Positions 1 through 64,000 of a stretch of 64,000 bases of DNA are shown here, piece after piece. Within the stretch, counting starts at the first letter, position 1. Each line of letters starts with the position of its first letter. The notes under the pieces were generated by a model. It had not been told where the DNA came from and made no database searches. It saw only the letters and a list, made by a program, of their open reading frames with translations. Where the stretch lies: assembly GCA_041821185.1 (NCBI GenBank), contig JBGUBD010000008.1, positions 122,477-186,476 on the forward strand, in the 5' to 3' direction. The stretch comes from Phycisphaerales bacterium AB-hyl4 (lineage in GTDB: Bacteria > Planctomycetota > Phycisphaerae > Phycisphaerales > Phycisphaeraceae). The position numbers and the translations under genes were made by a program.

Positions 1-216
1 CTCGTCGTCGACCTGCTCACCAGCCACTACAGCCCGCCCACGTACAGCCCCAGCTTCGGCCGGGCCAACGAGCAGGGCGTCCTGTTCACCGCCATGGCCG
101 GCCTGCTGAACCTGCTGGCGATCATCGACGTGCTCTACCGCGATCCCCACGACCCCCGTCACGCCGACGCCAACCCCACCCACGACGGCGACGCACGCGA
201 AGGGGGCTCGGCATGA
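1..216 (+). CDS. C-terminal end of an unknown membrane-type protein (partial)
   Basis: The frame is open from base 1 to a TGA at 214-216, giving 71 residues of a protein that starts outside the window. It has a Tyr/Pro/Ser-rich stretch (HYSPPTYSPSFGRANEQG), then a hydrophobic segment (VLFTAMAGLLNLLAIIDVLY) and a charged tail rich in Asp and His. This looks like the last transmembrane helix and cytoplasmic tail of an integral membrane protein; it vaguely recalls small planctomycete proteins of unknown function, but I cannot name a family with certainty. Its stop overlaps the start of the next gene (ATGA), so the two are probably translationally coupled. Confidence 0.6.
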   Translation, partial: LVVDLLTSHYSPPTYSPSFGRANEQGVLFTAMAGLLNLLAIIDVLYRDPHDPRHADANPTHDGDAREGGSA

Positions 217-488
217 CCCTCTGCTCGCTCACCGCCCTCACCGCCCTGCTGCACAGCCTCACGCCCGCCCTGCTCGCCTGGCGGCCGCTGCTCGATCCGC
301 TGCCGATCGACAATGTCTGGATGATCCTGCTGCTGCCGCTGTCCGTCGGCGTCGCGATCGTCTACAAGACCATCAAGCTCAACGACATGGCCACCCTCCC
401 CCGCCAGGCCGCCGTCCTCAGTGCCCAGATCATCGTCTTCATGCTCCTCGCCGCGGCGATCATCTGGGTTGTCGTCGAGGTGGCCTGA
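213..488 (+). CDS. Small two-helix membrane protein, unknown function
   Basis: This 91-residue protein starts at an ATG overlapping the upstream stop codon (ATGA), which argues for coupled translation. It has a hydrophobic N-terminus, a segment VWMILLLPLSVGVAIVYKTI around residues 34-53, and a second helix (IIVFMLLAAAIIWVVVEVA) at the C-terminus. The short cytoplasmic loop holds a KTIKLNDMATLPRQA motif. No catalytic motif is visible. It is probably a membrane partner of the preceding gene. A heptad hairpin repeat begins a few bases after its stop codon. Confidence 0.7.
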   Translation: MTLCSLTALTALLHSLTPALLAWRPLLDPLPIDNVWMILLLPLSVGVAIVYKTIKLNDMATLPRQAAVLSAQIIVFMLLAAAIIWVVVEVA

Positions 489-494
489 TGGAAG

Positions 495-602
495 CGATTT
501 CGAATTTCGGAATTTCGAATTTCGGATTTCAACACCGCGCAACACGCGGGTAAACTTCCCAGTCCCTGAATCCGAAATCCGAAATCCGAAATCCGAAATT
601 TC
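495..602. repeat. Heptad hairpin repeat, GAAATCC subfamily (two inverted arms)
   Basis: The left arm (495-530) is made of ATTTCGG/ATTTCGA units and the right arm (568-602) of their complement, four GAAATCC-type units with 7-nt spacing. The loop of about 37 nt contains an internal CCGCG..CGCGG element. The right arm ends six bases before the trpD start codon, so no Shine-Dalgarno sequence can be seen there. The same units recur at 4.0, 4.85, 25.4 and 42.9 kb. Confidence 0.85.
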
Positions 603-607
603 CGACC

Positions 608-1681
608 ATGCCCATGAAACACCTGCTCGCCCACCTGGTCACCGGCAACACCCTTTCCACCGAACAGGCCGTCGAAGCCTTCGAGTTGATCATGACCGGC
701 CAGGCCACGCCCGCGCAGACCGGGGCGTTGCTAGCCATGATCGAACATCGCGGCGCGACCATCGACGAAATCGTCGGCGCCGCCACCGTCATGCGCGACA
801 AGGTCAAATGCGTCACCGTCCCCGCGGGCCTGCGCGTGATCGACACCTGCGGCACGGGCGGCGACCATGCGGGCACGTTCAATATCTCCACCGCCGCAGC
901 GCTCGTCGCCGCCGGCGCGGGCAAGCCGCAGGGCATTGCCGTCGCCAAGCATGGCAACCGCTCCGTCACCTCAAACTCCGGCTCAAGCCAGGTGCTCGAC
1001 ACCCTCGGCGTCAAGTTGCAAGTCACCCCCGATACCCTCTCGCGATGCCTCGAAGAGGCTGGCCTGTGCTTCTGCTTCGCACCTTCGCACCACCCGGCCA
1101 TGAAGCACGCCGCGCCCATCCGCGCCGAACTGGGCTTCCGCACACTCTTCAACGTGCTCGGCCCCCTCACCAACCCCGCCGGCGCGACCCGCCAGGTCAT
1201 CGGCGTCTTCGCCACGCAGATGACCAAGCCCATCGCCAACGTCCTCGCTCGTCTCGGCGCCGATCATGCCATGGTCGTGCACGGCCAGATCCCCGACGAC
1301 GACGGCAAACACGTCGACGGCCTCGACGAACTGTCCACCTGCGGCCCCAGCCAGATCAGCGAAGTCCGCGACGGCAAGGTCAAGACCTACGAAATCGACC
1401 CCGACGACCTGGGCCTGAGCTACTCGCACCCCAAGGCCCTCAAGGTCGACAGCCCCGAGCGGAGTGCTGCAGTGATCCGCGAGCTGCTCGAAGGCGAAGT
1501 CGGCCCGCCGCGCGATATCGTCATGCTCAACGCCGCGGCAGCGCTGGTCGTCGCCGAGTTGGCAGAGGACCTGCCCGAAGGCCTGGAGTTGGCCCGCGAG
1601 TCGATCGATTCCGGCGCTGCGAAGCAGGCCCTGGATCGGCTGGTCGAAATCACCACCGCCGACCCCACGCCAGTCGGCTGA
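608..1681 (+). CDS. trpD: Anthranilate phosphoribosyltransferase
   Basis: This enzyme transfers phosphoribose from PRPP to anthranilate, the second step of tryptophan synthesis, in the cytoplasm. The 357-residue product has the family length. The PRPP-binding motif GTGGD is at residues 82-86, with the NIST segment at about 92-95, and KHGNRSVTSNSGSSQVL follows at 114-130. A helical N-terminal domain precedes the alpha/beta domain. The ATG at 608 is chosen because the conserved N-terminus begins there; a second ATG lies two codons on. No other trp gene lies in the window. The upstream heptad repeat abuts the start and no ribosome binding site is visible, so translation may rely on the unstructured start region. 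Confidence 0.96.
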   Translation: MPMKHLLAHLVTGNTLSTEQAVEAFELIMTGQATPAQTGALLAMIEHRGATIDEIVGAATVMRDKVKCVTVPAGLRVIDTCGTGGDHAGTFNISTAAALVAAGAGKPQGIAVAKHGNRSVTSNSGSSQVLDTLGVKLQVTPDTLSRCLEEAGLCFCFAPSHHPAMKHAAPIRAELGFRTLFNVLGPLTNPAGATRQVIGVFATQMTKPIANVLARLGADHAMVVHGQIPDDDGKHVDGLDELSTCGPSQISEVRDGKVKTYEIDPDDLGLSYSHPKALKVDSPERSAAVIRELLEGEVGPPRDIVMLNAAAALVVAELAEDLPEGLELARESIDSGAAKQALDRLVEITTADPTPVG

Positions 1682-1746
1682 ACGCCGCGTCTTCGGCCGG
1701 CCCACTTCAGTAGCGGGCGCTCATCCATTTTCAGTGGAGGCGGACC

Positions 1747-1965
1747 ATGGTCACACTCGCTTACATCGCCAATATCATCTGGGCAATCATGGCTTTCTAT
1801 GTCTTCCCCCTGATCTATCTGGTGTTGGCCTTCCAGGAAGATGGGGTCGACGTCGGCTTGCTTGTGCATGCTGTTGTCGCTGTCCCGGTGGTCCTGTTTC
1901 CGCCGATCTTCAACATCGTCGTCATCCGCCGACTGCACAGAAGGTGCAACCCATCGGTAGCATGA
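1747..1965 (+). CDS. Small membrane protein, unknown function
   Basis: The 72-residue product starts at an ATG with a good ribosome binding site (GGAGG, eight bases upstream). Two hydrophobic segments span roughly residues 5-28 and 38-60, followed by a basic tail (RRLHRRC), as in a hairpin inner-membrane protein with positive ends inside. No family is recognised. It lies between trpD and the convergent ruvC, whose stop is only ten bases away. The good ribosome binding site and hydrophobic pattern support a real gene. Confidence 0.6.
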   Translation: MVTLAYIANIIWAIMAFYVFPLIYLVLAFQEDGVDVGLLVHAVVAVPVVLFPPIFNIVVIRRLHRRCNPSVA

Positions 1966-1975
1966 GATGCAGGCT

Positions 1976-2485
1976 TCACAACCGCTCGACTGCCATTCGC
2001 CGGGCGTGGCAGGTCGCGATCGCAATCGCGTCCGCCACGTCGAACGGCGTCGGCGGCTCGGCAAGCCGGTACTGGCTCTGCACCGCTCGCTGGACCTGCT
2101 GCTTCGACGCGTGGCCGTGGCCGGTGACCGCCTTCTTCACCTCCGTCGATGGCAGGTGTGCGATCTCCACCGCGCGCAGCTTCGCCGCCAGTAAAATCAC
2201 ACCGCGTGCGTGCGCCATGACGATCGCGGTCCGCGGATGCTTGTAGTGGGCATATAGTTTTTCGATCGCGAGCACGTTGGGCTGATGCTCGTCGATCAGC
2301 TCCAGCAGCTCGCGATGCAGCTCAACGAGGCGGTGCTCGACGCTGGTCTTGGGTTTCAGCCGAATCACCCCTCCCTCGACCAGCCGCGGTTCGGCCAGGC
2401 CGGGCCCCTCATCGAGCACGACAACGCCGTAGCCGGTGAGTTGCAGGCCGGGGTCAATCCCGAGAATTCGCGTCGCATCAGGCAT
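1976..2485 (-). CDS. ruvC: Holliday junction endonuclease RuvC
   Basis: RuvC dimers cleave Holliday junctions at symmetric sites during recombinational repair, working with RuvAB. The open frame extends further upstream, but the conserved protein starts at the ATG at 2485 (MPDATRILGIDPGLQLTGYG), giving 169 residues, the usual family length. The catalytic acidic residues are visible: D11 in GIDPG, E in LAIEKLY, and the C-terminal HGHASKQQVQ... FDVADAIAIA block with its Asp pair. It is transcribed away from gcvP; the 107 bp between them must hold both promoters. ruvA and ruvB are not adjacent, but a RuvB-like ATPase lies on the island at 61.5 kb. Confidence 0.95.
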   Translation of the reverse strand: MPDATRILGIDPGLQLTGYGVVVLDEGPGLAEPRLVEGGVIRLKPKTSVEHRLVELHRELLELIDEHQPNVLAIEKLYAHYKHPRTAIVMAHARGVILLAAKLRAVEIAHLPSTEVKKAVTGHGHASKQQVQRAVQSQYRLAEPPTPFDVADAIAIATCHARRMAVERL

Positions 2486-2592
2486 GCCTGAAAGGATAGC
2501 GACAAACCGAGGATTGCCCCCGCAGCGATTGGAGCATAAACTGAGAGCGAGAACACTCCATCCGTTCACCCGGATCAAAGGCTGAAACAGAT

Positions 2593-5568
<2,976 letters not shown>

Positions 5569-5600
5569 ATCGCAGCCATCGACATGACCACCCAAAGCAA

Positions 5601-5629
5601 GAAGCCCACGGCGTGACGCCGTGGGCTTC
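5601..5629. terminator. Hairpin terminator between gcvP and pdhC
   Basis: A perfect 13-bp stem (5601-5613 with 5617-5629) closes on a 3-nt loop. It is flanked by A-rich sequence on the left and a short T-rich run on the right. It lies between convergent genes and could stop transcription from both sides. The stem belongs to a recurring type built on AAGCCCACGG/CCGTGGGCTT, also seen at 7128 and, in shorter form, at 29361. Confidence 0.75.
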
Positions 5630-5663
5630 TGTCATACTTCATCGAACCATCGGCAACCGTCGG

Positions 5664-7016
5664 TCACACCAGCAGGCCCGCCGGGTTTTCGATCATCTGC
5701 TTGAGCGTGTTGAGGTACTCGGCCGCAATCGCGCCGTCGATCACGCGATGGTCAGCACTGAGCGTCGCGGTCATCTCGTGGCCGATGACGATCTGGTCAT
5801 CACGCACCACCGGCTTCTTGATCGCGCCGCCCACCGCGAGGATGGCCGACTGCGGCGGGTTGATGATCGCTTCGAAGTGATCCACGCCATACATGCCGAG
5901 GTTGGAAATCGTGAACGTACCGCCACCCATCTCGTCGGCACTCAGGCCGGTCTCGCGGGCCTTCTTCGCCAGCTTCCGCGTCTGCTCGCTGATCGATCGC
6001 AAGCCCTGGTTCTGCACATCGCGAAGCACGGGCACGACCAGTCCGCCGCCGCGCTCTTCGGGCAGCGCCACCGCGATGCCGACGTTGACCGTGCCGGCGA
6101 TCTCGATCGTGTCACCATTCCACGACGCATTCACCATCGGATGCTGCACGCACGCCAGCGCCGCGGCGCGGGTGATGAAGTCGTTAACCGACAGCTTCAC
6201 GCCCTGGCTTTCCAGCTGCGCGTTCAGCGTCTTGCGCAGTTCCATCAACGGGTCCATGTTCACCGACACGGTGACCGTGAAATGCGGGATCGTCGTCTTC
6301 GACTCGACCAGCCGTTTGGCGATGGTCTTCCGCATCCCGGAAAGTGAGACGCTGCGGGCTTCGAGGTCCGCACCCCCGACCGCGGGCGCCGGCGCGGGCG
6401 CTGCGGTCTTTTTCGATTCGCCGCCGGCTGAAGGCGCTGCCGCGTCGTCCTTGCCGTCGGCCGCCTTGAGCACGTCGCGTTTGATGATGCGGCCGTCGGG
6501 CCCGGAACCCTTGATCTGCGTCAGGTCGAGATCCTTCTCCTCGGCGATCTTTCGAGCCAGCGGGCTGACGCGAACCCGGCCGCCGCTGGCCCCGGCCTGC
6601 TTCTGCGTCCGCCGCACGTCCGCGTCCTCAGCGACCGCCGCCTGCCCCGACGCCGCGGACTCCTGCGTCTGCTCGCCTTCCTTCTTGTCGCGGCTCTCGT
6701 CGGCCTTCATCTTCTCGTCACCCCCCGAAGCACCCCCGGAGCCGGCGTCCGCCTTCGCTGCGTCGTCCACCGACTCGCCCGACTCGGCGAGCACGAGGAT
6801 CAGGTCGCCCACGGGAACCGTACCGCCCTCATCCACCGCAAGCCGAGCGACCTTGCCGTCGTCGAAGGCTTGCAGTTCCATCGTGGCTTTGTCGGTTTCC
6901 ACGTCGGCCACGTGGTCGCCGGCCGACACGTCGTCGCCCACACCCACATGCCATTTGACCAGCGTGCCCTCTTCCATCGTGTCCGAAAGCCGGGGCATCG
7001 TGACGGTAATCGCCAT
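5664..7016 (-). CDS. pdhC: Dihydrolipoamide acetyltransferase (E2) of a 2-oxo acid dehydrogenase complex
   Basis: The E2 core transfers acyl groups from its swinging lipoyl arm to CoA. Visible domains are one N-terminal lipoyl domain (residues 1-80; lipoylated K43 in VETDKATMEL), an Ala/Glu/Lys-rich linker, a peripheral subunit-binding domain around 145-185 (VSPLARKIAEEKDLDL), a Pro/Ala linker, and the catalytic domain with active-site H423 in DHRVIDGA at the C-terminus. The start at 7016 has an AGGAG site. The substrate (pyruvate rather than another 2-oxo acid) is inferred from overall pattern; E1 and E3 are not in the window, so a branched-chain E2 cannot be excluded. Confidence 0.9.
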   Translation of the reverse strand: MAITVTMPRLSDTMEEGTLVKWHVGVGDDVSAGDHVADVETDKATMELQAFDDGKVARLAVDEGGTVPVGDLILVLAESGESVDDAAKADAGSGGASGGDEKMKADESRDKKEGEQTQESAASGQAAVAEDADVRRTQKQAGASGGRVRVSPLARKIAEEKDLDLTQIKGSGPDGRIIKRDVLKAADGKDDAAAPSAGGESKKTAAPAPAPAVGGADLEARSVSLSGMRKTIAKRLVESKTTIPHFTVTVSVNMDPLMELRKTLNAQLESQGVKLSVNDFITRAAALACVQHPMVNASWNGDTIEIAGTVNVGIAVALPEERGGGLVVPVLRDVQNQGLRSISEQTRKLAKKARETGLSADEMGGGTFTISNLGMYGVDHFEAIINPPQSAILAVGGAIKKPVVRDDQIVIGHEMTATLSADHRVIDGAIAAEYLNTLKQMIENPAGLLV

Positions 7017-7127
7017 GGCGAACTCCTGTTAAATCCTTGCGAGAAGTCGAGTGGCTAGATGATAACGATTCATCGCGAAACATGGGGCCACCGGCCCAGG
7101 ACCAGACGACAGCACGCCATTTTAAAT

Positions 7128-7157
7128 AAAGCCCACGGATCGCCATCCGTGGGCTTT
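7128..7157 (-). terminator. Terminator of ilvC
   Basis: A 13-bp perfect stem (7128-7140 with 7145-7157) closes on a 4-nt loop, followed on the minus strand by TTATTTAAAA. It lies 29 bases past the ilvC stop and is oriented to end ilvC transcription before pdhC. Its stem shares AAGCCCACGG with the terminator at 5601. Confidence 0.85.
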
Positions 7158-7186
7158 AAGATTTCATCTGTTGTCTGCGAACATCC

Positions 7187-8200
7187 TCACAGCTTGTCCA
7201 CATCCACCGGCTTGATCCACGGCATCATCGCCCGCAGCTCCTTGCCAACCTTCTCCACCGGGTGGTTGTGGTCCGTCTCACGCTGATCCTTGAACCACTT
7301 GAACCCATCCTGGTAGTCCTCGCGGAACCGGTTGGCGAACTTGCCATCCTGAATATCCTTGAGCACCTGCTGCATCGCCTTCTTCGTATCGTCCGTCACG
7401 ATCTTCGGCCCGGTGTGATAGTCGCCGAACTCGGCCGTGTTCGAGATCGAATAACGCATGTAGTTCAACCCGCCGCGAACGATCAGGTCAATGATCAGCT
7501 TCAACTCGTGAGCCACCTCGAAATACGCCAGCTCCGGCGGATAGCCCGCCTCCGTCAGCGTCTCGAAGCCCTTCTTGATCAGCTCGCTCAGCCCGCCGCA
7601 CAACACCGCCTGCTCGCCGAACAGGTCGGTCTCACACTCGTCCTTGAACGTGGTCTTGAGGATGCCCGAGCGACCGCCGCCGACGCCGATGGCCCACGCC
7701 ATCGCGATGTCCGCAGCCTTGCCCGACGCGTCCTGGTGCACCGCCAGCAGACACGGCACACCGCCGCCACGCTCAAACTCCGTGCGAACCGTATGGCCAG
7801 GCCCCTTCGGAGCGACCATGATCACGTCCACATCCTGCGGCGGCGTGATCGTCTTGAAGTGAATGTTAAACCCGTGCGTAAACCCAAGCACCATGCCCGG
7901 CGTCAGGTTCGGCTCGATGTCCTTCTTGTACAGGTCCGGCTGAACCTCGTCAGGCAGCGTCAAAATCAACACGTCCGCCTGCTTCACCGCGTCCGCGACC
8001 GGCTTGGGATCAAACCCATGCTCGATCGCCAGCTTGCCGTTGGCAGACTCCTTGCGGTTCGCGACGATGACGTTCACGCCCGAGTCACGCAGGTTCTGCG
8101 CGTGGGCATGACCCTGGCTACCATAACCGATCACGGCCACCGTCTTGCCCTGAAGGGCATTCAGCGAACCGTCCTTGTCATAAAGTGTCTCAATTGCCAT
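7187..8200 (-). CDS. ilvC: Ketol-acid reductoisomerase
   Basis: This NADPH- and Mg-dependent enzyme makes the dihydroxy acid precursors of valine and isoleucine. The ATG at 8200 ([20 protein letters not shown]) is used because the dinucleotide motif [17 protein letters not shown] follows at residues 25-41; the upstream extension of the open frame is not conserved in character. At 337 residues it is a class I enzyme. The C-terminal knotted domain includes the [14 protein letters not shown] and [19 protein letters not shown] blocks with metal-binding acidic residues. The acetolactate synthase small subunit ilvN is in the window at 43 kb, but not adjacent. Confidence 0.97.
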
Positions 8201-8276
8201 GCTGGATTCTCCCAAGTGGAAAGACCGGCGAATGTAGTGAACCCGGCCGCAACTGTCCAGCCGACGGTAACGCACC

Positions 8277-8837
8277 ATGCCCACCCCCGACCTCCAAGCC
8301 GCCCGAAACAAACGCCTCCCCGACGTCATCGCCCCCGGCCTGCGCGTGCTCCTGTGCGGGATCAACCCCGGCCTCTACTCCGCCGCCGTCGGCTGCCACT
8401 TCGCTCGCCCGGGCAACCGCTTCTGGCCCACACTCCACCTCGCCGGCATCACCCCCCGCCAGTTCCACCCCGCCGAGCAGTTCGAGTTGCTCACCCACCA
8501 CGTCGGCCTCACCAACCTCGCCCCCCGCGCCACCGCCCGGGCCGACGAACTCACCCCCGACGAGCTTCGCCGCGGCGCCCAGGCCCTCACCGCCAAGCTC
8601 CGCAAGCACCGCCCCGCCCTCTTCGCTGTGCTCGGCGTCACCGCCTACCGCCAGGCCTTCAACCGCCCCAAGGCCACCCTCGGCCCCCAGCCCGACCACA
8701 CCATCGCCCACACCCCCGTCTGGGTGCTCCCCAACCCATCAGGCCTCAACGCTCACTATCAACTCAACGACCTCGCCGCCCTCTTCAAAGAAATGTGGCA
8801 AGCCACCCCCAGCCCACCCCGCCAAAACACCCACTGA
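8277..8837 (+). CDS. mug: Mismatch-specific DNA glycosylase (Mug/TDG family)
   Basis: This family excises uracil or thymine from G:U and G:T mismatches. The 186-residue product shows the [10 protein letters not shown] motif near residue 29, [10 protein letters not shown], the conserved LTNLAPRAT stretch and the NPSGLNAHY motif near the C-terminus, all hallmarks of the Mug branch of uracil-DNA glycosylases. It is divergent from ilvC with 76 bp between starts. No clear Shine-Dalgarno sequence precedes the ATG. The ending is Pro-rich and not conserved in character. Confidence 0.9.
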
Positions 8838-8858
8838 AGAAAATCAGCAATTACAAAT

Positions 8859-9611
8859 TCACCCCCCCGCCGCCGCCTTATCCATGTACCACGTCAGTTC
8901 GCCATCGATCGGATCGATCCCCACGATGGGCATCTCGCGCGGGTCGCCGCCGCCCTGCTCGCACGCCGCTTCAATCCGCTTGATCGCGTCCGCCTTCTTC
9001 TCGCCCGTCACCATCACCGCCAGCTCGCGCGCCGCGTTCAGCAGCGCGTACGTCATCGTCACCCGCGGCGGCGGCACGACATGCTTGCCCTCATTCGCAC
9101 AGATCATGCAGTCATTCACTCGCAGCGCGGACGAGTGGGGAAACAGACTCGCTGTGTGACAGTCGTCCCCCATCCCCAGCAGCACGAAGTCCAGCCGCGG
9201 GTTCTCAGGCTTGCACGCGAACACCTCGCAAAGCTCGTGCTCGTACGCCTTCGCCGGCTCCGCGTCCATCACCGGCATCGGATGCTTGTTCCGCCGACGC
9301 ATCGGCACGTGGTCCGCCAGCGTTTCCTGGATCATCTTCCAGTTGCTCTTGTCATCATCAAACGGCACACACCGCTCGTCCACAATCCAGATGTGCGTCT
9401 TATCCCACGGGATCGTCCGGTAAGGCGGCTCCATCACCAGGTGCATGTAAAACCGCTCCGGCGTCGATCCGCCCGACAACGCAAGATGAAACACCCCCCG
9501 CTCATCCACCGCCCGCTGCGCCGCGCCCATCAGCGCCTTGCCCAGATCATCATAAAGCGTCTCCACGTCTTCGGTGACGTGCACCGCACCAGTCAGTTTC
9601 GGTTCCGCCAT
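8859..9611 (-). CDS. pgl: 6-phosphogluconolactonase
   Basis: This enzyme hydrolyses 6-phosphogluconolactone in the oxidative pentose phosphate pathway. The 250-residue protein starts at the ATG at 9611, preceded by AGGAGG. It has the family motifs LALSGGSTPERFY (phosphate binding) and the HIWIVDERCVPFDDDKSN block, followed by LGMGDDCHTASLFPHS containing the catalytic His region. It belongs to the DevB/SOL family of the glucosamine-6-phosphate isomerase fold. It stops 22 bp from the convergent mug gene. glucose-6-phosphate dehydrogenase is not in the window. Confidence 0.92.
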   Translation of the reverse strand: MAEPKLTGAVHVTEDVETLYDDLGKALMGAAQRAVDERGVFHLALSGGSTPERFYMHLVMEPPYRTIPWDKTHIWIVDERCVPFDDDKSNWKMIQETLADHVPMRRRNKHPMPVMDAEPAKAYEHELCEVFACKPENPRLDFVLLGMGDDCHTASLFPHSSALRVNDCMICANEGKHVVPPPRVTMTYALLNAARELAVMVTGEKKADAIKRIEAACEQGGGDPREMPIVGIDPIDGELTWYMDKAAAGG

Positions 9612-9700
9612 CTGTCGGCCTCCTGCTTGCCTAAGTCTAGTCGCCGCGATCAATGCCAGAGCCTACACATCTCACATTTCCACGCCAAATCAGCAGCCCC

Positions 9701-10366
9701 TCACGTCGGCCAGCACAACACCCGATCCGCTGCCCGCGACCCCGACCGCACCAGCCCCGCATTCAACGCATCGCCTTCACACTTGCGCTCCGCCTCCGCA
9801 CGCGACCTTCCCGTCCGCATATGCCGCTCCAACAACCACGCCCGCGCCCACGCAGCCGGCACGTCCAGCAACCACCCCTCATCCAGCACGTCCGCCAGTT
9901 CGGACCATGGCTCCCGATCGAGCAACACGTAATTGCCCTCCGTGATGATCACTCGCGTCGCCCGCGTCACCGCACAACCCGGCTCATCGCTCAGCCTCGG
10001 CTCGTGCACCGCGCGATCGTATATCGGCACGCGCTCGACATGCTCGCAATCCCGACACCGTCGCAGCAACGCCACGTACCGCGCCGCCTCGAACGTCTCC
10101 GGGGAGCCCTTCCGCGATGCCAACCCCGCCGACCGCAACGCCGCGTTCGTCATATGAAAACCATCCATCGCCACCACCACCGCCAGCCCCGCCGCCTCGG
10201 CCTCCACCGCCGCCCTCAGCCGAGCCGCCAGCGTGCTCTTGCCCGACCCCGGCACGCCCGCGATCCCCACGATCACCCGCCGCGCCGCCGCCGCCCGCCC
10301 CCGCTCCACAAGCGACCGGGCCAGCTCAACAATCGCCTCATCATGCAACACAGTCACGTTCGACAC
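9701..10366 (-). CDS. P-loop kinase of the uridine kinase/pantothenate kinase-like group
   Basis: The 221-residue protein contains the Walker A motif GIAGVPGSGKST around residues 34-45, followed by VVAMDGFHMTN and VIITEGNYVLL, the layout of the YggC/FrcK-like nucleoside or sugar kinase group. The substrate cannot be read from sequence. The frame begins with a GTG codon and no in-frame ATG near the start was seen; this is the best start. It lies 89 bp upstream of pgl in the same direction, so a sugar substrate feeding the pentose phosphate pathway is possible but only an inference. Confidence 0.8.
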   Translation of the reverse strand: MSNVTVLHDEAIVELARSLVERGRAAAARRVIVGIAGVPGSGKSTLAARLRAAVEAEAAGLAVVVAMDGFHMTNAALRSAGLASRKGSPETFEAARYVALLRRCRDCEHVERVPIYDRAVHEPRLSDEPGCAVTRATRVIITEGNYVLLDREPWSELADVLDEGWLLDVPAAWARAWLLERHMRTGRSRAEAERKCEGDALNAGLVRSGSRAADRVLCWPT

Positions 10367-10391
10367 AGCCCCGATCCTATCACACCCTCAG

Positions 10392-10415
10392 GCAGTGCAG
10401 CTTAAGCTGCACTCC
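10392..10415. repeat. Palindrome of the CTTAAG-centred family
   Basis: A 20-bp perfect palindrome occupies 10394-10413, with centre CTTAAG and arms AGTGCAG/CTGCACT. It lies in the divergent gap between the P-loop kinase and the M20 deacylase. A close relative with centre CTTCAG is at 21052. Confidence 0.7.
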
Positions 10416-10489
10416 CGCCCCCACCCACGCCCCCAAACCACAACACCCCCCCTCCCAACACCCCATGCCCATCCGGTACCATTGCCCCC

Positions 10490-11701
10490 ATGTCCACACC
10501 GCACCTGCCCGAAAACGTCGAGCAACTGCTCCAGACGATGGTCCAGCACGACACGGTCAACGCCGCCGCCAGCCATCGCCCCCAGCCCGAGCAGCCGTTG
10601 GTCAAGTACCTCGAATGGCTCGCTCGACAGTGGGGCCTCACCACCCGCCGCTTGCCCATGCCCCACGCCAACCAGGCCGACAACCTGCTCATCACCTACA
10701 TCGCAGATGACGATCGCCCCTGGCTGCTGTTCGACAATCACATGGACACCGTCAGCGTCGCAGGCATGACCATCGACCCGTTCAGCGGCGAGATCCGCGA
10801 CGGCAAGCTCTTCGGCCGAGGCGCTTGCGATACCAAAGGCACCGGCGCCGCAGCGCTCTGGGCACTACGCCAGTACGCTCAATCAACCGACCAGCCACAC
10901 AACGTCGCCCTGCTGTTCAGCGTCGACGAAGAGGTCGGCATGACCGGCATCCAGCACTTCCTCGACCACCATCTGCCACGCCTCGGCTTCACCCCCCGCG
11001 GCGTCATCGTCGGCGAACCCACCGAACTGCACCCCGTCCCCGCTCACAACGGCACGCTCCGCTTCAAACTCCTCGCCCACGGCAAGGCCGCCCACTCCTC
11101 CGTCCCGCACGAAGGTCGAAGCGCCATCACCATGATGGTCCGCGCCGTCGACGCCATCGAACAAAACTACATCAACCCCCTCACCAACAATCCCGAAAAC
11201 GAACACCTGCTCACCGGCCGGGCCGCCTGCTCGATCAACGTCATCCGCGGCGGCTCCGCGACCAACATCATCCCCGACGCCTGCGAAGTCGAAATCGACC
11301 GCCGACTCCTGCCCGGCGAAAACCACGCCGACATCGTCGACACCTTCCTCCAGATCGCCAACAGCGTCACCCTCCCCGGCGACACGAACTACCTCGACAA
11401 CCTCCCCGACCCGCCGTTCACCACCTCGCCGCTGGTCTATCACCCCCCGCTCCCCGACACGCACAACGGCGATCTGCTCGCTATGAGTAAAGCCGTGCTC
11501 AAGCAAATGGGCCTGCCCACCTTCCACCTCGGCGCGCCTTTCGGCACGCACGCCGGCTTCATTTCACAAGCCAACCTGCCCGCCATCGTGCTCGGCCCCG
11601 GCAACGTCGCCGTCGCGCACCAGGCAAGCGAGTGGATCGAACTCGACCAACTCCACAAAGGCGTCACGCTCTACCAGGGCCTCATGGCCTGCGACGCATA
11701 A
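10490..11701 (+). CDS. M20 family metallo-deacylase (ArgE/DapE-like)
   Basis: The 403-residue protein is a zinc-dependent amidohydrolase of the M20 family, which includes acetylornithine deacetylase, succinyl-diaminopimelate desuccinylase and carboxypeptidase G2. Visible metal-site motifs are LLFDNHMDTVSV (His and Asp of the first site), GRGACDTKGTGAAAL (bridging Asp), and SVDEEVGMTG (catalytic Glu pair). A dimerisation domain follows with the RGGSATNIIPDACEVEIDRR block, and the C-terminal FGTHAGF motif supplies the last His. The exact substrate is not clear. No ribosome binding site stands out before the ATG. Confidence 0.88.
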   Translation: MSTPHLPENVEQLLQTMVQHDTVNAAASHRPQPEQPLVKYLEWLARQWGLTTRRLPMPHANQADNLLITYIADDDRPWLLFDNHMDTVSVAGMTIDPFSGEIRDGKLFGRGACDTKGTGAAALWALRQYAQSTDQPHNVALLFSVDEEVGMTGIQHFLDHHLPRLGFTPRGVIVGEPTELHPVPAHNGTLRFKLLAHGKAAHSSVPHEGRSAITMMVRAVDAIEQNYINPLTNNPENEHLLTGRAACSINVIRGGSATNIIPDACEVEIDRRLLPGENHADIVDTFLQIANSVTLPGDTNYLDNLPDPPFTTSPLVYHPPLPDTHNGDLLAMSKAVLKQMGLPTFHLGAPFGTHAGFISQANLPAIVLGPGNVAVAHQASEWIELDQLHKGVTLYQGLMACDA

Positions 11702-11743
11702 CACCTATTCCCCCGTCAATCTCAAAATCACCAGTCAACCACC

Positions 11744-11772
11744 AAAGCCCACGGATGGCATCCGGGGGTGCC
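11744..11772. other. Decayed copy of the GCCCACGG hairpin
   Basis: The left arm is identical to the 13-nt arm at 7128 (AAAGCCCACGGAT), but the right arm is degraded (ATCCGGGGGTG in place of ATCCGTGGGCTTT). It lies just after the M20 deacylase gene. Terminator function is doubtful because the T-run is missing. Confidence 0.5.
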
Positions 11773-11817
11773 CCCCCGAGACTGACGAAAATCCATACAA
11801 CCACCGCGCGAAAAAAA

Positions 11818-11892
11818 AGCCACAGATAAACGCAGACGCTCACAGATAGAGAAAAATCTCTGATCCGTGTTTATCCGCGTTCATCTGTGGCT
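11818..11892. repeat. Long inverted repeat between convergent genes
   Basis: Two imperfectly complementary arms (11818-11851 and 11857-11892) close on a 5-nt A-rich loop. The outer part AGCCACAGAT is matched by ATCTGTGGCT. The element follows an A8 run and sits 33 bp from the secDF stop. It resembles the CCACAGAT-type intergenic repeats seen in several environmental bacterial phyla. It may end transcription from both sides. Confidence 0.75.
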
Positions 11893-11924
11893 GAAGATTC
11901 AGAGCCACTTACTTGTTCTGCAAA

Positions 11925-14900
11925 TCAGCTCGCCGTCGGTGCCGGCTCGCCAGCCGATCGGCGGTCGCCTTCGACGCGCTTCGAAGCGGGCTTCGTTTCC
12001 TTGCCAGGCCACAGCAGCAACACCGGGGCAGCGATGGCGATCGAGCTGTAGGTACCGATCGCCACACCGATCAGCACCATGAACGCGAAGCCGTGCACAC
12101 CCGCGCCGCCGAAGACGTAAAGCACACCCACCGCCAGCAGCGTCGTGCCGGAGGTGATGACCGTTCGGCTGATCGTCTGGTTGATCGACTCGTTGATGAT
12201 GCCCGGCGTCTCGCGCGCCAGCCGACCGCGGTTCTCACGAATACGGTCGAACACGACGATCGTGTCGTTCAGCGAATAACCCACAATCGTGAGCATCGCC
12301 GCGACGATGGCCAGGTCGATCTTGAACGGATCGATCAGCAGCCACGCCGCGAGCGTGTTGACATCGCCATGGAAATAGCCGGTCAGCGCGAGGATGCCCA
12401 GCGCGATACACACGTCGTGCACCAGGGCGATGATCGCCGCGATGCCGTAGCGGATGCTGCCGAAGCGGAACCAGATATACGCCACCACCGCCAGCAGCGC
12501 CAGCACGATCGCGACGATCGCCTGCTGCTGCATGGTTGCCGACACCTGGCTGGAGAAGTTGTTCACACTGGCCAGGCTCGTACCGCGTTGCATCGCTTCG
12601 CGGGCGAGTTGCCATTCCGTCGCAGCCAGGCCGCCCTGGTCGCCGAACGCGTCCGGCGTGTCGACATAGCTCGTGTCCGCATCGCGGGCGATGATGACCG
12701 CCGAGCTGAACAGCTCATTGCCACCGTCGTCCGTGCCCACCGAGTCGATGCCGACCACATCGAACACGCGATAGCCGAGCCCTTCGAACATCGGGTCCAT
12801 ACGCATGCGGTTGATGCGCCGCTCGATCTCGCCGACCGTCGGCGTCGGGTCGAGGTCCTGCAACACGATCGCCACGCCGCCGACGAAGTCCTGCACGTCG
12901 TGCGCGGTCAGGTCGGGGCGGTCGATGTTCTCGCCAAGGTCACGGCTGGTCACCGGGTACGCCGGGGCCGCGTTGATATCGTCCACGTTCTGGCTGGCGA
13001 AGTTGATCGACCGGGTCAGGCCCGGATCGAGCACATCGCCGAACGCGGAGGTGACAATATCGCTCACAACGCGCGCGTCAGTCACCAGCGTCGCGATACT
13101 GAAGCCGCCCGCCAGCGTGCCCTGGTCGGTCCGCTGCGTTTCGCCGATCGTGATGACACTCGCCTGTGACAGCAGCGCGTAGTTGACGGGGCCTTCAACG
13201 ACGTCGCCGCGCTCCATCGCATCAGTGCGCCGTTGCTCGGCAGTTTCTTTGATGCGCTGCAGGTTGCGGTAGGCTTCGCGCTCCGCATCACTTTCCAGCG
13301 TTGCGGGGTCGAGCGTTTCGCCACGCTCGGCAGCGTCCTGCATGGCCGCGCCGACCGAGCCATAGAGCGCCAGCCGATCGCGTGCTTCGGTGATCGGCAG
13401 TTGTTCGTCTTCAGCCAGGTCGAAGCTTACCTGCGTACCGGCCCGAAACTCGATGTCGAGCAGGTCTGCGCCGCGCGAGGCGACCAGCGTCAGCCCGCCG
13501 ACGATCACCACGCCGCTGATCGCGAAGAAGGCGAACCGCTTGCCGATCCAGTCCACGTTCGGCGTCAGCACTCGGCCGATCACGGGGACCAGCGTCGGCA
13601 GCTGGTGCATCGTCTTCATCTTGCCGAACTTCAGGTACGCTTCGAGGATCACGCGCGTCAGGAACAACGCGGTAAACAGCGTCGCGACGATGCCGACACC
13701 CAGCGTCACGGCGAAGCCCTTCACCTCGGCGGTGGCTGTGTAGCCGAGCACGATACAGGTGATCAGCGTCGTGATGTTCGCGTCGAGAATCGTCGACAGC
13801 GCCTTCTCATAGCCGAGGCGCACCGCGGTGGCGAGGTCGGCCTTGCGGTCAAGCTCTTCACGAATACGCTCGAAAATCAGCACGTTCGCATCGACCGCCA
13901 TACCGATCGTCAGCACGATGCCCGCGATGCCCGGCAAGGTGAACGTCGCCTGCAACAGCGCCATGATGCCCAGGATGATGAGCATGTTCGCCGCCAGCGC
14001 CACGTTCGCCACAAAGCCGGCGAACAGGTAGTAGACGAGGATGAACGCGCCGACCACGATCAGCGAAATGATCGCCGCCCGCACGCCGGCGTCGAGGTTG
14101 TCCTGTCCGAGTTGCGGGCCGGTCGTGTTTTCACTGATCGGCTCTTCGCTCAACTCAGCGGCGGTCGAGCCGGCGCGGAGCGTGCGAAGCAGGTAGTTGA
14201 CCTCGGCCTCGGAGAAGCTGCCGGTGATCTGGCCGCGATCGCGGATCTGGCCCATCAGGTTGGGCGCGGAGATCACGTTGTTGTCCAGCAGAATCGCCAT
14301 CGGCTCGTTGACGTGAGCCGCGGTGAGTCGGCCCATCAGGTCGCCGCCCACCGCGTTGAGGTTGAAGCCCACCGCCGGCCGACCCTGCTGGTCGCTGGTC
14401 ATCCGCGCACCGGTCAGCTCCCAACCCGGCTGATTGCGTGTGATCGCCCGGTCGCGTGTGTTTGCCAACAGGATGTAATACTGATCGCCGTAGCGATCGC
14501 CTATCAGTCCGTTGCCGTACGACGCGAAGAACGCCGCCGGGTCTTCCGCCAGCCGATCCTGGTCGGCGCGCGTCTCGGCGAATCGGCTGATCTCATCCAC
14601 CGCAAACCACCGCCACGGCTCGGACGCACCGGCACGCGGGCCCGCCTCCTGCAACTGCTGGCGGTAACGATCCGCGTCACTCGAAGACACAAGGTTCCGC
14701 GTCGCACCAATGCGGAACTCCAGCACACCCGCACCACGCAACAGCGCCTTGAGGTCGTTCGGGTCGTCCAGCGGACCACGCACCTGGTCATACGATCGGC
14801 CAACCTCGTCGACACGCGCGATCTGCGCCTCACGATCCGGATGCCTCAACTTCAACTGGCGGATCAAACGATCACGCTGGCTCATGCCGCGCACCGCGAT

Positions 14901-15893
14901 CGCCTCTTCCAGCATCTGACGCAGTTCGGCGTTGTTGCCCGCCATCTCGTTCAGCAGATCCTGCTGTCCCGACTCGCTGGCGTTGAGCAGGCGATCGAAC
15001 CGCTGACGGTCAATGCCCTGCGGCTGAAGATCCTGCGCCAACTCGCGATACATCTCCCGGTCGCTGCGTGGATCGGTGGACGACTCCAGCGCCCGCTGAA
15101 GCTCGTTGGGATCAACGTTGGTCGCCATCACGCGTTCGCGGGCCTGCTCGAAGCTGCGGCGGGCCTGGAGGTAATCACGCGTGGTCTGCTGCAACTCGCT
15201 TCGCAGCTCGCGCAGCCCGGCCTCGGCGTCCTCGCGACCGTCGGCATCATCCGACATGCCCGCAAGCTCACGCTCCGCCTCGCGGTAACGCTGCTGGGCT
15301 TGCTGGTAAGGCTCGGTCACTTGAACGAGTGCGTCGTTGGCCTCGGCGAGCCTGTCCAGCCGATCGCGCAGCGTTTGATTGCCACGCGCCAGTTCATCAA
15401 AGCGGGCGGAGCGGTCGTCGCCCTCGGCGCGCAGCGCTGCGTCGAGCTGCTGGCGGGTCAGGTTCTCGGCCAGCAACTCCTGCTGCTCGGCCTGGAACGT
15501 CTGCCGCAATTCCGACACCTCGCGCGGCGCGGCCGCCATCTGAATCTCAATACGATTGCCCGCCGCCTGTCGCCAGATCAGGTTCCGCACGCCGCCGGGG
15601 TCGACACGGTGGCGGAGCACTTCGATCAGCTCGTCGATCACGCGGGAGGCGTCTTCCTCCTCCGGCACGCGAACGTCGTAGACCAGCGTCGTGCCCCCTG
15701 CGAGGTCGATGCCCGGCCGCAGGCGCGTGTCAGGCCCATAGTGGCCCGGCCACCACATGCCCAGCGTGCACAGCGAGAGCACGAACAGGATCAACGCCGG
15801 CTTCCAGGTGAAATAGCCACGAGCGAGGCAGAAGAGCATGCTCGCGATCAGGCCAGCGAAGTACAACAGCAAGAGAATGTCAGTAACCGTCAT
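11925..15893 (-). CDS. secDF: Protein translocase subunit SecDF (fused)
   Basis: SecD and SecF use the proton gradient to help pull exported proteins through SecYEG. Here both are in one 1322-residue chain. The SecD part begins with two transmembrane segments (residues 1-50), then PGIDLAGGTTLVYDV, a long charged heptad-rich segment at about 125-370, the second periplasmic domain with VGFNLNAVGG, and six-helix membrane block including ANVLIFERIREEL. The SecF part has DIEFRAGTQVSFDL near residue 805 and VVFDRIRENRGRL in its membrane block. The coiled-coil segment in SecD is far longer than in E. coli SecD. It is followed upstream by yajC, as in many genomes. The C-terminal tail is short and basic. 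Confidence 0.96.
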   Translation of the reverse strand: MTVTDILLLLYFAGLIASMLFCLARGYFTWKPALILFVLSLCTLGMWWPGHYGPDTRLRPGIDLAGGTTLVYDVRVPEEEDASRVIDELIEVLRHRVDPGGVRNLIWRQAAGNRIEIQMAAAPREVSELRQTFQAEQQELLAENLTRQQLDAALRAEGDDRSARFDELARGNQTLRDRLDRLAEANDALVQVTEPYQQAQQRYREAERELAGMSDDADGREDAEAGLRELRSELQQTTRDYLQARRSFEQARERVMATNVDPNELQRALESSTDPRSDREMYRELAQDLQPQGIDRQRFDRLLNASESGQQDLLNEMAGNNAELRQMLEEAIAVRGMSQRDRLIRQLKLRHPDREAQIARVDEVGRSYDQVRGPLDDPNDLKALLRGAGVLEFRIGATRNLVSSSDADRYRQQLQEAGPRAGASEPWRWFAVDEISRFAETRADQDRLAEDPAAFFASYGNGLIGDRYGDQYYILLANTRDRAITRNQPGWELTGARMTSDQQGRPAVGFNLNAVGGDLMGRLTAAHVNEPMAILLDNNVISAPNLMGQIRDRGQITGSFSEAEVNYLLRTLRAGSTAAELSEEPISENTTGPQLGQDNLDAGVRAAIISLIVVGAFILVYYLFAGFVANVALAANMLIILGIMALLQATFTLPGIAGIVLTIGMAVDANVLIFERIREELDRKADLATAVRLGYEKALSTILDANITTLITCIVLGYTATAEVKGFAVTLGVGIVATLFTALFLTRVILEAYLKFGKMKTMHQLPTLVPVIGRVLTPNVDWIGKRFAFFAISGVVIVGGLTLVASRGADLLDIEFRAGTQVSFDLAEDEQLPITEARDRLALYGSVGAAMQDAAERGETLDPATLESDAEREAYRNLQRIKETAEQRRTDAMERGDVVEGPVNYALLSQASVITIGETQRTDQGTLAGGFSIATLVTDARVVSDIVTSAFGDVLDPGLTRSINFASQNVDDINAAPAYPVTSRDLGENIDRPDLTAHDVQDFVGGVAIVLQDLDPTPTVGEIERRINRMRMDPMFEGLGYRVFDVVGIDSVGTDDGGNELFSSAVIIARDADTSYVDTPDAFGDQGGLAATEWQLAREAMQRGTSLASVNNFSSQVSATMQQQAIVAIVLALLAVVAYIWFRFGSIRYGIAAIIALVHDVCIALGILALTGYFHGDVNTLAAWLLIDPFKIDLAIVAAMLTIVGYSLNDTIVVFDRIRENRGRLARETPGIINESINQTISRTVITSGTTLLAVGVLYVFGGAGVHGFAFMVLIGVAIGTYSSIAIAAPVLLLWPGKETKPASKRVEGDRRSAGEPAPTAS

Positions 15894-15979
15894 GTTGGTT
15901 CCCGATGCGGGGGGTGGGACACAGGCGGCGAGGTTTAAACCTTGCCGCGCGTTCTGATGCGCGCGTGTTCAGTGAGAGC

Positions 15980-16414
15980 TCACTCGTCCTTGTTCAGCAC
16001 GTTCTGCACAGCGTTACGAGCGAAGCGAAGGCGAGTGTTGGTGTTTTCATCGACCTTGACGACGATCTCGTCTTCACGAATATCGACTACCGAGCCGATA
16101 ATCCCGCCGACGCTCTGGATGCGGTCGCCCTTTTTCAGCGCTTCGAGCATGGTCTTGCGTCGCTTTTTCTCGCGTCGCTGGCTGGAGCTGAAGAAGATCA
16201 TCATGACGACCAACAGGCCGATCATGAGGAAGAAGAACATCGGGTCGAAGCTGCCGCCGCCCGTGCCGCCGGTGGGTTGGCCGCCGTTGGGGTCCTGGGC
16301 GGTGCCGGGTTGGCCCTCGCCGGTCTGGGCGCCCTGGTTCTGCATTTCAGGCGTAAACGGGGCCGGATCGTCGTTTTGAGCGAGCGTAAGCGTGACAAAT
16401 AGCTGGTAGTTCAT
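15980..16414 (-). CDS. yajC: Preprotein translocase accessory subunit YajC
   Basis: YajC is a small membrane partner of SecDF. The 144-residue protein has an atypical N-terminal extension of about 55 residues that is rich in Gly, Gln, Pro and Thr, then one transmembrane helix (FFFLMIGLLVVMMIFFSSS), a basic stretch (RREKKRRK) and the conserved cytoplasmic domain MLEALKKGDRIQSVGGIIG. The extension and its hydrophobic start (MNYQLFVTLTLAQ) may act as an extra export-type segment. It lies 86 bp upstream of secDF in the same orientation and downstream of tgt, the classical tgt-yajC-secDF order. Confidence 0.93.
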   Translation of the reverse strand: MNYQLFVTLTLAQNDDPAPFTPEMQNQGAQTGEGQPGTAQDPNGGQPTGGTGGGSFDPMFFFLMIGLLVVMMIFFSSSQRREKKRRKTMLEALKKGDRIQSVGGIIGSVVDIREDEIVVKVDENTNTRLRFARNAVQNVLNKDE

Positions 16415-16483
16415 GGTGATCGCGATGTTGGGGTCTGGGGTTAAAGGTCTTTATACGTATCGACAGGCCGGGCGGTGCGGCAT

Positions 16484-17782
16484 TCAGGGCCGAGATTCTA
16501 GCGCATGCGGCCACGCCCGGGCAATCAAAGACCAGTCATTCTGCCGGATCGCCTGCCGTATGTCCAGCATGAGGCGCTGGAAGTGCCTCAGGTTGTGCAG
16601 GCTTACAAGGATGGGCCCGAGCATCTCGCCCGCCTGGAACAGGTGACGGAGGTAGCTTCGGCTGAAGTGGTTTCGAGTTTCTGGTTTCGAGTTTCGAGTT
16701 AAAGGCGAGGCACCGCGGCCGTCAGTCGCCCCTTCCCCAACTCGAAACTCGGAACTCGAAACTCGAAACGATCCGGCGCACGCCGGGCAGTCGCAGCCTT
16801 CTTCGAGCGGGCGGGGGTCGTCCTTGAATTTGGCGTTGCGCAGGCGGACCTGGCCGGCGCGGGTGAAGGCGTTGGCGTTTCGGCCGTTGCGGGTGGGCAG
16901 GACGCAGTCGAACATGTCGACGCCGGCGCGGACCGCGGCGATGATGTCCCGCTCATAGCCGACGCCCATGAGATAGCGTGGCTTATGCTCGGGCAGCAGC
17001 GGTGCGGTGTGCTCGACCACCTCGCGGATGAGGGCGGAGCCTTCGCCGACCGCGACGCCGCCGATCGCGTAGCCGGGCAGGTCGAACTGGGTGACGCGCT
17101 CGGCACACCACGTCCGCTGATCGAGGTCGATACCGCCCTGCACGATGCCGAACAAGCCCTGCCGGGCGTCGCAGCCGCTGGCTTTGTGGGTCTGCACGCA
17201 GCGGTCGAGCCATCGCAGCGTCCGCTCGTTGGCCAGTTTCACACGGTCGAGGTAATCCGCCGGGGCGACCGCGTGCCGCCTCGCCGCGAGCGGGTCGTTC
17301 GTGAGCACTTCGCCGGGCTGCTGCACCGCCGGCGGGCAGTCGTCGAACGCCATGATGATGTCCGCGCCGAGCCCGTGCTGCACCTGCATCGACCGTTCGG
17401 GCGTCAGCTCGATGAGTTGGCCGTTGAGATGGCTGCGGAAGGTCACGCCGTCTTCGCCGATCTTGTTGATGTCCGCCAGGCTGAACACCTGAAACCCGCC
17501 GGAGTCGGTCAGCACCGGCCGACGCCAGTTCATCCACTGCTGCAACCCGCCCATCTGCTCGACCAGCTCCGGCCCCGGCCGAAGCAGCAGGTGGTACGTG
17601 TTCGCCAGCATGATCTGGGCCCCGATCCCCTCGACCTGCCACGGCAGCAACCCCTTGATCGCCGCCTGCGTGCCCACCGGCATAAACGCCGGCGTGTCAA
17701 ACGTTCCATGAGGCGTCGACACCCGCCCCACGCGGGCACGCGTCGTCGTATCTCGATGATCAATAGCGAACTGAATCGGCAT
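16484..17782 (-). CDS. tgt: tRNA-guanine (queuine) transglycosylase
   Basis: Tgt exchanges guanine-34 of GUN tRNAs for preQ1 in queuosine synthesis. The 432-residue product has PHGTFDTPAFMPVGT near the start, LANTYHLLLRPG, the active-site regions DSGGFQVFSL and MAFDDCPP, and GGVAVGEG. The zinc site is unusual: the CDCPAC ligands at about residues 330-335 are followed by an in-frame heptad hairpin (FRVSSSEFRVGEG... SKPETRN, about 35 residues) before SRSYLRHLF and the His ligand in SLHNLRHF. Usually CxCxxC is followed at once by the YSRAYLRHL block, so the repeat has landed between metal ligands while keeping the frame. First gene of a likely tgt-yajC-secDF operon. Confidence 0.95.
   Translation of the reverse strand: MPIQFAIDHRDTTTRARVGRVSTPHGTFDTPAFMPVGTQAAIKGLLPWQVEGIGAQIMLANTYHLLLRPGPELVEQMGGLQQWMNWRRPVLTDSGGFQVFSLADINKIGEDGVTFRSHLNGQLIELTPERSMQVQHGLGADIIMAFDDCPPAVQQPGEVLTNDPLAARRHAVAPADYLDRVKLANERTLRWLDRCVQTHKASGCDARQGLFGIVQGGIDLDQRTWCAERVTQFDLPGYAIGGVAVGEGSALIREVVEHTAPLLPEHKPRYLMGVGYERDIIAAVRAGVDMFDCVLPTRNGRNANAFTRAGQVRLRNAKFKDDPRPLEEGCDCPACAGSFRVSSSEFRVGEGATDGRGASPLTRNSKPETRNHFSRSYLRHLFQAGEMLGPILVSLHNLRHFQRLMLDIRQAIRQNDWSLIARAWPHALESRP
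16669..16769. repeat. Heptad hairpin repeat inside tgt, AGTTTCG subfamily
   Basis: The left arm (16669-16700, GTTTCGA units) and right arm (16739-16769, ACTCGAA units) are inverted around a 38-nt GC-rich loop. The period is exactly 7 in both arms. The element is translated in frame within the zinc-binding region of Tgt. Confidence 0.88.
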
Positions 17783-17790
17783 TTTTAATC

Positions 17791-17904
17791 AGTTTCGGGT
17801 TTCAAGTTCCGAGTTTCGAATTTAAAGCCCTCGCCCGGCCCGGTTCACCAGGCGGGTAACGCTTCGAGCGTTAACTCGAAACTCGGAACTTGAAACTCGA
17901 AACT
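17791..17904. repeat. Heptad hairpin repeat between tgt and the rhomboid gene
   Basis: Inverted arms of AGTTTCG-type units (17791-17822 and 17871-17904) enclose a 48-nt loop that itself contains an inverted CGCTTCGAGCG. The right arm ends four bases before the rhomboid stop codon. The element takes up almost all of the space between the two genes. Confidence 0.88.
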
Positions 17905-17908
17905 CCCC

Positions 17909-18835
17909 CTACCCCCCACGCTTGCGTTGCGTCGCTCTGCTGAGCGTTTTCTTCTCCGCACCCGTCAGGCTCTGCAACCCCTGCTGCTTCACCTTCTCCA
18001 GAATGCGATCCACCTCCGCCTCTTCATCCAACTGCTGCTGCCGACGCTTCGCCTCGCGCTTCTGCGCCCAACGTTCCGCCAGGGTCGGGCCTTCGCGCGA
18101 GCCGCCCAGCCGATCCGCCCAATCCAGGCTGCCCTTGATGCGGAACATCACCAGCCCCGCCAGCGCTCCGCCGAGGTGCGCCGCCTCACCGCCGGGGTTC
18201 GGCCCGCCGGCGACCAGCACGAACACCGCGATAAACAGCGCCAGAAACACCATCGCCTTCAGCGGCACGGGGATCAGGAAAAACAGCAGCACACGCGCGT
18301 TCGGGGCGACGAACAGCGCCGCGACCATGACGCCGAACACCCCGCCCGACGCGCCCACGAGCGTGGTCGCAGCGCTGATGTCGGTGATCTGCAAGCCCCA
18401 GAGGACGAGATAGCCCAGCACGCCGCCGACGCCCGCGAGCAGGTAGTAGGCGAGGAACCGCCGCGAGCCGAAGTAGCTTTCGACCATCGGGCCGAAGAAA
18501 AACATGAAGATCATGTTGCCGAAGAAGTGGCCAAGGCCGTAGTGCTGAAACTGGAAGGTGATCAACTCATAGAGGCGGAACTGCTGAAACGTCGTCACCA
18601 CCGAGAACGAAAAAAAATGTGCCAGCGTATTCAGCCCGCTCGGCGTCGGCCCGCCTGCGATGCGCGTGACGAAGCCGTCGATCAACAGCAAGGCCGCGTT
18701 GATCAAAATGATCCACAGGCTGATCGACCCCCACCTTGGGTAGATGATCCCCACCTGCCCGAACCGCGCGACACCGCCGGCCGAGCCAAGGCGACTCATC
18801 GGGTCCTGCCCGTATTCACGCTCCTGCCAACCCAT
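17909..18835 (-). CDS. Rhomboid family intramembrane serine protease
   Basis: Rhomboids cleave membrane proteins within the bilayer using a Ser-His dyad. The 308-residue protein has about six hydrophobic segments; HFFGNMIFMFFFGP in an early helix matches the family HxxxN signature, GASGGVFGVM carries the catalytic Ser, and HLGGALAGLVMF the catalytic His. The C-terminal 80 residues are charged (RWAQKREAKRRQQQLDEE) and end in a basic tail, probably a cytoplasmic helix. The start at 18835 overlaps the NUDIX stop codon (TGATG), so translation is probably coupled; a later Met (MSRLGS) is an alternative. Confidence 0.92.
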   Translation of the reverse strand: MGWQEREYGQDPMSRLGSAGGVARFGQVGIIYPRWGSISLWIILINAALLLIDGFVTRIAGGPTPSGLNTLAHFFSFSVVTTFQQFRLYELITFQFQHYGLGHFFGNMIFMFFFGPMVESYFGSRRFLAYYLLAGVGGVLGYLVLWGLQITDISAATTLVGASGGVFGVMVAALFVAPNARVLLFFLIPVPLKAMVFLALFIAVFVLVAGGPNPGGEAAHLGGALAGLVMFRIKGSLDWADRLGGSREGPTLAERWAQKREAKRRQQQLDEEAEVDRILEKVKQQGLQSLTGAEKKTLSRATQRKRGG

Positions 18836-19395
18836 CAGCCGCGTCCTCGCACAAATTGGGCATAAAAAAGCAGCCCGGCAATCGTCTTCGCGTCGCAGAT
18901 CCGCCCGTCGGCCGTCATCGCCATCGCTTCGTCCCACGACACCGGCTCAACCACGATACGCTCGGTTTCGTCCAGATTCTGCCCCTCAAACGCAAGGCCC
19001 TGGGCAAGATACAACGTCATCTGCTCCGTGCAGAAGCCCGGCGAGCTGTAAAACCGCGTCAAGCGAACGATCCGCTCCGCTGTGTAGCCCGTTTCCTCCG
19101 TCAGCTCCCGCCCGGCACAGGCGTCCGGGTCTTCGCCTTCCTCCACTGTGCCCGCAGGCAACTCCCATAACGTCTCGCCCACCGCGAACCGCTCGTTGCG
19201 GATCAGCACGACGCGATCATCGTCCAGCACCGGCAGCACCACCACCGCGTCAGCGGGCACGACCACCTCCCGCCGCTGCTCACCCCCGCCCCGGCGAGGA
19301 TACCCCACTGCCATCACGTCAAAGCGGACACCTTCAAAAACACGCTGCTCGCTGGGCCAAGTCGGTTTCGGCATGGCCGGTATTCTATCGGCCAT
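18835..19395 (-). CDS. NUDIX hydrolase, ADP-ribose pyrophosphatase-like
   Basis: NUDIX enzymes hydrolyse nucleoside diphosphates linked to another group. The Nudix box is visible as GTVEEGEDPDACAGRELTEE with the following TGY, and the upstream VVLIRNERFAVGETLWELPAG plus the downstream FYSSPGFCTEQMTLYLA block match the ADP-ribose pyrophosphatase branch. The product is 186 residues; a second Met (MPKPTW) seven codons in could be the true start. It overlaps the rhomboid gene by one base and forms a two-gene unit with it. Confidence 0.88.
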   Translation of the reverse strand: MADRIPAMPKPTWPSEQRVFEGVRFDVMAVGYPRRGGGEQRREVVVPADAVVVLPVLDDDRVVLIRNERFAVGETLWELPAGTVEEGEDPDACAGRELTEETGYTAERIVRLTRFYSSPGFCTEQMTLYLAQGLAFEGQNLDETERIVVEPVSWDEAMAMTADGRICDAKTIAGLLFYAQFVRGRG

Positions 19396-19418
19396 CTCTC
19401 CCCGCGGGGCAGGGAGTA

Positions 19419-19540
19419 GTTTCTGGTTCCTGGTTTCGAGTTTCTAGTTGGGCAGATCAGTCGGAATTGCTGATTGCTAATCGCTGCCAGAATCGGCGAG
19501 GAGCCCCCAATCAGCGATCAACAATCAGCAATTAGCAATC
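19419..19540. repeat. Two adjacent heptad repeats of different subfamilies
   Basis: A single AGTTTCG-type arm (19419-19448) is followed by a hairpin of the ATTGCTA/G type, with left arm 19466-19482 and right arm 19508-19540. It fills the divergent gap between the NUDIX gene and murC, ending 31 bases before the murC start. Different subfamilies side by side suggest that the sites attract these elements. Confidence 0.82.
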
Positions 19541-19571
19541 CCCCACCCCCCAACCTGCCGATACAATCGCC

Positions 19572-21014
19572 ATGATGACCGCCCCCAGCGCCCCGAAAGA
19601 CAACGGCTCCACCGTCGACCACCTCACCGCCGATCTCACCGGCCGACGCGTGCACTTCGTCGGCATCGGCGGCTGCGGCATGTCCGGCCTCGCTCGCATG
19701 GCCAAGCAACACGGCGCGGTCTGCACCGGCTCCGACCTCGCCGCCAGCGACATCACCAACGCCCTGCTCGCCGACGGCATCGACGTCGCCCTTCAGCAGA
19801 CCGCCGACACCCTGCCCGCCGACTGCGAGCTCATCGTCGCCTCCGCCGCCATCAAGCCCGAGCACCCCGAGCTGGCCGAGGCCCGCCGCCGCAACATTCC
19901 CATGCTCAAGTATGCGAAAATGCTCGGCGAGCTGATGCGCCAACGCTGCGGCGTCGCCATCGCCGGCACGCATGGCAAGAGCACGACCACCAGCATCCTC
20001 AGCTACATCCTCCTCCAGGCCGACCTCGACCCCTCCTTCATCGTCGGAGCCAACTGCGCCCAACTCGGCGGCGGCGCACGCACGGGCAAGGCCGGCGACG
20101 ACGGCGTGCTCATCGCCGAGGCCTGCGAGTACGACCGCTCGTTTCACAACTTCAACCCCCGCCACGCCGTCATCCTCAACGTCGAGGCCGACCACCTGGA
20201 CATGTACAGCTCGCTGGACGAGATCGTCGAAGCCTTCGCCGTCTTCGCCCGCAAAGTCCCATCAGCCTCCGATGGCGGTTCGCTGCTGATCAATCACGAG
20301 ATGAGCGAACGCCTCACCATCACCGCCGGCCTCGACTGCAAGATCGAAACGCTCGGCTTCGCGTACCAGGCCGACTGGCGCGTCGGCATCAAGGCCGGCA
20401 ACGTCCGCCTCCACCACAAAGACAAAATCATCGCCGACTGGCACAACCCCCTCCCCGGCGAGCACATGGCCTACAACGCCGCCGCCGCCGCCATCACCGC
20501 CCACCGCCTCGGCGCCCCCTGGCCTGCCATCACCGCCGCCATCGAGTCCTTCCAAGGCCTCGACCGCCGCATGCAGGTCATCGGTTCGAAAGCCGACGTC
20601 CGCATCATCGACGACTACGGCCACCACCCCACCGAAGTCGACACCACTCTCCGCGCACTCCGCCAGCACTACCAGCCCAACCGCCTCATCTGCGTCTTCC
20701 AACCCCACCAGCACAGCCGAACGCGCTTCCTTATGCAGCAGTTCGCCGCCAGCTTCTCCGAGGCCGACATCGTCATCGTCCCCGACATCTACTTCGTCCG
20801 CGATTCCGACCAGGAACGCCACGCCGTCACCGCCGCCGACCTCGTCGACCGCCTGCGCAAACAGAACGTCCAGGCCATGCACCTCTACCCCTTCGACGCC
20901 ATCGTCGAACAGCTCGACATCACCGCCCGCCCCGGCGACCTCGTCGTCACCATGGGGGCCGGCGACGTCTGGAAAGTCGCCCACGATTTCCTCGCCGCCC
21001 CCACCCCGTCTTAA
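19572..21014 (+). CDS. murC: UDP-N-acetylmuramate--L-alanine ligase
   Basis: MurC adds L-alanine to UDP-MurNAc in the cytoplasmic steps of peptidoglycan synthesis. The 480-residue product shows the N-terminal Rossmann motif HFVGIGGCGMSGLARM (about residues 28-43), the ATP-binding GTHGKSTTT at 132-140, the central NVEADHLDMY block, and the C-terminal RIIDDYGHHPTEV and FQPHQHSRT motifs typical of MurC. The start at 19572 (MMTAPS) is close to a second Met. Its presence supports a peptidoglycan-containing planctomycete. No other mur gene is adjacent, so it is outside the usual dcw cluster. Confidence 0.97.
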   Translation: MMTAPSAPKDNGSTVDHLTADLTGRRVHFVGIGGCGMSGLARMAKQHGAVCTGSDLAASDITNALLADGIDVALQQTADTLPADCELIVASAAIKPEHPELAEARRRNIPMLKYAKMLGELMRQRCGVAIAGTHGKSTTTSILSYILLQADLDPSFIVGANCAQLGGGARTGKAGDDGVLIAEACEYDRSFHNFNPRHAVILNVEADHLDMYSSLDEIVEAFAVFARKVPSASDGGSLLINHEMSERLTITAGLDCKIETLGFAYQADWRVGIKAGNVRLHHKDKIIADWHNPLPGEHMAYNAAAAAITAHRLGAPWPAITAAIESFQGLDRRMQVIGSKADVRIIDDYGHHPTEVDTTLRALRQHYQPNRLICVFQPHQHSRTRFLMQQFAASFSEADIVIVPDIYFVRDSDQERHAVTAADLVDRLRKQNVQAMHLYPFDAIVEQLDITARPGDLVVTMGAGDVWKVAHDFLAAPTPS

Positions 21015-21051
21015 ACACAATCCACCCTGAAACACAATCGCCCCTGAAAAG

Positions 21052-21075
21052 GCAGGGCACCTTCAGGTGCACTGC
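21052..21075. repeat. Palindrome of the CTTMAG-centred family
   Basis: A 24-bp near-palindrome (arms GCAGGGCACC and GGTGCACTGC around TTCA) lies between murC and the next gene. It closely matches the palindrome at 10392, sharing the GCAG-GCA-CTT layout. It could end murC transcription, but there is no T-run. Confidence 0.7.
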
Positions 21076-21186
21076 TCCCCCATATTCAATCAACAGCCTT
21101 CTGCCCCCTCCCACAGACGGTACAATTCAACAAACACCGCCCTCCCGTTCCGGGCGCAATCGTTTCACCCCCAACCCGAGGCCCCC

Positions 21187-22026
21187 ATGCTCCGCCTGTC
21201 CACCTCAAGCTGGTCCCTCGACAAAACCCTCGGCAGCCCCCGCTACCCGCACGGCCTGCCCGACACCGTCGACACGCCAACCAACACGCCCGACGCCGAC
21301 GCCCTGTCCCTGCTCGAACTGCCCGCCCACCTCGCTGAGCATGGCATCAACACCCTCGAACTCTCCCACTTCCATCTGCCCTCCCGCGAACCGGAAGACC
21401 TCAAACCCTTCCGCACCGCACTCGACCAGGCAAACGTCGAACTGTTCAGCATCCTCATCGACGCCGGCGATATCACGCAGGACGACGGCGCTGCCCTCGA
21501 ACGCGACGTGCACTGGATCAGCAGTTGGCTCGACACCGCCAGCCAACTCGGCGCTCGCCACGCCCGCGTCATCGCCGGCCGAGCCGAGCCCGCCGAAGCC
21601 ATCATCGCCCGCAGCGCGCACCATCTCCGCGTGCTCGCTGACTACGCCGAGTCGATCAACCTCAAACTCATTACTGAAAACTGGTACGAGACCGCCAGCC
21701 AGCCCGAAACGCTGCTGGAAATCCTCCGCCAGTGTGACAACCGCGTCGGCCTCTGCGTCGACTTCGGCAACGCCGACAGCGAAGGCCGCGACAAATACCG
21801 CACCCTCGAAGTCCTGCTGCCCCACGCCACGTCCATCCACGCCAAGCCGCGCGTCGACGCCGTCCGCCAGGTCGATCGCGACGATCTGCTTCAGTGCATG
21901 AACCTCGCCGTCGCCGCCAACTTCACCGGCCCCATCTCAATCATCAACACCCAACGCGACAACGAGTGGGCTCGCCTCGACGAACTACGCGACCTCCTGA
22001 ACACCTACCTCGGCCAAAGGGCTTGA
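21187..22026 (+). CDS. Sugar phosphate isomerase/epimerase-like TIM barrel protein
   Basis: The 279-residue protein belongs to the xylose isomerase-like TIM barrel group (AP endonuclease 2 fold). Its beta strands are readable: GINTLELSHFHLP, VELFSILIDAGDI, GARHARVIAGRA, LKLITENWYE with the metal-binding Glu, VGLCVDFGN with Asp, and TSIHAKP with His. The start at 21187 (MLRLSTSSWSLD) is chosen because the first strand follows at once; the upstream extension is not credible. Substrate unknown. A heptad hairpin follows its stop codon. Confidence 0.85.
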   Translation: MLRLSTSSWSLDKTLGSPRYPHGLPDTVDTPTNTPDADALSLLELPAHLAEHGINTLELSHFHLPSREPEDLKPFRTALDQANVELFSILIDAGDITQDDGAALERDVHWISSWLDTASQLGARHARVIAGRAEPAEAIIARSAHHLRVLADYAESINLKLITENWYETASQPETLLEILRQCDNRVGLCVDFGNADSEGRDKYRTLEVLLPHATSIHAKPRVDAVRQVDRDDLLQCMNLAVAANFTGPISIINTQRDNEWARLDELRDLLNTYLGQRA

Positions 22027-22028
22027 CG

Positions 22029-22132
22029 AATTTCTAATTGCTAATTGCTGATTTCTAATTGGGGGAAGAGCAGATGCAGTCGATGTGTCGGTGTTCTGCA
22101 ATTAGCAATCAGCAATTAGAAATCAGCAATCA
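22029..22132. repeat. Heptad hairpin repeat, ATTGCTA/G subfamily
   Basis: The left arm (22029-22060) and right arm (22099-22132) are inverted, each with four to five 7-nt units, around a 38-nt loop. The element lies between two convergent genes. The right arm contains the stop codon and the last codons of the minus-strand NtrC-type gene. Confidence 0.88.
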
Positions 22133-23574
22133 AAACCCGGCTCATCCAACCGGTAATGTCGGATCTTCTTGTAAAGCGTCGTTCGATTGATATCCAACTG
22201 CTTCGCTGTCTCCTGCCGATTCCACTCGTTGGCTTCCAACGCCGCGAGCAGAATCTGACGCTCCGGCGCTTCCATCGCCTCGGCGAGCGGCGTCGGCGTC
22301 CAGCCCGACGCGAGCGCCGGCACTTGAATATGCCCACTTTCGCGCGTCGCGTGGCCGTTGCTCGAAACACTCCGCAAGCCACCGCCACCCTGTCCCACCG
22401 CCTCGGGCAAATCCGTAGGCTCGATCAGCGTCGCTCGACTCAACACCACCGCCCGCTCAATCGCGTTCTCCAACTCACGCACATTGCCCGGCCACGCATA
22501 CGCCCGCAACGCATCCATCGCCGACTCCGACAGCTTCCGCTCCTTGCCCATCTCCTGGCAATGCCGCTCAAGAAAATGCTCCGCCAGCAACGGAATGTCA
22601 CCCGACCGCTCGTGCAACGTCGGCATGTGCAGGTTCACCACATTGATGCGGTAATACAGATCCTCACGAAACGAACCCGCCTCAACCAGCTCTTCCAACG
22701 GCTGGTTCGTCGCAAGAATAAACCGCACGTCCACCTGCTTCGTCTGCGTCGAACCGATCGGCTCGAACGCTTTCTCCTGCAACACGCGAAGCAACCGCAG
22801 TTGCAACGCAGGCGTCGCCGAGTTGATCTCATCGATAAACAGCGTTCCCCCGTCGGCGGCGAGGCACTTGCCCGGCTTGTCCGTGTCCGCCCCCGTAAAA
22901 GCTCCCTTCACATGCCCGAACAACTCGCTTTCCAGCAGCGTCTCCGGAATCGACCCGCATGAAAAGTTCACAAACGGCCCGCCGCTGCGCGGGCTCATCG
23001 CGTGCACCGCCTTCGCGACCATCGTCTTGCCCGTGCCCGATTTGCCCGTGATCAGCACCGTTGTCTTCGTCGGCGCGACCGCCTCGATCAGGTCGTAGAC
23101 CTTCTGCATCCGGTAGTCAGCGCCCACGAGGTTCGCCATCCCGAAACGCTCGCTTAACGTGCTCCGAAGCGTCTGATTCTCCGCGACCAGCACATGCTGC
23201 GTCTGCGCGCGATTCACCGCGAGGTGCAGTTCGTCGTCCACGATTGGCTTGGTGAGATAGTCCGCAGCGCCCAGTTTGATCGCTTCCACCGCCGACTCGA
23301 TCTTGCCGAAGTCGGTGATGGCGATCGGCACGACAGCCGGGTGCTTGTCGCGCAGGTCGCGCAACGTCGCCATGCCGTCGCTGCCGGGCATGTCCAGATC
23401 GAGCACGACGATGCCCACCGCCCCGCTTTCGCCCGGCTGATCGAGCAGCCCCATCGCCTCGCGCGACGAGTTGGCCGTGACCACCACCTGCCCCTGCTCG
23501 CGCAGAAAGTCCGCCAGCGACTCGGCCACGATCGGGTCGTCGTCAACAATCAAGATGCGCGTCACTTCAGGCAT
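22123..23574 (-). CDS. Sigma-54-dependent response regulator (NtrC type)
   Basis: This protein links a phosphorelay to transcription from sigma-54 promoters. The receiver domain covers residues 1-125 (acidic pocket DDD at 11-13, phospho-Asp D59 in VVLDLDMPG). The AAA+ domain has Walker A GKSGTGKT, the sigma-54 contact loop GAFTGADTDK and Walker B LFIDEIN. A Fis-type helix-turn-helix (WNRQETAKQLDINRTTLYKKI) ends the protein. The ATG at 23574 is preferred over the upstream GTG at 23607 because the receiver fold starts there. The last residues (FDC) and stop codon are encoded by a heptad repeat arm. No partner kinase is adjacent; the kinase at 38.9 kb is an orphan too. Confidence 0.93.
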   Translation of the reverse strand: MPEVTRILIVDDDPIVAESLADFLREQGQVVVTANSSREAMGLLDQPGESGAVGIVVLDLDMPGSDGMATLRDLRDKHPAVVPIAITDFGKIESAVEAIKLGAADYLTKPIVDDELHLAVNRAQTQHVLVAENQTLRSTLSERFGMANLVGADYRMQKVYDLIEAVAPTKTTVLITGKSGTGKTMVAKAVHAMSPRSGGPFVNFSCGSIPETLLESELFGHVKGAFTGADTDKPGKCLAADGGTLFIDEINSATPALQLRLLRVLQEKAFEPIGSTQTKQVDVRFILATNQPLEELVEAGSFREDLYYRINVVNLHMPTLHERSGDIPLLAEHFLERHCQEMGKERKLSESAMDALRAYAWPGNVRELENAIERAVVLSRATLIEPTDLPEAVGQGGGGLRSVSSNGHATRESGHIQVPALASGWTPTPLAEAMEAPERQILLAALEANEWNRQETAKQLDINRTTLYKKIRHYRLDEPGFDC

Positions 23575-23737
23575 GGTCAAACAGCACCGCCGCACAGTCA
23601 CAGTCACGGACCCATGTCGCCAAAAAGCAACACGCCCTACTGTTTATCGACCAACACCATGATGTCATTGAGAAACGTCTGCCGCGCCAATGAGCACCGA
23701 ACGATGCTCGACGACAACAGGCCGATAAAAAGACTCG

Positions 23738-24142
23738 TCACGCCGCATGGTCGCGAACGAAGCGGTCGTACCAATTGCTTCCGGTCGACAACGGGTCGCT
23801 GCCTGCGGGCAGTTCGCCCAGCATATTCACCCGGCAGGCGTGCACCGCGGCGGACCGCACTTTCGACATCGCCTTGCCCACCAGATCACTCACCAGCGCC
23901 GCCTCCGGCGCATCGTCAGCGAACGCGACGTTGAGAATCATTTCCCCATGATCGCCGCGTACGCAAAGCACCGCGCCCGGCGGGTCGGCCGTCGCTTCGT
24001 CACCCCCTGCACCTTCAACGCATATGACAAGGCTCAGGCTTGTCACCACGCGCGAACGATCGATCTCGCCGCCGGCCTTCTGCACCGCCGCGATGACCGC
24101 GTCCAGGTCATGGGGTCGAATTTCTCGGATGGACACTGCCAT
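23738..24142 (-). CDS. Conserved-looking protein of unknown function
   Basis: The product from the ATG at 24142 is 134 residues (MAVSIREIRPHDLDAVIAAV). That start is chosen because a purine-rich AGGAGA lies about 10 bases upstream, whereas the earlier tandem ATGs at 24172 lack one. The protein is acidic, with a predicted alpha/beta pattern (VVTSLSLVICVEGAG, AVLCVRGDHGEMILNVAFADD). It has no signal peptide or membrane segment and no recognised motif. It lies between the NtrC-type gene and ileS on the same strand. Confidence 0.65.
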   Translation of the reverse strand: MAVSIREIRPHDLDAVIAAVQKAGGEIDRSRVVTSLSLVICVEGAGGDEATADPPGAVLCVRGDHGEMILNVAFADDAPEAALVSDLVGKAMSKVRSAAVHACRVNMLGELPAGSDPLSTGSNWYDRFVRDHAA

Positions 24143-24217
24143 GCCGATCCTGTCTCCTCTGAGACTCATCATCGGTCGATCGCGTGTCCTACTTTCGCAC
24201 CACCGCGTTTTACGTCC

Positions 24218-27112
24218 CTACGCCACGCCCACCGCTTCCGCGTCGCGGTCGCTGAGCATGCCCCCATCGCTGCGCTGCTTCACCGAGCCGTCGCGCTTCC
24301 ACGACCGTTCGCAGCGCGGCTCGCTGCGCAGGTCGAGCACTTCCACGCCCGCCGTGTCTTCGCGAAGCTCCACTCGGCTCACCCCGCACAGGTCCGCCAG
24401 ATCCGCCGGCGCGAACACCTTGGCAAACGACTCGGCCTGCTCGCTCACGCCGATCGCCAGCCCGAGGTCCAGCGGGTTGTCGATGTCCATGCGCTGCCGT
24501 GCGTTTTCCATCGCACGCAGCCAACCGTCGCGGGCCTCGATCACCTTCGGCCAGTTCGAGTTCACCACCACCGGCCGCGGCTCGGGCAGCTTCGCCAGGT
24601 GCACGCTCTCCGCGTCATCGCCATGCAGCGCATGCCACGCCTCATCCGCTGTGTGCGGCATCAGCGGCGCGAGCAGCCGAACGATCCCGTCCGCGATCTG
24701 GTGCAACGCCGTCTGCGTTCGCCGACGCCGCGGCGCGTCGGGCTTGTCGCAATACAGTCGATCCTTCACCGCGGTCAGGTACACCGCACTGAGCGTGTCG
24801 TTGCAGAAGTGAAACAGCCGTTCGTGCACGCGCCGGAACTGGTAGCCCTCGTAACTGTCGCGCACTGACGTCACCAGTTTCGCCAGCTCTTCCAACGCCC
24901 ACGCATCAATGCTCGTCGCGTCCGCATCGGTCATCGGCCGAGCGTCCGTCTTCGGGTCGAAATCACTGAGGTTGCTCAACAGGAAACGGATCGTATTGCG
25001 AACCTTGCGATACTCCTCGCCCGCGAGCTTGAAGAACGACTCGTCCACCTTGATGTCGTTGTCCGTGTTCAGCGAGCTGACCCACCATCGGCAAACGTCC
25101 GCGCCATACGTCTTGAGCAGTTCCTCCACCTCCAGCGTATTGCCGAGGCTCTTGCTCATCTTCTTGCCGTCCTTGTCGACCATGAACCCATGGGTCAACA
25201 CCGTGCGGAACGGTGAATGCCCGGTCGCCCCCAGCGACGGCAGCAGCGAGCTTTGGAACCAGCCGCGATGCTGGTCCGACCCTTCCAGGTACAGGTCCGC
25301 CGGGTATCCGAGATGGCGCTGCCGAAGCACGGCATGCCACGACGTGCCCGACTCGAACCAGACGTCGAAGATGTCGTGGCCCTTGCGAATTTCGGATTTC
25401 GGATTTCGGATTTCGGATTTGGCCCACGCCGGTGCGTCGGGGTCGATGTCCGGGTGATAGGTTGCCAGCAGTTCGTTTGCTTCCAGTTGGAACCACGCGT
25501 CCGAGCCTTTTTGCCGGATGACTTCCGCCACTGCCCGCACGCTCGCGGCCGTCAGCAGCACTTCGCCATCTGCGTTGTAGAACGCCGGGATCGGCAGCCC
25601 CCACGCCCGCTGGCGCGACACGCACCAGTCCGGCCGAGACTCCAGCATGCCGCGCATCCGGTTGCGACCCCACGCCGGCATGAACTCCACTTCGTTCGCT
25701 GTCACGTTGAGCGCCCGCTCGCGCAGCGATGTTTGCGTATCATTCTTCCCGTTGCCTGCCTTTTCGTGCACCGCGAACGCCTTGTCCACCGCGATGAACC
25801 ACTGCTCCGTCGCGCGGAAGATCACCGGCGTCTTGCCCCGCCAGTCGTGCGGATAGCTGTGGCGGAACTTGTGGTCGTGGAACAGATGCCCCGATTCGCG
25901 CAAGTGTTCCACCACCGTCTCGTTCGCTTCCCACACCCGCTGCCCGCGCAGCCAACTCGGAGCCGTGTCGTCAAACGTGCCGTCCGGCAGCACGGGGCAA
26001 TAGATCGGCAGCTTCTCGCGCAAGCCCGTCTGATAGTCCTCCACACCATGGCCCGGCGCGGTGTGCACCATGCCCGTACCGTCTTCCAGCGTGACATACT
26101 CCGCACCAACCACGCGGCGCACGTGCTCGTCCTGCGCGAACGGATGGCGATACTCCAGCCCCAGCATCAGGTCGCCGGTGAATGTCGCGATCGGCTCGTC
26201 CACGTTCTCCGCACCCACCACCTGCCCGAGCACCTTCTCCGCCAGGCTGGTCGCCACCACCACGCTCTGCAGCTTGCCGTTGAACGTGACGTTGTAAAGC
26301 CCGTACTCAAACCGCTCGTTCACCGCGACCGCAAGGTTGGCAGGCAGCGTCCAAGGCGTCGTCGTCCAGATCATCAGGTGAATGCGATCCGCAGGCAGCA
26401 CATCGGTCGGCACGGGCAGATGGTTTTCCTGCCACGAGTCATGGTCCGCCTCGAACATCACGAACACGCTCGTGTCTTCGCGGTCTTCGTACTCCAGTTC
26501 CGCCTCCGCCAGCGCCGTCTGATTGTCGATCGACCAGTGCACCGGCTTGAGTCCGCGATACACTACGCCGCGCGACACCAGGTCGGCGAACGCCTCCAGC
26601 ACACCCGCCTCGTACGCCGTGTTCATCGTGAGGTAAGGCTGCTCGTAATTCGCCAACGTCAGCAGCCGCTGCATCTGCTTCGCCTGCAGCTTCACGAACT
26701 TCTCCGCGTACTGCTTGCAGCGCTGGCGGATCTGCATCGGCGCCATCTCGCGTGCTTTTTCGCCGAGGTCCTGCACAACCTTGTGCTCGATCGGCAGGCC
26801 GTGACAGTCCCAGCCGGGCACGTAGGGGCAGTCGAAGCCCGCCATCGTTCGCGAGCGGACGACGAAGTCCTTCATCACCTTGTTCAGCAGATGCCCCAGG
26901 TGAATCGACCCGTTCGCGTAAGGCGGGCCGTCGTGAAAGACGAACCGCCCCAGCGGATGTGGCTTATCGCGCAGCGTGCGGTAAAGCTCCGCCTCTTCCC
27001 ACCGCTTCAACGAGGCCGGCTCGTTCTGCACGAGGTTGGCCTTCATCGAAAAGCCGGTCTTCGGCAGGTTCAGCGTCTTCTTGTACGTCCGATTGTCAGC
27101 TTGCTGGCTCAT
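24218..27112 (-). CDS. ileS: Isoleucyl-tRNA synthetase
   Basis: IleRS charges tRNA-Ile. The 964-residue class I enzyme has HLGH at residues 71-74 (the HIGH signature), the CP1 editing domain with TTPWTLPANLAVAV and GTGMVHTAPGHG, the WFESGTSWHAVL block and KMSKSLGN around 651. A heptad repeat arm is inserted in frame near residue 562 ([13 protein letters not shown]), just before DVWFESGTS. The C-terminal zinc finger seen in long IleRS proteins is degenerate: RCERSWKRDGSV keeps only the first Cys of a CxxC pair and no second pair follows. A possible attenuator lies upstream. Confidence 0.97.
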   Translation of the reverse strand: MSQQADNRTYKKTLNLPKTGFSMKANLVQNEPASLKRWEEAELYRTLRDKPHPLGRFVFHDGPPYANGSIHLGHLLNKVMKDFVVRSRTMAGFDCPYVPGWDCHGLPIEHKVVQDLGEKAREMAPMQIRQRCKQYAEKFVKLQAKQMQRLLTLANYEQPYLTMNTAYEAGVLEAFADLVSRGVVYRGLKPVHWSIDNQTALAEAELEYEDREDTSVFVMFEADHDSWQENHLPVPTDVLPADRIHLMIWTTTPWTLPANLAVAVNERFEYGLYNVTFNGKLQSVVVATSLAEKVLGQVVGAENVDEPIATFTGDLMLGLEYRHPFAQDEHVRRVVGAEYVTLEDGTGMVHTAPGHGVEDYQTGLREKLPIYCPVLPDGTFDDTAPSWLRGQRVWEANETVVEHLRESGHLFHDHKFRHSYPHDWRGKTPVIFRATEQWFIAVDKAFAVHEKAGNGKNDTQTSLRERALNVTANEVEFMPAWGRNRMRGMLESRPDWCVSRQRAWGLPIPAFYNADGEVLLTAASVRAVAEVIRQKGSDAWFQLEANELLATYHPDIDPDAPAWAKSEIRNPKSEIRKGHDIFDVWFESGTSWHAVLRQRHLGYPADLYLEGSDQHRGWFQSSLLPSLGATGHSPFRTVLTHGFMVDKDGKKMSKSLGNTLEVEELLKTYGADVCRWWVSSLNTDNDIKVDESFFKLAGEEYRKVRNTIRFLLSNLSDFDPKTDARPMTDADATSIDAWALEELAKLVTSVRDSYEGYQFRRVHERLFHFCNDTLSAVYLTAVKDRLYCDKPDAPRRRRTQTALHQIADGIVRLLAPLMPHTADEAWHALHGDDAESVHLAKLPEPRPVVVNSNWPKVIEARDGWLRAMENARQRMDIDNPLDLGLAIGVSEQAESFAKVFAPADLADLCGVSRVELREDTAGVEVLDLRSEPRCERSWKRDGSVKQRSDGGMLSDRDAEAVGVA
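25387..25420. repeat. Heptad repeat arm inside ileS
   Basis: About five ATTTCGG units at exact 7-nt spacing lie in frame in ileS and are read on the minus strand as [11 protein letters not shown]. No opposing arm is present. The insertion precedes the conserved DVWFESG block, a surface loop in the family. Confidence 0.85.
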
Positions 27113-27216
27113 GGTGTCTCAGATTGGTCAGGCATCTATTTTTATCAAGGCGATTCGCCGCGTCGCTCAAGCGATCACGGCCCGCCCCCTGTTTCACGGC
27201 GACCCGCAGGGGCCAC

Positions 27217-27241
27217 AAAAAAACCCCGCCAACCGGCAGGG
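27217..27241 (-). terminator. Rho-independent terminator (attenuator) upstream of ileS
   Basis: On the minus strand a 7-bp GC-rich stem (27235-27241 with 27224-27230, one G-T pair) with a 4-nt loop is followed by seven T residues. It lies about 105 bp before the ileS start, in the same direction. No minus-strand gene ends here, so it is most simply read as a leader terminator controlling ileS. Confidence 0.6.
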
Positions 27242-27278
27242 CTCGCTCTCTACCACATGCAGATCGCCCTCGACCGGT

Positions 27279-27338
27279 CTACAACAGACGGCCCATCATA
27301 ATCATCGCCATGCGAATCTGCGTGGGGCGGGTCACCAT
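27279..27338 (-). CDS. Candidate leader peptide of ileS (19 residues)
   Basis: A short frame from ATG at 27338 to TAG at 27279-27281 encodes 19 residues with six Met, two Ile (both ATT) and three Arg, ending RLL. It starts a few bases after a promoter-like TATACT and ends 38 bases before the terminator at 27217-27241. The arrangement is that of a leader peptide in an attenuation system, but no alternative antiterminator pairing has been demonstrated, and it may simply be an unrelated small protein or chance. Confidence 0.35.
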   Translation of the reverse strand: MVTRPTQIRMAMIMMGRLL

Positions 27339-27344
27339 GCTTTC

Positions 27345-27372
27345 AGTATAGGGGTCGGCCCCGCCACGGCAA
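27345..27372 (-). promoter_or_regulatory. Sigma-70-type promoter for the ileS leader
   Basis: On the minus strand TTGCCG (27372-27367) and TATACT (27350-27345) are 16 bp apart, close to the sigma-70 consensus. The next feature in that direction is the short leader frame and then ileS. Confidence 0.5.
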
Positions 27373-27725
27373 AGCAGACGCAGCGCCGCACTTCAAAACC
27401 CGCCCGCGAAGTGACCGTGCCGCCATTCATACGTACAGCGAGTCGAGATTTCGCGACGGCAAGCGATCACAAAGCATATTCGTAATCTGCTTTTCACAAA
27501 TTACTTACACTCCAATACGCCCTTTGCCGAAAGTCATTGGTACACGCGGCCTCTGCACTTGCAACATTTAGCCGCGGTGCTTGCACCGCGCTCTTCGAAC
27601 GTGCGGCCCCGAACGCCCGGGCCATCTGCCCCACTCGCGGAGCGAATATCTCTCGCCGCGGAATAATATTGACATACTGGGGGCTATACCGTTGAGTCCG
27701 GACGAGGCAACGCAACTGCAGGACC
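27373..27725. other. Intergenic stretch before the ECF sigma gene
   Basis: No credible gene is seen. The sequence is less GC-rich near 27470-27510 and 27660-27690 (AATAATATTGACATACTGGG), where an ECF- or sigma-70-like promoter for the plus-strand sigma gene could lie: TTGACATA is at about 27667. Confidence 0.5.
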
Positions 27726-28283
27726 ATGGACCAACAGGCATTCCGAGAATTGCTGCTGGCCGAGATGGATTCGCTATATCGCATGGCGATGCATCTGGCG
27801 CGGCATCCCGACGAGGCGGCCGACCTCGTGCAGGAGACGTACCTCAAGGCTTTCAAAGCCGAGGCCAGTTTTGAACTGCGCCCGCAAGGCGTTCGGCCGT
27901 GGCTGTTCAAGATCCTGCACAACAGCTTCTATACCCGCGTGGGTAAGAAGCGGCGTGAGCCGACCATTGCGGACGATCTCGCACACCAGGCCGTGCCAAG
28001 CGAGATCGACAACCCCGCCCCGGCGTGGGACCTGGAAAGCCTGGACTGGGAACAGGTGGACGATCGGCTGAAACACGCCATCGACGAGTTGCCCGACCAC
28101 TACCGTGAAGTGCTTTTGCTCTGGGCGGTGGAAGGGCTGAAGTATCGCGAAATCGCCGACGTCCTCGGCGTGCCCCTGGGCACGGTGATGAGTCGGCTAT
28201 ACCGGGCCCGCGCGACCTTGTCGACGAAGCTGGCGGATCTGGCAGGTGAACTGGGTATCGCCGTCGCGGTGGAAAGTGGATGA
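27726..28283 (+). CDS. RNA polymerase ECF sigma factor
   Basis: The 185-residue protein has the two-domain ECF layout: region 2 (LYRMAMHLARHPDEAADLVQETYLKAFKAEASF... RPWLFKILHNSF) and region 4 (LPDHYREVLLLWAVEGLKYREIADVLGVPLGTVMSRLYRAR). There is no extra C-terminal domain. The downstream gene encodes a membrane-anchored anti-sigma-like protein, so activity is probably held at the membrane. A TTGACA-type sequence lies about 50 bases before the start. It belongs to the common ECF type with a downstream anti-sigma gene. Confidence 0.92.
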   Translation: MDQQAFRELLLAEMDSLYRMAMHLARHPDEAADLVQETYLKAFKAEASFELRPQGVRPWLFKILHNSFYTRVGKKRREPTIADDLAHQAVPSEIDNPAPAWDLESLDWEQVDDRLKHAIDELPDHYREVLLLWAVEGLKYREIADVLGVPLGTVMSRLYRARATLSTKLADLAGELGIAVAVESG

Positions 28284-28455
28284 ACACGTCGCCGGGCGTG
28301 CTGTTGCAAAGCGTAAGTGAGGATGGCAAGTGACTGGTGAACTGTGGATGACCCCGTTGGACTGACGTTTTCCCATGACCGACTCGATTTGCTCCCGCGC
28401 CCCCTCGAGCGTCGGGTCGGCCATGGGAAAACGACAGTCGACATGAGTATGCGTG

Positions 28456-29346
28456 ATGAAAAAACCCCTCGATGACAAGCAGATGCGATGTTACCTCTCG
28501 GCTTTCGCCGACGGGGAACTCGACGTGGAGCAAAGCCTCCAGGTGCTCGAGCGCATGGCCATGGACCCGCAGATGACCCGGCGGGTGTTGCATCAGCAAC
28601 AGCTTCGCCAGCGCGTGGCCCAGACGATGGGGAACGAAAAGCTCAAGACGCCCGACGCGCTCAAGCAGCAGATCATGGCGTCGGCCCGGCAAAGCAGCTC
28701 ACCGCAACAAGCCGCCAACGCCGCCCGGCGAAACCGCTGGTCGCTCGTACAACGCTGGCTACCTACCACGATCGCCGCGGCACTGCTGCTGACCGCTTTG
28801 CTGACGGTTCAGTTCGGCAGCGGCGGCGGGGCCCGCCCGGGCCTTACCGAGTACGCCGGCATGAACGGCAGCGACACCGCCGCGGTCGTCAACCTCGCAT
28901 CCGCTGACCGCTTCGGCCGACGACACGTCCGCTGCTCGCGCGACATCACCCCGCTGTTCAACACCGACCGCTTCCCCGATCAGGTCACCGCCCTGCCGCG
29001 TTCGATTGAAGGGTTGCTTGGCAAGAAATTCACCGGCCCGCCGCTGGACTTGTCACTGCTCGGCTACGAGTACCAGCAGGCCGGCGAATGCCTCATCCCC
29101 GGCAGCAGGTCCGTGCACGTGCTCTACCGCGCCGCCGACGGCTCCGGCCGATCCGACTCGCTCAGCCTCTGGATCACCGCGGAGAACACCGACCTCGATC
29201 TTGAGCCCGGCCGACTCTATACCGCCGTCGACGATGAAAAACCACACCCCCTGCTCATCTGGCGGCACGAAGAATTGACCTACTACCTCGTCGGCGACTC
29301 CATGCCCCGCGTCCACCAGGTCGCCCAGGCCATGGCCAGTCGTTAA
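28456..29346 (+). CDS. Membrane-anchored anti-sigma factor-like protein
   Basis: The 296-residue protein has an N-terminal helical domain (MRCYLSAFADGELDVEQSLQVLERM) that resembles the anti-sigma domain of zinc-free ASD proteins, since the classical HxxxCxxC is missing. A single transmembrane helix (TIAAALLLTALLTVQF) follows around residues 106-122, and a C-terminal extracytoplasmic domain of about 170 residues contains LLGKKFTGPPLDLSLLGYEY. It lies 172 bp after the ECF sigma gene. The ATG at 28456 is taken; a GTG one codon earlier is possible. Inference: it binds the sigma factor and senses an envelope signal. Confidence 0.78.
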   Translation: MKKPLDDKQMRCYLSAFADGELDVEQSLQVLERMAMDPQMTRRVLHQQQLRQRVAQTMGNEKLKTPDALKQQIMASARQSSSPQQAANAARRNRWSLVQRWLPTTIAAALLLTALLTVQFGSGGGARPGLTEYAGMNGSDTAAVVNLASADRFGRRHVRCSRDITPLFNTDRFPDQVTALPRSIEGLLGKKFTGPPLDLSLLGYEYQQAGECLIPGSRSVHVLYRAADGSGRSDSLSLWITAENTDLDLEPGRLYTAVDDEKPHPLLIWRHEELTYYLVGDSMPRVHQVAQAMASR

Positions 29347-29360
29347 TCGCTCTTCGAACG

Positions 29361-29382
29361 CCCACGGCCGCCCGGCCGTGGG
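29361..29382. terminator. Hairpin between anti-sigma and xer genes
   Basis: A 9-bp perfect GC stem (29361-29369 with 29374-29382) closes on a 4-nt loop, between convergent genes. It shares the CCCACGG core with hairpins at 5601 and 7128. There is no T-run on either side, so it may rather act as a transcript end-stabiliser. Confidence 0.6.
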
Positions 29383-29386
29383 TCGC

Positions 29387-30595
29387 CTACGGCCGCGGAT
29401 GAAACCGCGTGATCACTTCCTTCAGCCGACTCCGATCCACATGCGTATAAATCTGCGTCGTCTGTAGATTCGAATGCCCGAGCATCTCCTGCACCACGCG
29501 CAGGTCCGCCCCGCCTGCCAGCAGATGCGTCGCGAACGAATGCCGCAGCATGTGCGGATACACGTTGCCCATGCCTGCCCGCCGGGCGTGTCGCTTGACC
29601 ACCTGCCACACCACCACCCGCGTGATCGGCGAACCCGTGCGCGACACGAACAACGCGTCGCTCGCCGGCTGCGTTTTCACCAGCGTCGGCCGAGCCTCCT
29701 CCACCCACCGCGTCACCGCCGCCAGCGCCGGCCGACCTGCGGGCACGATTCGCTCCTTGTTCCCTTTGCCCACCACTTGAACGATGCCCAGCGACGTGTG
29801 CACCCCCGCCACCGTCATCGCTGCCAGCTCACTGGCCCGCAGCCCGGCCGCGTAGAGCAGTTCCATCATCGCCGCATCGCGCAGCCCCAGCGGGTGATCC
29901 AGTTCCGGGCTGGCGAGCAGTCGTTTGACCTGTTCGCGTCCCATGACGGTGGGCAGCCGCTGCCACGCCGAGGGCTGGGCGAGCAGTTCCGCCGGGTCTT
30001 CCGGCAGCTGGCCGGTGGAGGCAAGAAAGCGTCCGAAGACACGGATGGTCGCCATGTGGCGGGCGATGGAGCTGGTCGCGAGGCCCTGCTGCTGGAGGGC
30101 GTTGACGTGGGCGCTGATGCGGTCGAGGGTCAGTTCATGCCAGCCGACGCAGCCCTGCTCGACCATCCAGATCCACAGATCGCGCAGGTCTGCCGCATAA
30201 GCGGACAAGGTTGCACTGGCGAAGCCGCACTCGATCTTGCAGTAGCTGAGAAACTCACGAACCGACGGCTCGAAGCGCGACGGCGGGCCGCTGCTCGCTC
30301 GGGCGGGGGCTGCGGGGGAAGGGGATGGGCTCGCCGCCTTCTCGCGTGGGCTCAGCCCTGCCAGGGCCTGTACGGGCCGGGCGCGGCGGTTGCCTGCCTT
30401 CGACGGTGATGGTGATGGTGAGGCGGTTGGATTCACGCCGCTGCTGCTCCCGCAACAACTGGTGGTAGATCGAACAGCATTCATGCCCGCCGTTGGCACA
30501 GACATGAAATGCCTGCTCCAGACGACGCAGGCTGAAACGGTCGCTGCATCGCGCATCGTCTTTGTCGAGATACGGACACGCCGATTCGATGACAT
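29387..30595 (-). CDS. Tyrosine recombinase XerC/XerD-like
   Basis: The recombinase portion starts around base 30274 (FEPSVREFLSYCK) and runs to the end, the usual Xer length of about 295 residues. The catalytic residues are visible: R in YAAGLRASE, K in VVGKGNKERI, H and R in HMLRHSFATH, H in LGHSNLQTT, and the nucleophile Y in QIYTHV. The frame continues upstream for about 107 more residues that are low in complexity (SPSPSPS, PAAPARASS) and overlap another reading frame on the same strand. No ATG, GTG or TTG lies near residue 107 in frame, so the true start is uncertain (ATGs at 30595, 30505 and 30484). It probably resolves chromosome dimers. Confidence 0.88.
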   Translation of the reverse strand: MSSNRRVRISTKTMRDAATVSACVVWSRHFMSVPTAGMNAVRSTTSCCGSSSGVNPTASPSPSPSKAGNRRARPVQALAGLSPREKAASPSPSPAAPARASSGPPSRFEPSVREFLSYCKIECGFASATLSAYAADLRDLWIWMVEQGCVGWHELTLDRISAHVNALQQQGLATSSIARHMATIRVFGRFLASTGQLPEDPAELLAQPSAWQRLPTVMGREQVKRLLASPELDHPLGLRDAAMMELLYAAGLRASELAAMTVAGVHTSLGIVQVVGKGNKERIVPAGRPALAAVTRWVEEARPTLVKTQPASDALFVSRTGSPITRVVVWQVVKRHARRAGMGNVYPHMLRHSFATHLLAGGADLRVVQEMLGHSNLQTTQIYTHVDRSRLKEVITRFHPRP

Positions 30596-30611
30596 TCCCG
30601 AGCCTGGCCAT
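30255..30611 (-). CDS. Cys-rich small protein overlapping the xer frame
   Basis: The 118-residue frame starts at 30611 and overlaps the N-terminal extension of the Xer frame in a different phase. Its first 60 residues are well composed and Cys-rich (ACPYLDKDDARCSDRF, HVCANGGHECCSIYHQLL), with five Cys spaced like a metal or redox site. The rest is Pro/Arg-rich and could be frame-shifted read-through. The Cys pattern looks conserved rather than random, so I think a real gene starts here. Its end and its relation to the Xer gene are unclear. Confidence 0.6.
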   Translation of the reverse strand: MARLGNVIESACPYLDKDDARCSDRFSLRRLEQAFHVCANGGHECCSIYHQLLREQQRRESNRLTITITVEGRQPPRPARTGPGRAEPTREGGEPIPFPRSPRPSEQRPAVALRAVGS

Positions 30612-30765
30612 ACGTCTTGCCCTCTCGTTCGGATTCCATCAACTGTTATCGGCCGCCCCTTCCGCCAAACGTGAAGATTTTTCCGCCTTCTTCACCCCCG
30701 CTCGGCCCCGGGATCGGTGCCCGCTTGAAGGTTCCTGCAAGTTCTCTAGAATGCTGTGCTCCGGA

Positions 30766-30838
30766 GCCGACGTAGCTCAATCGGCAGAGCGAGGGATTCA
30801 TAAGCCCTAGGTTACAGGTTCAAGTCCTGTCGTCGGCA
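30766..30838 (+). tRNA. tRNA-Met (anticodon CAT)
   Basis: The sequence folds as a cloverleaf: acceptor stem GCCGACG with CGTCGGC, D-arm GCTC...GAGC, anticodon arm around TTCATAA, T-arm ACAGG TTCAAGT CCTGT. The anticodon is CAT. The discriminator base is A and CCA is not encoded. The anticodon stem has one A-G mismatch next to the loop. An initiator identity is unlikely because the anticodon stem lacks three consecutive G-C pairs next to the loop; an elongator Met or a lysidine-modified Ile(CAT) tRNA are both possible. Confidence 0.9.
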
Positions 30839-31089
30839 TTGCATTGGGGCGCATTTTGGGGCGCGGCTTGCGCCCACTAAAAACAGCTCTAAAACTTCCG
30901 CAAAAACACGCGATACTTAACGGTCGGTATCCGGCCGACCCGATTTTTCGCGATTTTCGCCCCCCACCCCCTACACAGCCCCCGCGGCAGCCCTACGCCG
31001 TCCGCTGTGCCTTCGCCTCGCCGTCGAGGTCCGGCAACAGCCCCATCGCCGCCTGCTCGTCACCGGGCATACTGTGCGTGTACAGCCGC

Positions 31090-31365
31090 ATGGACCGTGC
31101 CGAAGAACTGGTTGATGAGGCGGCGGCCAAGGTCTCGGGCTGGATGTCAGCGGCGGGGCAGTTGGCCCTGTGGGGCGGCATGCGCGTGCGCGAAGAGGCG
31201 GAGGACCTTCGAAAGCAGTGGCACGAGCACGATTCAGATTCCCCTTCAGGAAGATCAGCATCCGGAGGAAGCGCTGGCCCTGGCGGCGGGCATCTCCCTG
31301 GCGGCCGGCTCGCCCTGGGGCGGCTGCGTCGCTCGAGCCAGCCAGGTGCCCGTGCTCGCGAGTGA
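31090..31365 (+). CDS. Possible small helical protein, 3' part doubtful
   Basis: The frame from ATG at 31090 gives 91 residues. The first 50 (MDRAEELVDEAAAKVSGWMS... GMRVREEAEDLRKQWHEH) form a well-behaved amphipathic helix pattern with charged residues. The rest is Ser/Gly/Pro-rich and looks like out-of-frame reading, which hints at a frameshift near 31240. No family is recognised. It may be a decaying gene. Confidence 0.35.
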   Translation: MDRAEELVDEAAAKVSGWMSAAGQLALWGGMRVREEAEDLRKQWHEHDSDSPSGRSASGGSAGPGGGHLPGGRLALGRLRRSSQPGARARE

Positions 31366-31485
31366 TGGCACGTTCGACGGCGATACCGCCGAGTCCAGCG
31401 AGCTCGTGCCCGGTGATGTGGTTGCGTTGCGACACCTACACACGGCAGACGCAACCGCGCCTGATGTCACTACCGACCGAAGCAG

Positions 31486-31632
31486 ATGAACCAACGTAAC
31501 GCACGACCTATCCAGCGACGCGATGACGACCGCTTCGAAGCCGTGTCGCCGACCAAGGGGCTGGGAATCGCCAAGCGATCCAAGTTGATGATCGTGGAAG
31601 ATGCTTCACACGCGCATGAGTCCCATCGTTAG
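31486..31632 (+). CDS. Possible 48-residue protein
   Basis: A short frame (MNQRNARPIQRRDDDRFEAV at the start, ending in SHRs) lies between two poorly coding stretches. It is Arg/Asp-rich with no recognised motif. No clear ribosome binding site precedes it. Given as a weak candidate. Confidence 0.25.
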   Translation: MNQRNARPIQRRDDDRFEAVSPTKGLGIAKRSKLMIVEDASHAHESHR

Positions 31633-31830
31633 TGTCAATCCTGCCTCGCCGTCACGTCATCACATGAGCGTCTGGCAGCACCACCGCCCCGCCCTGCTTC
31701 CGCTGTCGGCGACGAAAAGCCGCGTAAAAACAGCATCGCTAGCTGCGTGCCGCCAGCGGAAGCTCTGGGCGCGCGGTTTGACAGAGTCAGTGCAATCGGG
31801 CTTGCCAGGCAAGCTGTTCGCACAGCGTCA

Positions 31831-32730
31831 TTACGCCCGACGCCTTCCCAGCATCAGCGCCAGGCCACCCAGCAGCAGAGCGCTCGAGCCCGGTTCGGGG
31901 ATGAGCAACTGACTCTGATCGAGCACGCCATCGGAATAGCGCACGTCGCCGATCGCGGGGAAGGAATAATCCCAACCAACGTACATCGCGAGGTTCGGGT
32001 CGCCGGGGAACAGACTTTCAAACCCCTCCCAGATCGACACGCGTTCATGCTGCAACGGACCGCCGTTCGTCAGGTCCTGAAGATAGAAATCGATAAAGCG
32101 ATCTTCTTCGTTCTCGCCGGTGCTTACCGCAAACGCCACGTAATAGTCGACATCGGCCGAGACCTGGAGCGATGAGTTGTTGATGGTATGGTCGCTGACG
32201 AAATCGCCCGTCTCCGGATGATATAGCGACATCGTTAAGGCGCCGTCGCGTACGCCGGCACGGAACTGATCACCATGCCACCGGCTAGCCAACAGGTGGT
32301 GCGCCCCCTCGACGTCGTTGGCGTTGAAAAACGTTTCGATAGTAAAGCTGTCACGCGAGAAGGCGGTGCCGCTGCTGAATGTACGGATGCGACCAGCGCT
32401 GGCATTGATCCCCCACTGGTTGACTTCGCTATCGTTAAAGTTCCCATCCGGATTGGGAATGGGGTTGGGGAAGGCAGCCCCTGGTCCTTCCGCGGGGAGT
32501 TCCAGGCGGGTCAACGTCCCATCCGTTGCTCGCATGGCGTTGTTGCCCGCCTTGTCCTCCCACCAGGTACCAGAAGAGTTGGGCTGGCCGTCCTCCCCTT
32601 CCCATGACCAGTAGTTCAATGTCTGGGCATCGACCGCCCCGGCGAGGCAGCCGCTGGCCACCAGCGCCACCGCGCCGGCCTTGAAGTGAACCGAGTTGCA
32701 GGTAAGAAGCGATTTCAGTGCATGAAACAT
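31831..32730 (-). CDS. PEP-CTERM protein with LamG-like fold
   Basis: The 299-residue protein starts with a signal peptide (to about residue 35, VDAQTL) and ends with a PEP-CTERM tail: PEPGSS, a hydrophobic helix (ALLLGGLALMLG) and RRR. The middle has the concanavalin/LamG-like jelly-roll pattern (SFTIETFFNANDVEGAHHLLA, GALTMSLYHPETGDFVSDHT, DYYVAFAVSTGEN). It is expected to be exported, then processed by an exosortase, and to bind carbohydrate at the cell surface. It heads the locus with the beta-helix protein, pseudopilin and LacI regulator. Start with upstream purine-rich site at 32730. Confidence 0.88.
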   Translation of the reverse strand: MFHALKSLLTCNSVHFKAGAVALVASGCLAGAVDAQTLNYWSWEGEDGQPNSSGTWWEDKAGNNAMRATDGTLTRLELPAEGPGAAFPNPIPNPDGNFNDSEVNQWGINASAGRIRTFSSGTAFSRDSFTIETFFNANDVEGAHHLLASRWHGDQFRAGVRDGALTMSLYHPETGDFVSDHTINNSSLQVSADVDYYVAFAVSTGENEEDRFIDFYLQDLTNGGPLQHERVSIWEGFESLFPGDPNLAMYVGWDYSFPAIGDVRYSDGVLDQSQLLIPEPGSSALLLGGLALMLGRRRA

Positions 32731-32929
32731 CTTTCAGGTCTCCATAAAAATCGTTGCCGGGAAGTCAGATAAAACGGCCTCAACGGGCCAAACGTCGAAA
32801 GCTGCTACGATCAATTCTGTTTAATATTCATCATGTGATCCTCCTACTTCGTCGTCAGTAATTTGAAATAGGGGATTCACAATCGCTTTCCTCAGAAAGC
32901 GAACAAATGAAACCATCTCACCCAGGCGG

Positions 32930-35002
32930 TCAATCACGCGGACGCAACAAGGCCTCCCGCGACGGCGCGAGCAATGGCGGAATGCCGCGAATGTCGATAT
33001 GCACATCGCCGAAGTGCATGGACGACGAGGATGGCCGGTCGAGTTGAAGCGTCCACACCTCGCCTCGGCTCGGCGCCGGGCCGGGATACTCGACCGCGAA
33101 CTGACGCACCGCCACCGTGTCGTCAACGTGATACACGACATCGCCATCGGGGTTGATCAGTCGGGCCTGGATCGCTTCAGAGGATCCTTCACCTGAAACG
33201 TCAAGCGTGAACTCTTCCGTGCCGCGCGGCACCCAGAAGTAAAATTCACCCCGCGCCTGTTTCAGGTTGAGGCGGTCATCACCCACCGCCAGGTTCACTC
33301 GATGGCTGCTTTCAGTCACCGCGAGCGTGTTGCGGATGCGATCCGTCTGAATCCGGTATATGCCCGTCGTCTCCGCACTGAACTGCACGTCGGTTTCGTC
33401 TTGAAACGGAGCCTCCACTTCATGCACCACGTCGCCCGCCGGATCGAGAACCTGCACTCGCAACGCCTGCGACTCAAGCCTGCCAAGCTGGGCATGATCC
33501 AGACGCAACGTGACCGTGTCGCCTTGCTCGGCGTACAGCACGAACCGCGTGTCGGTTGATCGACCGCGGACGCGCGCCCCCTCAAAGCCGTAGTCCGCCA
33601 ACTCGCTTTCACTTTCAGGCTCAAGCTCCAATCCATCGAGAGTGAAGCGCGGCAGGTCGACCCATTCGTCAACCTCAGTCCATTCGCTCAATCGTTCTGG
33701 CGTGAGTTCAACTTCGCGCTCGCTCCCATTGGCCACGAGACGCAGCGTGCCCGTGACAGCTTCCAAAGGCAGGCCACCTGCGAAGTCGGTGTAGCCGATT
33801 GGCGTTCGGTCGAGCGGATCGTGAATCTCGAGGTTTTCAAAAACCACGCCCCCCACCGGATCGACCGCGCCGGCACTGCTGTGAAACATGATCGGCCGAC
33901 GGTTTTCGTCATCGACAACCGGGTTGATCAACGCGCTGTCGACAATGCGAAGCATCGGCTGCGAATGGCTTTTTTCGATCGCGATGCCCCGGCCGCGGCT
34001 GTCTTCAAAGCGGCAGTCGACCACCTCGATCACACCTTCCAGATGCCGCTGCGACGCGGAGTTCGTGCGAACACGCAACCCATCGCGATCACCGACAGAT
34101 CGACAATTCTCAAGCCGAATCGACACCGGTTCCTTCAGGCTCGGCAGCCAGATCATGTAACCGCCGCCCGCGTTGTTCCGGGTCAGGCAGTTGCGCATCA
34201 CCACGTCCTGAATCACCTGGTCGTCGCGGAAGGGCTCGAAATCGATCCCCGCCTGCGGCGGCGTGCCGCTCGTGGTTTCCAAGACCGTGTCCTCAATCAG
34301 CAATCCCCGGACGCTGATCACGCTGATGCCCTGCCGATGGTTGTCACGGCAGACCACATCACGAATCACCACGTTTTCACAGTAATTCGGCCTGTTCGTC
34401 CGCGTCGTGCCCTGCGTGCCCGAAATACCAATGTAAATGCCATCCCCCCCACTGGCCTCGAACGTCAACCCGACAATCTCAACATCCTTCACGCTGTAAA
34501 GCGCCAGCAAGTGCCGCCATTCACTGTGGGTATAGGCGTCGCTCTGGTAATCGCTTTTGCGCATGCGAAGCGTCGCACCATAGCCTTCAAGTTTCAGGTT
34601 CTCGGTCTCCACCGCCACGAACAGGAAGTCGTACCGATCGTGAAAGCGTCCTTCCTTCGCTTCGACAACCACGCCCTCCTCAAATACGACCGTCTGGTTG
34701 CTGGCCAGCTCGATCGTCTCACGCACCATCCAGGGCGTGCCCATGTCCGGCACGATCACACGCGCGGCACCGGAGTTGATCGCCGACTGCAACGCATCCG
34801 TCGCGTCGTCCTCATTAAACCCCCACCACGACGCATCGGCGGTGTCGACCTGCCCCGCCTCCACCTTTTGAATCATCTGTGCGTCTTCCTCCGCCAGCGC
34901 CCATGCCGGGGCGCTGGCGGAGATTGCCACGACGACAGAGGCGCACGCGGTGAATCGCAAGGGTGATCTGAATGCGAGGCTACATTTGTTGAATATGCTC
35001 AT
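32930..35002 (-). CDS. Secreted right-handed beta-helix protein
   Basis: The 690-residue protein has an N-terminal signal peptide (about 1-37, ending WALA). A parallel beta-helix follows from about residue 60 (DATDALQSAINSGAARVIVPD) with repeated short strands (IVGLTFEASGGDGIYIGISG, NVVIRDVVCRDNHRQGISVI, VVDCRFEDSRGRGIAIEKSH), as in pectate lyase-like and polysaccharide-degrading enzymes. The C-terminal third has jelly-roll type strands. Exact activity is unknown; no lyase active-site motif is claimed. It lies between a PEP-CTERM protein and a pseudopilin and under likely LacI control. Confidence 0.82.
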   Translation of the reverse strand: MSIFNKCSLAFRSPLRFTACASVVVAISASAPAWALAEEDAQMIQKVEAGQVDTADASWWGFNEDDATDALQSAINSGAARVIVPDMGTPWMVRETIELASNQTVVFEEGVVVEAKEGRFHDRYDFLFVAVETENLKLEGYGATLRMRKSDYQSDAYTHSEWRHLLALYSVKDVEIVGLTFEASGGDGIYIGISGTQGTTRTNRPNYCENVVIRDVVCRDNHRQGISVISVRGLLIEDTVLETTSGTPPQAGIDFEPFRDDQVIQDVVMRNCLTRNNAGGGYMIWLPSLKEPVSIRLENCRSVGDRDGLRVRTNSASQRHLEGVIEVVDCRFEDSRGRGIAIEKSHSQPMLRIVDSALINPVVDDENRRPIMFHSSAGAVDPVGGVVFENLEIHDPLDRTPIGYTDFAGGLPLEAVTGTLRLVANGSEREVELTPERLSEWTEVDEWVDLPRFTLDGLELEPESESELADYGFEGARVRGRSTDTRFVLYAEQGDTVTLRLDHAQLGRLESQALRVQVLDPAGDVVHEVEAPFQDETDVQFSAETTGIYRIQTDRIRNTLAVTESSHRVNLAVGDDRLNLKQARGEFYFWVPRGTEEFTLDVSGEGSSEAIQARLINPDGDVVYHVDDTVAVRQFAVEYPGPAPSRGEVWTLQLDRPSSSSMHFGDVHIDIRGIPPLLAPSREALLRPRD

Positions 35003-35115
35003 CCTGCAATAGGCTCCGTAAAATAGGCTTCATTGATGGGGAGAGGTTCACTAACGCAAGGCGTTCCTCTTAGACGCTGAGCCCCCGGACATTTTCGTGG
35101 TTTATCTCTGCCCGA

Positions 35116-35826
35116 TCAGTTGTTGCGGCCGTACCAGAACTCGTAATTCACGTTCCGGTGTGGCAGTTCATCCGGATATGTTTTGGCATGCCCGTCGAGG
35201 AAAAGGACATTCGCCCGTGTGTAACCCGCGTGGCGGTAGGCGACATATCCATCCACGCGATTCGGACGAATATGCTGGTGCGCGTTGACCATATCCGGCC
35301 CACCGGTGTCCATGAACCAACTGGTCGCGCTGGCGCGGGGGAAATCCTGGAACCGACGAAACTCGTTATTGGAGAACCATCGGCAGCCCGTTGCGCTGTT
35401 GCCGGCGTAGCTGATATGCCCATTGCGATCGCGTCTCTCTTCGTCATTATCAGCCGGGCACACGACGACTTGAAAGCCCGGCGCCTCAGTAACTTCAGGG
35501 TCCGGATCATCCTTTATGGGAGGAGTTCCCAGCCGATATACCGTGAATTCTCGGTTAAAATACCAATGGTTGGATGGGCTCGCCCCTGCGGGTTGGCCGT
35601 TGATGAACGGCAAAATATCATTGGAATCGACGTGATAACTCGTTCCCGCGATGCCAAACTGACGCAGGTTGCTCAAGCACCCAGCCGATTGAGCGGTCGC
35701 CCGGGCGGCAGTCAAGGCTGGCATGAGAAATGCAATAAGTATCGCAATGATCGAAATAACCACGAGCAGCTCGATGAGCGTAAATGCTTTTTTCGATCCC
35801 ACGGTAGGTGATGTGCTTGCATACAT
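35116..35826 (-). CDS. Pseudopilin-like protein with prepilin signal
   Basis: The start at 35826 (preceded by AAGGAA) gives 236 residues. The type IV pilin-like leader is KKAFTLIELLVVISIIAILIAFLMP, followed by CLSNLRQFGIAGTSYHVDSN. The C-terminal part holds the H-Xn-DG motif typical of planctomycete pseudopilins (RHAGYTRANVLFLDGHAK, 11 residues between His and DG). These proteins are processed by a prepilin peptidase; their role is not settled, and they are often found beside carbohydrate-degradation genes. Position beside the LacI gene supports that setting. Confidence 0.9.
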   Translation of the reverse strand: MYASTSPTVGSKKAFTLIELLVVISIIAILIAFLMPALTAARATAQSAGCLSNLRQFGIAGTSYHVDSNDILPFINGQPAGASPSNHWYFNREFTVYRLGTPPIKDDPDPEVTEAPGFQVVVCPADNDEERRDRNGHISYAGNSATGCRWFSNNEFRRFQDFPRASATSWFMDTGGPDMVNAHQHIRPNRVDGYVAYRHAGYTRANVLFLDGHAKTYPDELPHRNVNYEFWYGRNN

Positions 35827-35888
35827 GATAAAGTTCCTTCGAACACATAAGATTTCAAGGTGGCTACAACTGCCTGCACGAGTTTCGA

Positions 35889-36971
35889 TCACCGTAAGGC
35901 AGCGGCCCCCTTTGCACTGGTCAAACTCGGCCTGGCAATAAAGGTCGTGGGGACACGCACCGTGCGAACGGGCGTATCAGGCTTCTGCATCCGCTCCAGC
36001 AGCGTCTCAGCGACACGCTGACCACGCAGGGGCATATTCGTTTCAATCGTGGCCAGGAACGGTTCTTTAACTGGATAGTTCGGCCCGGTTTCGAGGTTGT
36101 CCCCGCCGGTCACTGCGATGTCTTTGCCCGGCTCGATCCCGGCTGCACGCAGGGCGTCCATCACCCCGTAGGCCACCAGGTCTGAATTGGCAACGACGGC
36201 CGAGTAACTGGCGAAGCGATCGATCTCCCGCTCAACTGCAAGCCTTGCCTCGGCCCGGTCCGCGAAAAATCCGCGAATCTCTTCCGTGTAGATAAACACG
36301 TCGACTTCGCGGATGCCCGCCTGCTCGGCAGCCTCCTGAAACCGTTCGACACGATGCGCGAAGCAACGATCATTGTCCACCTGACTTTGCGAAATGACGT
36401 AAAGCACACGCCGATGCCCGTGACGGACCAGCGCCTCGGCCATCTGCTTCATGCCCGGCCGATGATCGCGGTCGACGACCGTGAGCAGGCCGGAGTCACG
36501 CACTTCCGCAAACGCATCCGTCGTCACCATCGGAATGCGGTGTTTCGCCACATCCTCAAGCATGTCCGGCTGGATCATGCGCGTGCCGACATACAGTCCG
36601 TCCACCCGACCCTGCTGCAACACATCCAGTATGTGCTGGCGGGCCGACCGACCCGGCATCATCGGCAAAAAGGTGAAGTGGTAACCCGAACGCAACAGCG
36701 TGTGAGCCATCTGCAAGAACATGCGCGACGCCACCGGCGAAGCGAGATCCTTCTCCGGCGTGCCCAGCAAAGCCCCAACGCAATAGCTCTTGCCCGTCGC
36801 CAACGACCGCGCCGAATGCTGGGGCACGTAATTCAGTTTGGCCGCCGCTTCCATAATCTGCTTACGACAGGCCTCGCTGATCGTATACCGCTTGTCGTTG
36901 CGCAGCACCCGCGACACCGTCGAACGGTTCTTGTTGGTCAGACGTGCAACATCGGAGATCGTGGGCTTCAT
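35889..36971 (-). CDS. LacI-family transcriptional regulator
   Basis: The 360-residue protein from ATG at 36971 has an N-terminal LacI helix-turn-helix (ISDVARLTNKNRSTVSRVLRN) with the hinge region (LNYVPQHSARSLATGKSY), and a periplasmic-binding-type sensor domain (VGALLGTPEKDL, VDGLYVGTRMI, RVLYVISQSQVDN, GIEPGKDIAVTGGDN). It probably senses a sugar or oligosaccharide and controls the adjacent locus. It lies 62 bp upstream of the pseudopilin. A palindromic repeat in its upstream region may be its operator. Confidence 0.92.
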   Translation of the reverse strand: MKPTISDVARLTNKNRSTVSRVLRNDKRYTISEACRKQIMEAAAKLNYVPQHSARSLATGKSYCVGALLGTPEKDLASPVASRMFLQMAHTLLRSGYHFTFLPMMPGRSARQHILDVLQQGRVDGLYVGTRMIQPDMLEDVAKHRIPMVTTDAFAEVRDSGLLTVVDRDHRPGMKQMAEALVRHGHRRVLYVISQSQVDNDRCFAHRVERFQEAAEQAGIREVDVFIYTEEIRGFFADRAEARLAVEREIDRFASYSAVVANSDLVAYGVMDALRAAGIEPGKDIAVTGGDNLETGPNYPVKEPFLATIETNMPLRGQRVAETLLERMQKPDTPVRTVRVPTTFIARPSLTSAKGAAALR

Positions 36972-37003
36972 GGGCTGCCAATCCTGATTTGGGGCCATCC
37001 CCT

Positions 37004-37046
37004 TACGCCACCGGTTGCACAGTACGCCACCGGTTGCATAACCGTA
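37004..37046. promoter_or_regulatory. Candidate LacI-family operator repeats
   Basis: Two direct copies of a 16-nt sequence (TACGCCACCGGTTGCA) sit at about 37006 and 37023, and the second overlaps an inverted CGGTT-GCAT-AACCG. They lie just upstream of the LacI-family gene. LacI-family sites usually have a central CG and A/T-rich arms with TTGCA, so these may be autoregulatory operators. Confidence 0.55.
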
Positions 37047-37276
37047 ACACGACGCTCAACCCAAGTCAACGAATTTTGAGCAATGGTCGATGTTGATCGG
37101 GTCCGACGGCTATCAAGCCGTGCTGAGTGGCGCAGAGTACGGCCTGAGACCGTGGCATTCAAAGTGTTTCACAGACGCGTTTTATGCCGTCTCGCCCGGC
37201 GAGTGTGAGATGGTAAAGATCGCCAGGAGCCTTTCGGCCCCTGACGACTGATCGAGACACCCGTCCCAGCGGCCGT
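37047..37276. other. Spacer between LacI gene and outer-membrane gene
   Basis: No gene is seen. The stretch includes AAGCCGTGCTGAGT at 37112, repeated at 38789 in the spacer upstream of the kinase locus. Confidence 0.5.
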
Positions 37277-38224
37277 TTAGAACCGCTGAACGATCGTGAT
37301 AAAGGTCGTGAAATCATCGGCAGCACGTGTGACGCCGAAGCCCACGCCGCCTTCGAGGATCGTGTCCGGCGTCAACTCGTACGTCAGGCCCGTGGCAACC
37401 GTGCCGGCCCAGGGGCTGCCGCTTTCCGTGTCGCCGATGGCCTCGAACTCCACAAACGCTTCGAGATTTTCCACGATCACACGGTTGAGCACGAGCAGGC
37501 TGCCAGCCTCCAACTCGTAGCTTTCGTCGTCACCATCGCGGATGGCGGCGAAGTGCGGCGTCCACTCCACTTCCCAACCCTCGGCGAAGACCCAGGCGAA
37601 CGGCAGCATCACACCGCCCTGCACCGCCCGGCTGCCCAAGTCGTGACGCGCGGTGGGCAGTTGCAGGAACGGCATCACGGCGAAGGCATGATCCATGTCT
37701 TCATCGTTGCCCCAGAGGTTGATCTTGGAGCGCAGCGTGATGTCGCCGAAGCCTCGCTCGCGCGAGCGTGTGCCGGCGTCGACATCGTCTTCGCGTTCCC
37801 AGACGAACGCGTCGACGCCGACCTGAAAGTCGACGTTGTGCAGCACGCCAAGCTTGATGGTCACCGGCACTTCCCATGCCCGCACGCGGATGTTTTCGCG
37901 ATCGGGGTTGTGCCGATCGTACGCGTAGCTCAGCGGGTCGATCTCGACCTGCACCCGGCCCGGTTCAGTGGTGTACGGGTGCGGCTCTGGGGCCAACGGC
38001 CGATGGAAATCACGCGGGGCGGGGTTGGTGAACAGGTTGTACTGCCCGCCAGATGTCACGCCCGATCGCCCCGGCATGTCCTCCGTGTCAGTGGCAGTCA
38101 GCGACAGGCTGGACGCGAACCGGTCAAAGGTTCCGTTGGACGCGTTGTCTGCCCATGTGGTCGCGGTCAGGCCTATCGCCACCAGCCCGGCGGCGCTCCA
38201 ATAGGCCATTCGATTGTTGGTCAT
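37277..38224 (-). CDS. Outer-membrane beta-barrel protein (phenol MetA-pathway-like)
   Basis: The 315-residue protein has a signal peptide (about 1-25, ending TTWA). Alternating hydrophobic strands (VQVEIDPLSYAYD, VPVTIKLGVLHNVDFQVGVDAF, GFGDITLRSKINLWGN, GTVATGLTYELTPD) and a C-terminal Phe (VQRF) point to an outer-membrane beta-barrel. It resembles the transporter family associated with the meta-pathway of phenol degradation, but substrate is not predictable. It is flanked by intergenic repeats rather than by a catabolic operon. Confidence 0.75.
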   Translation of the reverse strand: MTNNRMAYWSAAGLVAIGLTATTWADNASNGTFDRFASSLSLTATDTEDMPGRSGVTSGGQYNLFTNPAPRDFHRPLAPEPHPYTTEPGRVQVEIDPLSYAYDRHNPDRENIRVRAWEVPVTIKLGVLHNVDFQVGVDAFVWEREDDVDAGTRSRERGFGDITLRSKINLWGNDEDMDHAFAVMPFLQLPTARHDLGSRAVQGGVMLPFAWVFAEGWEVEWTPHFAAIRDGDDESYELEAGSLLVLNRVIVENLEAFVEFEAIGDTESGSPWAGTVATGLTYELTPDTILEGGVGFGVTRAADDFTTFITIVQRF

Positions 38225-38284
38225 TTCAATATCTCGTTGTGTTGAGGGTTCAGGGTGAATGAACTACAAAACTTCGATTCAAAT

Positions 38285-38596
38285 TCAAGAGGAACTGAGT
38301 TCCTCGTCGTGTGTCTGCGCGACCTCCCAACTGATAGCGGTCACGCCGACTTCGAGTCCCAGATGTGTGAGCAGCCGCTCGGTTTCCCGCCGCTCCGGCT
38401 CGGCCATCTCGGCAAGAATGGCCCGCTGCTGCTCGGGTGGCAGTTCCTGAATCAGGTCCATGCGGTCGTCGGCGGCCACATGCTCCAGCAGCGTCGCTAC
38501 CTCCCGGTTGTCGAATGCCTCGTTCAGGCACGGGCTTTGGTGCTGTGCATACAGCATCGGCTCTGCGGAGGCGCCTTTAAGCGATTGCGGGCCCAT
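38285..38596 (-). pseudogene. mgtE: MgtE N-domain fragment
   Basis: The 103-residue frame reads like the intracellular N-domain of the MgtE magnesium channel: LLEHVAADDRMDLIQELPPE and QRAILAEMAEPERRETERLL repeat the DLxxELPPE pattern of that superhelix. The family continues at this point into the CBS domains (usually a TAGxxM motif) and the membrane part. Here the sequence diverges after LLTH and stops. It is probably a truncated remnant, though a stand-alone N-domain protein cannot be excluded. Confidence 0.65.
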
Positions 38597-38905
38597 TGAT
38601 CATTCGCTCAATCATTTTATCGTGTGGACACCAACGACTGATGGTCGGCCGCGAAGCCCGCCCCTCCCCCACTGACGCGATGAAGAGCGTTTGGCATGAG
38701 GTTACCATCGATATCATGCCGCCTGATTTCACCGGTGTCGAGTCAGCATGAAGCAGTGATACACTTTGTTTAGCTGCCACCGCTTTTAAGCCGTGCTGAG
38801 TCTTTCCGTCACCGGCAGACGAATGCCACTGGCGCGGAGACCTTTGCCGTCACGCGGAACGTTCTTCGTAGGCCAAGGCACATCGCCGCGTTCACACTCA
38901 AACGC
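38597..38905. other. Intergenic spacer, no gene seen
   Basis: The stretch holds no credible coding region. It contains ATGATATCGATGG-like AT-rich patches near 38710 and the short direct repeat AAGCCGTGCTGAGT at about 38789, shared with 37112. Confidence 0.5.
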
Positions 38906-40507
38906 TTACGCGATTTCGGGCATCAGGGGGGCGCTGCGTTTTTCGAAAATGACGGGGATGGTGATGCTGAACGTTGCGCCCTGGCCGACGTCGCTATCAA
39001 CCTCGATGCGGCCGTGCAGCAGGTCGGCAAGTTCCTTGCTGATGGTCAGGCCCAGGCCCGTGCCGCCAACTTCGCGGGTCACGGATGGATCGAGCTGAGT
39101 GAACTTCTCGAAGATGCGTTCCTGATCTTCCGTCGCGATACCCGGGCCGGTGTCGCTGACGCTGAGGCGGACGAATGCGTGCCCGCCGGGCCGCGTCGGC
39201 GGAATGTGCTTCACCGACAACGTCACCACCCCTGCGGGCGGGGTGAATTTCACGGCGTTCGCGAGGAAGTTGAACAGAATCTGCTGCAACTTGCCGGCAT
39301 CAGTATGCACAAGCGGCAGGTTCGGCTCGATCTTCTGCTTCAACAGCACATTCCGCTTGCTCGACTGCGGACGCATGAGGTTGATCAGCCCTTCGCAGGT
39401 GTCCGCCAGGCTGACGGGGGCGATGTTCAGCTCAGCACGGCCGGCCTCGATCTTGGCCAGGTCCAGCAGGTCGTTGATCAACTCCAGCAACCGTCGGCTG
39501 GCGGTGATGATGTGCTGCACGTATCGCTTGCGCTTCTCATCCATCGGACCTTCGCGGTCGGCAAGCGTTTCCTGCAACACCTCGGCGAAGCCGATCATCG
39601 AATTCAACGGCGTGCGCAATTCGTGTGAAACGTTGGCGAGAAACTCCCCCTTCACCTTGTTCGCTTCATAGAGCGCGACATTGCTCTCCGCCAGCTCGCC
39701 GAGTTTGAGGTCGAGGCTTTTGTTCACCGAGCGGAGCTGCTGCTGCTGCTCGTTGAGGTGTTCGAGCATGGTGTTGAACGCGTCGGAGAGTTCCTGGAAC
39801 TCGTCGCCGGTGTTGATATCCGAGCGGAGGTTCAGATCGCCGTCGGCCACCTTGCGCGTCACATCGCGCAGCAGGCGGACGGGGGAGAGGATCAGCCGGG
39901 TGGTAATGAACCAGAACACACCGACGGCCAGCAGACCCGCGAACGTGCCCGCGGCGATGGTGTAAATGCGGTTGACCATGTGCTGCGCCGGAGCGTCGCG
40001 ATCGCGCAGGTGTATCACAAGCACCTGCCGAAGCGCGTGACCGGCAGCAGCGTCGTCGGCGTCGGCGTCAGCATCGACCGCGGTCGGCGTATCGCGAATG
40101 GCACGGACATAGCGGTAGTAGACGTCGCCGGCGATGTCTTCCGTTCGGCCGAACCAGTCGTTTGCAGACGGACGTAGCTCGAACCGCTCGATCGCCTGGC
40201 CGAGGAACGGGTCACGCTCAACGACGCGATCGAAGTCCGACCGCTCCACCAGCGTGAGCGTCAGTTGAACCTCGGGTGGCAGGGACTGCACCGACCGGTC
40301 CGGACGAAGCGCGGCCCCGCCGAGTTGCAGTTGGCCCGCCAGCCACATCTCCGCGAGGTCGGCGGCCCGCTTCTGTGGCCCGAGCTCGACCAGTGTATGC
40401 ATGCGCAGCCACACCACCGCCAGCGCCGCGGTGAGGATGAGGATCACCGCCGCTCCGAACAGCAGTTGACACTTGTTCGCAAGGCTCACGCGAACCGGTT
40501 GGATCAT
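38906..40507 (-). CDS. Sensor histidine kinase with HAMP domain
   Basis: The 533-residue membrane kinase has TM1 at about 13-36, a sensing periplasmic domain, TM2 near 188-212 (GTFAGLLAVGVFWFITTRLI), a HAMP linker (RKVADGDLNLRS), a coiled coil (LNEQQQQLRSVNKSLDLK), the HisKA box (SHELRTPLNSMIGF) and the HATPase domain with N box NFLANAVKF, G1 DTGPGIA, F box IFEKFTQLD and G2 GTGLGLTIS. No response regulator is adjacent; the NtrC-type one at 22 kb could be a partner but that is only speculation. The gene is followed by panD. Confidence 0.93.
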   Translation of the reverse strand: MIQPVRVSLANKCQLLFGAAVILILTAALAVVWLRMHTLVELGPQKRAADLAEMWLAGQLQLGGAALRPDRSVQSLPPEVQLTLTLVERSDFDRVVERDPFLGQAIERFELRPSANDWFGRTEDIAGDVYYRYVRAIRDTPTAVDADADADDAAAGHALRQVLVIHLRDRDAPAQHMVNRIYTIAAGTFAGLLAVGVFWFITTRLILSPVRLLRDVTRKVADGDLNLRSDINTGDEFQELSDAFNTMLEHLNEQQQQLRSVNKSLDLKLGELAESNVALYEANKVKGEFLANVSHELRTPLNSMIGFAEVLQETLADREGPMDEKRKRYVQHIITASRRLLELINDLLDLAKIEAGRAELNIAPVSLADTCEGLINLMRPQSSKRNVLLKQKIEPNLPLVHTDAGKLQQILFNFLANAVKFTPPAGVVTLSVKHIPPTRPGGHAFVRLSVSDTGPGIATEDQERIFEKFTQLDPSVTREVGGTGLGLTISKELADLLHGRIEVDSDVGQGATFSITIPVIFEKRSAPLMPEIA

Positions 40508-40539
40508 GCGGGTATTCTACGATGGGCCAGAGGCGGGCG

Positions 40540-40938
40540 TCAGTTGATGGCAGCGAGGGTTTCGTCGAGGGTGCTGCCGTATTCGAGCGACTCGGCGACG
40601 CGGTTGTGCTCGTCGCAGATGATGACCTTTGCCTTGTGCGCGTCCAGGGCGTCTTCCTGCATCAGGCCGAAGCAGACGATGATGATCTTGTGGCCGGCCT
40701 CGACAAGCTTCGCGGCGGCGCCGTTGACGCCGATGACGCCCGAGCCGGGCTCGCCCTTGATGACATACGTCTCGAAACGCACGGCGTTGTCGATGTCCAA
40801 CACCAGCACCGCCTCATTGGGGCGGATGCCGCTGGCGCGCAGCAGGTCGGCGTCGATCGTGATCGAGCCGACGTAGTCCGGGTCACACTGGGTGATCGTC
40901 GCCCGGTGAATCTTGCCTCGTAACATCTTGCGCAACAT
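40540..40938 (-). CDS. panD: Aspartate 1-decarboxylase
   Basis: PanD makes beta-alanine for pantothenate and CoA synthesis and is pyruvoyl-dependent. The 132-residue proenzyme has the self-cleavage site Gly24-Ser25 in YVGSITID, the conserved DLLRASGIRPNEAVLVLDI, and VIGVNGAAAKLVEAGHKIIIVCFG. The ATG at 40938 is followed by an alternative Met five codons on. It is 32 bp upstream of the kinase gene but not obviously linked in function. Other pan genes are not seen. Confidence 0.96.
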   Translation of the reverse strand: MLRKMLRGKIHRATITQCDPDYVGSITIDADLLRASGIRPNEAVLVLDIDNAVRFETYVIKGEPGSGVIGVNGAAAKLVEAGHKIIIVCFGLMQEDALDAHKAKVIICDEHNRVAESLEYGSTLDETLAAIN

Positions 40939-41022
40939 AAGCAGCCTTTCGCGGGGATCGTGTCCGCGGGACCCACCATTATAGCGGAAGACTGGGGGCG
41001 AGGCGATGCAGCTGAGGCGCTC

Positions 41023-41048
41023 GGCTGAGCGACTTAAGTCGCTTAGCC
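41023..41048. repeat. Hairpin of the CTTAAG palindrome family
   Basis: A 26-bp near-palindrome (arms GGCTGAGCGACTT/AAGTCGCTTAGCC, one G-T mismatch) lies just past the stop codon of the glycogen synthase-like gene. It could stop or stabilise that transcript. Confidence 0.7.
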
Positions 41049-41059
41049 TTGGGGTGCGG

Positions 41060-42889
41060 TCAAGCGTAGGGGCCGACGCCGTTGCCGTTTTCAGGCGTCA
41101 GGCCACGCAGGCCGTGCAGCAGCGGGACGAGGCGGTGCTCGACGACCTGGTCCCAGCCCATTTTCTTCACCAAGGCCTGGCCGGACTTGATCAGGGCGGC
41201 CCGCTGCTTGTCGTTGAACGGGATACGAGCCATCAGGTCGTCCGCCACCTCGCGGGCGACGCGGGCCTCGATGATGTCGCGCTGCGTCTGGTCGATCGCG
41301 AGCATGTCGTGCAGCGTGCCGTCGTGGTCGATCTGCGTGAAGTCGGCGACGATCACGTTGTCCGGCCGATCGCCATCGATCACCGCATCGACAAACCCAC
41401 GGCAGCCGCACACATTCGAAAACACACACACCGCCCCCGAGCCCAACGGCTCAAGCGGGCTGATGCCGAACGGCTCGTAGGTCGCCATGCCAAACTCAAC
41501 ATCCGTCGCCCGGCGGAAGTCGGCGATGGTCATGTCCTTCGGCAGCCGCCTGCCGATGCGATCGCGCGACCAGCCGAACTGGTTGACGAGCACGATCTGC
41601 AGATGATCGTGGCTCGCGTTGAACGGCTCGATCATGTGTTGGATGTCGACTTCCGGGCCGACGAGGTCGGGGAAGCCATGGCGGTGATGCCGGGGCCAGC
41701 CGTACTGCTGCTCCATGTGGGCCACGTCCTGCGGCCGCCGCACGCCGCCGCCGGAGGTGAGGATGTAGAGGATGCCCTTCTTTTTCTTCTTGCCAAGCTG
41801 CGCGTCGAGTTCGTGACAGACTTTCACATCACGCCAGAGGCCCTTGCTGACCACGGGGCGGGTGACGTGGGTCATGAGCACGTCCGGCTCGTAGCCGACG
41901 AGCTTCTTCGAATACTCGGCGAGCATCGCCCGGCTGTCGTTCCGCTGCTTCAGCGTGATCGCCGGCGCGGGGATGCCGTTGTAGACAAGCTGCACGGGGT
42001 GCTCATCAAACGGCTGGTTGAGGAAGTGCAGTTCGTCGCGGGTGTGGTCGCCGACCGCGATCACGCCGTCGCACAGATGCGCCCGGCTGATGAGGGCGTG
42101 GCGGAGGAAGGCGTCCTGGCTACCGTAGACGTCGTCGACGTAGAGCCCCTGCTCGCGTGCTTTGCGGAGCACGTTGTAGAACATCGTGTCGTGGCCGGGG
42201 TTGTCTTCGACGAGTCGACGGGCGGTGGCGCACTCGTGGGCGTGGAAGACGGTACGGAACTTGTCGCCGCCGTCGAGGATGGCCTGCAGCGCCGCGGGCA
42301 TGCCCATGTACTCGTGGGCGAACAGCACGCAAGGCCAGTCTTCCTCACTCAGCAAGCCCTGCAACGCGTAGAAGGCGGGCTCGGCGAGGCGGACGTATTC
42401 TTCGTAGTCCCAGCTTTTTTCATATCGGCCGCTGTCGATGCCGAAGCGTTCCCAGAGGCGGAGCTTGAAGACGTTCAGGCGGTCGGGGTTGGCGCGGAAC
42501 ACGTCGATCAGCAGCACTTCGGACTCGCCCTTGCGGTCCTGGCCCGGCGGGTCGTAATAGCGCTTGCCGTAGACGATCGCAACGTTGAACGCCCACTCCA
42601 CCGGGCGGAACTTGCCCGCCAGCCCGGCCTTGTCGATCTGGTCGATGGACGAGTAGAGCACTTCGCCATGCTCGCCGAGGCGGTTGGCGGGGTCGGCCTG
42701 AATGTGCGTCGCCGTGGGCCCGATGAGGATCGACCGCTTCACCGACTGCTGATACACCGGCGAGGTGATGAGCCCTTCCAGCACCGTGCCGATGCCGCCA
42801 AGCTGCTCCACCGCCTCGTGCGTCACGTGGGCGAGGGTGAGGGGGTTTTGAATGTCGGATTTCGAATTTCGGATTTCGGATTTCTTCAT
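41060..42889 (-). CDS. Glycogen synthase-like glycosyltransferase
   Basis: The 609-residue protein resembles glycogen/starch synthases. Readable blocks include GGIGTVLEGLITS near the start (donor-binding loop of the GT fold), AHEYMGMPAALQAILD, FHAHECATARRL, VYNGIPAPAITL, a LILTSGGG-type stretch, and the C-terminal ATYEPFGISPLEPLGSG with the E-x7-E pair. It most resembles the planctomycete version of this family, closer to GT3/GT5 than to E. coli GlgA. The start is uncertain: the ATG at 42889 and an upstream TTG at 42913 are in frame, and the first 16 residues (KKSEIRNSKSDIQNP) are encoded by a heptad repeat. Confidence 0.82.
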   Translation of the reverse strand: MKKSEIRNSKSDIQNPLTLAHVTHEAVEQLGGIGTVLEGLITSPVYQQSVKRSILIGPTATHIQADPANRLGEHGEVLYSSIDQIDKAGLAGKFRPVEWAFNVAIVYGKRYYDPPGQDRKGESEVLLIDVFRANPDRLNVFKLRLWERFGIDSGRYEKSWDYEEYVRLAEPAFYALQGLLSEEDWPCVLFAHEYMGMPAALQAILDGGDKFRTVFHAHECATARRLVEDNPGHDTMFYNVLRKAREQGLYVDDVYGSQDAFLRHALISRAHLCDGVIAVGDHTRDELHFLNQPFDEHPVQLVYNGIPAPAITLKQRNDSRAMLAEYSKKLVGYEPDVLMTHVTRPVVSKGLWRDVKVCHELDAQLGKKKKKGILYILTSGGGVRRPQDVAHMEQQYGWPRHHRHGFPDLVGPEVDIQHMIEPFNASHDHLQIVLVNQFGWSRDRIGRRLPKDMTIADFRRATDVEFGMATYEPFGISPLEPLGSGAVCVFSNVCGCRGFVDAVIDGDRPDNVIVADFTQIDHDGTLHDMLAIDQTQRDIIEARVAREVADDLMARIPFNDKQRAALIKSGQALVKKMGWDQVVEHRLVPLLHGLRGLTPENGNGVGPYA

Positions 42890-42991
42890 GTATCGTCCCA
42901 ATTCAGCCAGCAAGTCTTATGCGGGAACAACCCGTCCGCCAAGCTCGAAACAAATCCGAAATTCGAAATTCGAAATCCCCAAATTCCCAAT
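42855..42991. repeat. Heptad hairpin repeat between ilvN and the glycogen synthase gene
   Basis: The left arm (42855-42886, ATTTCGG units) lies in the first codons of the glycogen synthase gene, and the right arm (42953-42991, GAAATCC/GAAATTC units) abuts the ilvN stop codon. The loop is about 66 nt. This shows the element replacing the normal gene boundary. Confidence 0.85.
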
Positions 42992-43597
42992 TCAGCCCGG
43001 CGGCAGGTCGGCGTCGTCCACGCCGCTGTCGGCCGGGCCTTCGCTGGGCTTGCCGCGGCGGGCCGTGCCAGCCAAGGCGGGGCGGTCGGACGAGGTCGCC
43101 CGGCCGCGCGGCATGGCGATAATGCCCGTCCGTGCCAGTTCCACAATGCCATAGGGCTGCACAAGATCAATAAACGCCTCGATCTTGCCCTCCGTGCCCG
43201 CCAGTTCGACCATCAGCCGATCGGACGCCACGTCCACCACCTTCGCGCGGAACAGGTCGGCAATGGTGATGATCTCCTGCCGTTTGTGGGCATCGCCCAC
43301 CGCGACCTGCACCAGCATAAGATCGCGCTCGACGAAGGCCGTGTCCTGGTAGTCGACCACTTTCACCACCGGCACGAGCTTCTGCAACTGCTTGCGCACC
43401 TGCTCGAGCACGGCGTCGTCGCCGCTGACGACGATCGTCATCCGCGACAGTTCGGGGTTATCTGTTCGTCCGACCACCAGCGAGTCAATATTGAACCCGC
43501 GGGCGGCGAACATGCCCGCCACCTGCGCCAAGACGCCCGGCTCGTTGGTCACCAGCGCCGCGATCACGTGACGCCACGTTTGGGAAGTTTCGCTCAT
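42992..43597 (-). CDS. ilvN: Acetolactate synthase small (regulatory) subunit
   Basis: The small subunit binds valine and regulates acetohydroxyacid synthase, the first step of branched-chain amino acid synthesis. The 201-residue protein has the ACT domain at the start (HVIAALVTNEPGVLAQVAGMFAARGFNIDSL) and a second ACT-like domain (ERDLMLVQVAVGDAHKRQEI). The last 40 residues are Gly/Ala/Arg-rich and not conserved in character, reaching into a heptad repeat. The large subunit ilvB is not adjacent. Confidence 0.93.
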   Translation of the reverse strand: MSETSQTWRHVIAALVTNEPGVLAQVAGMFAARGFNIDSLVVGRTDNPELSRMTIVVSGDDAVLEQVRKQLQKLVPVVKVVDYQDTAFVERDLMLVQVAVGDAHKRQEIITIADLFRAKVVDVASDRLMVELAGTEGKIEAFIDLVQPYGIVELARTGIIAMPRGRATSSDRPALAGTARRGKPSEGPADSGVDDADLPPG

Positions 43598-43637
43598 GGC
43601 GCGACATCATACGGCCACCCCCGGTAAAGCCCAAATT

Positions 43638-44855
43638 TCAGTCGATGTGAACTGTTGCCGATGCCCCCTCATCCCCCGCCTCGTCGATCGTTTCGACACG
43701 CAGGTCGCCGTACACCACCCGCTGCTGGCCCGGCGCGGGCGTCCACGTCAGCAGCGGCTCGTCGGCGTCGCGGGCGTTGATGCTCCGCCCGGCGTAGACC
43801 GGCTCGGCACCTCGGCGGACCTGCTCGACGAGGAACACCCCCGCCGCGAGCAGGTCTTCCAGCAACGCCACGTCCTCGCGCGACGTCTGAGGCCCGGCGT
43901 GCAGTTGCATCATCAGCAAGGCGAGCATCGGCTCGGCCATCGCGTGGCCGGGGTAGTAACCGCCCGTGCGGTCGCTGAATCGGCGAAGCGTGTCGATGAC
44001 GCTCACTGTGTTGACCTCGGGCAGCAACGCTTCGAGCGAGTCGACCTGCTCCATCGTCGCAGGCGGGAGAAACCACTCGACCGGCATGGACTCGTTCCAC
44101 TGAAAATCGTCGACCACCAGACGCAGCCTGCCCTGCGGGGCTTCGGGCAAGGTGAACTCGACGCGCAACGGCAGGCTTGTCCGCGCGTCGACCCACAGGT
44201 CGAGGCTTGCGCCGGGCTGGAGGTCGAGTGCCTCGCCGGTGAGCTCGAAATGCCTTGTCCGCTGGCCGTAGAGGGTCTGCGGCTCGCGTTCGTGGGCGAC
44301 GACGCCTGGCGTGTCGCGCAGTTGCCTGATGAGCGTGGCGGGGTCGAGCTCGCGTACCCATCGGTCGACCTCTTGGCCGTGCGACCAGGAGGTGGTCTGC
44401 CCGCGGAGGTGGTTGATGACCCAGACCTGGTCGTCCCAGCGTGTGATGGTTTCCAGCACGGGTTGGCCGAGCAGGTCGGCCCGCGAGCGTGCGCCGGCGT
44501 AGACGTCGAACCAGACGTTCAGCAGCAGCATGTCGTCCGGCCAGCCGTCGGTGCGGTCAACGACGAACCGGGCCTGGAACTGCGCGGTCGTGACGTTGCG
44601 CAAGCTTTGCTGCACGTCGGCGAAGCCCATGTCGCTGCTGAGCCAGAGCGTCGCCGTCAGCAGCACCGCCGCCGCCAGCGCCCCCCCCGCCGTCCACGGC
44701 AGCAACCGCTGGGGCCAGCGCAACCCGCGCGGCCGACGGCGGGCGTGTGCCGCTTGCAGGCGATTCCGCAGCCCCTCGACGAACGTGTCGTCGGGCGTCG
44801 GCTGGTCCAGCCCGGCGAGGTCGCGTTGCAGTTGTCGTTCATCGTCGGACTTCAT
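43638..44855 (-). CDS. Membrane protein paired with an ECF sigma factor
   Basis: The 405-residue protein has a cytoplasmic N-terminal helical region (MKSDDERQLQRDLAGLDQ), one transmembrane helix at about 54-72 (AGGALAAAVLLTATLWL) and a long extracytoplasmic domain with beta-rich repeats (ATLWLSSDMGFADVQQSLR, TTAQFQARFVVDRTDG). That domain resembles LolA/LppX-like lipoprotein-carrier proteins and DUF2092-type planctomycete proteins, but this is only a resemblance. It overlaps the sigma gene by 17 bases, so the two are translated together, and it is likely its membrane-bound regulator. Confidence 0.72.
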   Translation of the reverse strand: MKSDDERQLQRDLAGLDQPTPDDTFVEGLRNRLQAAHARRRPRGLRWPQRLLPWTAGGALAAAVLLTATLWLSSDMGFADVQQSLRNVTTAQFQARFVVDRTDGWPDDMLLLNVWFDVYAGARSRADLLGQPVLETITRWDDQVWVINHLRGQTTSWSHGQEVDRWVRELDPATLIRQLRDTPGVVAHEREPQTLYGQRTRHFELTGEALDLQPGASLDLWVDARTSLPLRVEFTLPEAPQGRLRLVVDDFQWNESMPVEWFLPPATMEQVDSLEALLPEVNTVSVIDTLRRFSDRTGGYYPGHAMAEPMLALLMMQLHAGPQTSREDVALLEDLLAAGVFLVEQVRRGAEPVYAGRSINARDADEPLLTWTPAPGQQRVVYGDLRVETIDEAGDEGASATVHID

Positions 44856-45423
44856 GGTCTTGGTCCTCAGTGAGGCGGTTGTAAAGCGAACGGAATCGAT
44901 GCCGGGCGCGATAGAGCAGGTTTTCGCAGGCCTTCTCCGATCGGCCCATGCGGTCGGCGATGCGACGAGTACTCAGCCGATCGCAATATTTCCACACCAG
45001 CGCGTCGCGCTCGTTGGTCGGCAGCTTGTCGAGCACGGCGTTCATCTCCGCAGTGTCCGGCCCGCCGAGGGCTTCCAACGGCCCCGGCTCGAAGTCAGGC
45101 TGCATGGCCTGCCACGCGCGGTGGTGCTTCTGCTCGCGGTAGGCCCGTCGCAGGTGGTCCGCCAGCTTGTGCCGGGCAATGCCGAACAGCCAGCTCTCGA
45201 TGCTCGCCCGGGTCGGGTCGAAGCGGTCGGCGTGCTCGACCATGGCCATGAACACCTGACTGGTCACATCATCCGCGGCATCACGATTGCCATGCAGCCG
45301 ACGGCAGACGAACCGCCAGACGTCGACCACATGCGCGCGATACACCGCTTCGACGTCGGGCCAGTGCTCGGCCTGCCACGTCGACTGCGCCTCGTCATGC
45401 TGAGAGCCGTCGGTCTCGCCCAA
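44839..45423 (-). CDS. RNA polymerase ECF sigma factor
   Basis: The 194-residue protein has region 2 (WRFVCRRLHGNRDAADDVTSQVFMAM... FGIARHKLADHLRR) and region 4 (LPTNERDALVWKYCDRLSTRRIADRMGRSEKACENLLYRARHRFRSL). The start codon is TTG at 45423; no ATG in frame precedes the region 2 helices. It is divergent from the pseudopilin gene at 45.7 kb, and the two may share a promoter region. The downstream overlapping gene is its probable regulator. Confidence 0.9.
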   Translation of the reverse strand: MGETDGSQHDEAQSTWQAEHWPDVEAVYRAHVVDVWRFVCRRLHGNRDAADDVTSQVFMAMVEHADRFDPTRASIESWLFGIARHKLADHLRRAYREQKHHRAWQAMQPDFEPGPLEALGGPDTAEMNAVLDKLPTNERDALVWKYCDRLSTRRIADRMGRSEKACENLLYRARHRFRSLYNRLTEDQDHEVRR

Positions 45424-45696
45424 GTGCGTCGGTTCCTCTTACTGCTTCATCTTCGCGTCGGCCAGCTAAAATCCCTCGCGAAAAAAAACTTGAAACGCTC
45501 GCGGGGGGTTTGCCTGACCGTCGGCGAAACCTTTCCCGGGAGCCAAAGCTCCTCAAGAAGCTTCCGAGGCGTTTCGCAGACCGCTGGGCAAGCCGGGTGC
45601 CCGAGGTTGCCGGGGGGCGTGGGCGAAACGTTCAGCACGGGCTTCCAAGGGGCCGGGGGACAGCAACAGGGTACCGCCTCAGGCGGAGGTTGAAAT
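45424..45696. promoter_or_regulatory. Divergent promoter region and structured 5' leader of the pseudopilin gene
   Basis: The 273 bp between the ECF sigma gene and the pseudopilin gene are GC-rich with several GAAAC/GTTTC pairs. A small hairpin at 45674-45686 (CCGCC-TCA-GGCGG) overlaps the GGAGG ribosome binding site of the pseudopilin, so initiation could be RNA-structure controlled. The rest suggests a structured leader. I did not find a convincing match to the cyclic di-GMP or cobalamin riboswitch. Confidence 0.45.
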
Positions 45697-46284
45697 ATGA
45701 ACGACAAAGATCAACGACCGGGACGACCCCGCAGCGGGTTCACCATCATCGAGCTGCTGGTGGTGCTCGCCATCATCGGCCTGCTCATCGGCTTGCTGAT
45801 GCCAGCCCTGTCGCAGGCCCGCCGTTCGGCGCAGCGGGTTGGTTGCGCGGCGGCGCTGAAGCAGATCGGCGCAGGCTGGGTGATGTACACCGACGATTTC
45901 CCCGATGTGTTGCCGGTGGCGCGGAATCTGCCACGCCCGCACGACGAAGCGCAGCCGGATGATATTACGATCATCAAAGTGCTCGAGTATTACATCGACG
46001 AACCGCAGGCGTTCCGCTGCCCCGGTGACGACCGCAATTACTTCGAGTCAATGGGGACGAGCTACGAGTACCATTTCGCGTTACTTTCCTTGGAACCCGG
46101 CGCCGAACGGATCGCGGCGCAATGGGCAAAGCAGAACCCGGACCTCGCACCGGTGCTGTCGGATGCGGCCGTATTTCACCCCACCAGCGCCGAGCCGTAT
46201 TTTCACCAGACCGTGTACTACGATGGCCATGTGAGCGGCTTGATTGATCTGGACGCGTTGCCATTTCCGGTGGAGGTCAACTGA
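45697..46284 (+). CDS. Pseudopilin-like protein
   Basis: The 195-residue protein has a prepilin leader ([23 protein letters not shown]) and [18 protein letters not shown], then acidic sequence. The usual C-terminal H-Xn-DG motif is reduced to a [13 protein letters not shown] segment. It is preceded by a strong GGAGG site eight to twelve bases before the ATG. It is expected to be processed by a prepilin peptidase. The next gene overlaps its stop codon by one base, forming a two-gene operon. Confidence 0.9.
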
Positions 46285-46931
46285 TGGTTTGGTCCAGCGA
46301 TGTGAAATGGATGCCTCAATCGCGAGGTCGACGGATCTTGCTCGCGGTAGCCAGTGGCACCTTGCTTGTGCTCGCCTGCCTGCTGGTGGCGCGTGTGATG
46401 CTGACACCGACAATGCCCGCACCGGATTCGGCCGACGCTAACGACGTCGTTGCGTTCATGGCCAGCGATCAGTTCACGCAGCTTTCTTCGCAACAGCGAG
46501 AGCGGTACGTGCGCGATCTGAGCAATCGCTATCTGCGCATGACGAAGGAGCAGCGAGCCGAGTTCGACGAACAATGGCTAAGCGTCCGGGGCAGCACGGC
46601 CCTGCGCCGGCAGGTCGAGGCGCAAATGGCGGTCACTGTGCTGCGCAGTGTCAGTACGCGATACTTCGACCTGCCGGAGGCGGACCGCGGGCCGTTCCTC
46701 GATCGTGTCATCATGATGCTGGAGTTCAGTGATAGCCCGATGCAGCGCGAGTTTCATCGGTGGGTAGACAATCAGCCCATTCAGCAGAGCATCAACCGCG
46801 GCCGAGATCACATGGCCGGCGAGATGCAACGATTCCGCCAGGACTTGCTCGCCACCACCAACGCCGAGGAGCGTTCACAGTTCTACGACTTCGCCGGCGA
46901 CCTGCTCGACCGCGCCCGACAACGCCGATGA
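46284..46931 (+). CDS. Membrane-anchored protein paired with the pseudopilin
   Basis: The 215-residue protein starts at an ATG overlapping the pseudopilin stop (TGATG), eight bases after GGAGG. It has one N-terminal transmembrane helix (LLAVASGTLLVLACLLVARVML) and an extracytoplasmic region that is almost all alpha-helical (QLSSQQRERYVRDLSNRYLR, RQVEAQMAVTVLRSVSTRY). No known family is recognised. Coupled translation suggests a shared complex with the pseudopilin. Confidence 0.75.
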   Translation: MVWSSDVKWMPQSRGRRILLAVASGTLLVLACLLVARVMLTPTMPAPDSADANDVVAFMASDQFTQLSSQQRERYVRDLSNRYLRMTKEQRAEFDEQWLSVRGSTALRRQVEAQMAVTVLRSVSTRYFDLPEADRGPFLDRVIMMLEFSDSPMQREFHRWVDNQPIQQSINRGRDHMAGEMQRFRQDLLATTNAEERSQFYDFAGDLLDRARQRR

Positions 46932-46952
46932 TCCGCAGAGCTGGTGTTAAAG

Positions 46953-47026
46953 TCTCAGGCTTCAGGCGAAGCGACTGAAGTCGTTCATCCTCAAACTCAA
47001 GCCCCAGGCCTCAGGCCTCAAGCCCC
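46953..47026. repeat. Heptad repeats of the CAGGCCT type plus CTGAAG hairpin
   Basis: A CTTAAG-type hairpin (46968-46986, AAGCGACT/AGTCGTT) is flanked by CAGGCTT and a row of 7-nt units CAAGCCC/CAGGCCT (46994-47026). Here the heptad row lacks a proper opposing arm. It lies between the pilin-type operon and the isomerase gene. Confidence 0.7.
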
Positions 47027-47104
47027 CACTTGCTCAAATGCGCGAAAGCTCCGACACTACGAGGCGGAAATTAACTTCGAACTCACGAAGGAGGCTCGCA
47101 AATC

Positions 47105-48139
47105 ATGGCTCGACCTGTCACCCTTTTCACCGGCCAGTGGGCTGACCTGCCCTTCGAAGACATCTGTCAAAAGGCCGCCGCCTTCGGCTACGACGGCTTG
47201 GAACTGGCCTGCTGGGGCGATCACTTCGACGTCAAGCAAGCGGTCAAAGATAAGAAATACCTCAAACAGCGATGGGAAATCCTCGCTGATCACGACCTGA
47301 CCTGCCACTCAATCTCCAACCACCTCGTCGGCCAAGCCGTCTGCGATAACATCGACGACCGCCACAAGGCCATCCTCGACGACGACATCTGGGGCAACGG
47401 CGACCCCGAAGGCGTCCGCAAGCGCGCCGCCAAGCGCATGATCGACACCGGCAAGGCCGCCCGCGCTTTCATGGACGCCAAGCCGCAGAAAAAAGACTGG
47501 GGCGTCAAGACCGCCGTCGTCAACGGCTTCACCGGTTCGAGCATCTGGCACGCCCTCTACGCCTTCCCCCCCACCAGCCAGGACTATCTGCAACGCGGCT
47601 TCGACGACTTCGCCAAGCGATGGAAGCCCATCCTCGACGCGTACGACAAAGCCAACGTCAACTTCGCGCTCGAAGTGCACCCGACTGAGATCGCCTTCGA
47701 CATCGCCACCGCCGAGCGCGCTCTCAAAGCCATCAAAAACCACAAACGCTTCGGCTTCAACTACGACCCCAGCCACCTCGGCTATCAGCACGTCGACTAT
47801 GTGAAGTTCATCTACAACTTCGCCTCACGCATCTACCACGTCCATATTAAAGACGCCTGGTGGAACCGCGGCGACGGCACGGTAGGTGTGTTCGGCGGAC
47901 ACAGCGAGTTCGCCGACCGCCGCCGATATTGGGACTTCCGCTCGCCCGGCCGAGGCGACATCGACTTCGAGCAGATCATCGTCGCATTGAACGACATCGG
48001 CTACACCGGCCCGCTCAGCGTCGAATGGGAAGACTCCCGCATGGACCGCGAACACGGCGCGGCCGAAGCCTGCGCGTTCGTCCAGGATATGGACTTCAAA
48101 CAAAGCGATATCGCCTTCGACGCGCAGTTCGACCGGTGA
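47105..48139 (+). CDS. Sugar phosphate isomerase/epimerase-like TIM barrel protein
   Basis: The 344-residue protein starts with AAGGAGG nine bases upstream. It belongs to the xylose isomerase-like TIM barrel group: [16 protein letters not shown] in the first strand, [22 protein letters not shown] with a metal-binding Glu, [13 protein letters not shown] with Asp and His, [10 protein letters not shown] with His, and [10 protein letters not shown] with Glu. The metal ligands are complete, so the enzyme is probably active. Substrate unknown; planctomycetes carry many such genes. Confidence 0.9.
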
Positions 48140-49381
48140 GCTGTACAACCCGGCCCTGCGTGAGAATGTATCCGGCCGGACGGCTGAAATAGCAATTACG
48201 ACATCGGCAAAATTGCCAGTGAGTATTGCCAGTGAATTTATAGATGCGTGATTTCGTCTACGACGAAGATCGAGTGCGGCAAATGCGGTTCCGAAAGCCC
48301 CGCACTGGACGCCTCCCCGCCAACTGGGCGCGTATTGGATGAATTAAGGTGGATCGTCTTCGGTTGTTCTGCTGCCTCGGAGGGAGCCCGCAGGGCAAAC
48401 GATGAATCCACCTTCACCGCGAGCCCAGCAACCCGGTTCAACGTCAGGGCAAGGTGCATCATACCGGCGAGTTCTACCTGCCCCGCCTCGATGCATCCTC
48501 GGATATCGTCGGACAGTACCTCCGCTCTTGCGATCTCCGGTCCTTCGGTCAGCACCTGACCCGGCCGGCAACGCCTACCGACAAGACGACGCGGGCGCAA
48601 CTCGTCTGCCCGACCATCGTCAAAGCTTCTACTTCTCGCGATCCGGCCCGTACAGTTCCACTCCTGCGACTCGCTTCGCCAAAGGAGCAGCCAAGCGTCG
48701 CCTTGTGACTTGCTCACCTCGTCGTTGAACCATGATGCTTCAACAGCGAAAGCTGCCAGCTGTTGTGTCAGGTTCTGACCATAATGTCTCAACCATCGCT
48801 GCTACGTCATCGAGAGGCTGAGTTTCAGGCATCGTCATGGCTCATGACCCCTTTCATCTGTGTACTTTCAACCGCAACACACCACGGGCGATGATCAAAG
48901 GTCGATACGTCTTGCGACCCGGTGCGTACGCTGAATGCTCGCATCTGCACTGACATCTAATGACGGCACTCAACGTGGTGTGCGCCTGCGGCCTCCACCG
49001 GCTAAGGCCAACAGATAAGAACAGTTCCGTTCGTTCTCTCGCATCGTCGTCTCCGGCAGCGGCGAAAAGAAAAACGAATCAGGCAGTGTCTTTGCGAAAC
49101 GGTCGTCGAGAAAGAGATAATGGCCCGAAGCCGTCCAAGCCTCACGGGGCGAGGTAGAGCGCTCGACCCACCGCCAATCAAGCGTCGTCCATTGTCTTCG
49201 CAATAGCTGCACCATCCGACCTGGCGCTTTGCGTCCCTGCCTTCGCCACCAGAGGCTGCCTCTCTCCTCGAAGCCCGCCGCACGGATCAGTCGGTCCCAA
49301 CGCACGGACAAGTCCGGTTCAAATCGCGTTCGCCCATCCATTGCCTGTTGAACGTAAATCATCGTGGCAGCGACGGCGGCG
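48140..49381. other. Poorly coding, probably degenerate stretch
   Basis: Apart from a weak minus-strand frame at its right end (next entry), no convincing gene is seen for 1.2 kb. A minus-strand frame at 48238-48792 (184 codons) has mixed composition with no domain; it may be the remains of a mobile or accessory gene. GC is lower than in the housekeeping region. Together with the pseudogene to the right this marks a boundary between core and accessory DNA. Confidence 0.55.
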
Positions 49382-49428
49382 TCAGTACGCATGTCGGCAA
49401 ATGCTGTCGGCCTTCCGCGACCAAGCAA
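48970..49428 (-). CDS. Weak hypothetical protein
   Basis: The 152-residue frame (MLGRGRPTAFADMRTDAAVA) contains a well composed central region (GRTRFEPDLSVRWDRLIRAAG, WRWVERSTSPREAWTASGHYLFLDD). It does not match a family I know. It begins inside a decaying ABC permease region. It could be a gene of a mobile cassette or an artefact. Confidence 0.3.
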   Translation of the reverse strand: MLGRGRPTAFADMRTDAAVAATMIYVQQAMDGRTRFEPDLSVRWDRLIRAAGFEERGSLWWRRQGRKAPGRMVQLLRRQWTTLDWRWVERSTSPREAWTASGHYLFLDDRFAKTLPDSFFFSPLPETTMRENERNCSYLLALAGGGRRRTPR

Positions 49429-49492
49429 TCCTCTGGCAGCGATCGTGAGGCTTGTTATACGTTGTGAAGCGTCCAGTGCATCGAACGGTGGA

Positions 49493-50100
49493 CAACCGCC
49501 GGAACCAGTCGGCGTAGATCGTGATGGGGTATTGCCCGGCCGTCATCCCGCCATAGCTGAAGGCGTTGACCGCTTCCACGGATTCGATCGTCCAGAACGT
49601 GAGCGTGCCTTGCAGGATGAACAGCCCGAGGAACATGCACACGCCGCCCGCGATTGTCAGCAGCAGTAGTCCCACCATGGCGGGGCTCTAGGCGATGTCC
49701 AGTAAATAGATTGCGATGCCGAGCACGATCAGGCCTTGGAGAAGTCGACCCACACGTCGCAGCGCGAGTTCCTTGCCCATGATCTGGAGGATGGTGGCGC
49801 GGGGTCGCACGAGCACGCGGTCGAAGTCACAGCCACGCACCATCGCGCCCATGCGATCGAAGCCCGTCCCCAGTGCGTCGCCCAAGGCGAAGGCCACGCT
49901 CAGCGTGCCGTAGAACAGCGCGATCTCCGGCAGCGTCCAGCTTGAAGCTGGTCGAAGCGTGCGAACAGGGCCCAGATGCCGAGGAATTCGACGCCGGTCG
50001 TCAGAAACTGCCCGCTGGCGGACAGCACGAAGCTGACGCGGTACTGAAGCTGCGCACGGATCGACATGGCGAGCAACTGGATGTAGAGCTGGATGCCATT
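49493..50100 (-). pseudogene. ABC-2-type transporter permease, decayed
   Basis: The reading is that of an ABC permease of the DUF990-like group. It begins with RAQLQYRVSFVLSASGQFLT and passes LGIWALFARFDQLQ. There a one-base deletion near 49942 shifts the frame (GWTLPE is now read as SSWTLPEIALFYG in the next phase). The frame continues GALDALGTGFDRMGAMV-like sequence to LLDIA, where TAG at 49688-49690 replaces what is normally Trp (IAWSPA), then continues in the same frame as VGLLLLTIAGGVCMF and FWTIESVEAVNAFSYGGM. The homology ends at WFRRL near 49493. Three independent lesions show it is not functional. Confidence 0.85.
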
Positions 50101-50355
50101 CCGCAACCCCAGCGCCTGGATCTCGCGCCACAACTGGACAAGTCGGTGTGCCGCAATCTCTGCCGCGCCCCGGTCGGGTCCGAAATACCATTTCTTCGGC
50201 GTCGCGGCGACCAAGTCCAGGGGGACGTGCCCCTCTTCGCCCTCGAACTGCCCAATCTTGCCAATCACCTTCTGCCATGTATTCTTCGCCGCCCACCAGG
50301 TGAGCTTGATCGAAGGCCCGTTTGCGGTGCCGTTACGGGGGTTTCGCCGAACCAT
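50101..50355 (-). pseudogene. Possible integrase N-terminal fragment fused to the permease remnant
   Basis: A frame starting at ATG 50355 runs without break into the permease remnant. Its first 85 codons (TWWAAKNTWQKVIGKIGQFE, TPKKWYFGPDRGAAEIAAHR) resemble the arm-binding N-terminus of phage-type tyrosine integrases. A TATAC-type promoter element precedes the ATG. This would be a chance chimera left by an earlier insertion event. The match is by eye only. Confidence 0.4.
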
Positions 50356-50414
50356 GTATAATGTCCAGGATCAGGGGTTGGAGTCTGTAGCTGATTGAAC
50401 CCGTCATCCAGGAA

Positions 50415-50471
50415 TATCGGCTACCGAGCAAGCCCTTTTCGGCTACCGAATCGGCAATTTTCGGCTACGAA
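50415..50471. repeat. Three iterons (TTTCGGCTACCGA) at 22-bp spacing
   Basis: Copies of CGGCTAC(C)GA have their C at 50418, 50440 and 50462, exactly 22 bp apart. They lie between the permease remnant and the terminator of the tRNA-like end. Spacing of two helical turns suggests protein binding on one face, for example integrase arm sites or a replication/partition site. Confidence 0.7.
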
Positions 50472-50493
50472 GGGACGCTGACAAGAAATGAAA

Positions 50494-50528
50494 AACGCCA
50501 AGTTGTTTTACATAAACAACTTGGCGTT
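50494..50528 (-). terminator. Rho-independent terminator behind the tRNA-like end
   Basis: A perfect 15-bp stem (50494-50508 with 50514-50528) has a 5-nt loop. On the minus strand it is followed by TTTTTCATTT. It lies 9 bp after the tRNA-like 3' end at 50538, oriented to terminate its transcript. Confidence 0.85.
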
Positions 50529-50537
50529 AAGTAGGAA

Positions 50538-50575
50538 TGGAGCCGGGGGGAGTCGAACCCCGGGTGGCTTGCCGA
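50538..50575 (-). other. tRNA-like 3' end, probably of tmRNA: candidate attachment site
   Basis: Read on the minus strand, bases 50562 to 50538 contain a T-arm (GGGG-TTCGACT-CCCC) and the acceptor strand CGGCTCC followed by A, as in the 3' end of tmRNA (a pattern of the GTTCGACTCC...CCGGCTCCA type). The rest of the gene is missing upstream, and the sequence preceding it is AT-richer island DNA. The stem at the outer pair is mismatched (C-C). With the adjacent terminator this looks like the part of ssrA that stays behind after an element integrates into it. Confidence 0.6.
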
Positions 50576-50787
50576 AAACCCGATTTATTGCGGCTTAAAT
50601 GAGGTTTCGTTTTGATTAAAAGGCAGATTTTTGGGCAGGTTTAGGGCCGTCGAGGCGGGTCTAATGGAGCCATTTAGGCTCCAACTTCCGTTTGGTGACA
50701 ATACCGTACCGATACGAAGGACGGCTTGGTGGCCGATGACTGTGGCGAAGGGTGAAACGGTGAACCAGACGTCTTTCACCGTCCATT

Positions 50788-50835
50788 GTTATCATCATTG
50801 ACAACCCCGCTCGGTGGGTTATACTGAATGATAAC
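50788..50835 (+). promoter_or_regulatory. Promoter with symmetric operators for the toxin/antitoxin pair
   Basis: TTGACA (50798-50803) and TATACT (50820-50825), 16 bp apart, form a near-consensus promoter. It is flanked by inverted copies of GTTATCATCATT (left, from 50788) and its complement AATGATAAC (right, 50827-50835). Such a layout fits autorepression by the downstream helix-turn-helix protein. Confidence 0.7.
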
Positions 50836-50853
50836 CCCGGAGGGTACGATGCC

Positions 50854-51102
50854 ATGCCCCACCTTGAGGTGCTCTGGATCGAAGGCCCCGACGGCAACGT
50901 CGAACACCTCGCCGAGCACGGCGTCAGCCCGGCCGAAGCGGAAGATGTGCTCGCCGACCCGACCGCCACCGCGATAAGCCGCAGCAGCGGCCACCCGATC
51001 GTCTTCGGCTACACCCGCCACCGCCGCAAGCTCGCCGTCGTCTACCAGATGCTCGACGACCTCTCCGCCTACCCCATCACCGCCTACGACGTGGAGGATT
51101 GA
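50854..51102 (+). CDS. Small toxin-like protein (BrnT/DUF4258-like)
   Basis: The 82-residue protein starts at an ATG with GGAGGG upstream. It begins with HLEVLWIEGPDGNVEHLAEHG and ends in KLAVVYQMLDDLSAYPITAYDVED. The core GHPIVFGYTRHRRKLAVVY is like the beta-sheet part of BrnT or RelE-type RNase toxins. A nearby downstream gene encodes a HTH protein, the usual type II toxin/antitoxin order reversed as in BrnT/HigBA. Function as a toxin is inferred. Confidence 0.72.
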   Translation: MPHLEVLWIEGPDGNVEHLAEHGVSPAEAEDVLADPTATAISRSSGHPIVFGYTRHRRKLAVVYQMLDDLSAYPITAYDVED

Positions 51103-51104
51103 CC

Positions 51105-51452
51105 ATGCCCGACATCCGACGCTCGACCAAGAAGCTCAACCCCGAGCAAATCCGCAAGCTCAAGGCTCAAGCGGAGCAAATCGACCGTGAAGACGCCGCG
51201 GCCATCAAGACCCAGGGGCGGGCGATCTTTGCCCACCACGAGCGGCTCCGCGACATCCTGCACGCGCTCGTCGCCGAGCGCAAGCGGCAGGGCCTGAGCC
51301 TGACCGACTTGGCCGAACGCACCGGCATCGCCAAGTCCAACCTCAGTCGGCTTGAGAACAGCGACAACACGACCCCGAACCTCGACACGCTCGAACGCTA
51401 CGCCCGCGCCGTCGGCAAGACCCTGCGGGTGGAGTTGACGGACGCGGCATAG
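51105..51452 (+). CDS. XRE-family HTH protein, probable antitoxin
   Basis: The 115-residue protein begins at ATG 51105, 8 bases after GGAGG, two bases past the upstream stop codon. It has a helical N-terminal region and a XRE helix-turn-helix (GLSLTDLAERTGIAKSNLSRLENSDNTTPNLDTLERYARAVGK). The likely role is to neutralise the upstream toxin and repress the shared promoter. Confidence 0.85.
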   Translation: MPDIRRSTKKLNPEQIRKLKAQAEQIDREDAAAIKTQGRAIFAHHERLRDILHALVAERKRQGLSLTDLAERTGIAKSNLSRLENSDNTTPNLDTLERYARAVGKTLRVELTDAA

Positions 51453-51511
51453 CGTCGGCGTGAGCAGAGCAAGAGTGGACTGACCAACTGTGTGTGGCGA
51501 GTTCAGCGGAG

Positions 51512-52927
51512 TTACGGGTCCACCGGCTGAGCGGGAAACGCCTTGGGTGGAGCGGGATCGGGCGATTCCTCGATCGGCTCATCAGCGATGACTTCGAATC
51601 TAAGGACGGACAAGTCGCCATCAGCGGCAACAACCTTTCGCCATTCCTCAGCACCGAACTGCTGGGGACGGTGGGTCGGGTCGTACCAAATCGAGAGTCT
51701 ACCGTCCGGCAGCCGCTGTACCCACCTGCGCTCATTCAGGTAAAAGACCGGTTCGCCGGTGCGGACGATGCGGCGTCCGTCCTCAGACAGTCCGACGTCC
51801 AGTTGCAGAGTCAACTCGTACCGGCCATGCAGAAGCGCCTCGGATCGCCATGGAATCATTTCTTGCGCATCAGCCCAGCCCGCCGCGAAGCCGCCGAACG
51901 ACGAAGTCGCTTCCGGATAGAGCCTGTGAAATTCGTGGATCACCTCGACATGCTCGACGGCATGTTCCGTGGCTGCCTCATGGGCTTCATCGATCTCGTC
52001 GGCGCTGCGCAGGGTTTGGATCAGAAACTCGATTGCCGTACGCTCATGTTCGTCATCCGTCTCAGCCAACTGTTGTTCGTAGAGCGCGATCAGGTCCTGC
52101 TCCAGGTCAACCGGATCATCGACAGTGATCTGCTCGAAGACGTGTTCGATTCGCCCTTGCGCCGCCTTGACCTTTTCCCACATCTTCACACCAAACCGCA
52201 TAGGTTCGACCGGTTCGCCTGCCTCACCATGTTCATAAAGCGTGAATTCGGGCTCGCCCGCCTCCACTACGCGGCGCAGGTCTTGGGAAAGGGTGACCGG
52301 TACTGACAACTCCAATTCGTATCGGCCGTAAAGAACGGCGCCCGACTCCCACCACACATCATTCAAATCGCTCCGATGATAGACGAACGCCCCCTGCGCC
52401 TCCGGATAAAGGGCATGAAAGTCCGCGATCACGTCAACACTGGCCAGCGCGTCCTGTCGTGCCTCGTAGTGAGCTTCGCGGATGACGCCAAGGCCCACCA
52501 GTGTCTGAATAAAGTCCATCCAGAGCAGGCGGTCTTCATCCGTTCCAGCAGCGGTAGCTTGGCGGAAGGCATCGGCCGTCGCTTGAACGTCCTCTTCGAT
52601 GAACGCCAGAATGCGTTCGTGTGTGGCCTGCAATTCCTGCTCAGTCGCTTGGACTGCCTGTTCGGTCGCCCGCCTATTCGCCACGACCTCATAAAACCGC
52701 TGGCGTGCCAGCCGGTACGCCTCGATCGCCTCGTCCAGATCAGCTTGTTGACGGTCCGCAGGCGGTTGGCGTGAGGCATCGGCAACATCGTCCTCCATCG
52801 GGCCAGCGGGGACTGACGCATTCTCCATACAACCGGAAACGGACAAGACAGCACAGAGCATCGCGAGCCATGGATGCAGTCGCGTGATCGACCTACGGGT
52901 GTGACATGAGGCGTGTGGAAGTTCCAT
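51512..52927 (-). CDS. Predicted lipoprotein with internal duplication
   Basis: The 471-residue protein starts with a lipoprotein signal (LAMLCAVLSVSGC) followed by a Glu/Gln-rich helical region (residues about 55-140). Two similar halves follow: VIADFHALYPEAQGAFVYHR with RYELELSVPVTLSQDLRRVVEAGEPEFTLYE, and VIHEFHRLYPEATSSFGG with RYELTLQLDVGLSEDGRRIVRTGEPVFYLNE. The repeated unit is roughly 170 residues and includes a heptad-like helical stretch and a beta-rich block. No known family is recognised. It may be a surface lipoprotein. It faces the antitoxin gene. Confidence 0.75.
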   Translation of the reverse strand: MELPHASCHTRRSITRLHPWLAMLCAVLSVSGCMENASVPAGPMEDDVADASRQPPADRQQADLDEAIEAYRLARQRFYEVVANRRATEQAVQATEQELQATHERILAFIEEDVQATADAFRQATAAGTDEDRLLWMDFIQTLVGLGVIREAHYEARQDALASVDVIADFHALYPEAQGAFVYHRSDLNDVWWESGAVLYGRYELELSVPVTLSQDLRRVVEAGEPEFTLYEHGEAGEPVEPMRFGVKMWEKVKAAQGRIEHVFEQITVDDPVDLEQDLIALYEQQLAETDDEHERTAIEFLIQTLRSADEIDEAHEAATEHAVEHVEVIHEFHRLYPEATSSFGGFAAGWADAQEMIPWRSEALLHGRYELTLQLDVGLSEDGRRIVRTGEPVFYLNERRWVQRLPDGRLSIWYDPTHRPQQFGAEEWRKVVAADGDLSVLRFEVIADEPIEESPDPAPPKAFPAQPVDP

Positions 52928-53410
52928 GGCTGGTTGGTCTCTCGCAGTATCTCGGGAAGTATTTTTCCCGTCAGATTCTTTGGCATTGATCTACCCGGAC
53001 CGCGCCGGACAACGCTGATTGTCTACCGCAAGATCAGGTAAAGCAAGGTATTTGAACAGATGTGGAGTGGTGCCATCGCAGAGTCACAGCCTTGGCACGG
53101 GCTGCGCGGGACGCGAAACGAGTTCGTCCCGCAGACGGGCGAGGCGGCGGTGCAACACGGACAAAAGCCTTGGTGGGCGGCAAGATGTGCACAAGGCCAC
53201 CGTCTTGCGATGATGGCCCTGTTCGGAGATGAGACGGGTTAGGTAAGACAAACGCGCTCACCGTGCGCCGGGCAATCTGGACGCCGCCATCGGTTGGCTT
53301 TCAGAAATAGCTACCAAGAACCGGTAAAGGGAACCAGGAGTGGCAGCTTGTCATTGCACGATTTGCCAAGCAAAAAAGACGGCCATTCTAGTCGAAACTG
53401 CCCCTTGACG
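52928..53410. other. Spacer between lipoprotein and membrane protein genes, no gene seen
   Basis: No credible coding region is seen in this 483-bp spacer. Codon-like open frames on both strands are short and poorly composed. It includes CAACAATC-type AT-rich patches near 53020 and 53280. Confidence 0.5.
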
Positions 53411-54118
53411 TCACGTGTCCAGCATGTCCCATTCTGAGCCAGTCACCCAACGAAGAGCAGACAACTTGCCATTGACCACTCCCCACTCGAAGTCATCTAG
53501 AACCAAGCTTTCCCGGCCATACTTCGACTCGATCTCAGCAGCCTTAGACTCCGCTCGATTACGAATGTCTTCAGGCGTGTCCGCCCATTCCTTCGGATGT
53601 TGTTCTTTCAGCACATGATGCCGTACCCACCAAACGCGCTCAAACATCTCCTGCGCTGCCGCGTGCAAATCAGACTCGTTTCGCAGGAGGATCATGGGCC
53701 ATGGTTCACCACCAAGCTCTTCTTCATTCGGAAGCCATTCCACCTTGTCGCCGTTCGGCGACAGGCCGACAGGGTGCCCATTTGGTCCAAGCTCATCCTG
53801 GACCGGCCTGACACTGCTGATTGATTCGTCGGACGCGGTGACAATCTGCTGCCTGTACCTGTGCAGATCATTCGGAGTGATGCCGTGCTTCCGATGCGTC
53901 ACGTACATCTCCGTTAATTTCCCCATCCGTGCGATTTGCTCATCTTCATCCGCACGGCTTATGGCCCGTTGCTCCTTGAATGCATCAAGGTCAATTTCGT
54001 TGGCTGTCTGAAGTTGGCGTCGCTTCACCGGCAACATCAACCAAGCCAAGACGAGGGTGATCGCGGCTGCGAGGGCTGCCGATCCCAGGTGAGTCAGCCA
54101 TGGGGAAGGGTCGTTCAT
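53411..54118 (-). CDS. Membrane-anchored hypothetical protein
   Basis: The 235-residue protein has an N-terminal transmembrane segment (about 13-33, AALAAAITLVLAWLMLPV), then a soluble region with charged helical and loop parts (RQLQTANEIDLDAFKEQRAI, EMFERVWWVRHHVLKEQHPKEW). No family is recognised. It lies on the minus strand upstream of the DUF262 gene in divergent orientation, and could be an accessory component of it. Confidence 0.65.
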   Translation of the reverse strand: MNDPSPWLTHLGSAALAAAITLVLAWLMLPVKRRQLQTANEIDLDAFKEQRAISRADEDEQIARMGKLTEMYVTHRKHGITPNDLHRYRQQIVTASDESISSVRPVQDELGPNGHPVGLSPNGDKVEWLPNEEELGGEPWPMILLRNESDLHAAAQEMFERVWWVRHHVLKEQHPKEWADTPEDIRNRAESKAAEIESKYGRESLVLDDFEWGVVNGKLSALRWVTGSEWDMLDT

Positions 54119-54411
54119 GTTGGCAGTTTACCCGGTTGGTGCTCAATCATTCGACTCCGCCGGTGATCAAGGACGGTACCTGAGCCGCGTGACCGCAAAT
54201 GATGTGTGCTGTCCGCTGTCGGGCGCCGAACGGGCGGTGAGGTTGCTGGCGGGAAGGCAGGACCATGCCGGACGAACCGTCACTGGCACGGGGACGATCG
54301 CTTCAGCACCCAGCCCCTGTATGCGGCGATTGCTTGACGTGGTCGGTGCCCATACCTTGTACGGGTTCATCGGGACGCATCATAGCCAAACAACATGTTG
54401 GAGCCTCTTCC
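54119..54411. other. Divergent gap before the DUF262 gene
   Basis: The 293-bp gap holds the promoters of the divergent gene pair. No gene is seen. A CAATCATTCGACTCCG stretch lies near 54147. Confidence 0.4.
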
Positions 54412-56133
54412 ATGCCGGGTAAGGACATCGATTTTGACAAGTGGGGAATCGGCGAAACGATCGAGCGCAACTATCTCCGGGTCCCCGTCAATCAGCGGTC
54501 CTACGCCTGGCACCGAGAGAACGTGGATGATCTTTACGCCGATCTCCGCAACGCCATGAACCATGGCGACCCTGAATACTTTCTTGGCACGATGGTTTTT
54601 ATTCGTTGCGACGACGGCACCTTGGAAGTTGCCGATGGACAACAACGCCTTGCCACCACGATCATCCTGTACGCCGCCTTGCGAGACTACCTCGCCGACG
54701 ATCCATCACAGCGCCGACTTTACGAATCCATTTCCCAGCAATTTCTTTCCGCCTACGACATGCATTCGGATAGTGATCGGGCAAAGCTCAAGTTGAACAC
54801 CAGCGACGATGACTACTTTTACCGCCGCGTCATATTGCCGCCAGATCACACCGATCGCATGGAAAAATGCGAATCACGTAAACCTTCCCATCTCCGGATC
54901 GAAGAAGCGGCGAAGTTTGCCGCAAGATGGGTTAGTCAGAAAATCACTGATGAGACGAAACCGGACCGCCAAATTGAGAATATTCGTTCGTGGATCACTT
55001 ACCTAACCAAGTCCGCCCAAGTGATCGTGGTAATCGTTCCAGATGCAGCAAAGGCGTTTTCCATTTTCGAAACGTTGAACGATCGTGGTCTGAAACTGTC
55101 TCAGTTGGATTTGCTTAAGAACTACCTCTACGCCACCGCTGCTCAAAAAGACCGTCTCGACGACATTCGTTCTCGGTGGGACGAAATGGTTGGTACACTT
55201 GAAGCGAACGGCTTGGAAGAACGTTCGCTCGACTATGTCCGTCAACTATGGATATCGTTCCACGGACATGTCAAGGCTGATGACATTTTCTCACGCATCC
55301 GAAATTGGGCGAAGACACCCGGCAAGGTTGTTGAGTTCGGCGACATGGTAAGTCAAAACTCTGCTCCGTATGCCGCCATCATCAATCCGTCTCATCCATT
55401 GTGGTCGAAGAATCAGCACACCCATGCGACACGCGACTGCATTCGTATTCTTGGGGAAAGTTTGCGGGTCGATCGCATTCGCCCGCTTTTGCTATCCACG
55501 TTGATGACATTTGACCGTAAAGCCACCGAACAGACTTTCCGCTTGTGCGTTGCGTGGACGGTGCGATTCCTAATTGTCGGCGGGATTGGAAGTGGCACCA
55601 TTGAGCAGTTCTATGCGAATGCCGCCCAAGAGATTCGCAGTAAGAAGATAACAACACCGAAACAGCTAGCTGACCAGATGAAGCGGCATGTGCCAGCAGA
55701 TCGAGAATTTGAAGATCAGTTTGCCCGCGTAACCGTCTCTCGAAACTACACCGCACGTTATTACCTGTGGGCGCTGGAACTTGCCACCCGGGGCGACAAA
55801 GACCCAATGCTCGTCAACGCGGACGATCCCGATCGATTCGACCTCGAACACGTTATGCCCCAAAAGCCGTCCGGACAATGGTCGATCTCAGAAGAAGATC
55901 ACTCCCAGTTGGTCAAGCGAATCGGCAATCTCACAATCCTCGAAAAAAAGATAAACTCAGATTTGAAAAGTGACGACTTCGACGTAAAACAGCCTGCCTA
56001 CGCGAAATCATCGATCCATCTCACCCGAGGCCTGTCCGATATGACCGGTTGGAGCAAGCACGAAATTACTGCGAGGCAGACCAAACTCGCGGCATTGGCG
56101 CCGAAGATATGGACGCTGAATGTACGCGCATGA
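54412..56133 (+). CDS. GmrSD-like DUF262/DUF1524 protein
   Basis: This 573-residue protein has an N-terminal DUF262 (ParB-like nuclease/NTPase fold) with YLRVPVNQRSYAW near residues 21-33 and DGQQR at 75-79, the motif needed for nucleotide hydrolysis in GmrSD. NDRG-containing FSIFETLNDRGLKLSQLDLLK follows. The C-terminal DUF1524 HNH-like nuclease has DLEHVMPQKPSGQW and RIGNLTILEKKINSDL. GmrSD (Type IV) cuts glucosylated phage DNA, so defence against modified phage DNA is plausible. The start at 54412 is chosen because an SD-like GGAG lies upstream and the conserved start follows. The target is unknown. Confidence 0.88.
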   Translation: MPGKDIDFDKWGIGETIERNYLRVPVNQRSYAWHRENVDDLYADLRNAMNHGDPEYFLGTMVFIRCDDGTLEVADGQQRLATTIILYAALRDYLADDPSQRRLYESISQQFLSAYDMHSDSDRAKLKLNTSDDDYFYRRVILPPDHTDRMEKCESRKPSHLRIEEAAKFAARWVSQKITDETKPDRQIENIRSWITYLTKSAQVIVVIVPDAAKAFSIFETLNDRGLKLSQLDLLKNYLYATAAQKDRLDDIRSRWDEMVGTLEANGLEERSLDYVRQLWISFHGHVKADDIFSRIRNWAKTPGKVVEFGDMVSQNSAPYAAIINPSHPLWSKNQHTHATRDCIRILGESLRVDRIRPLLLSTLMTFDRKATEQTFRLCVAWTVRFLIVGGIGSGTIEQFYANAAQEIRSKKITTPKQLADQMKRHVPADREFEDQFARVTVSRNYTARYYLWALELATRGDKDPMLVNADDPDRFDLEHVMPQKPSGQWSISEEDHSQLVKRIGNLTILEKKINSDLKSDDFDVKQPAYAKSSIHLTRGLSDMTGWSKHEITARQTKLAALAPKIWTLNVRA

Positions 56134-56343
56134 AGCAAGCCCGACCTGGATGCGGGGGTCGCGTCGCCCTCGTGGCGTGGCGGATCAGTCTTCATCTGGT
56201 TTGATCTCACCAATCGTATTGCCATTGCCAAACTTAATCTCAGCAGGTTTGAGAACAGCGCGAACACTAGCCTCTAGTGAAATTTGTGTCGGAACGAGAG
56301 GCCATGCGACGGTAGCCCCTTGACGCTGTCCGCTACGGATCAC
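56134..56343. other. Spacer between DUF262 gene and small ORFs
   Basis: No gene is seen in this 210-bp stretch. It contains an internal GCCATGCGACGG-type GC-rich patch and AT-rich sequence near 56210-56260. Confidence 0.4.
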
Positions 56344-56523
56344 TTAGGTGATCCAAGCGGCGATCCGTTCGTCCATTTCGCGATCGAGTTCCCGCATCAG
56401 CGCCTCGTCCTCAGGGCTCAGGAACTGGCATCCCGAACCTGGGTCGCGCGCCGCTTCGTCACGATCATTTCCCGATCGTTGTCCGTCATCATTCCTGTCC
56501 GGGTTGTTTGATAAGTCGCTCAT
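56344..56523 (-). CDS. Candidate 59-residue protein
   Basis: A frame from ATG at 56523 to TAA at 56344 encodes 59 residues. The first half is Asp/Asn/Arg-rich and polar, the second half (FLSPEDEALMRELDREMDER, ending IAAWIT) is a charged helix. No ribosome binding site is seen, so it is not certain. It is too short to be found by usual length cut-offs. Confidence 0.4.
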   Translation of the reverse strand: MSDLSNNPDRNDDGQRSGNDRDEAARDPGSGCQFLSPEDEALMRELDREMDERIAAWIT

Positions 56524-56791
56524 ATATCAAACATCGACGCGTATTCCACAAGATGGCAGCAGTTCACGAATTTTCTGACGCCACTTCAATCGCCTTTTTC
56601 ACTTTTCGCTTTCTCGGCCCAGTTAATTCCCGGCTTGACGGACATGACGTGTGGTGACGGGGTAGCTTGACGGTTATGACGATCGGTGAAGGTTCGACTG
56701 ATCTGGTCGAAGCGGGTCGATCTTGGGTGCGATGTTCCTTATGGGGGCGTGCGGGCGCCTCCGTTCGATTAGTCAATACTGGAGACATCAC
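56524..56791. other. Spacer before the small acidic gene
   Basis: No gene is seen. A direct motif TTGACGG with TTATGACGATC occurs near 56660-56690, a weak promoter candidate for the plus-strand genes. Confidence 0.4.
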
Positions 56792-56986
56792 ATGCAAAAT
56801 GGCCTCAAGCACCAGGATTCGGATGGCCATCTCGATCGTAATCAACGCCGAACCACCATCTGGTATGAATGGGAACACGATTGGGATGGGCGCGAGGAAG
56901 AGGTGCCCGAGCAATTCATCCAAGAAGTCATCGAGCAGATAACCGGCGACATGGTGGATATGCGAGACGTGCCCGCCCATTCATAG
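56792..56986 (+). CDS. Small acidic protein, unknown
   Basis: The 64-residue protein starts at ATG 56792 with GGAGA upstream. It is acidic and tryptophan-rich in the centre (TTIWYEWEHDWDGREEEVPE), then IQEVIEQITGDMVDMRD. It lies 54 bp upstream of the primase-like gene on the same strand and could belong to its operon. No family is recognised. Confidence 0.6.
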   Translation: MQNGLKHQDSDGHLDRNQRRTTIWYEWEHDWDGREEEVPEQFIQEVIEQITGDMVDMRDVPAHS

Positions 56987-57040
56987 AGTCGTGAACTGCT
57001 GTGACAATTTTAGAAGGGGGTCAGTCTATAGAGAGAATCT

Positions 57041-58867
57041 ATGGCATATCTCGAAGTCAATCCGACAGCACAGAAATCAAAGTCCAAATGCCAGTCGCAG
57101 AAGTACGACGTGTTCGCAGAAGCGGCGTGGCATGTCCTGTCTCCGTACATTGATCTGCGAGACTGTAATCGCCTCGTTCCGCGCAAGAACGAGGACGGTA
57201 CAATCCGCTACGACACAGACGGCCGGGCAGAGACTGCGTGCGTCCCGCTGAACACCATTAGGCATTGGAGGTATGCAGCAGATGGTCGAGCCTGTACGTA
57301 CGGCGAGGACGGCCGCATTGTGCCCGTCGCGGAGGTGGGACATGATCCAGATGCATTGGTCGGACGTTGCCGCTTCACGTTTGTGGGGCGTTCACATTTC
57401 CACGAGCATCTGCATCAAGTCAACGACCCATTTGGTGTTCCAAAGGTTTTATATTATCGGTCAGCGTTCAATGCCCAGTTTCGACTTGGACGAGGTAAAT
57501 CTACAAAGAACCTGGCTCTCGCTCCAGTGCCATATGCAAAACTGCTCGACGTGCAGACAGGAGTCGTGCGTTCGTCACGATTACGATCTCTTCTGATCAC
57601 CATCGATTTTGACTTCAAGCCGATTCGATATCCAAACGCCGTCAACGACGCCGCAGCGACGTGCCAGTGGTTCGTGGGCCGCTTCTTTCCAGGCGCTTAC
57701 CATGAGCCATCCACGGGAGGGAATGGCCGTCATCTGTACCTGAAGGTTGCATATGAACCGCGCCCGAATCCGTGGATGGCCCTGGCAGACATGGTGGACG
57801 GCATCGGTCGCTGGCTGCAGTGGGCTGATGTGCAACGGCAGGACCAAGGATTTGTCACCAATGTTGATCCATTGGTCTGCGGTGCACCTTCGCTCATTCA
57901 TTACGCTCCGGATGGCTCGATCGAGAAGATCGTTCGACCACAGTGTGTAAAGATGCCATCGTTTGGATGGGGACGTCCCATGGATGAACGCCTGAATGCT
58001 GTAAAGGCCTTCCATGAGGCACCTGTCTTCCTGCTGACCGCCTTTGATTGCCATTCCCTCTCTACTACTACACCCTGCTCTCTCTCTCCCCCTAATAGGT
58101 GTGCTAACCCCCCTGTCGGGGCTGCATATGAAGAAGAAGGAGGCGCCGAGGACAGGGCTGCGAGCAATGCACAACTGATTGAGAAGTACCGTGAGCACGG
58201 CCTCTGTGAGTGGCACGAGGTCAATCGACGTCCTCGAAAACGTGCGAGAACACCAGTGGAGGAACTGGAAGGGCTTCGTGAGATGCAAGACGCGAAGGAA
58301 CGTACCAGACGGTTCTACGCACTGATGTGTCGGCAGCATGACCGGGTTCTTGCCCCTAACGAGGTGAACGACCTATACGTTGAGCACGCACTGAACCGCA
58401 CCGCTGACCATGAGCGTCGTCTTGACCTATTTCGTGGACAGGAAGAGTGGTTTCAGGAGCACTTCCGTCCTGCGCTGAACGCTATGCCTTCCATGGAAGG
58501 CTTCAGTAAGGTCGAGGAGGCGTATTCGAATGCCATCGAATCACTACTGCCCGCCAACCTTGGTTATACGAAATCAAAGGGCAGAGGCAAAAAGACATTC
58601 AAACGAATTGCTGCGAGGGAAGTGGCCGCGATTTTTTATGCCATCGAGGTACTCAGCCGTAGGAGAGGCGGTGGATTTCTCGGTTACCGAGAGGCCGTAA
58701 CGCTGTACAAGGAGATGATCGGGAAGAGTGCCGATCAGAATCGAATTGGCGTGATTCTACGTACCCTTCAGGAGATCAGGCTCATCGACATCGTCGCCCC
58801 AGGTGACTGGCAGACGGCGAAGGCGACAGTGTATCGGCCTTGCAGGAGCTTAAATACATCTCAATAA
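57041..58867 (+). CDS. Primase-polymerase-like replication protein
   Basis: The 608-residue protein has an archaeo-eukaryotic primase (AEP) core pattern: motif I LITIDFDFK (D189, D191), motif II STGGNGRHLYLKV (Ser224, His231) and motif III NVDPLVCGAPSLIHY (D276). The N-terminal region (about 1-180) has a small zinc-poor domain of unknown type. The C-terminal 120 residues carry a winged-helix-like pattern (AAREVAAIFYAIEVLS, IGVILRTLQEIRLID), as in replication initiator proteins. No helicase domain is attached. It may prime or initiate replication of the element. There is no recognisable named family from sequence alone. Confidence 0.72.
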   Translation: MAYLEVNPTAQKSKSKCQSQKYDVFAEAAWHVLSPYIDLRDCNRLVPRKNEDGTIRYDTDGRAETACVPLNTIRHWRYAADGRACTYGEDGRIVPVAEVGHDPDALVGRCRFTFVGRSHFHEHLHQVNDPFGVPKVLYYRSAFNAQFRLGRGKSTKNLALAPVPYAKLLDVQTGVVRSSRLRSLLITIDFDFKPIRYPNAVNDAAATCQWFVGRFFPGAYHEPSTGGNGRHLYLKVAYEPRPNPWMALADMVDGIGRWLQWADVQRQDQGFVTNVDPLVCGAPSLIHYAPDGSIEKIVRPQCVKMPSFGWGRPMDERLNAVKAFHEAPVFLLTAFDCHSLSTTTPCSLSPPNRCANPPVGAAYEEEGGAEDRAASNAQLIEKYREHGLCEWHEVNRRPRKRARTPVEELEGLREMQDAKERTRRFYALMCRQHDRVLAPNEVNDLYVEHALNRTADHERRLDLFRGQEEWFQEHFRPALNAMPSMEGFSKVEEAYSNAIESLLPANLGYTKSKGRGKKTFKRIAAREVAAIFYAIEVLSRRRGGGFLGYREAVTLYKEMIGKSADQNRIGVILRTLQEIRLIDIVAPGDWQTAKATVYRPCRSLNTSQ

Positions 58868-59349
58868 TGCATCGCGCAGTCCATAAACGCGGTCATTTTG
58901 CAACAGGATGTGCCATCCCTCTCCGCCCTTGGCTGATGTATCGCGTGCTGTACATGATGTCATTGTGCATCGTGGTCGCTAAAGCGGGGCACACACAAAA
59001 GCGAAAATTCTGTGAGATTAAACTCTTCGTCTTGCGCGCGTTCATCGATTCAATCGTATTCGATGGGTCTACTTTTAGTATTCTGCGCTAAGATTTTGGA
59101 CGACGTGCATTGGCGTCGTTCCCTCTTGTGCCGGTGGATTCGTTTTGGCCACGACTCAGAAATTGACGCTTTTGACGGTTGGGAAGTCTGGCTGCGCTGA
59201 TCACGAAACCCCATAAGGTCGCACAACACGCCCTGAAATACCTGCTTCTTCAACCGAACGTGTCGGTCCAAGGTCCAAATCCGAAATGATCGTCGATCAT
59301 CTACAGGCCTGCACCAGTTATATGGAGGCATTCGCTGGTTGCTTGCCCT
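58868..59349. other. Non-coding stretch behind the primase-like gene
   Basis: No convincing gene is seen in these 482 bp. It contains several AT-rich patches (58880, 59000-59020, 59080-59110). It may contain an origin of the element; I saw no clear iterons. Confidence 0.4.
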
Positions 59350-59769
59350 TCAAGTGGCCAGCCGACCACGGACAAGCTCATAAACGTATCTATTCGGCAC
59401 GTATTGCTGCCAGTAGGGGCGTGGGTCCAACTTGAGATGCTCGGCAATGGCGGCGGCAATTGCCGGGCTCCGGCTGGCGCCCTGCTCGCAATGGATGACA
59501 TACACATCGACCTGGCCCTGGTGCTCTCGAACGAAACGAGCCAACTGCTCGGCATCGGCTCCACCCGTAGGGATGATGTTGGGCGGTATGCGGAAACCTG
59601 GGAATGGCTCCGCATCATGAAATCGCAGGCGGAGCACGGCACCACAACCGCTTGCCCGTGGGATACGTGCGGCGGGCCGTTCAGGGTCCGTCACCGAGAT
59701 CACAGCGTACGTGCCGCGAACAACAATGCCACGTTCGATGGTCTGTCGGTCCGTCACGATGATTGTCAT
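59350..59769 (-). CDS. Dual-specificity phosphatase-like protein
   Basis: The 139-residue protein has the CX5R phosphatase signature HCEQGASRS (C94 to R100-S101) with the preceding acidic loop around 49-56 (RFHDAEPF). The fold is that of small cysteine-based phosphatases. Its start at 59769 is chosen because the preceding frame is not credible and AGGATA lies upstream. A poly-G run (G8) lies about 105 bp upstream. It is the last gene of the minus-strand group of the island. Role unknown. Confidence 0.78.
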   Translation of the reverse strand: MTIIVTDRQTIERGIVVRGTYAVISVTDPERPAARIPRASGCGAVLRLRFHDAEPFPGFRIPPNIIPTGGADAEQLARFVREHQGQVDVYVIHCEQGASRSPAIAAAIAEHLKLDPRPYWQQYVPNRYVYELVRGRLAT

Positions 59770-59975
59770 GTGTATCCTATGTACTAATACATTGGGCTCG
59801 TACGTAGGCGTGACTGGCCTTGCCTCGGCGCCGGGATACCCACGCGTCCAGGAGTCCCACCAAATAATGATGGGGGGGGTAGGGCGGGCTATCAGGCACA
59901 AGGTCCAACGGAACCCACCGATCCTAATTCGAATCGTGCTGTCTAACCGACCCTGATTCCGGTTGGGGCCGATCG

Positions 59976-60920
59976 TCACAGCGTCAGATAATCGGAGGAA
60001 GATTCGCTCGGCCGGGCGTGCAAATAGCGACCCGTCGTCGCGACGCTCGCATGCCCCAGTGTCCTTTGGACCAGATGGATGGGTGCCGATCGATCGAGCG
60101 AGTGGCTGGCATGGGCATGGCGGAGCCAGTGCGGCGAAACAGGTTTGTTGATACACGCACGATTGGCTGCACGGCGGACGATACGAAGAATCTGCGATCG
60201 GGACAGTTGCCCACTATTGCGACTGGTAAACACCGGAGCGTTCAAGTCTGCATCGTTGTCGAGACCTTGCAGTGCTTGCCACACCTGACCAGGCAATCGA
60301 ATTGACCTCACCTTCCCCCCCTTACCGAGCACGCTGATCTGGCCCCCTCCGTCACGTTGATGACAATCTCGCCACGTCAGCGAGGCTGATTCCGAAACTC
60401 GCACGCCAGCGGCATAAAGGAGCAGAAGCAAGGCTCGATTCCGAGGATGGGCTTCAAGTGCGATCATTCGTTGCACTTGGGCCTCATCAATGATCCGTTC
60501 ACTCAAGCGGTTGCGTACTGGCGGGAGATTGAGTGGCCGTGCCACGTCAAAAGGCAAGTACCCTAGCCGGTGACTAAAGGCGATCAACGACTTTGTAATG
60601 GCAAGAATTCGATGACGTGTCGTATCGGCCAACCCTTTCTGAACGAGGTGGTCAGCGAAAGCTTGAAGATCACCAAGGGTAATCCTGTGCAACGACTTGC
60701 CGATATAACGAAGCATCCGCTCAGCTTCGGCGCGATACACGGCTTGCGTCCCCTCGGCCCGTCCGTGGAGCCAGAGGCTGAGCAGTTGTTCGTCAGTATC
60801 CGCCTGAGGTGGGACAACCGCATGCTCGTCCTGACCATGGGGCACCTGGTCGCTCGCCTCGTTCGGCGAGTGCAACAAAACGCTTCTTTTGTTGCATTCT
60901 TTCGGACGCGCATCAGTCAT
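59976..60920 (-). CDS. Tyrosine recombinase (integrase of the element)
   Basis: The 314-residue protein has the catalytic set of phage-type integrases: R174 in AAGVRVSE, K203 in GKGGKVRSI, H264 and R267 in HWLRHAHASH, H290 in LGHASVATT and the nucleophile Y299 in GRYLH. A SAM-like N-terminal core-binding domain precedes (GTQAVYRAEAERMLRYIGKS). The start at 60920 has AAAGGTG upstream. It is the best candidate for the integrase acting at the tmRNA-like site. The preceding open frame is not credible. Confidence 0.92.
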   Translation of the reverse strand: MTDARPKECNKRSVLLHSPNEASDQVPHGQDEHAVVPPQADTDEQLLSLWLHGRAEGTQAVYRAEAERMLRYIGKSLHRITLGDLQAFADHLVQKGLADTTRHRILAITKSLIAFSHRLGYLPFDVARPLNLPPVRNRLSERIIDEAQVQRMIALEAHPRNRALLLLLYAAGVRVSESASLTWRDCHQRDGGGQISVLGKGGKVRSIRLPGQVWQALQGLDNDADLNAPVFTSRNSGQLSRSQILRIVRRAANRACINKPVSPHWLRHAHASHSLDRSAPIHLVQRTLGHASVATTGRYLHARPSESSSDYLTL

Positions 60921-61021
60921 AGTGGTGACACCTTTCGGGCAGGAACCGGGCGAACATCGGAACCCAATCAGACACATTCGTGGCGCCCGGCGAGCACAAA
61001 CCGCCACCTTGCAGACACAGA

Positions 61022-61498
61022 TCAGTCATCATTCTGGCGCCGAAGATGGCGAAAAACGGTCCTGAGGATGACTGGCTCGTCCACCGATGCAGTACCGCCG
61101 GGAAAGCAAGTGTGTACTGCCTCCTCAGCCTGGGCAGAGGTCACAGCAATCAGCCCGAGTCCCTGAAGCTGCTGCACCAAGCCATCAAAGGTCTTGTTGG
61201 TCTGGGCTTTCCGGCTTGGGTTCTTTGCCGGAGCAATGTCCTGACTACGCTGCTCGTAAAACACCACGTACTCGCCGTTCACGCCCATCTGCTCGTGTCG
61301 CACCACGAGGTTGGTCTGCTGCATGTCCCGCGTGTACAGCGGACGGCGGCCAGTGACCGTGTAGACCGGCGGCAAGAACACGCCCTTGCCGACCAACTCA
61401 TAAAATCGAGCACGGGACAACTGAACCATCCGTGCCATTTCACTGACGGAGACAACGGATTTCAGTCGGCTCGACAAGGCGGTTTGGATACTACTCAT
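61022..61498 (-). CDS. HTH DNA-binding protein of the island, excisionase-like
   Basis: The 158-residue protein has an N-terminal helix-turn-helix of the MerR/excisionase kind (VVSVSEMARMVQLSRARFYELVGKGVFLPP) followed by RRPLYTRDMQQTNLVVRHEQMG. GGAGC lies eight bases before ATG 61498. The C-terminal half is helical. A role in excision control or replication control is plausible from its position between the RuvB-like ATPase gene and the integrase gene. Confidence 0.75.
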   Translation of the reverse strand: MSSIQTALSSRLKSVVSVSEMARMVQLSRARFYELVGKGVFLPPVYTVTGRRPLYTRDMQQTNLVVRHEQMGVNGEYVVFYEQRSQDIAPAKNPSRKAQTNKTFDGLVQQLQGLGLIAVTSAQAEEAVHTCFPGGTASVDEPVILRTVFRHLRRQNDD

Positions 61499-61545
61499 GT
61501 TGGTCGCTCCAAGTGATGCAGATCGATAGCCCGAACCGATGTTGT

Positions 61546-62556
61546 TCACGATGCGGCGATGTCACTACGATCATCAGGTTGTTGGAGGTGCTCCCGTCCC
61601 CGTACGGTCAACGTGCGGCCTGCCTCTCCCTTCGCGATCAAATCAAGCCTCAGCAGGTCCGACTCGATGACCTGTTCGATGGTCTGGCGTGGCAGGCCGA
61701 GCCGTGTCGCCAGCACATTGAGGCGGACGGCGGCACCTGAATCAGCGAGCATGCGCAGGTATCTTTGCTCGATCGGATCGAGGCCGAGTCGGTCCACACC
61801 TTCGATCGCCAACGCGTCGCAAAGGTGTTGCATCGTAATGTTGCTGGCATCTTCGGCACGGGCGCTACGTCGTGCCGCATCGAGCAACCGCAACGCCAAC
61901 CGAGGAGTCCCACGACCACGTTGGGCGATCGCCATGGCGGTCTCATCGGTCAACGTCCATCCCATGCGACGGGCGCGATTGGCGACGACCTGCATGAGTT
62001 CATCGACGCCGTAATGTTCAAGGCGGAGTACAAGCTTGAACCGGTCCCGCAACGGCTTCGCGAGATTCCACTCGTCCGTCGTGGCGCTAACGAACGTAAA
62101 CGGCGGCAATGTGATGGACTGCCGTTTGCTTGTACGACCTGACGGGAGAAACAGCCGCCGTTCTTCAAGGCACCGGTACAGTGCGGTTTGAGCCGGGGGG
62201 ATAAGCTCGTGGATTTCATCGACAAACACAACGTCCCCTTCGTCAGCCAAGAGCATCAGACCATGCAGATCGTTCGGAGCGTGAATGTTCTGCGCCAACT
62301 CCTCGTGCAAGGCGCCACCCAGTTCCTTCGCCACAATGGCCGACAACAGGCTCTTGCCCACCCCGGGCGGACCGACCAGGAGAACGTGAGGAAACGCCTG
62401 CACCGTCTCCCCCTGACGGGCAGCAGCGCGATCGTTGTAATGCGCATCAAGCGCAACACGAAGCTGGCGCACTGCCCGTTCCTGCCCGATGACATGGTTC
62501 AAGGTAGGCGGCGCTGCATCGTTGAGATCAAGATTCGAATGATTGCTGTCGGTCAA
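61546..62556 (-). CDS. RuvB-like AAA+ ATPase
   Basis: The 336-residue protein closely resembles RuvB: Walker A GPPGVGKS at 62-69, Walker B VVFVDEIHEL (109-118), sensor 1 ATTDEW, Arg finger PLRDRF, and a C-terminal winged-helix. It is distinct from the housekeeping ruvB expected beside ruvA/ruvC. The frame starts with TTG and overlaps the preceding stop codon (TTGA); GGAGA precedes it, and no in-frame ATG lies close by. It would move DNA branches in replication, recombination or excision of the element. Confidence 0.85.
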   Translation of the reverse strand: MTDSNHSNLDLNDAAPPTLNHVIGQERAVRQLRVALDAHYNDRAAARQGETVQAFPHVLLVGPPGVGKSLLSAIVAKELGGALHEELAQNIHAPNDLHGLMLLADEGDVVFVDEIHELIPPAQTALYRCLEERRLFLPSGRTSKRQSITLPPFTFVSATTDEWNLAKPLRDRFKLVLRLEHYGVDELMQVVANRARRMGWTLTDETAMAIAQRGRGTPRLALRLLDAARRSARAEDASNITMQHLCDALAIEGVDRLGLDPIEQRYLRMLADSGAAVRLNVLATRLGLPRQTIEQVIESDLLRLDLIAKGEAGRTLTVRGREHLQQPDDRSDIAAS

Positions 62557-62876
62557 CTCTCAGTCTCCAGGAGAAGAATGGTGGAGCGTCCATGCTCTTC
62601 CGTTACACAGATCAGTTGGGTGTCTCGACGCGATCGATAGACGCTGATAATCCGCCGGGCATAGCGGGGATCACCTCGGCGGGCCAGAGTTTCTTGATTG
62701 ACGCGGGCCGACTCATCCGGGATGTCGCCCCAGTCCCGCCGTGCATGCCTCATGAAGAAATTCATCGGGCTTTCACCGGTCCGTTGAAGTTCCTGCAGAG
62801 TGCCCGTCGAGACCAGGAGCACGCCCAACTCAAACTGATCATGAATTGGGAGGTAGGCGAGTACATCCTTCCGCAT
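62553..62876 (-). CDS. Small conserved-looking element protein
   Basis: The protein from ATG 62876 is 107 residues, with GGAGG eight bases before. The sequence (HDQFELGVLLVSTGTLQELQ, FFMRHARRDWGDIPDES, YRSRRDTQLICVTEEHGRST) resembles small proteins of plasmids and integrative elements of many bacteria that have no named function. The ATG at 62888 is a second option. It overlaps the TTG of the RuvB-like gene by four bases. No membrane segment. Confidence 0.72.
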   Translation of the reverse strand: MRKDVLAYLPIHDQFELGVLLVSTGTLQELQRTGESPMNFFMRHARRDWGDIPDESARVNQETLARRGDPRYARRIISVYRSRRDTQLICVTEEHGRSTILLLETES

Positions 62877-62922
62877 CTGCGCCTCCATTGGGCATTGGAA
62901 TGAATTATTGGAACCAGTACCG

Positions 62923-63285
62923 TCATTCGATGCCGAGCCACTCACACAGTGCCTGGGGCCGGGGACGCCTCCAGAGGAGACGTTCTTCTCCCTTGTGCAG
63001 ACGAGTCACTTCCCGCACGCACGGCGGCCAGACCATGGCACCAGCAGGATGATTGCTCTCTCGGAGGATGGCCACGCAGACGAGGCTCTGGCGGACGTAT
63101 CCGTAGACCATGGGGCTCAGAGTACCGATGCGCGGTTGCCGAATGCGCACGATCCAGTTTTCCTTTCTCGCCCGTTCCAACTGTTCAGCCAAAGCAGAGG
63201 GCGTCCCTGTGGGGCAGTAGATCGGTCCACCACAGACTGCATAAATGCCCAAGCATGGAGACCGACTCACGGTAGTTTGGGACAT
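62923..63285 (-). CDS. Hypothetical protein, first gene of the minus-strand operon
   Basis: The 120-residue protein starts at ATG 63285 with GGAGA upstream. It contains SALAEQLERARKENWIVRIR and SPMVYGYVRQSLVCVAIL, then a charged end. Its N-terminal part has three Cys residues (PCLGIYAVCGGPIYC). No family is recognised. The next gene follows after 46 bp. Confidence 0.65.
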   Translation of the reverse strand: MSQTTVSRSPCLGIYAVCGGPIYCPTGTPSALAEQLERARKENWIVRIRQPRIGTLSPMVYGYVRQSLVCVAILRESNHPAGAMVWPPCVREVTRLHKGEERLLWRRPRPQALCEWLGIE

Positions 63286-63454
63286 GACGAAGTCTCCAAG
63301 CGCGTAACTGCGAGTGATAGGTACACGCTAAAGACGGTAAAATGGGAACAATCTTCCGGTGGACACAGCATGGTCTAACCGATCCTATTTATTGCGTCGC
63401 GGAAGGCAGCAAAAATGCTTGCTCAACACATGCTGCCCCCCTAATCTTGGTGTC
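63286..63454. other. Divergent promoter region between island operons
   Basis: The 169 bp between the minus-strand operon and the next plus-strand gene must hold both promoters. On the minus strand TTTACC and TATCAC are roughly 17 bp apart, a weak sigma-70-like pair. Confidence 0.35.
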
Positions 63455-64000
63455 ATGGCTCAACGTACGATTACACAACCAAGCCACGTTTCGGTGCAGA
63501 CCCTCACCCGGCGCGAGCAGGCTGAGCGGCAGCGGCTCGAAGACGTTATCGCCACAGCCGCTACCTGGGCCAAGCTTGAGGCCGAGTCGCTGCTGACGAT
63601 CCGTGAACGCAAACTTTATCGATCGACTCATAAATCGTTCGGGGCCTACGCGTATGACGTATGGTCAATGAGCCGAGCCCATGCCAACCGACTCTGCGCC
63701 TGGGCAGAGGTGATCAACAACGTGTCTCCAATCGGAGACACCTACCCGCAGCGGGAGTGGCATGCGCGACCGCTCTACGGGCTCACGCCGGGCCAGCAAC
63801 GCCAGGCGTGGCGAGCCTACACCAGCCGCAGCAAGGCCGGTATCGGTGCGTTAGTGGCAGCGTGCAATCAAGTGCGGTGCCGGATGCACCGCAAGCAGGA
63901 TCATCAAGCGCGGGCAACGCGCCTGGACAATGCTCGGGTGATTTGTGCGGATGTACTCGATGGGCTTGAGCAGGTTGAGGACGGAAGTGTGGGATTGGTG
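63455..64000 (+). CDS. DNA-binding/methyltransferase-like fusion (partial, runs off the window)
   Basis: The frame opens at ATG 63455 and is still open at 64000 (182 codons). The first part has LTIRERKLYRSTHKSFGAYA and DVWSMSRAHANRLCAWAEVI, a motif set of plasmid-type helix-turn-helix proteins that recognise sequence in bacteria and phages. The end VICADVLDGLEQVEDGSVGL is typical of the start of N4/N6 DNA methyltransferases, with the DPPY motif expected just beyond the window. The overall protein may be a methylase with its own DNA-binding head. Confidence 0.72.
   Translation, partial: MAQRTITQPSHVSVQTLTRREQAERQRLEDVIATAATWAKLEAESLLTIRERKLYRSTHKSFGAYAYDVWSMSRAHANRLCAWAEVINNVSPIGDTYPQREWHARPLYGLTPGQQRQAWRAYTSRSKAGIGALVAACNQVRCRMHRKQDHQARATRLDNARVICADVLDGLEQVEDGSVGLV

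Follow-up and report, generated by a model that had tools for sequence, protein, structure and literature searches.

The heptad hairpins of this stretch of DNA are read here as short, non-autonomous, MITE-like insertion units that nest in one another and whose arms are kept alike by slippage. The probability given to this reading is a little under one half (about 0.47). Copying of whole hairpins is indicated because orthologous sites are empty, because the polarity of the arms is constant within each dialect in three genomes and because a further genome, G051, carries multi-copy elements that include a core. The elements occupy intergenic space or protein loops that tolerate extra residues. 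The original prediction had pointed to slippage rather than a transposon, and this opposition is not supported, since the empty sites point to arms and loop arriving together and polarity is fixed per dialect in the three genomes.

The window, that is the whole stretch of 64,000 nt that was analysed (C8:122477-186476), belongs to a genome of 4.57 Mb in 32 contigs. All seven hairpins that had been predicted were recovered with Tandem Repeats Finder (TRF), an inverted-repeat search and our own scans, as were the single arms at 4019, 19419 and 25387 (Table 1). For the predicted row at 46994, AGGCCTC units are visible by eye, but the row is weak and absent from the TRF list. Under a strict rule (defined below) the window contains 17 period-7 arrays and four adjacent inverted-concordant pairs, and 60 Markov-1 versions of it gave eight arrays in total and no pairs, which bears out the expectation that the counts exceed chance.

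Table 1. Heptad hairpins, single arms and a doubtful row in the window (positions counted from its first letter).
Feature	Dialect or unit	Position	Strand	Context or evidence
Heptad hairpin	AATYCGA	496..602 (left arm ~496-530, right arm ~569-602)	.	TRF, inverted repeats
Single arm	AATYCGA	4023..4052	+	In frame within gcvP (glycine dehydrogenase, ORF 2593-5568 +)
Whole heptad hairpin	AATYCGA	4845..4929	.	In frame within gcvP, residues ~750-781
Heptad hairpin	AACTCGA	16669..16770	.	In frame within tgt, residues ~340-372
Heptad hairpin	AACTCGA	17791..17904	.	Between tgt and rhomboid gene
Single arm	AACTMGA-like	19418..19449	-	15 nt ahead of hairpin 19465..19540
Heptad hairpin	AATYAGM	19465..19540	.	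Intergenic, upstream of Mur ligase gene
Heptad hairpin	AATYAGM	22029..22132	.	Between TIM-barrel gene and sigma-54 regulator gene
Single arm	AATCCGA	25388..25419	-	In frame within ileS (ORF 24218-27112 -)
Heptad hairpin	AATYCGA	42844..42992 (left arm 42844-42882)	.	
Doubtful unpaired row	AGGCCTC-like	46994..47025	+	By eye; not in TRF list

Coding sequence is involved in three of the seven window hairpins: those at 4845-4929 and 16669-16770, and the one with its left arm at 42844-42882. This arm overlaps the 5' end of a called gene (41060-42889, minus strand), and the right arm of the same hairpin abuts the acetolactate synthase small subunit gene. The first hairpin takes up the space from a called ORF that ends at 488 to one that starts at 608; the second of these ORFs has glycosyl transferase family domains (Glycos_transf_3) and we take it to be trpD-like. 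The final bases of hairpin 22029..22132 overlap the called end (22123) of the sigma-54 regulator gene. The tgt gene (queuine tRNA-ribosyltransferase) is the ORF 16484-17782 on the minus strand, and the 12-residue peptide encoded by the ileS arm lies in a length-variable loop of IleS. Inverted repeats of a different, non-heptad kind with arms of 28-30 nt are also present in the window, at 11818-11892 and 28360-28439.

Placement relative to genes was determined with gene calls from a home-made gene caller. Intergenic clusters number 33 of 52, compared with 8.2 expected, and they lie close to where a neighbouring gene ends, the median distance being 3 nt to a stop and 73 nt to a start. Of the 81 arms with at least four heptad cores, 20 lie within called genes; those in the window include arms in gcvP (two places), ileS and tgt. 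None of the 20 arms of the stop-bearing dialect AATYAGM is in a called gene compared with 20 of 61 for the other three dialects (Fisher p 0.002), a contrast that is partly built in because the gene caller cannot cross a stop. Since 7 and 3 have no common factor, an array gives the same seven codons in whichever frame it is read, and a stop-free word adds no stop; 8264 of the 16384 possible 7-nt words are stop-free on both strands.

Another feature that emerges is that the period stays at 7 while the sequence of the unit is free. This part of the prediction was confirmed in the genome of the window and in six other genomes of the same phylum that were read at base level. The sample of the window's genome was 864 kb, made up of two 400 kb stretches and the window. 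Under a strict rule, in which adjacent period-7 arrays must have units that are reverse complements within one letter, inverted pairs searched at periods 4-21 numbered 19 at period 7, four at 14, two at 8 and none at any other. In 644 kb of G051 there were 127 at period 7, 60 at 14, five at 21, one at 9 and none otherwise. Arrays regardless of pairing are a different matter, with 93 at period 6, 62 at 9, 62 at 12 and 89 at 7 in the window's genome. AT-rich arrays number 40 at period 7, 25 at 14 and at most six at any other period. What is specific to 7 is therefore the inverted pairs and the AT-rich arrays, not arrays as such. Genome-wide, the pattern AAYYNNN AAYYNNN AAYYNNN AAYY (at most one mismatch) occurs at 850 positions, several per array, compared with 42 for the reversed control. 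Neighbouring arrays also agree with each other far more often than re-pairing gives: adjacent arrays are inverted-concordant in 19 of 25 cases in the window's genome (re-pairing mean 6.7, maximum 13), 127 of 154 in G051 (mean 49.7, maximum of 500 re-pairings 64), 51 of 63 in G173 (mean 21.2, maximum 32) and 9 of 22 in four further genomes pooled (mean 1.7, maximum 5).

A looser rule, accepting the expected arm order alone, gave 29 hairpins in the 864 kb. A first pass without the order condition had given 31 neighbouring pairs, 28 in the expected order, two '--' and one '+-', together with 36 single arms; by eye, the three off-order pairs are parts of different elements joined, or a chance match. 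The predicted arms of 28-39 nt and loops of 20-70 nt are corrected by these 29 hairpins. Of their 58 arms, 31 are 32 nt long (five cores) and 11 are 39 nt long, and the loops range from 17 to 78 nt. The loops had also been called unrelated, and in the window's genome this largely holds, as only 3 of the 29 match elsewhere in the 864 kb, but a conserved core is found in another genus (G051).

Four dialects are present in the window's genome: AATYCGA, AACTMGA, AATYAGM and AACSAGA. Certain positions of the unit are nearly fixed in each and the rest are variable. Most of the AATYAGM dialect consists of two words, AATCAGC (18 of 46 units) and AATTAGA (13 of 46), which arrays mix in free order. Within dialects of at least three pairs polarity is constant in 19/19 pairs in the window's genome, 125/125 in G051 and 50/50 in G173, a total of 194/194. 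The T-rich word forms the left arm in the window's genome. A universal rule of this kind is ruled out by G051, where the A-rich words AATTAAC and AAAAGGG, and also AAAGTTG, form the left arm. Polarity is no law of the word itself either, because AACTCGA-like pairs of G006 run in both orders (by eye, among the arrays listed, the A-rich word is the left one in five pairs and the right one in two). Strong matching of the two arms of one element beyond their dialect was not seen, the mean rank of a left arm's fit to its own right arm among same-dialect right arms being 0.38, 0.46 and 0.43.

The evidence for insertion comes from orthologous genes. In tgt the insert is absent from 18 of 19 aligned orthologues, of which 13 are bare and five carry a small number of additional residues, and the best solved structure and many relatives are continuous across the insert site. 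The aligned sequences indicate that both arms and the loop arrived as one insertion, at least in tgt. The idea that the arms flank a pre-existing segment is ruled out for this gene, as the loop is also new. The nineteenth orthologue, that of G006, has a hairpin at the identical place in another dialect (CCCGATA, compared with AACTCGA in the window). The two tgt insertions may reflect either recurrence or replacement of one dialect by another: the IleRS tree does not resolve the two genomes as sisters, nor does it separate them. No target-site duplication is visible at tgt, where even the closest proteins with an empty site differ by about 30%. The flanks of the 29 hairpins are merely G-rich on the left and C-rich on the right, and the arms are inverted yet tandem and variable.

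Similar situations exist in gcvP and ileS. The gcvP hairpin is absent from all 13 aligned orthologues, an alignment that left out six genomes with a split GcvP, and the IleS arm is absent from 19 aligned orthologues. The loops themselves are not free of other inserts. In G017 the gcvP loop that matches the site of the window's hairpin has a heptad array of AAAATCG, and in G003 and G005 the same loop has other long inserts. The G003 insert, in the loop matching residues 750-781, is of different sequence and encodes PPTGGTPVCG. G006 ileS has CTCAAGC-like units in the loop that holds the arm in the window, and G011 IleS has a heptad-like peptide there by eye that is absent from a stricter scan. 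A scan of these orthologues for arrays found five places, counting the two arms of G006 tgt as one, and three of these five coincide with the loop used in the window. Since the loops that bear inserts are free in length, the simplest explanation is that insertion has happened repeatedly.

G051 and G173 belong to one genus and are mostly 89-97% identical in shared stretches; their comparison covers less than 100 kb of matching sequence, paralogues included. Counting both genomes there are 88 array clusters, 82 of them anchored and 68 with one or more arrays at the matching place in the partner genome. Just 14 of the 82 anchored clusters lack such a counterpart, and clean empty sites are few among them, so recent insertion is rarely caught in this pair. 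Merging the clusters gives 48 sites, of which 24 were scored, 23 are not paired in both genomes and one is too long; a concordant hairpin in both genomes is a condition of the 24-site count and not a result of it. The left-arm unit differs by no letters at 12 of these sites, by one at five, two at three and four at four. Seven of the 24 have therefore switched by at least two letters, four of them clearly. By eye, remains of another dialect surround the hairpin at four of the seven switched sites, including three of the four clear switches. These are a CCCTTTT hairpin within an AATTAAA hairpin, together with relics of CCCTTTT, AACTCT and AATTGT arrays directly outside the right arm. One extra site, outside the 24-site count, has two dialects and a related core between the same flanks.

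The 644 kb of G051 also contain 30 listed multi-copy elements of 118-168 bp, made up of arms and core, with 42-62 matches of at least 60 nt each. Related cores, GTGGAGTTT.AT...GCGCGAAGCGC, were found on comparison by eye under both AATTAAC and AGAGTTT arms, and by eye related cores also occur under AGTGGGC and AGTTGGT arms.

Various other repeats were observed in these genomes. G173 has a MITE-like insert of ~150-170 bp with the ends AGACCTGTTCGA...GAACAGGTCTA that is absent from G051 at three sites; the G173 sites match G051 C12:11729, C42:5063 and C43:16340. The G051 segment C3:12859-13730 has many partial matches in G173, and separate multi-copy ORFs of G051 resemble chemotaxis receptors by eye. 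In the window's genome a second hairpin family, AAGCCCACGGAT...ATCCGTGGGCTT, is found inside or beside heptad arms (in the loop of C1:169534-169675, at C1:98240 and at C2:54117), and 32 more matches to the loop at C1:169534 were counted in the 864 kb. A repeat CCGAGCCCTGAGCGAGTCCGCGAGCGAAGGGCCGGATC, or a near-identical one, is found beside or inside heptad elements in the loop of C2:83941-84069, at C1:9643 and at C2:193678; the loop at C2:83941 has seven further matches.

How might the MITE-like units spread? An activity encoded at another locus would act in trans and copy whole hairpins to further sites. They may prefer older hairpins as sites of insertion, or be best tolerated there, and insertion of hairpin into hairpin would give an appearance of conserved sites although one dialect gives way to another. 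Within the arms, slippage or unequal exchange would maintain both the likeness of the units and the period of 7. Among the points that count against copying, the loops of the window's genome are almost never common to copies (3/29), and the order of units, which is expected to be kept from a copied master, is mostly near chance. It is common to copies in the AATT dialect of G051 (8269 compared with 7750, sd 45, 0/2000) and stands out from the 3' side in the AACTCT dialect of G173 (6/2000 at or above the observed value). From the 5' side in the window's genome it is at or near chance (139, 1016 and 149 of 2000), and it is also near chance in the AACTCT dialect of G051 (1176/2000) and the AATT dialect of G173 (319/2000).

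It is possible, though we consider it doubtful, that the hairpins form a mobile class that is defined by its period and not by its sequence, in which the word is exchangeable while core or site stays, the class occurs, with some of its words in common, in at least six bacterial phyla, and the machinery would recognise or count seven bases. The hairpin of two GGATTTC units, 20-50 nt and two GAAATCC units, searched for in this one polarity only, occurs in 64 stretches of GTDB contigs, nearly all of them metagenome bins. Their titles name Bacteroidota, Pseudomonadota, Acidobacteria, Chloroflexi, Planctomycetia and Desulfobacterales, and there is an isolate, Fibrella rubiginis HMF5335, among the Bacteroidota matches. 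Polarity agrees in 67 of 69 cases at the 64 loci and is opposite in two, which is mostly selection as the loci were chosen by polarity. Some of the Pseudomonadota loops have a GC-rich core in common. Within the phylum of the window's genome a loose pattern is found, patchily, in 217 of 392 sampled genomes; this count mixes base composition with real arrays, the reversed control is also high in some genomes, and it serves as a map only. There are relatives of the same family without the heptad pattern.

Partner enzymes were sought in 20 heptad-rich and 20 heptad-poor genomes. The Y1 transposase family was found in 18 of the rich and 13 of the poor, and a required partnership is disfavoured, as no match was found in the rich genomes G163 and G132 (85 and 88% complete). 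The window's genome has one Y1 match above the cut-off (37/121 positions). RVT_1 was found in 16 of the rich and 14 of the poor genomes, and as the writer of heptads it was rejected because it was not found in the rich genomes G173, G223, G199 and G400, some genomes being incomplete. At least one of the two families is present in 20/20 rich genomes, and neither is found in the poor genomes G013, G018, G072 and G111. Among the Y1 and RVT_1 families, then, no mobilising enzyme is tied to the hairpins. Heptad richness may be weakly linked to genome size or to a general wealth of mobile genes. The sole RVT_1 match in the window's genome is at C8:115314-115847, ~6.6 kb before the start of the window.

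It has also been proposed that heptads arise by slippage, 7 nt being the stretch that a polymerase holds, as the available parts of two reports state (PMC4679880, PMC4692102). Applied to the present hairpins, slippage and template switching by ordinary polymerases would both create and rewrite the arms on the spot. This is somewhat unlikely as a complete explanation. Period 7 is favoured whatever the sequence, the order of units is near random in most dialects, and the mixed polarity of the AACTCGA-like arrays listed for G006, judged by eye, is in its favour, as is the absence of Y1 and of RVT_1 each from some rich genomes, though 0/20 lack both. In G173 one arm exceeds its counterpart at the orthologous G051 site by 70 nt (10 units). 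To this extent the predicted slippage stands, as a process that acts on the arms; as the sole account it is not supported, whole-hairpin copying being indicated. The tgt loop and both arms, which appear to be a single insertion, argue against writing on the spot, and so do the same hairpin word in several phyla, one kind of core under several dialects and the per-dialect polarity in three genomes, though a fold-back copy could land on either side.

It is improbable that the arms are binding arrays with one 7-bp site per protein dimer, the hairpin being two arrays that face each other. The model for this is Omega, a ribbon-helix-helix protein that, in the available text of PMC9499535, binds contiguous 7-bp repeats in direct or inverted orientation and needs at least four of them to activate its partner ATPase fully; the commonest number of cores per arm here is five. 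In the part of the Geobacter metallireducens study that was available (PMC2700814), class 3 of the putative regulator sites has mostly five heptads and such classes are mostly paired. However, the dialects are many and unrelated, each replacement of a dialect at a fixed site would require a new specificity, and arms lie in the coding sequence of gcvP, ileS and tgt. The Omega consensus WATCACW is not among the four dialects of the window's genome, and AATCACA occurs once in the 46 units of one dialect.

We think it equally improbable that the hairpins act in RNA, shielding or punctuating transcripts, and are kept by selection. All seven window hairpins are more stable than shuffles, with z of -5.9 (496..602), -3.7 (4845..4929), -8.2 (16669..16770), -9.5 (17791..17904), -4.3 (19465..19540), -4.6 (22029..22132) and -6.4 (42844..42992), and the closeness of intergenic clusters to 3' ends fits such a role. 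Good folding follows from the inverted arms, however, and is no proof of function. A stem can form without tandem heptads, the fit of a left arm to its own right arm hardly exceeds its fit to the other right arms of its dialect, and relatives of the same family manage without the pattern. At Rfam gathering cut-offs the hairpins have no match, tRNA being the sole family matched in the window. An enzyme that writes heptads onto DNA ends, such as a telomerase-like reverse transcriptase with a short template, would fit the narrow range of arm lengths, the constant polarity in three genomes and the free order of AATCAGC and AATTAGA in two-word arrays, but it is very improbable, as it leaves the inserted loop unaccounted for and RVT_1 was not found in four rich genomes, some of the genomes being incomplete.

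The MITE-like units can be compared with several known systems. MITEs are short, non-coding, dispersed insertions with facing ends and empty orthologous sites. The present hairpins resemble them in unit insertion with empty orthologous sites (tgt 18/19, gcvP 13/13), but here the arms are tandem arrays of changeable sequence, with no defined terminal repeat or established target duplication. REP/REPIN elements, which are associated with TnpA-REP, are short hairpins of high copy number that occur as inverted pairs and spread non-autonomously. The present elements share the first three of these features and would spread in the same way, but we know of no tandem heptads in REP/REPIN elements, and two heptad-rich genomes gave no match to the Y1 transposase family.

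Heptads have been described in several bacteria. Rehm et al. 2015 (PMC4692102), in the text available, report GGGAATC heptads in Xanthomonas, with 70 and 75 convergent inverted pairs in two genomes. They are 89-93% intergenic, have mostly four units and lie nearer the 5' neighbouring ORF; most of them have the same neighbouring genes in two species, while their length and sequence vary extensively. They are like the present ones in period, in being mostly intergenic and in having inverted pairs of one polarity (19/19 in the window's genome). They differ in being one G-rich word that is read as a G-quadruplex former, and the available text describes no dialect replacement, empty sites or core. 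Cyanobacterial heptads had been thought analogous in period and not in inverted arms, which is contradicted by the available part of PMC3488679, where a hairpin is formed by the heptads of the Nostoc tRNA-Leu intron. As far as that part goes, the likeness extends to facing heptad arms, to two repeat-motif classes that related strains carry at a single site and to a varying number of units; Nostoc has a single intron locus, whereas the present elements are many, dispersed and in some cases in coding genes. The TAACTGA heptads of marine Beggiatoaceae, in the accessible portion of PMC4679880, also have period 7, are intergenic and occur in many copies. G. metallireducens has, besides its class 3 sites, a separate family of 49 elements of four heptads (PMC2700814). 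The Geobacter elements are similar in their four or five tandem heptads, their many copies and their classes paired on opposite strands at variable distance; they differ in being read as regulator sites, with no dialects or empty sites described in the available text. Inverted heptad pairs and heptad hairpins are therefore already known from Xanthomonas and Nostoc. The empty sites, dialect replacement and shared core appear to be new. For the latter two no published description was found in a search that left subscription literature mostly outside.

Heptad hairpins account for low-complexity peptides, such as NPKSEIR, within conserved enzymes. The general excess of heptads in bacteria has been called unexplained (PMC6344855, in the part available), and words that differ between elements and species at a constant length of seven sharpen the puzzle of bacterial seven-base repeats. 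Why should the length be kept when the word is not? Nothing shown here supplies a reason for period 7. The empty and filled sites of tgt, together with the differences of dialect between close genomes, make the puzzle testable in terms of insertion and nesting.
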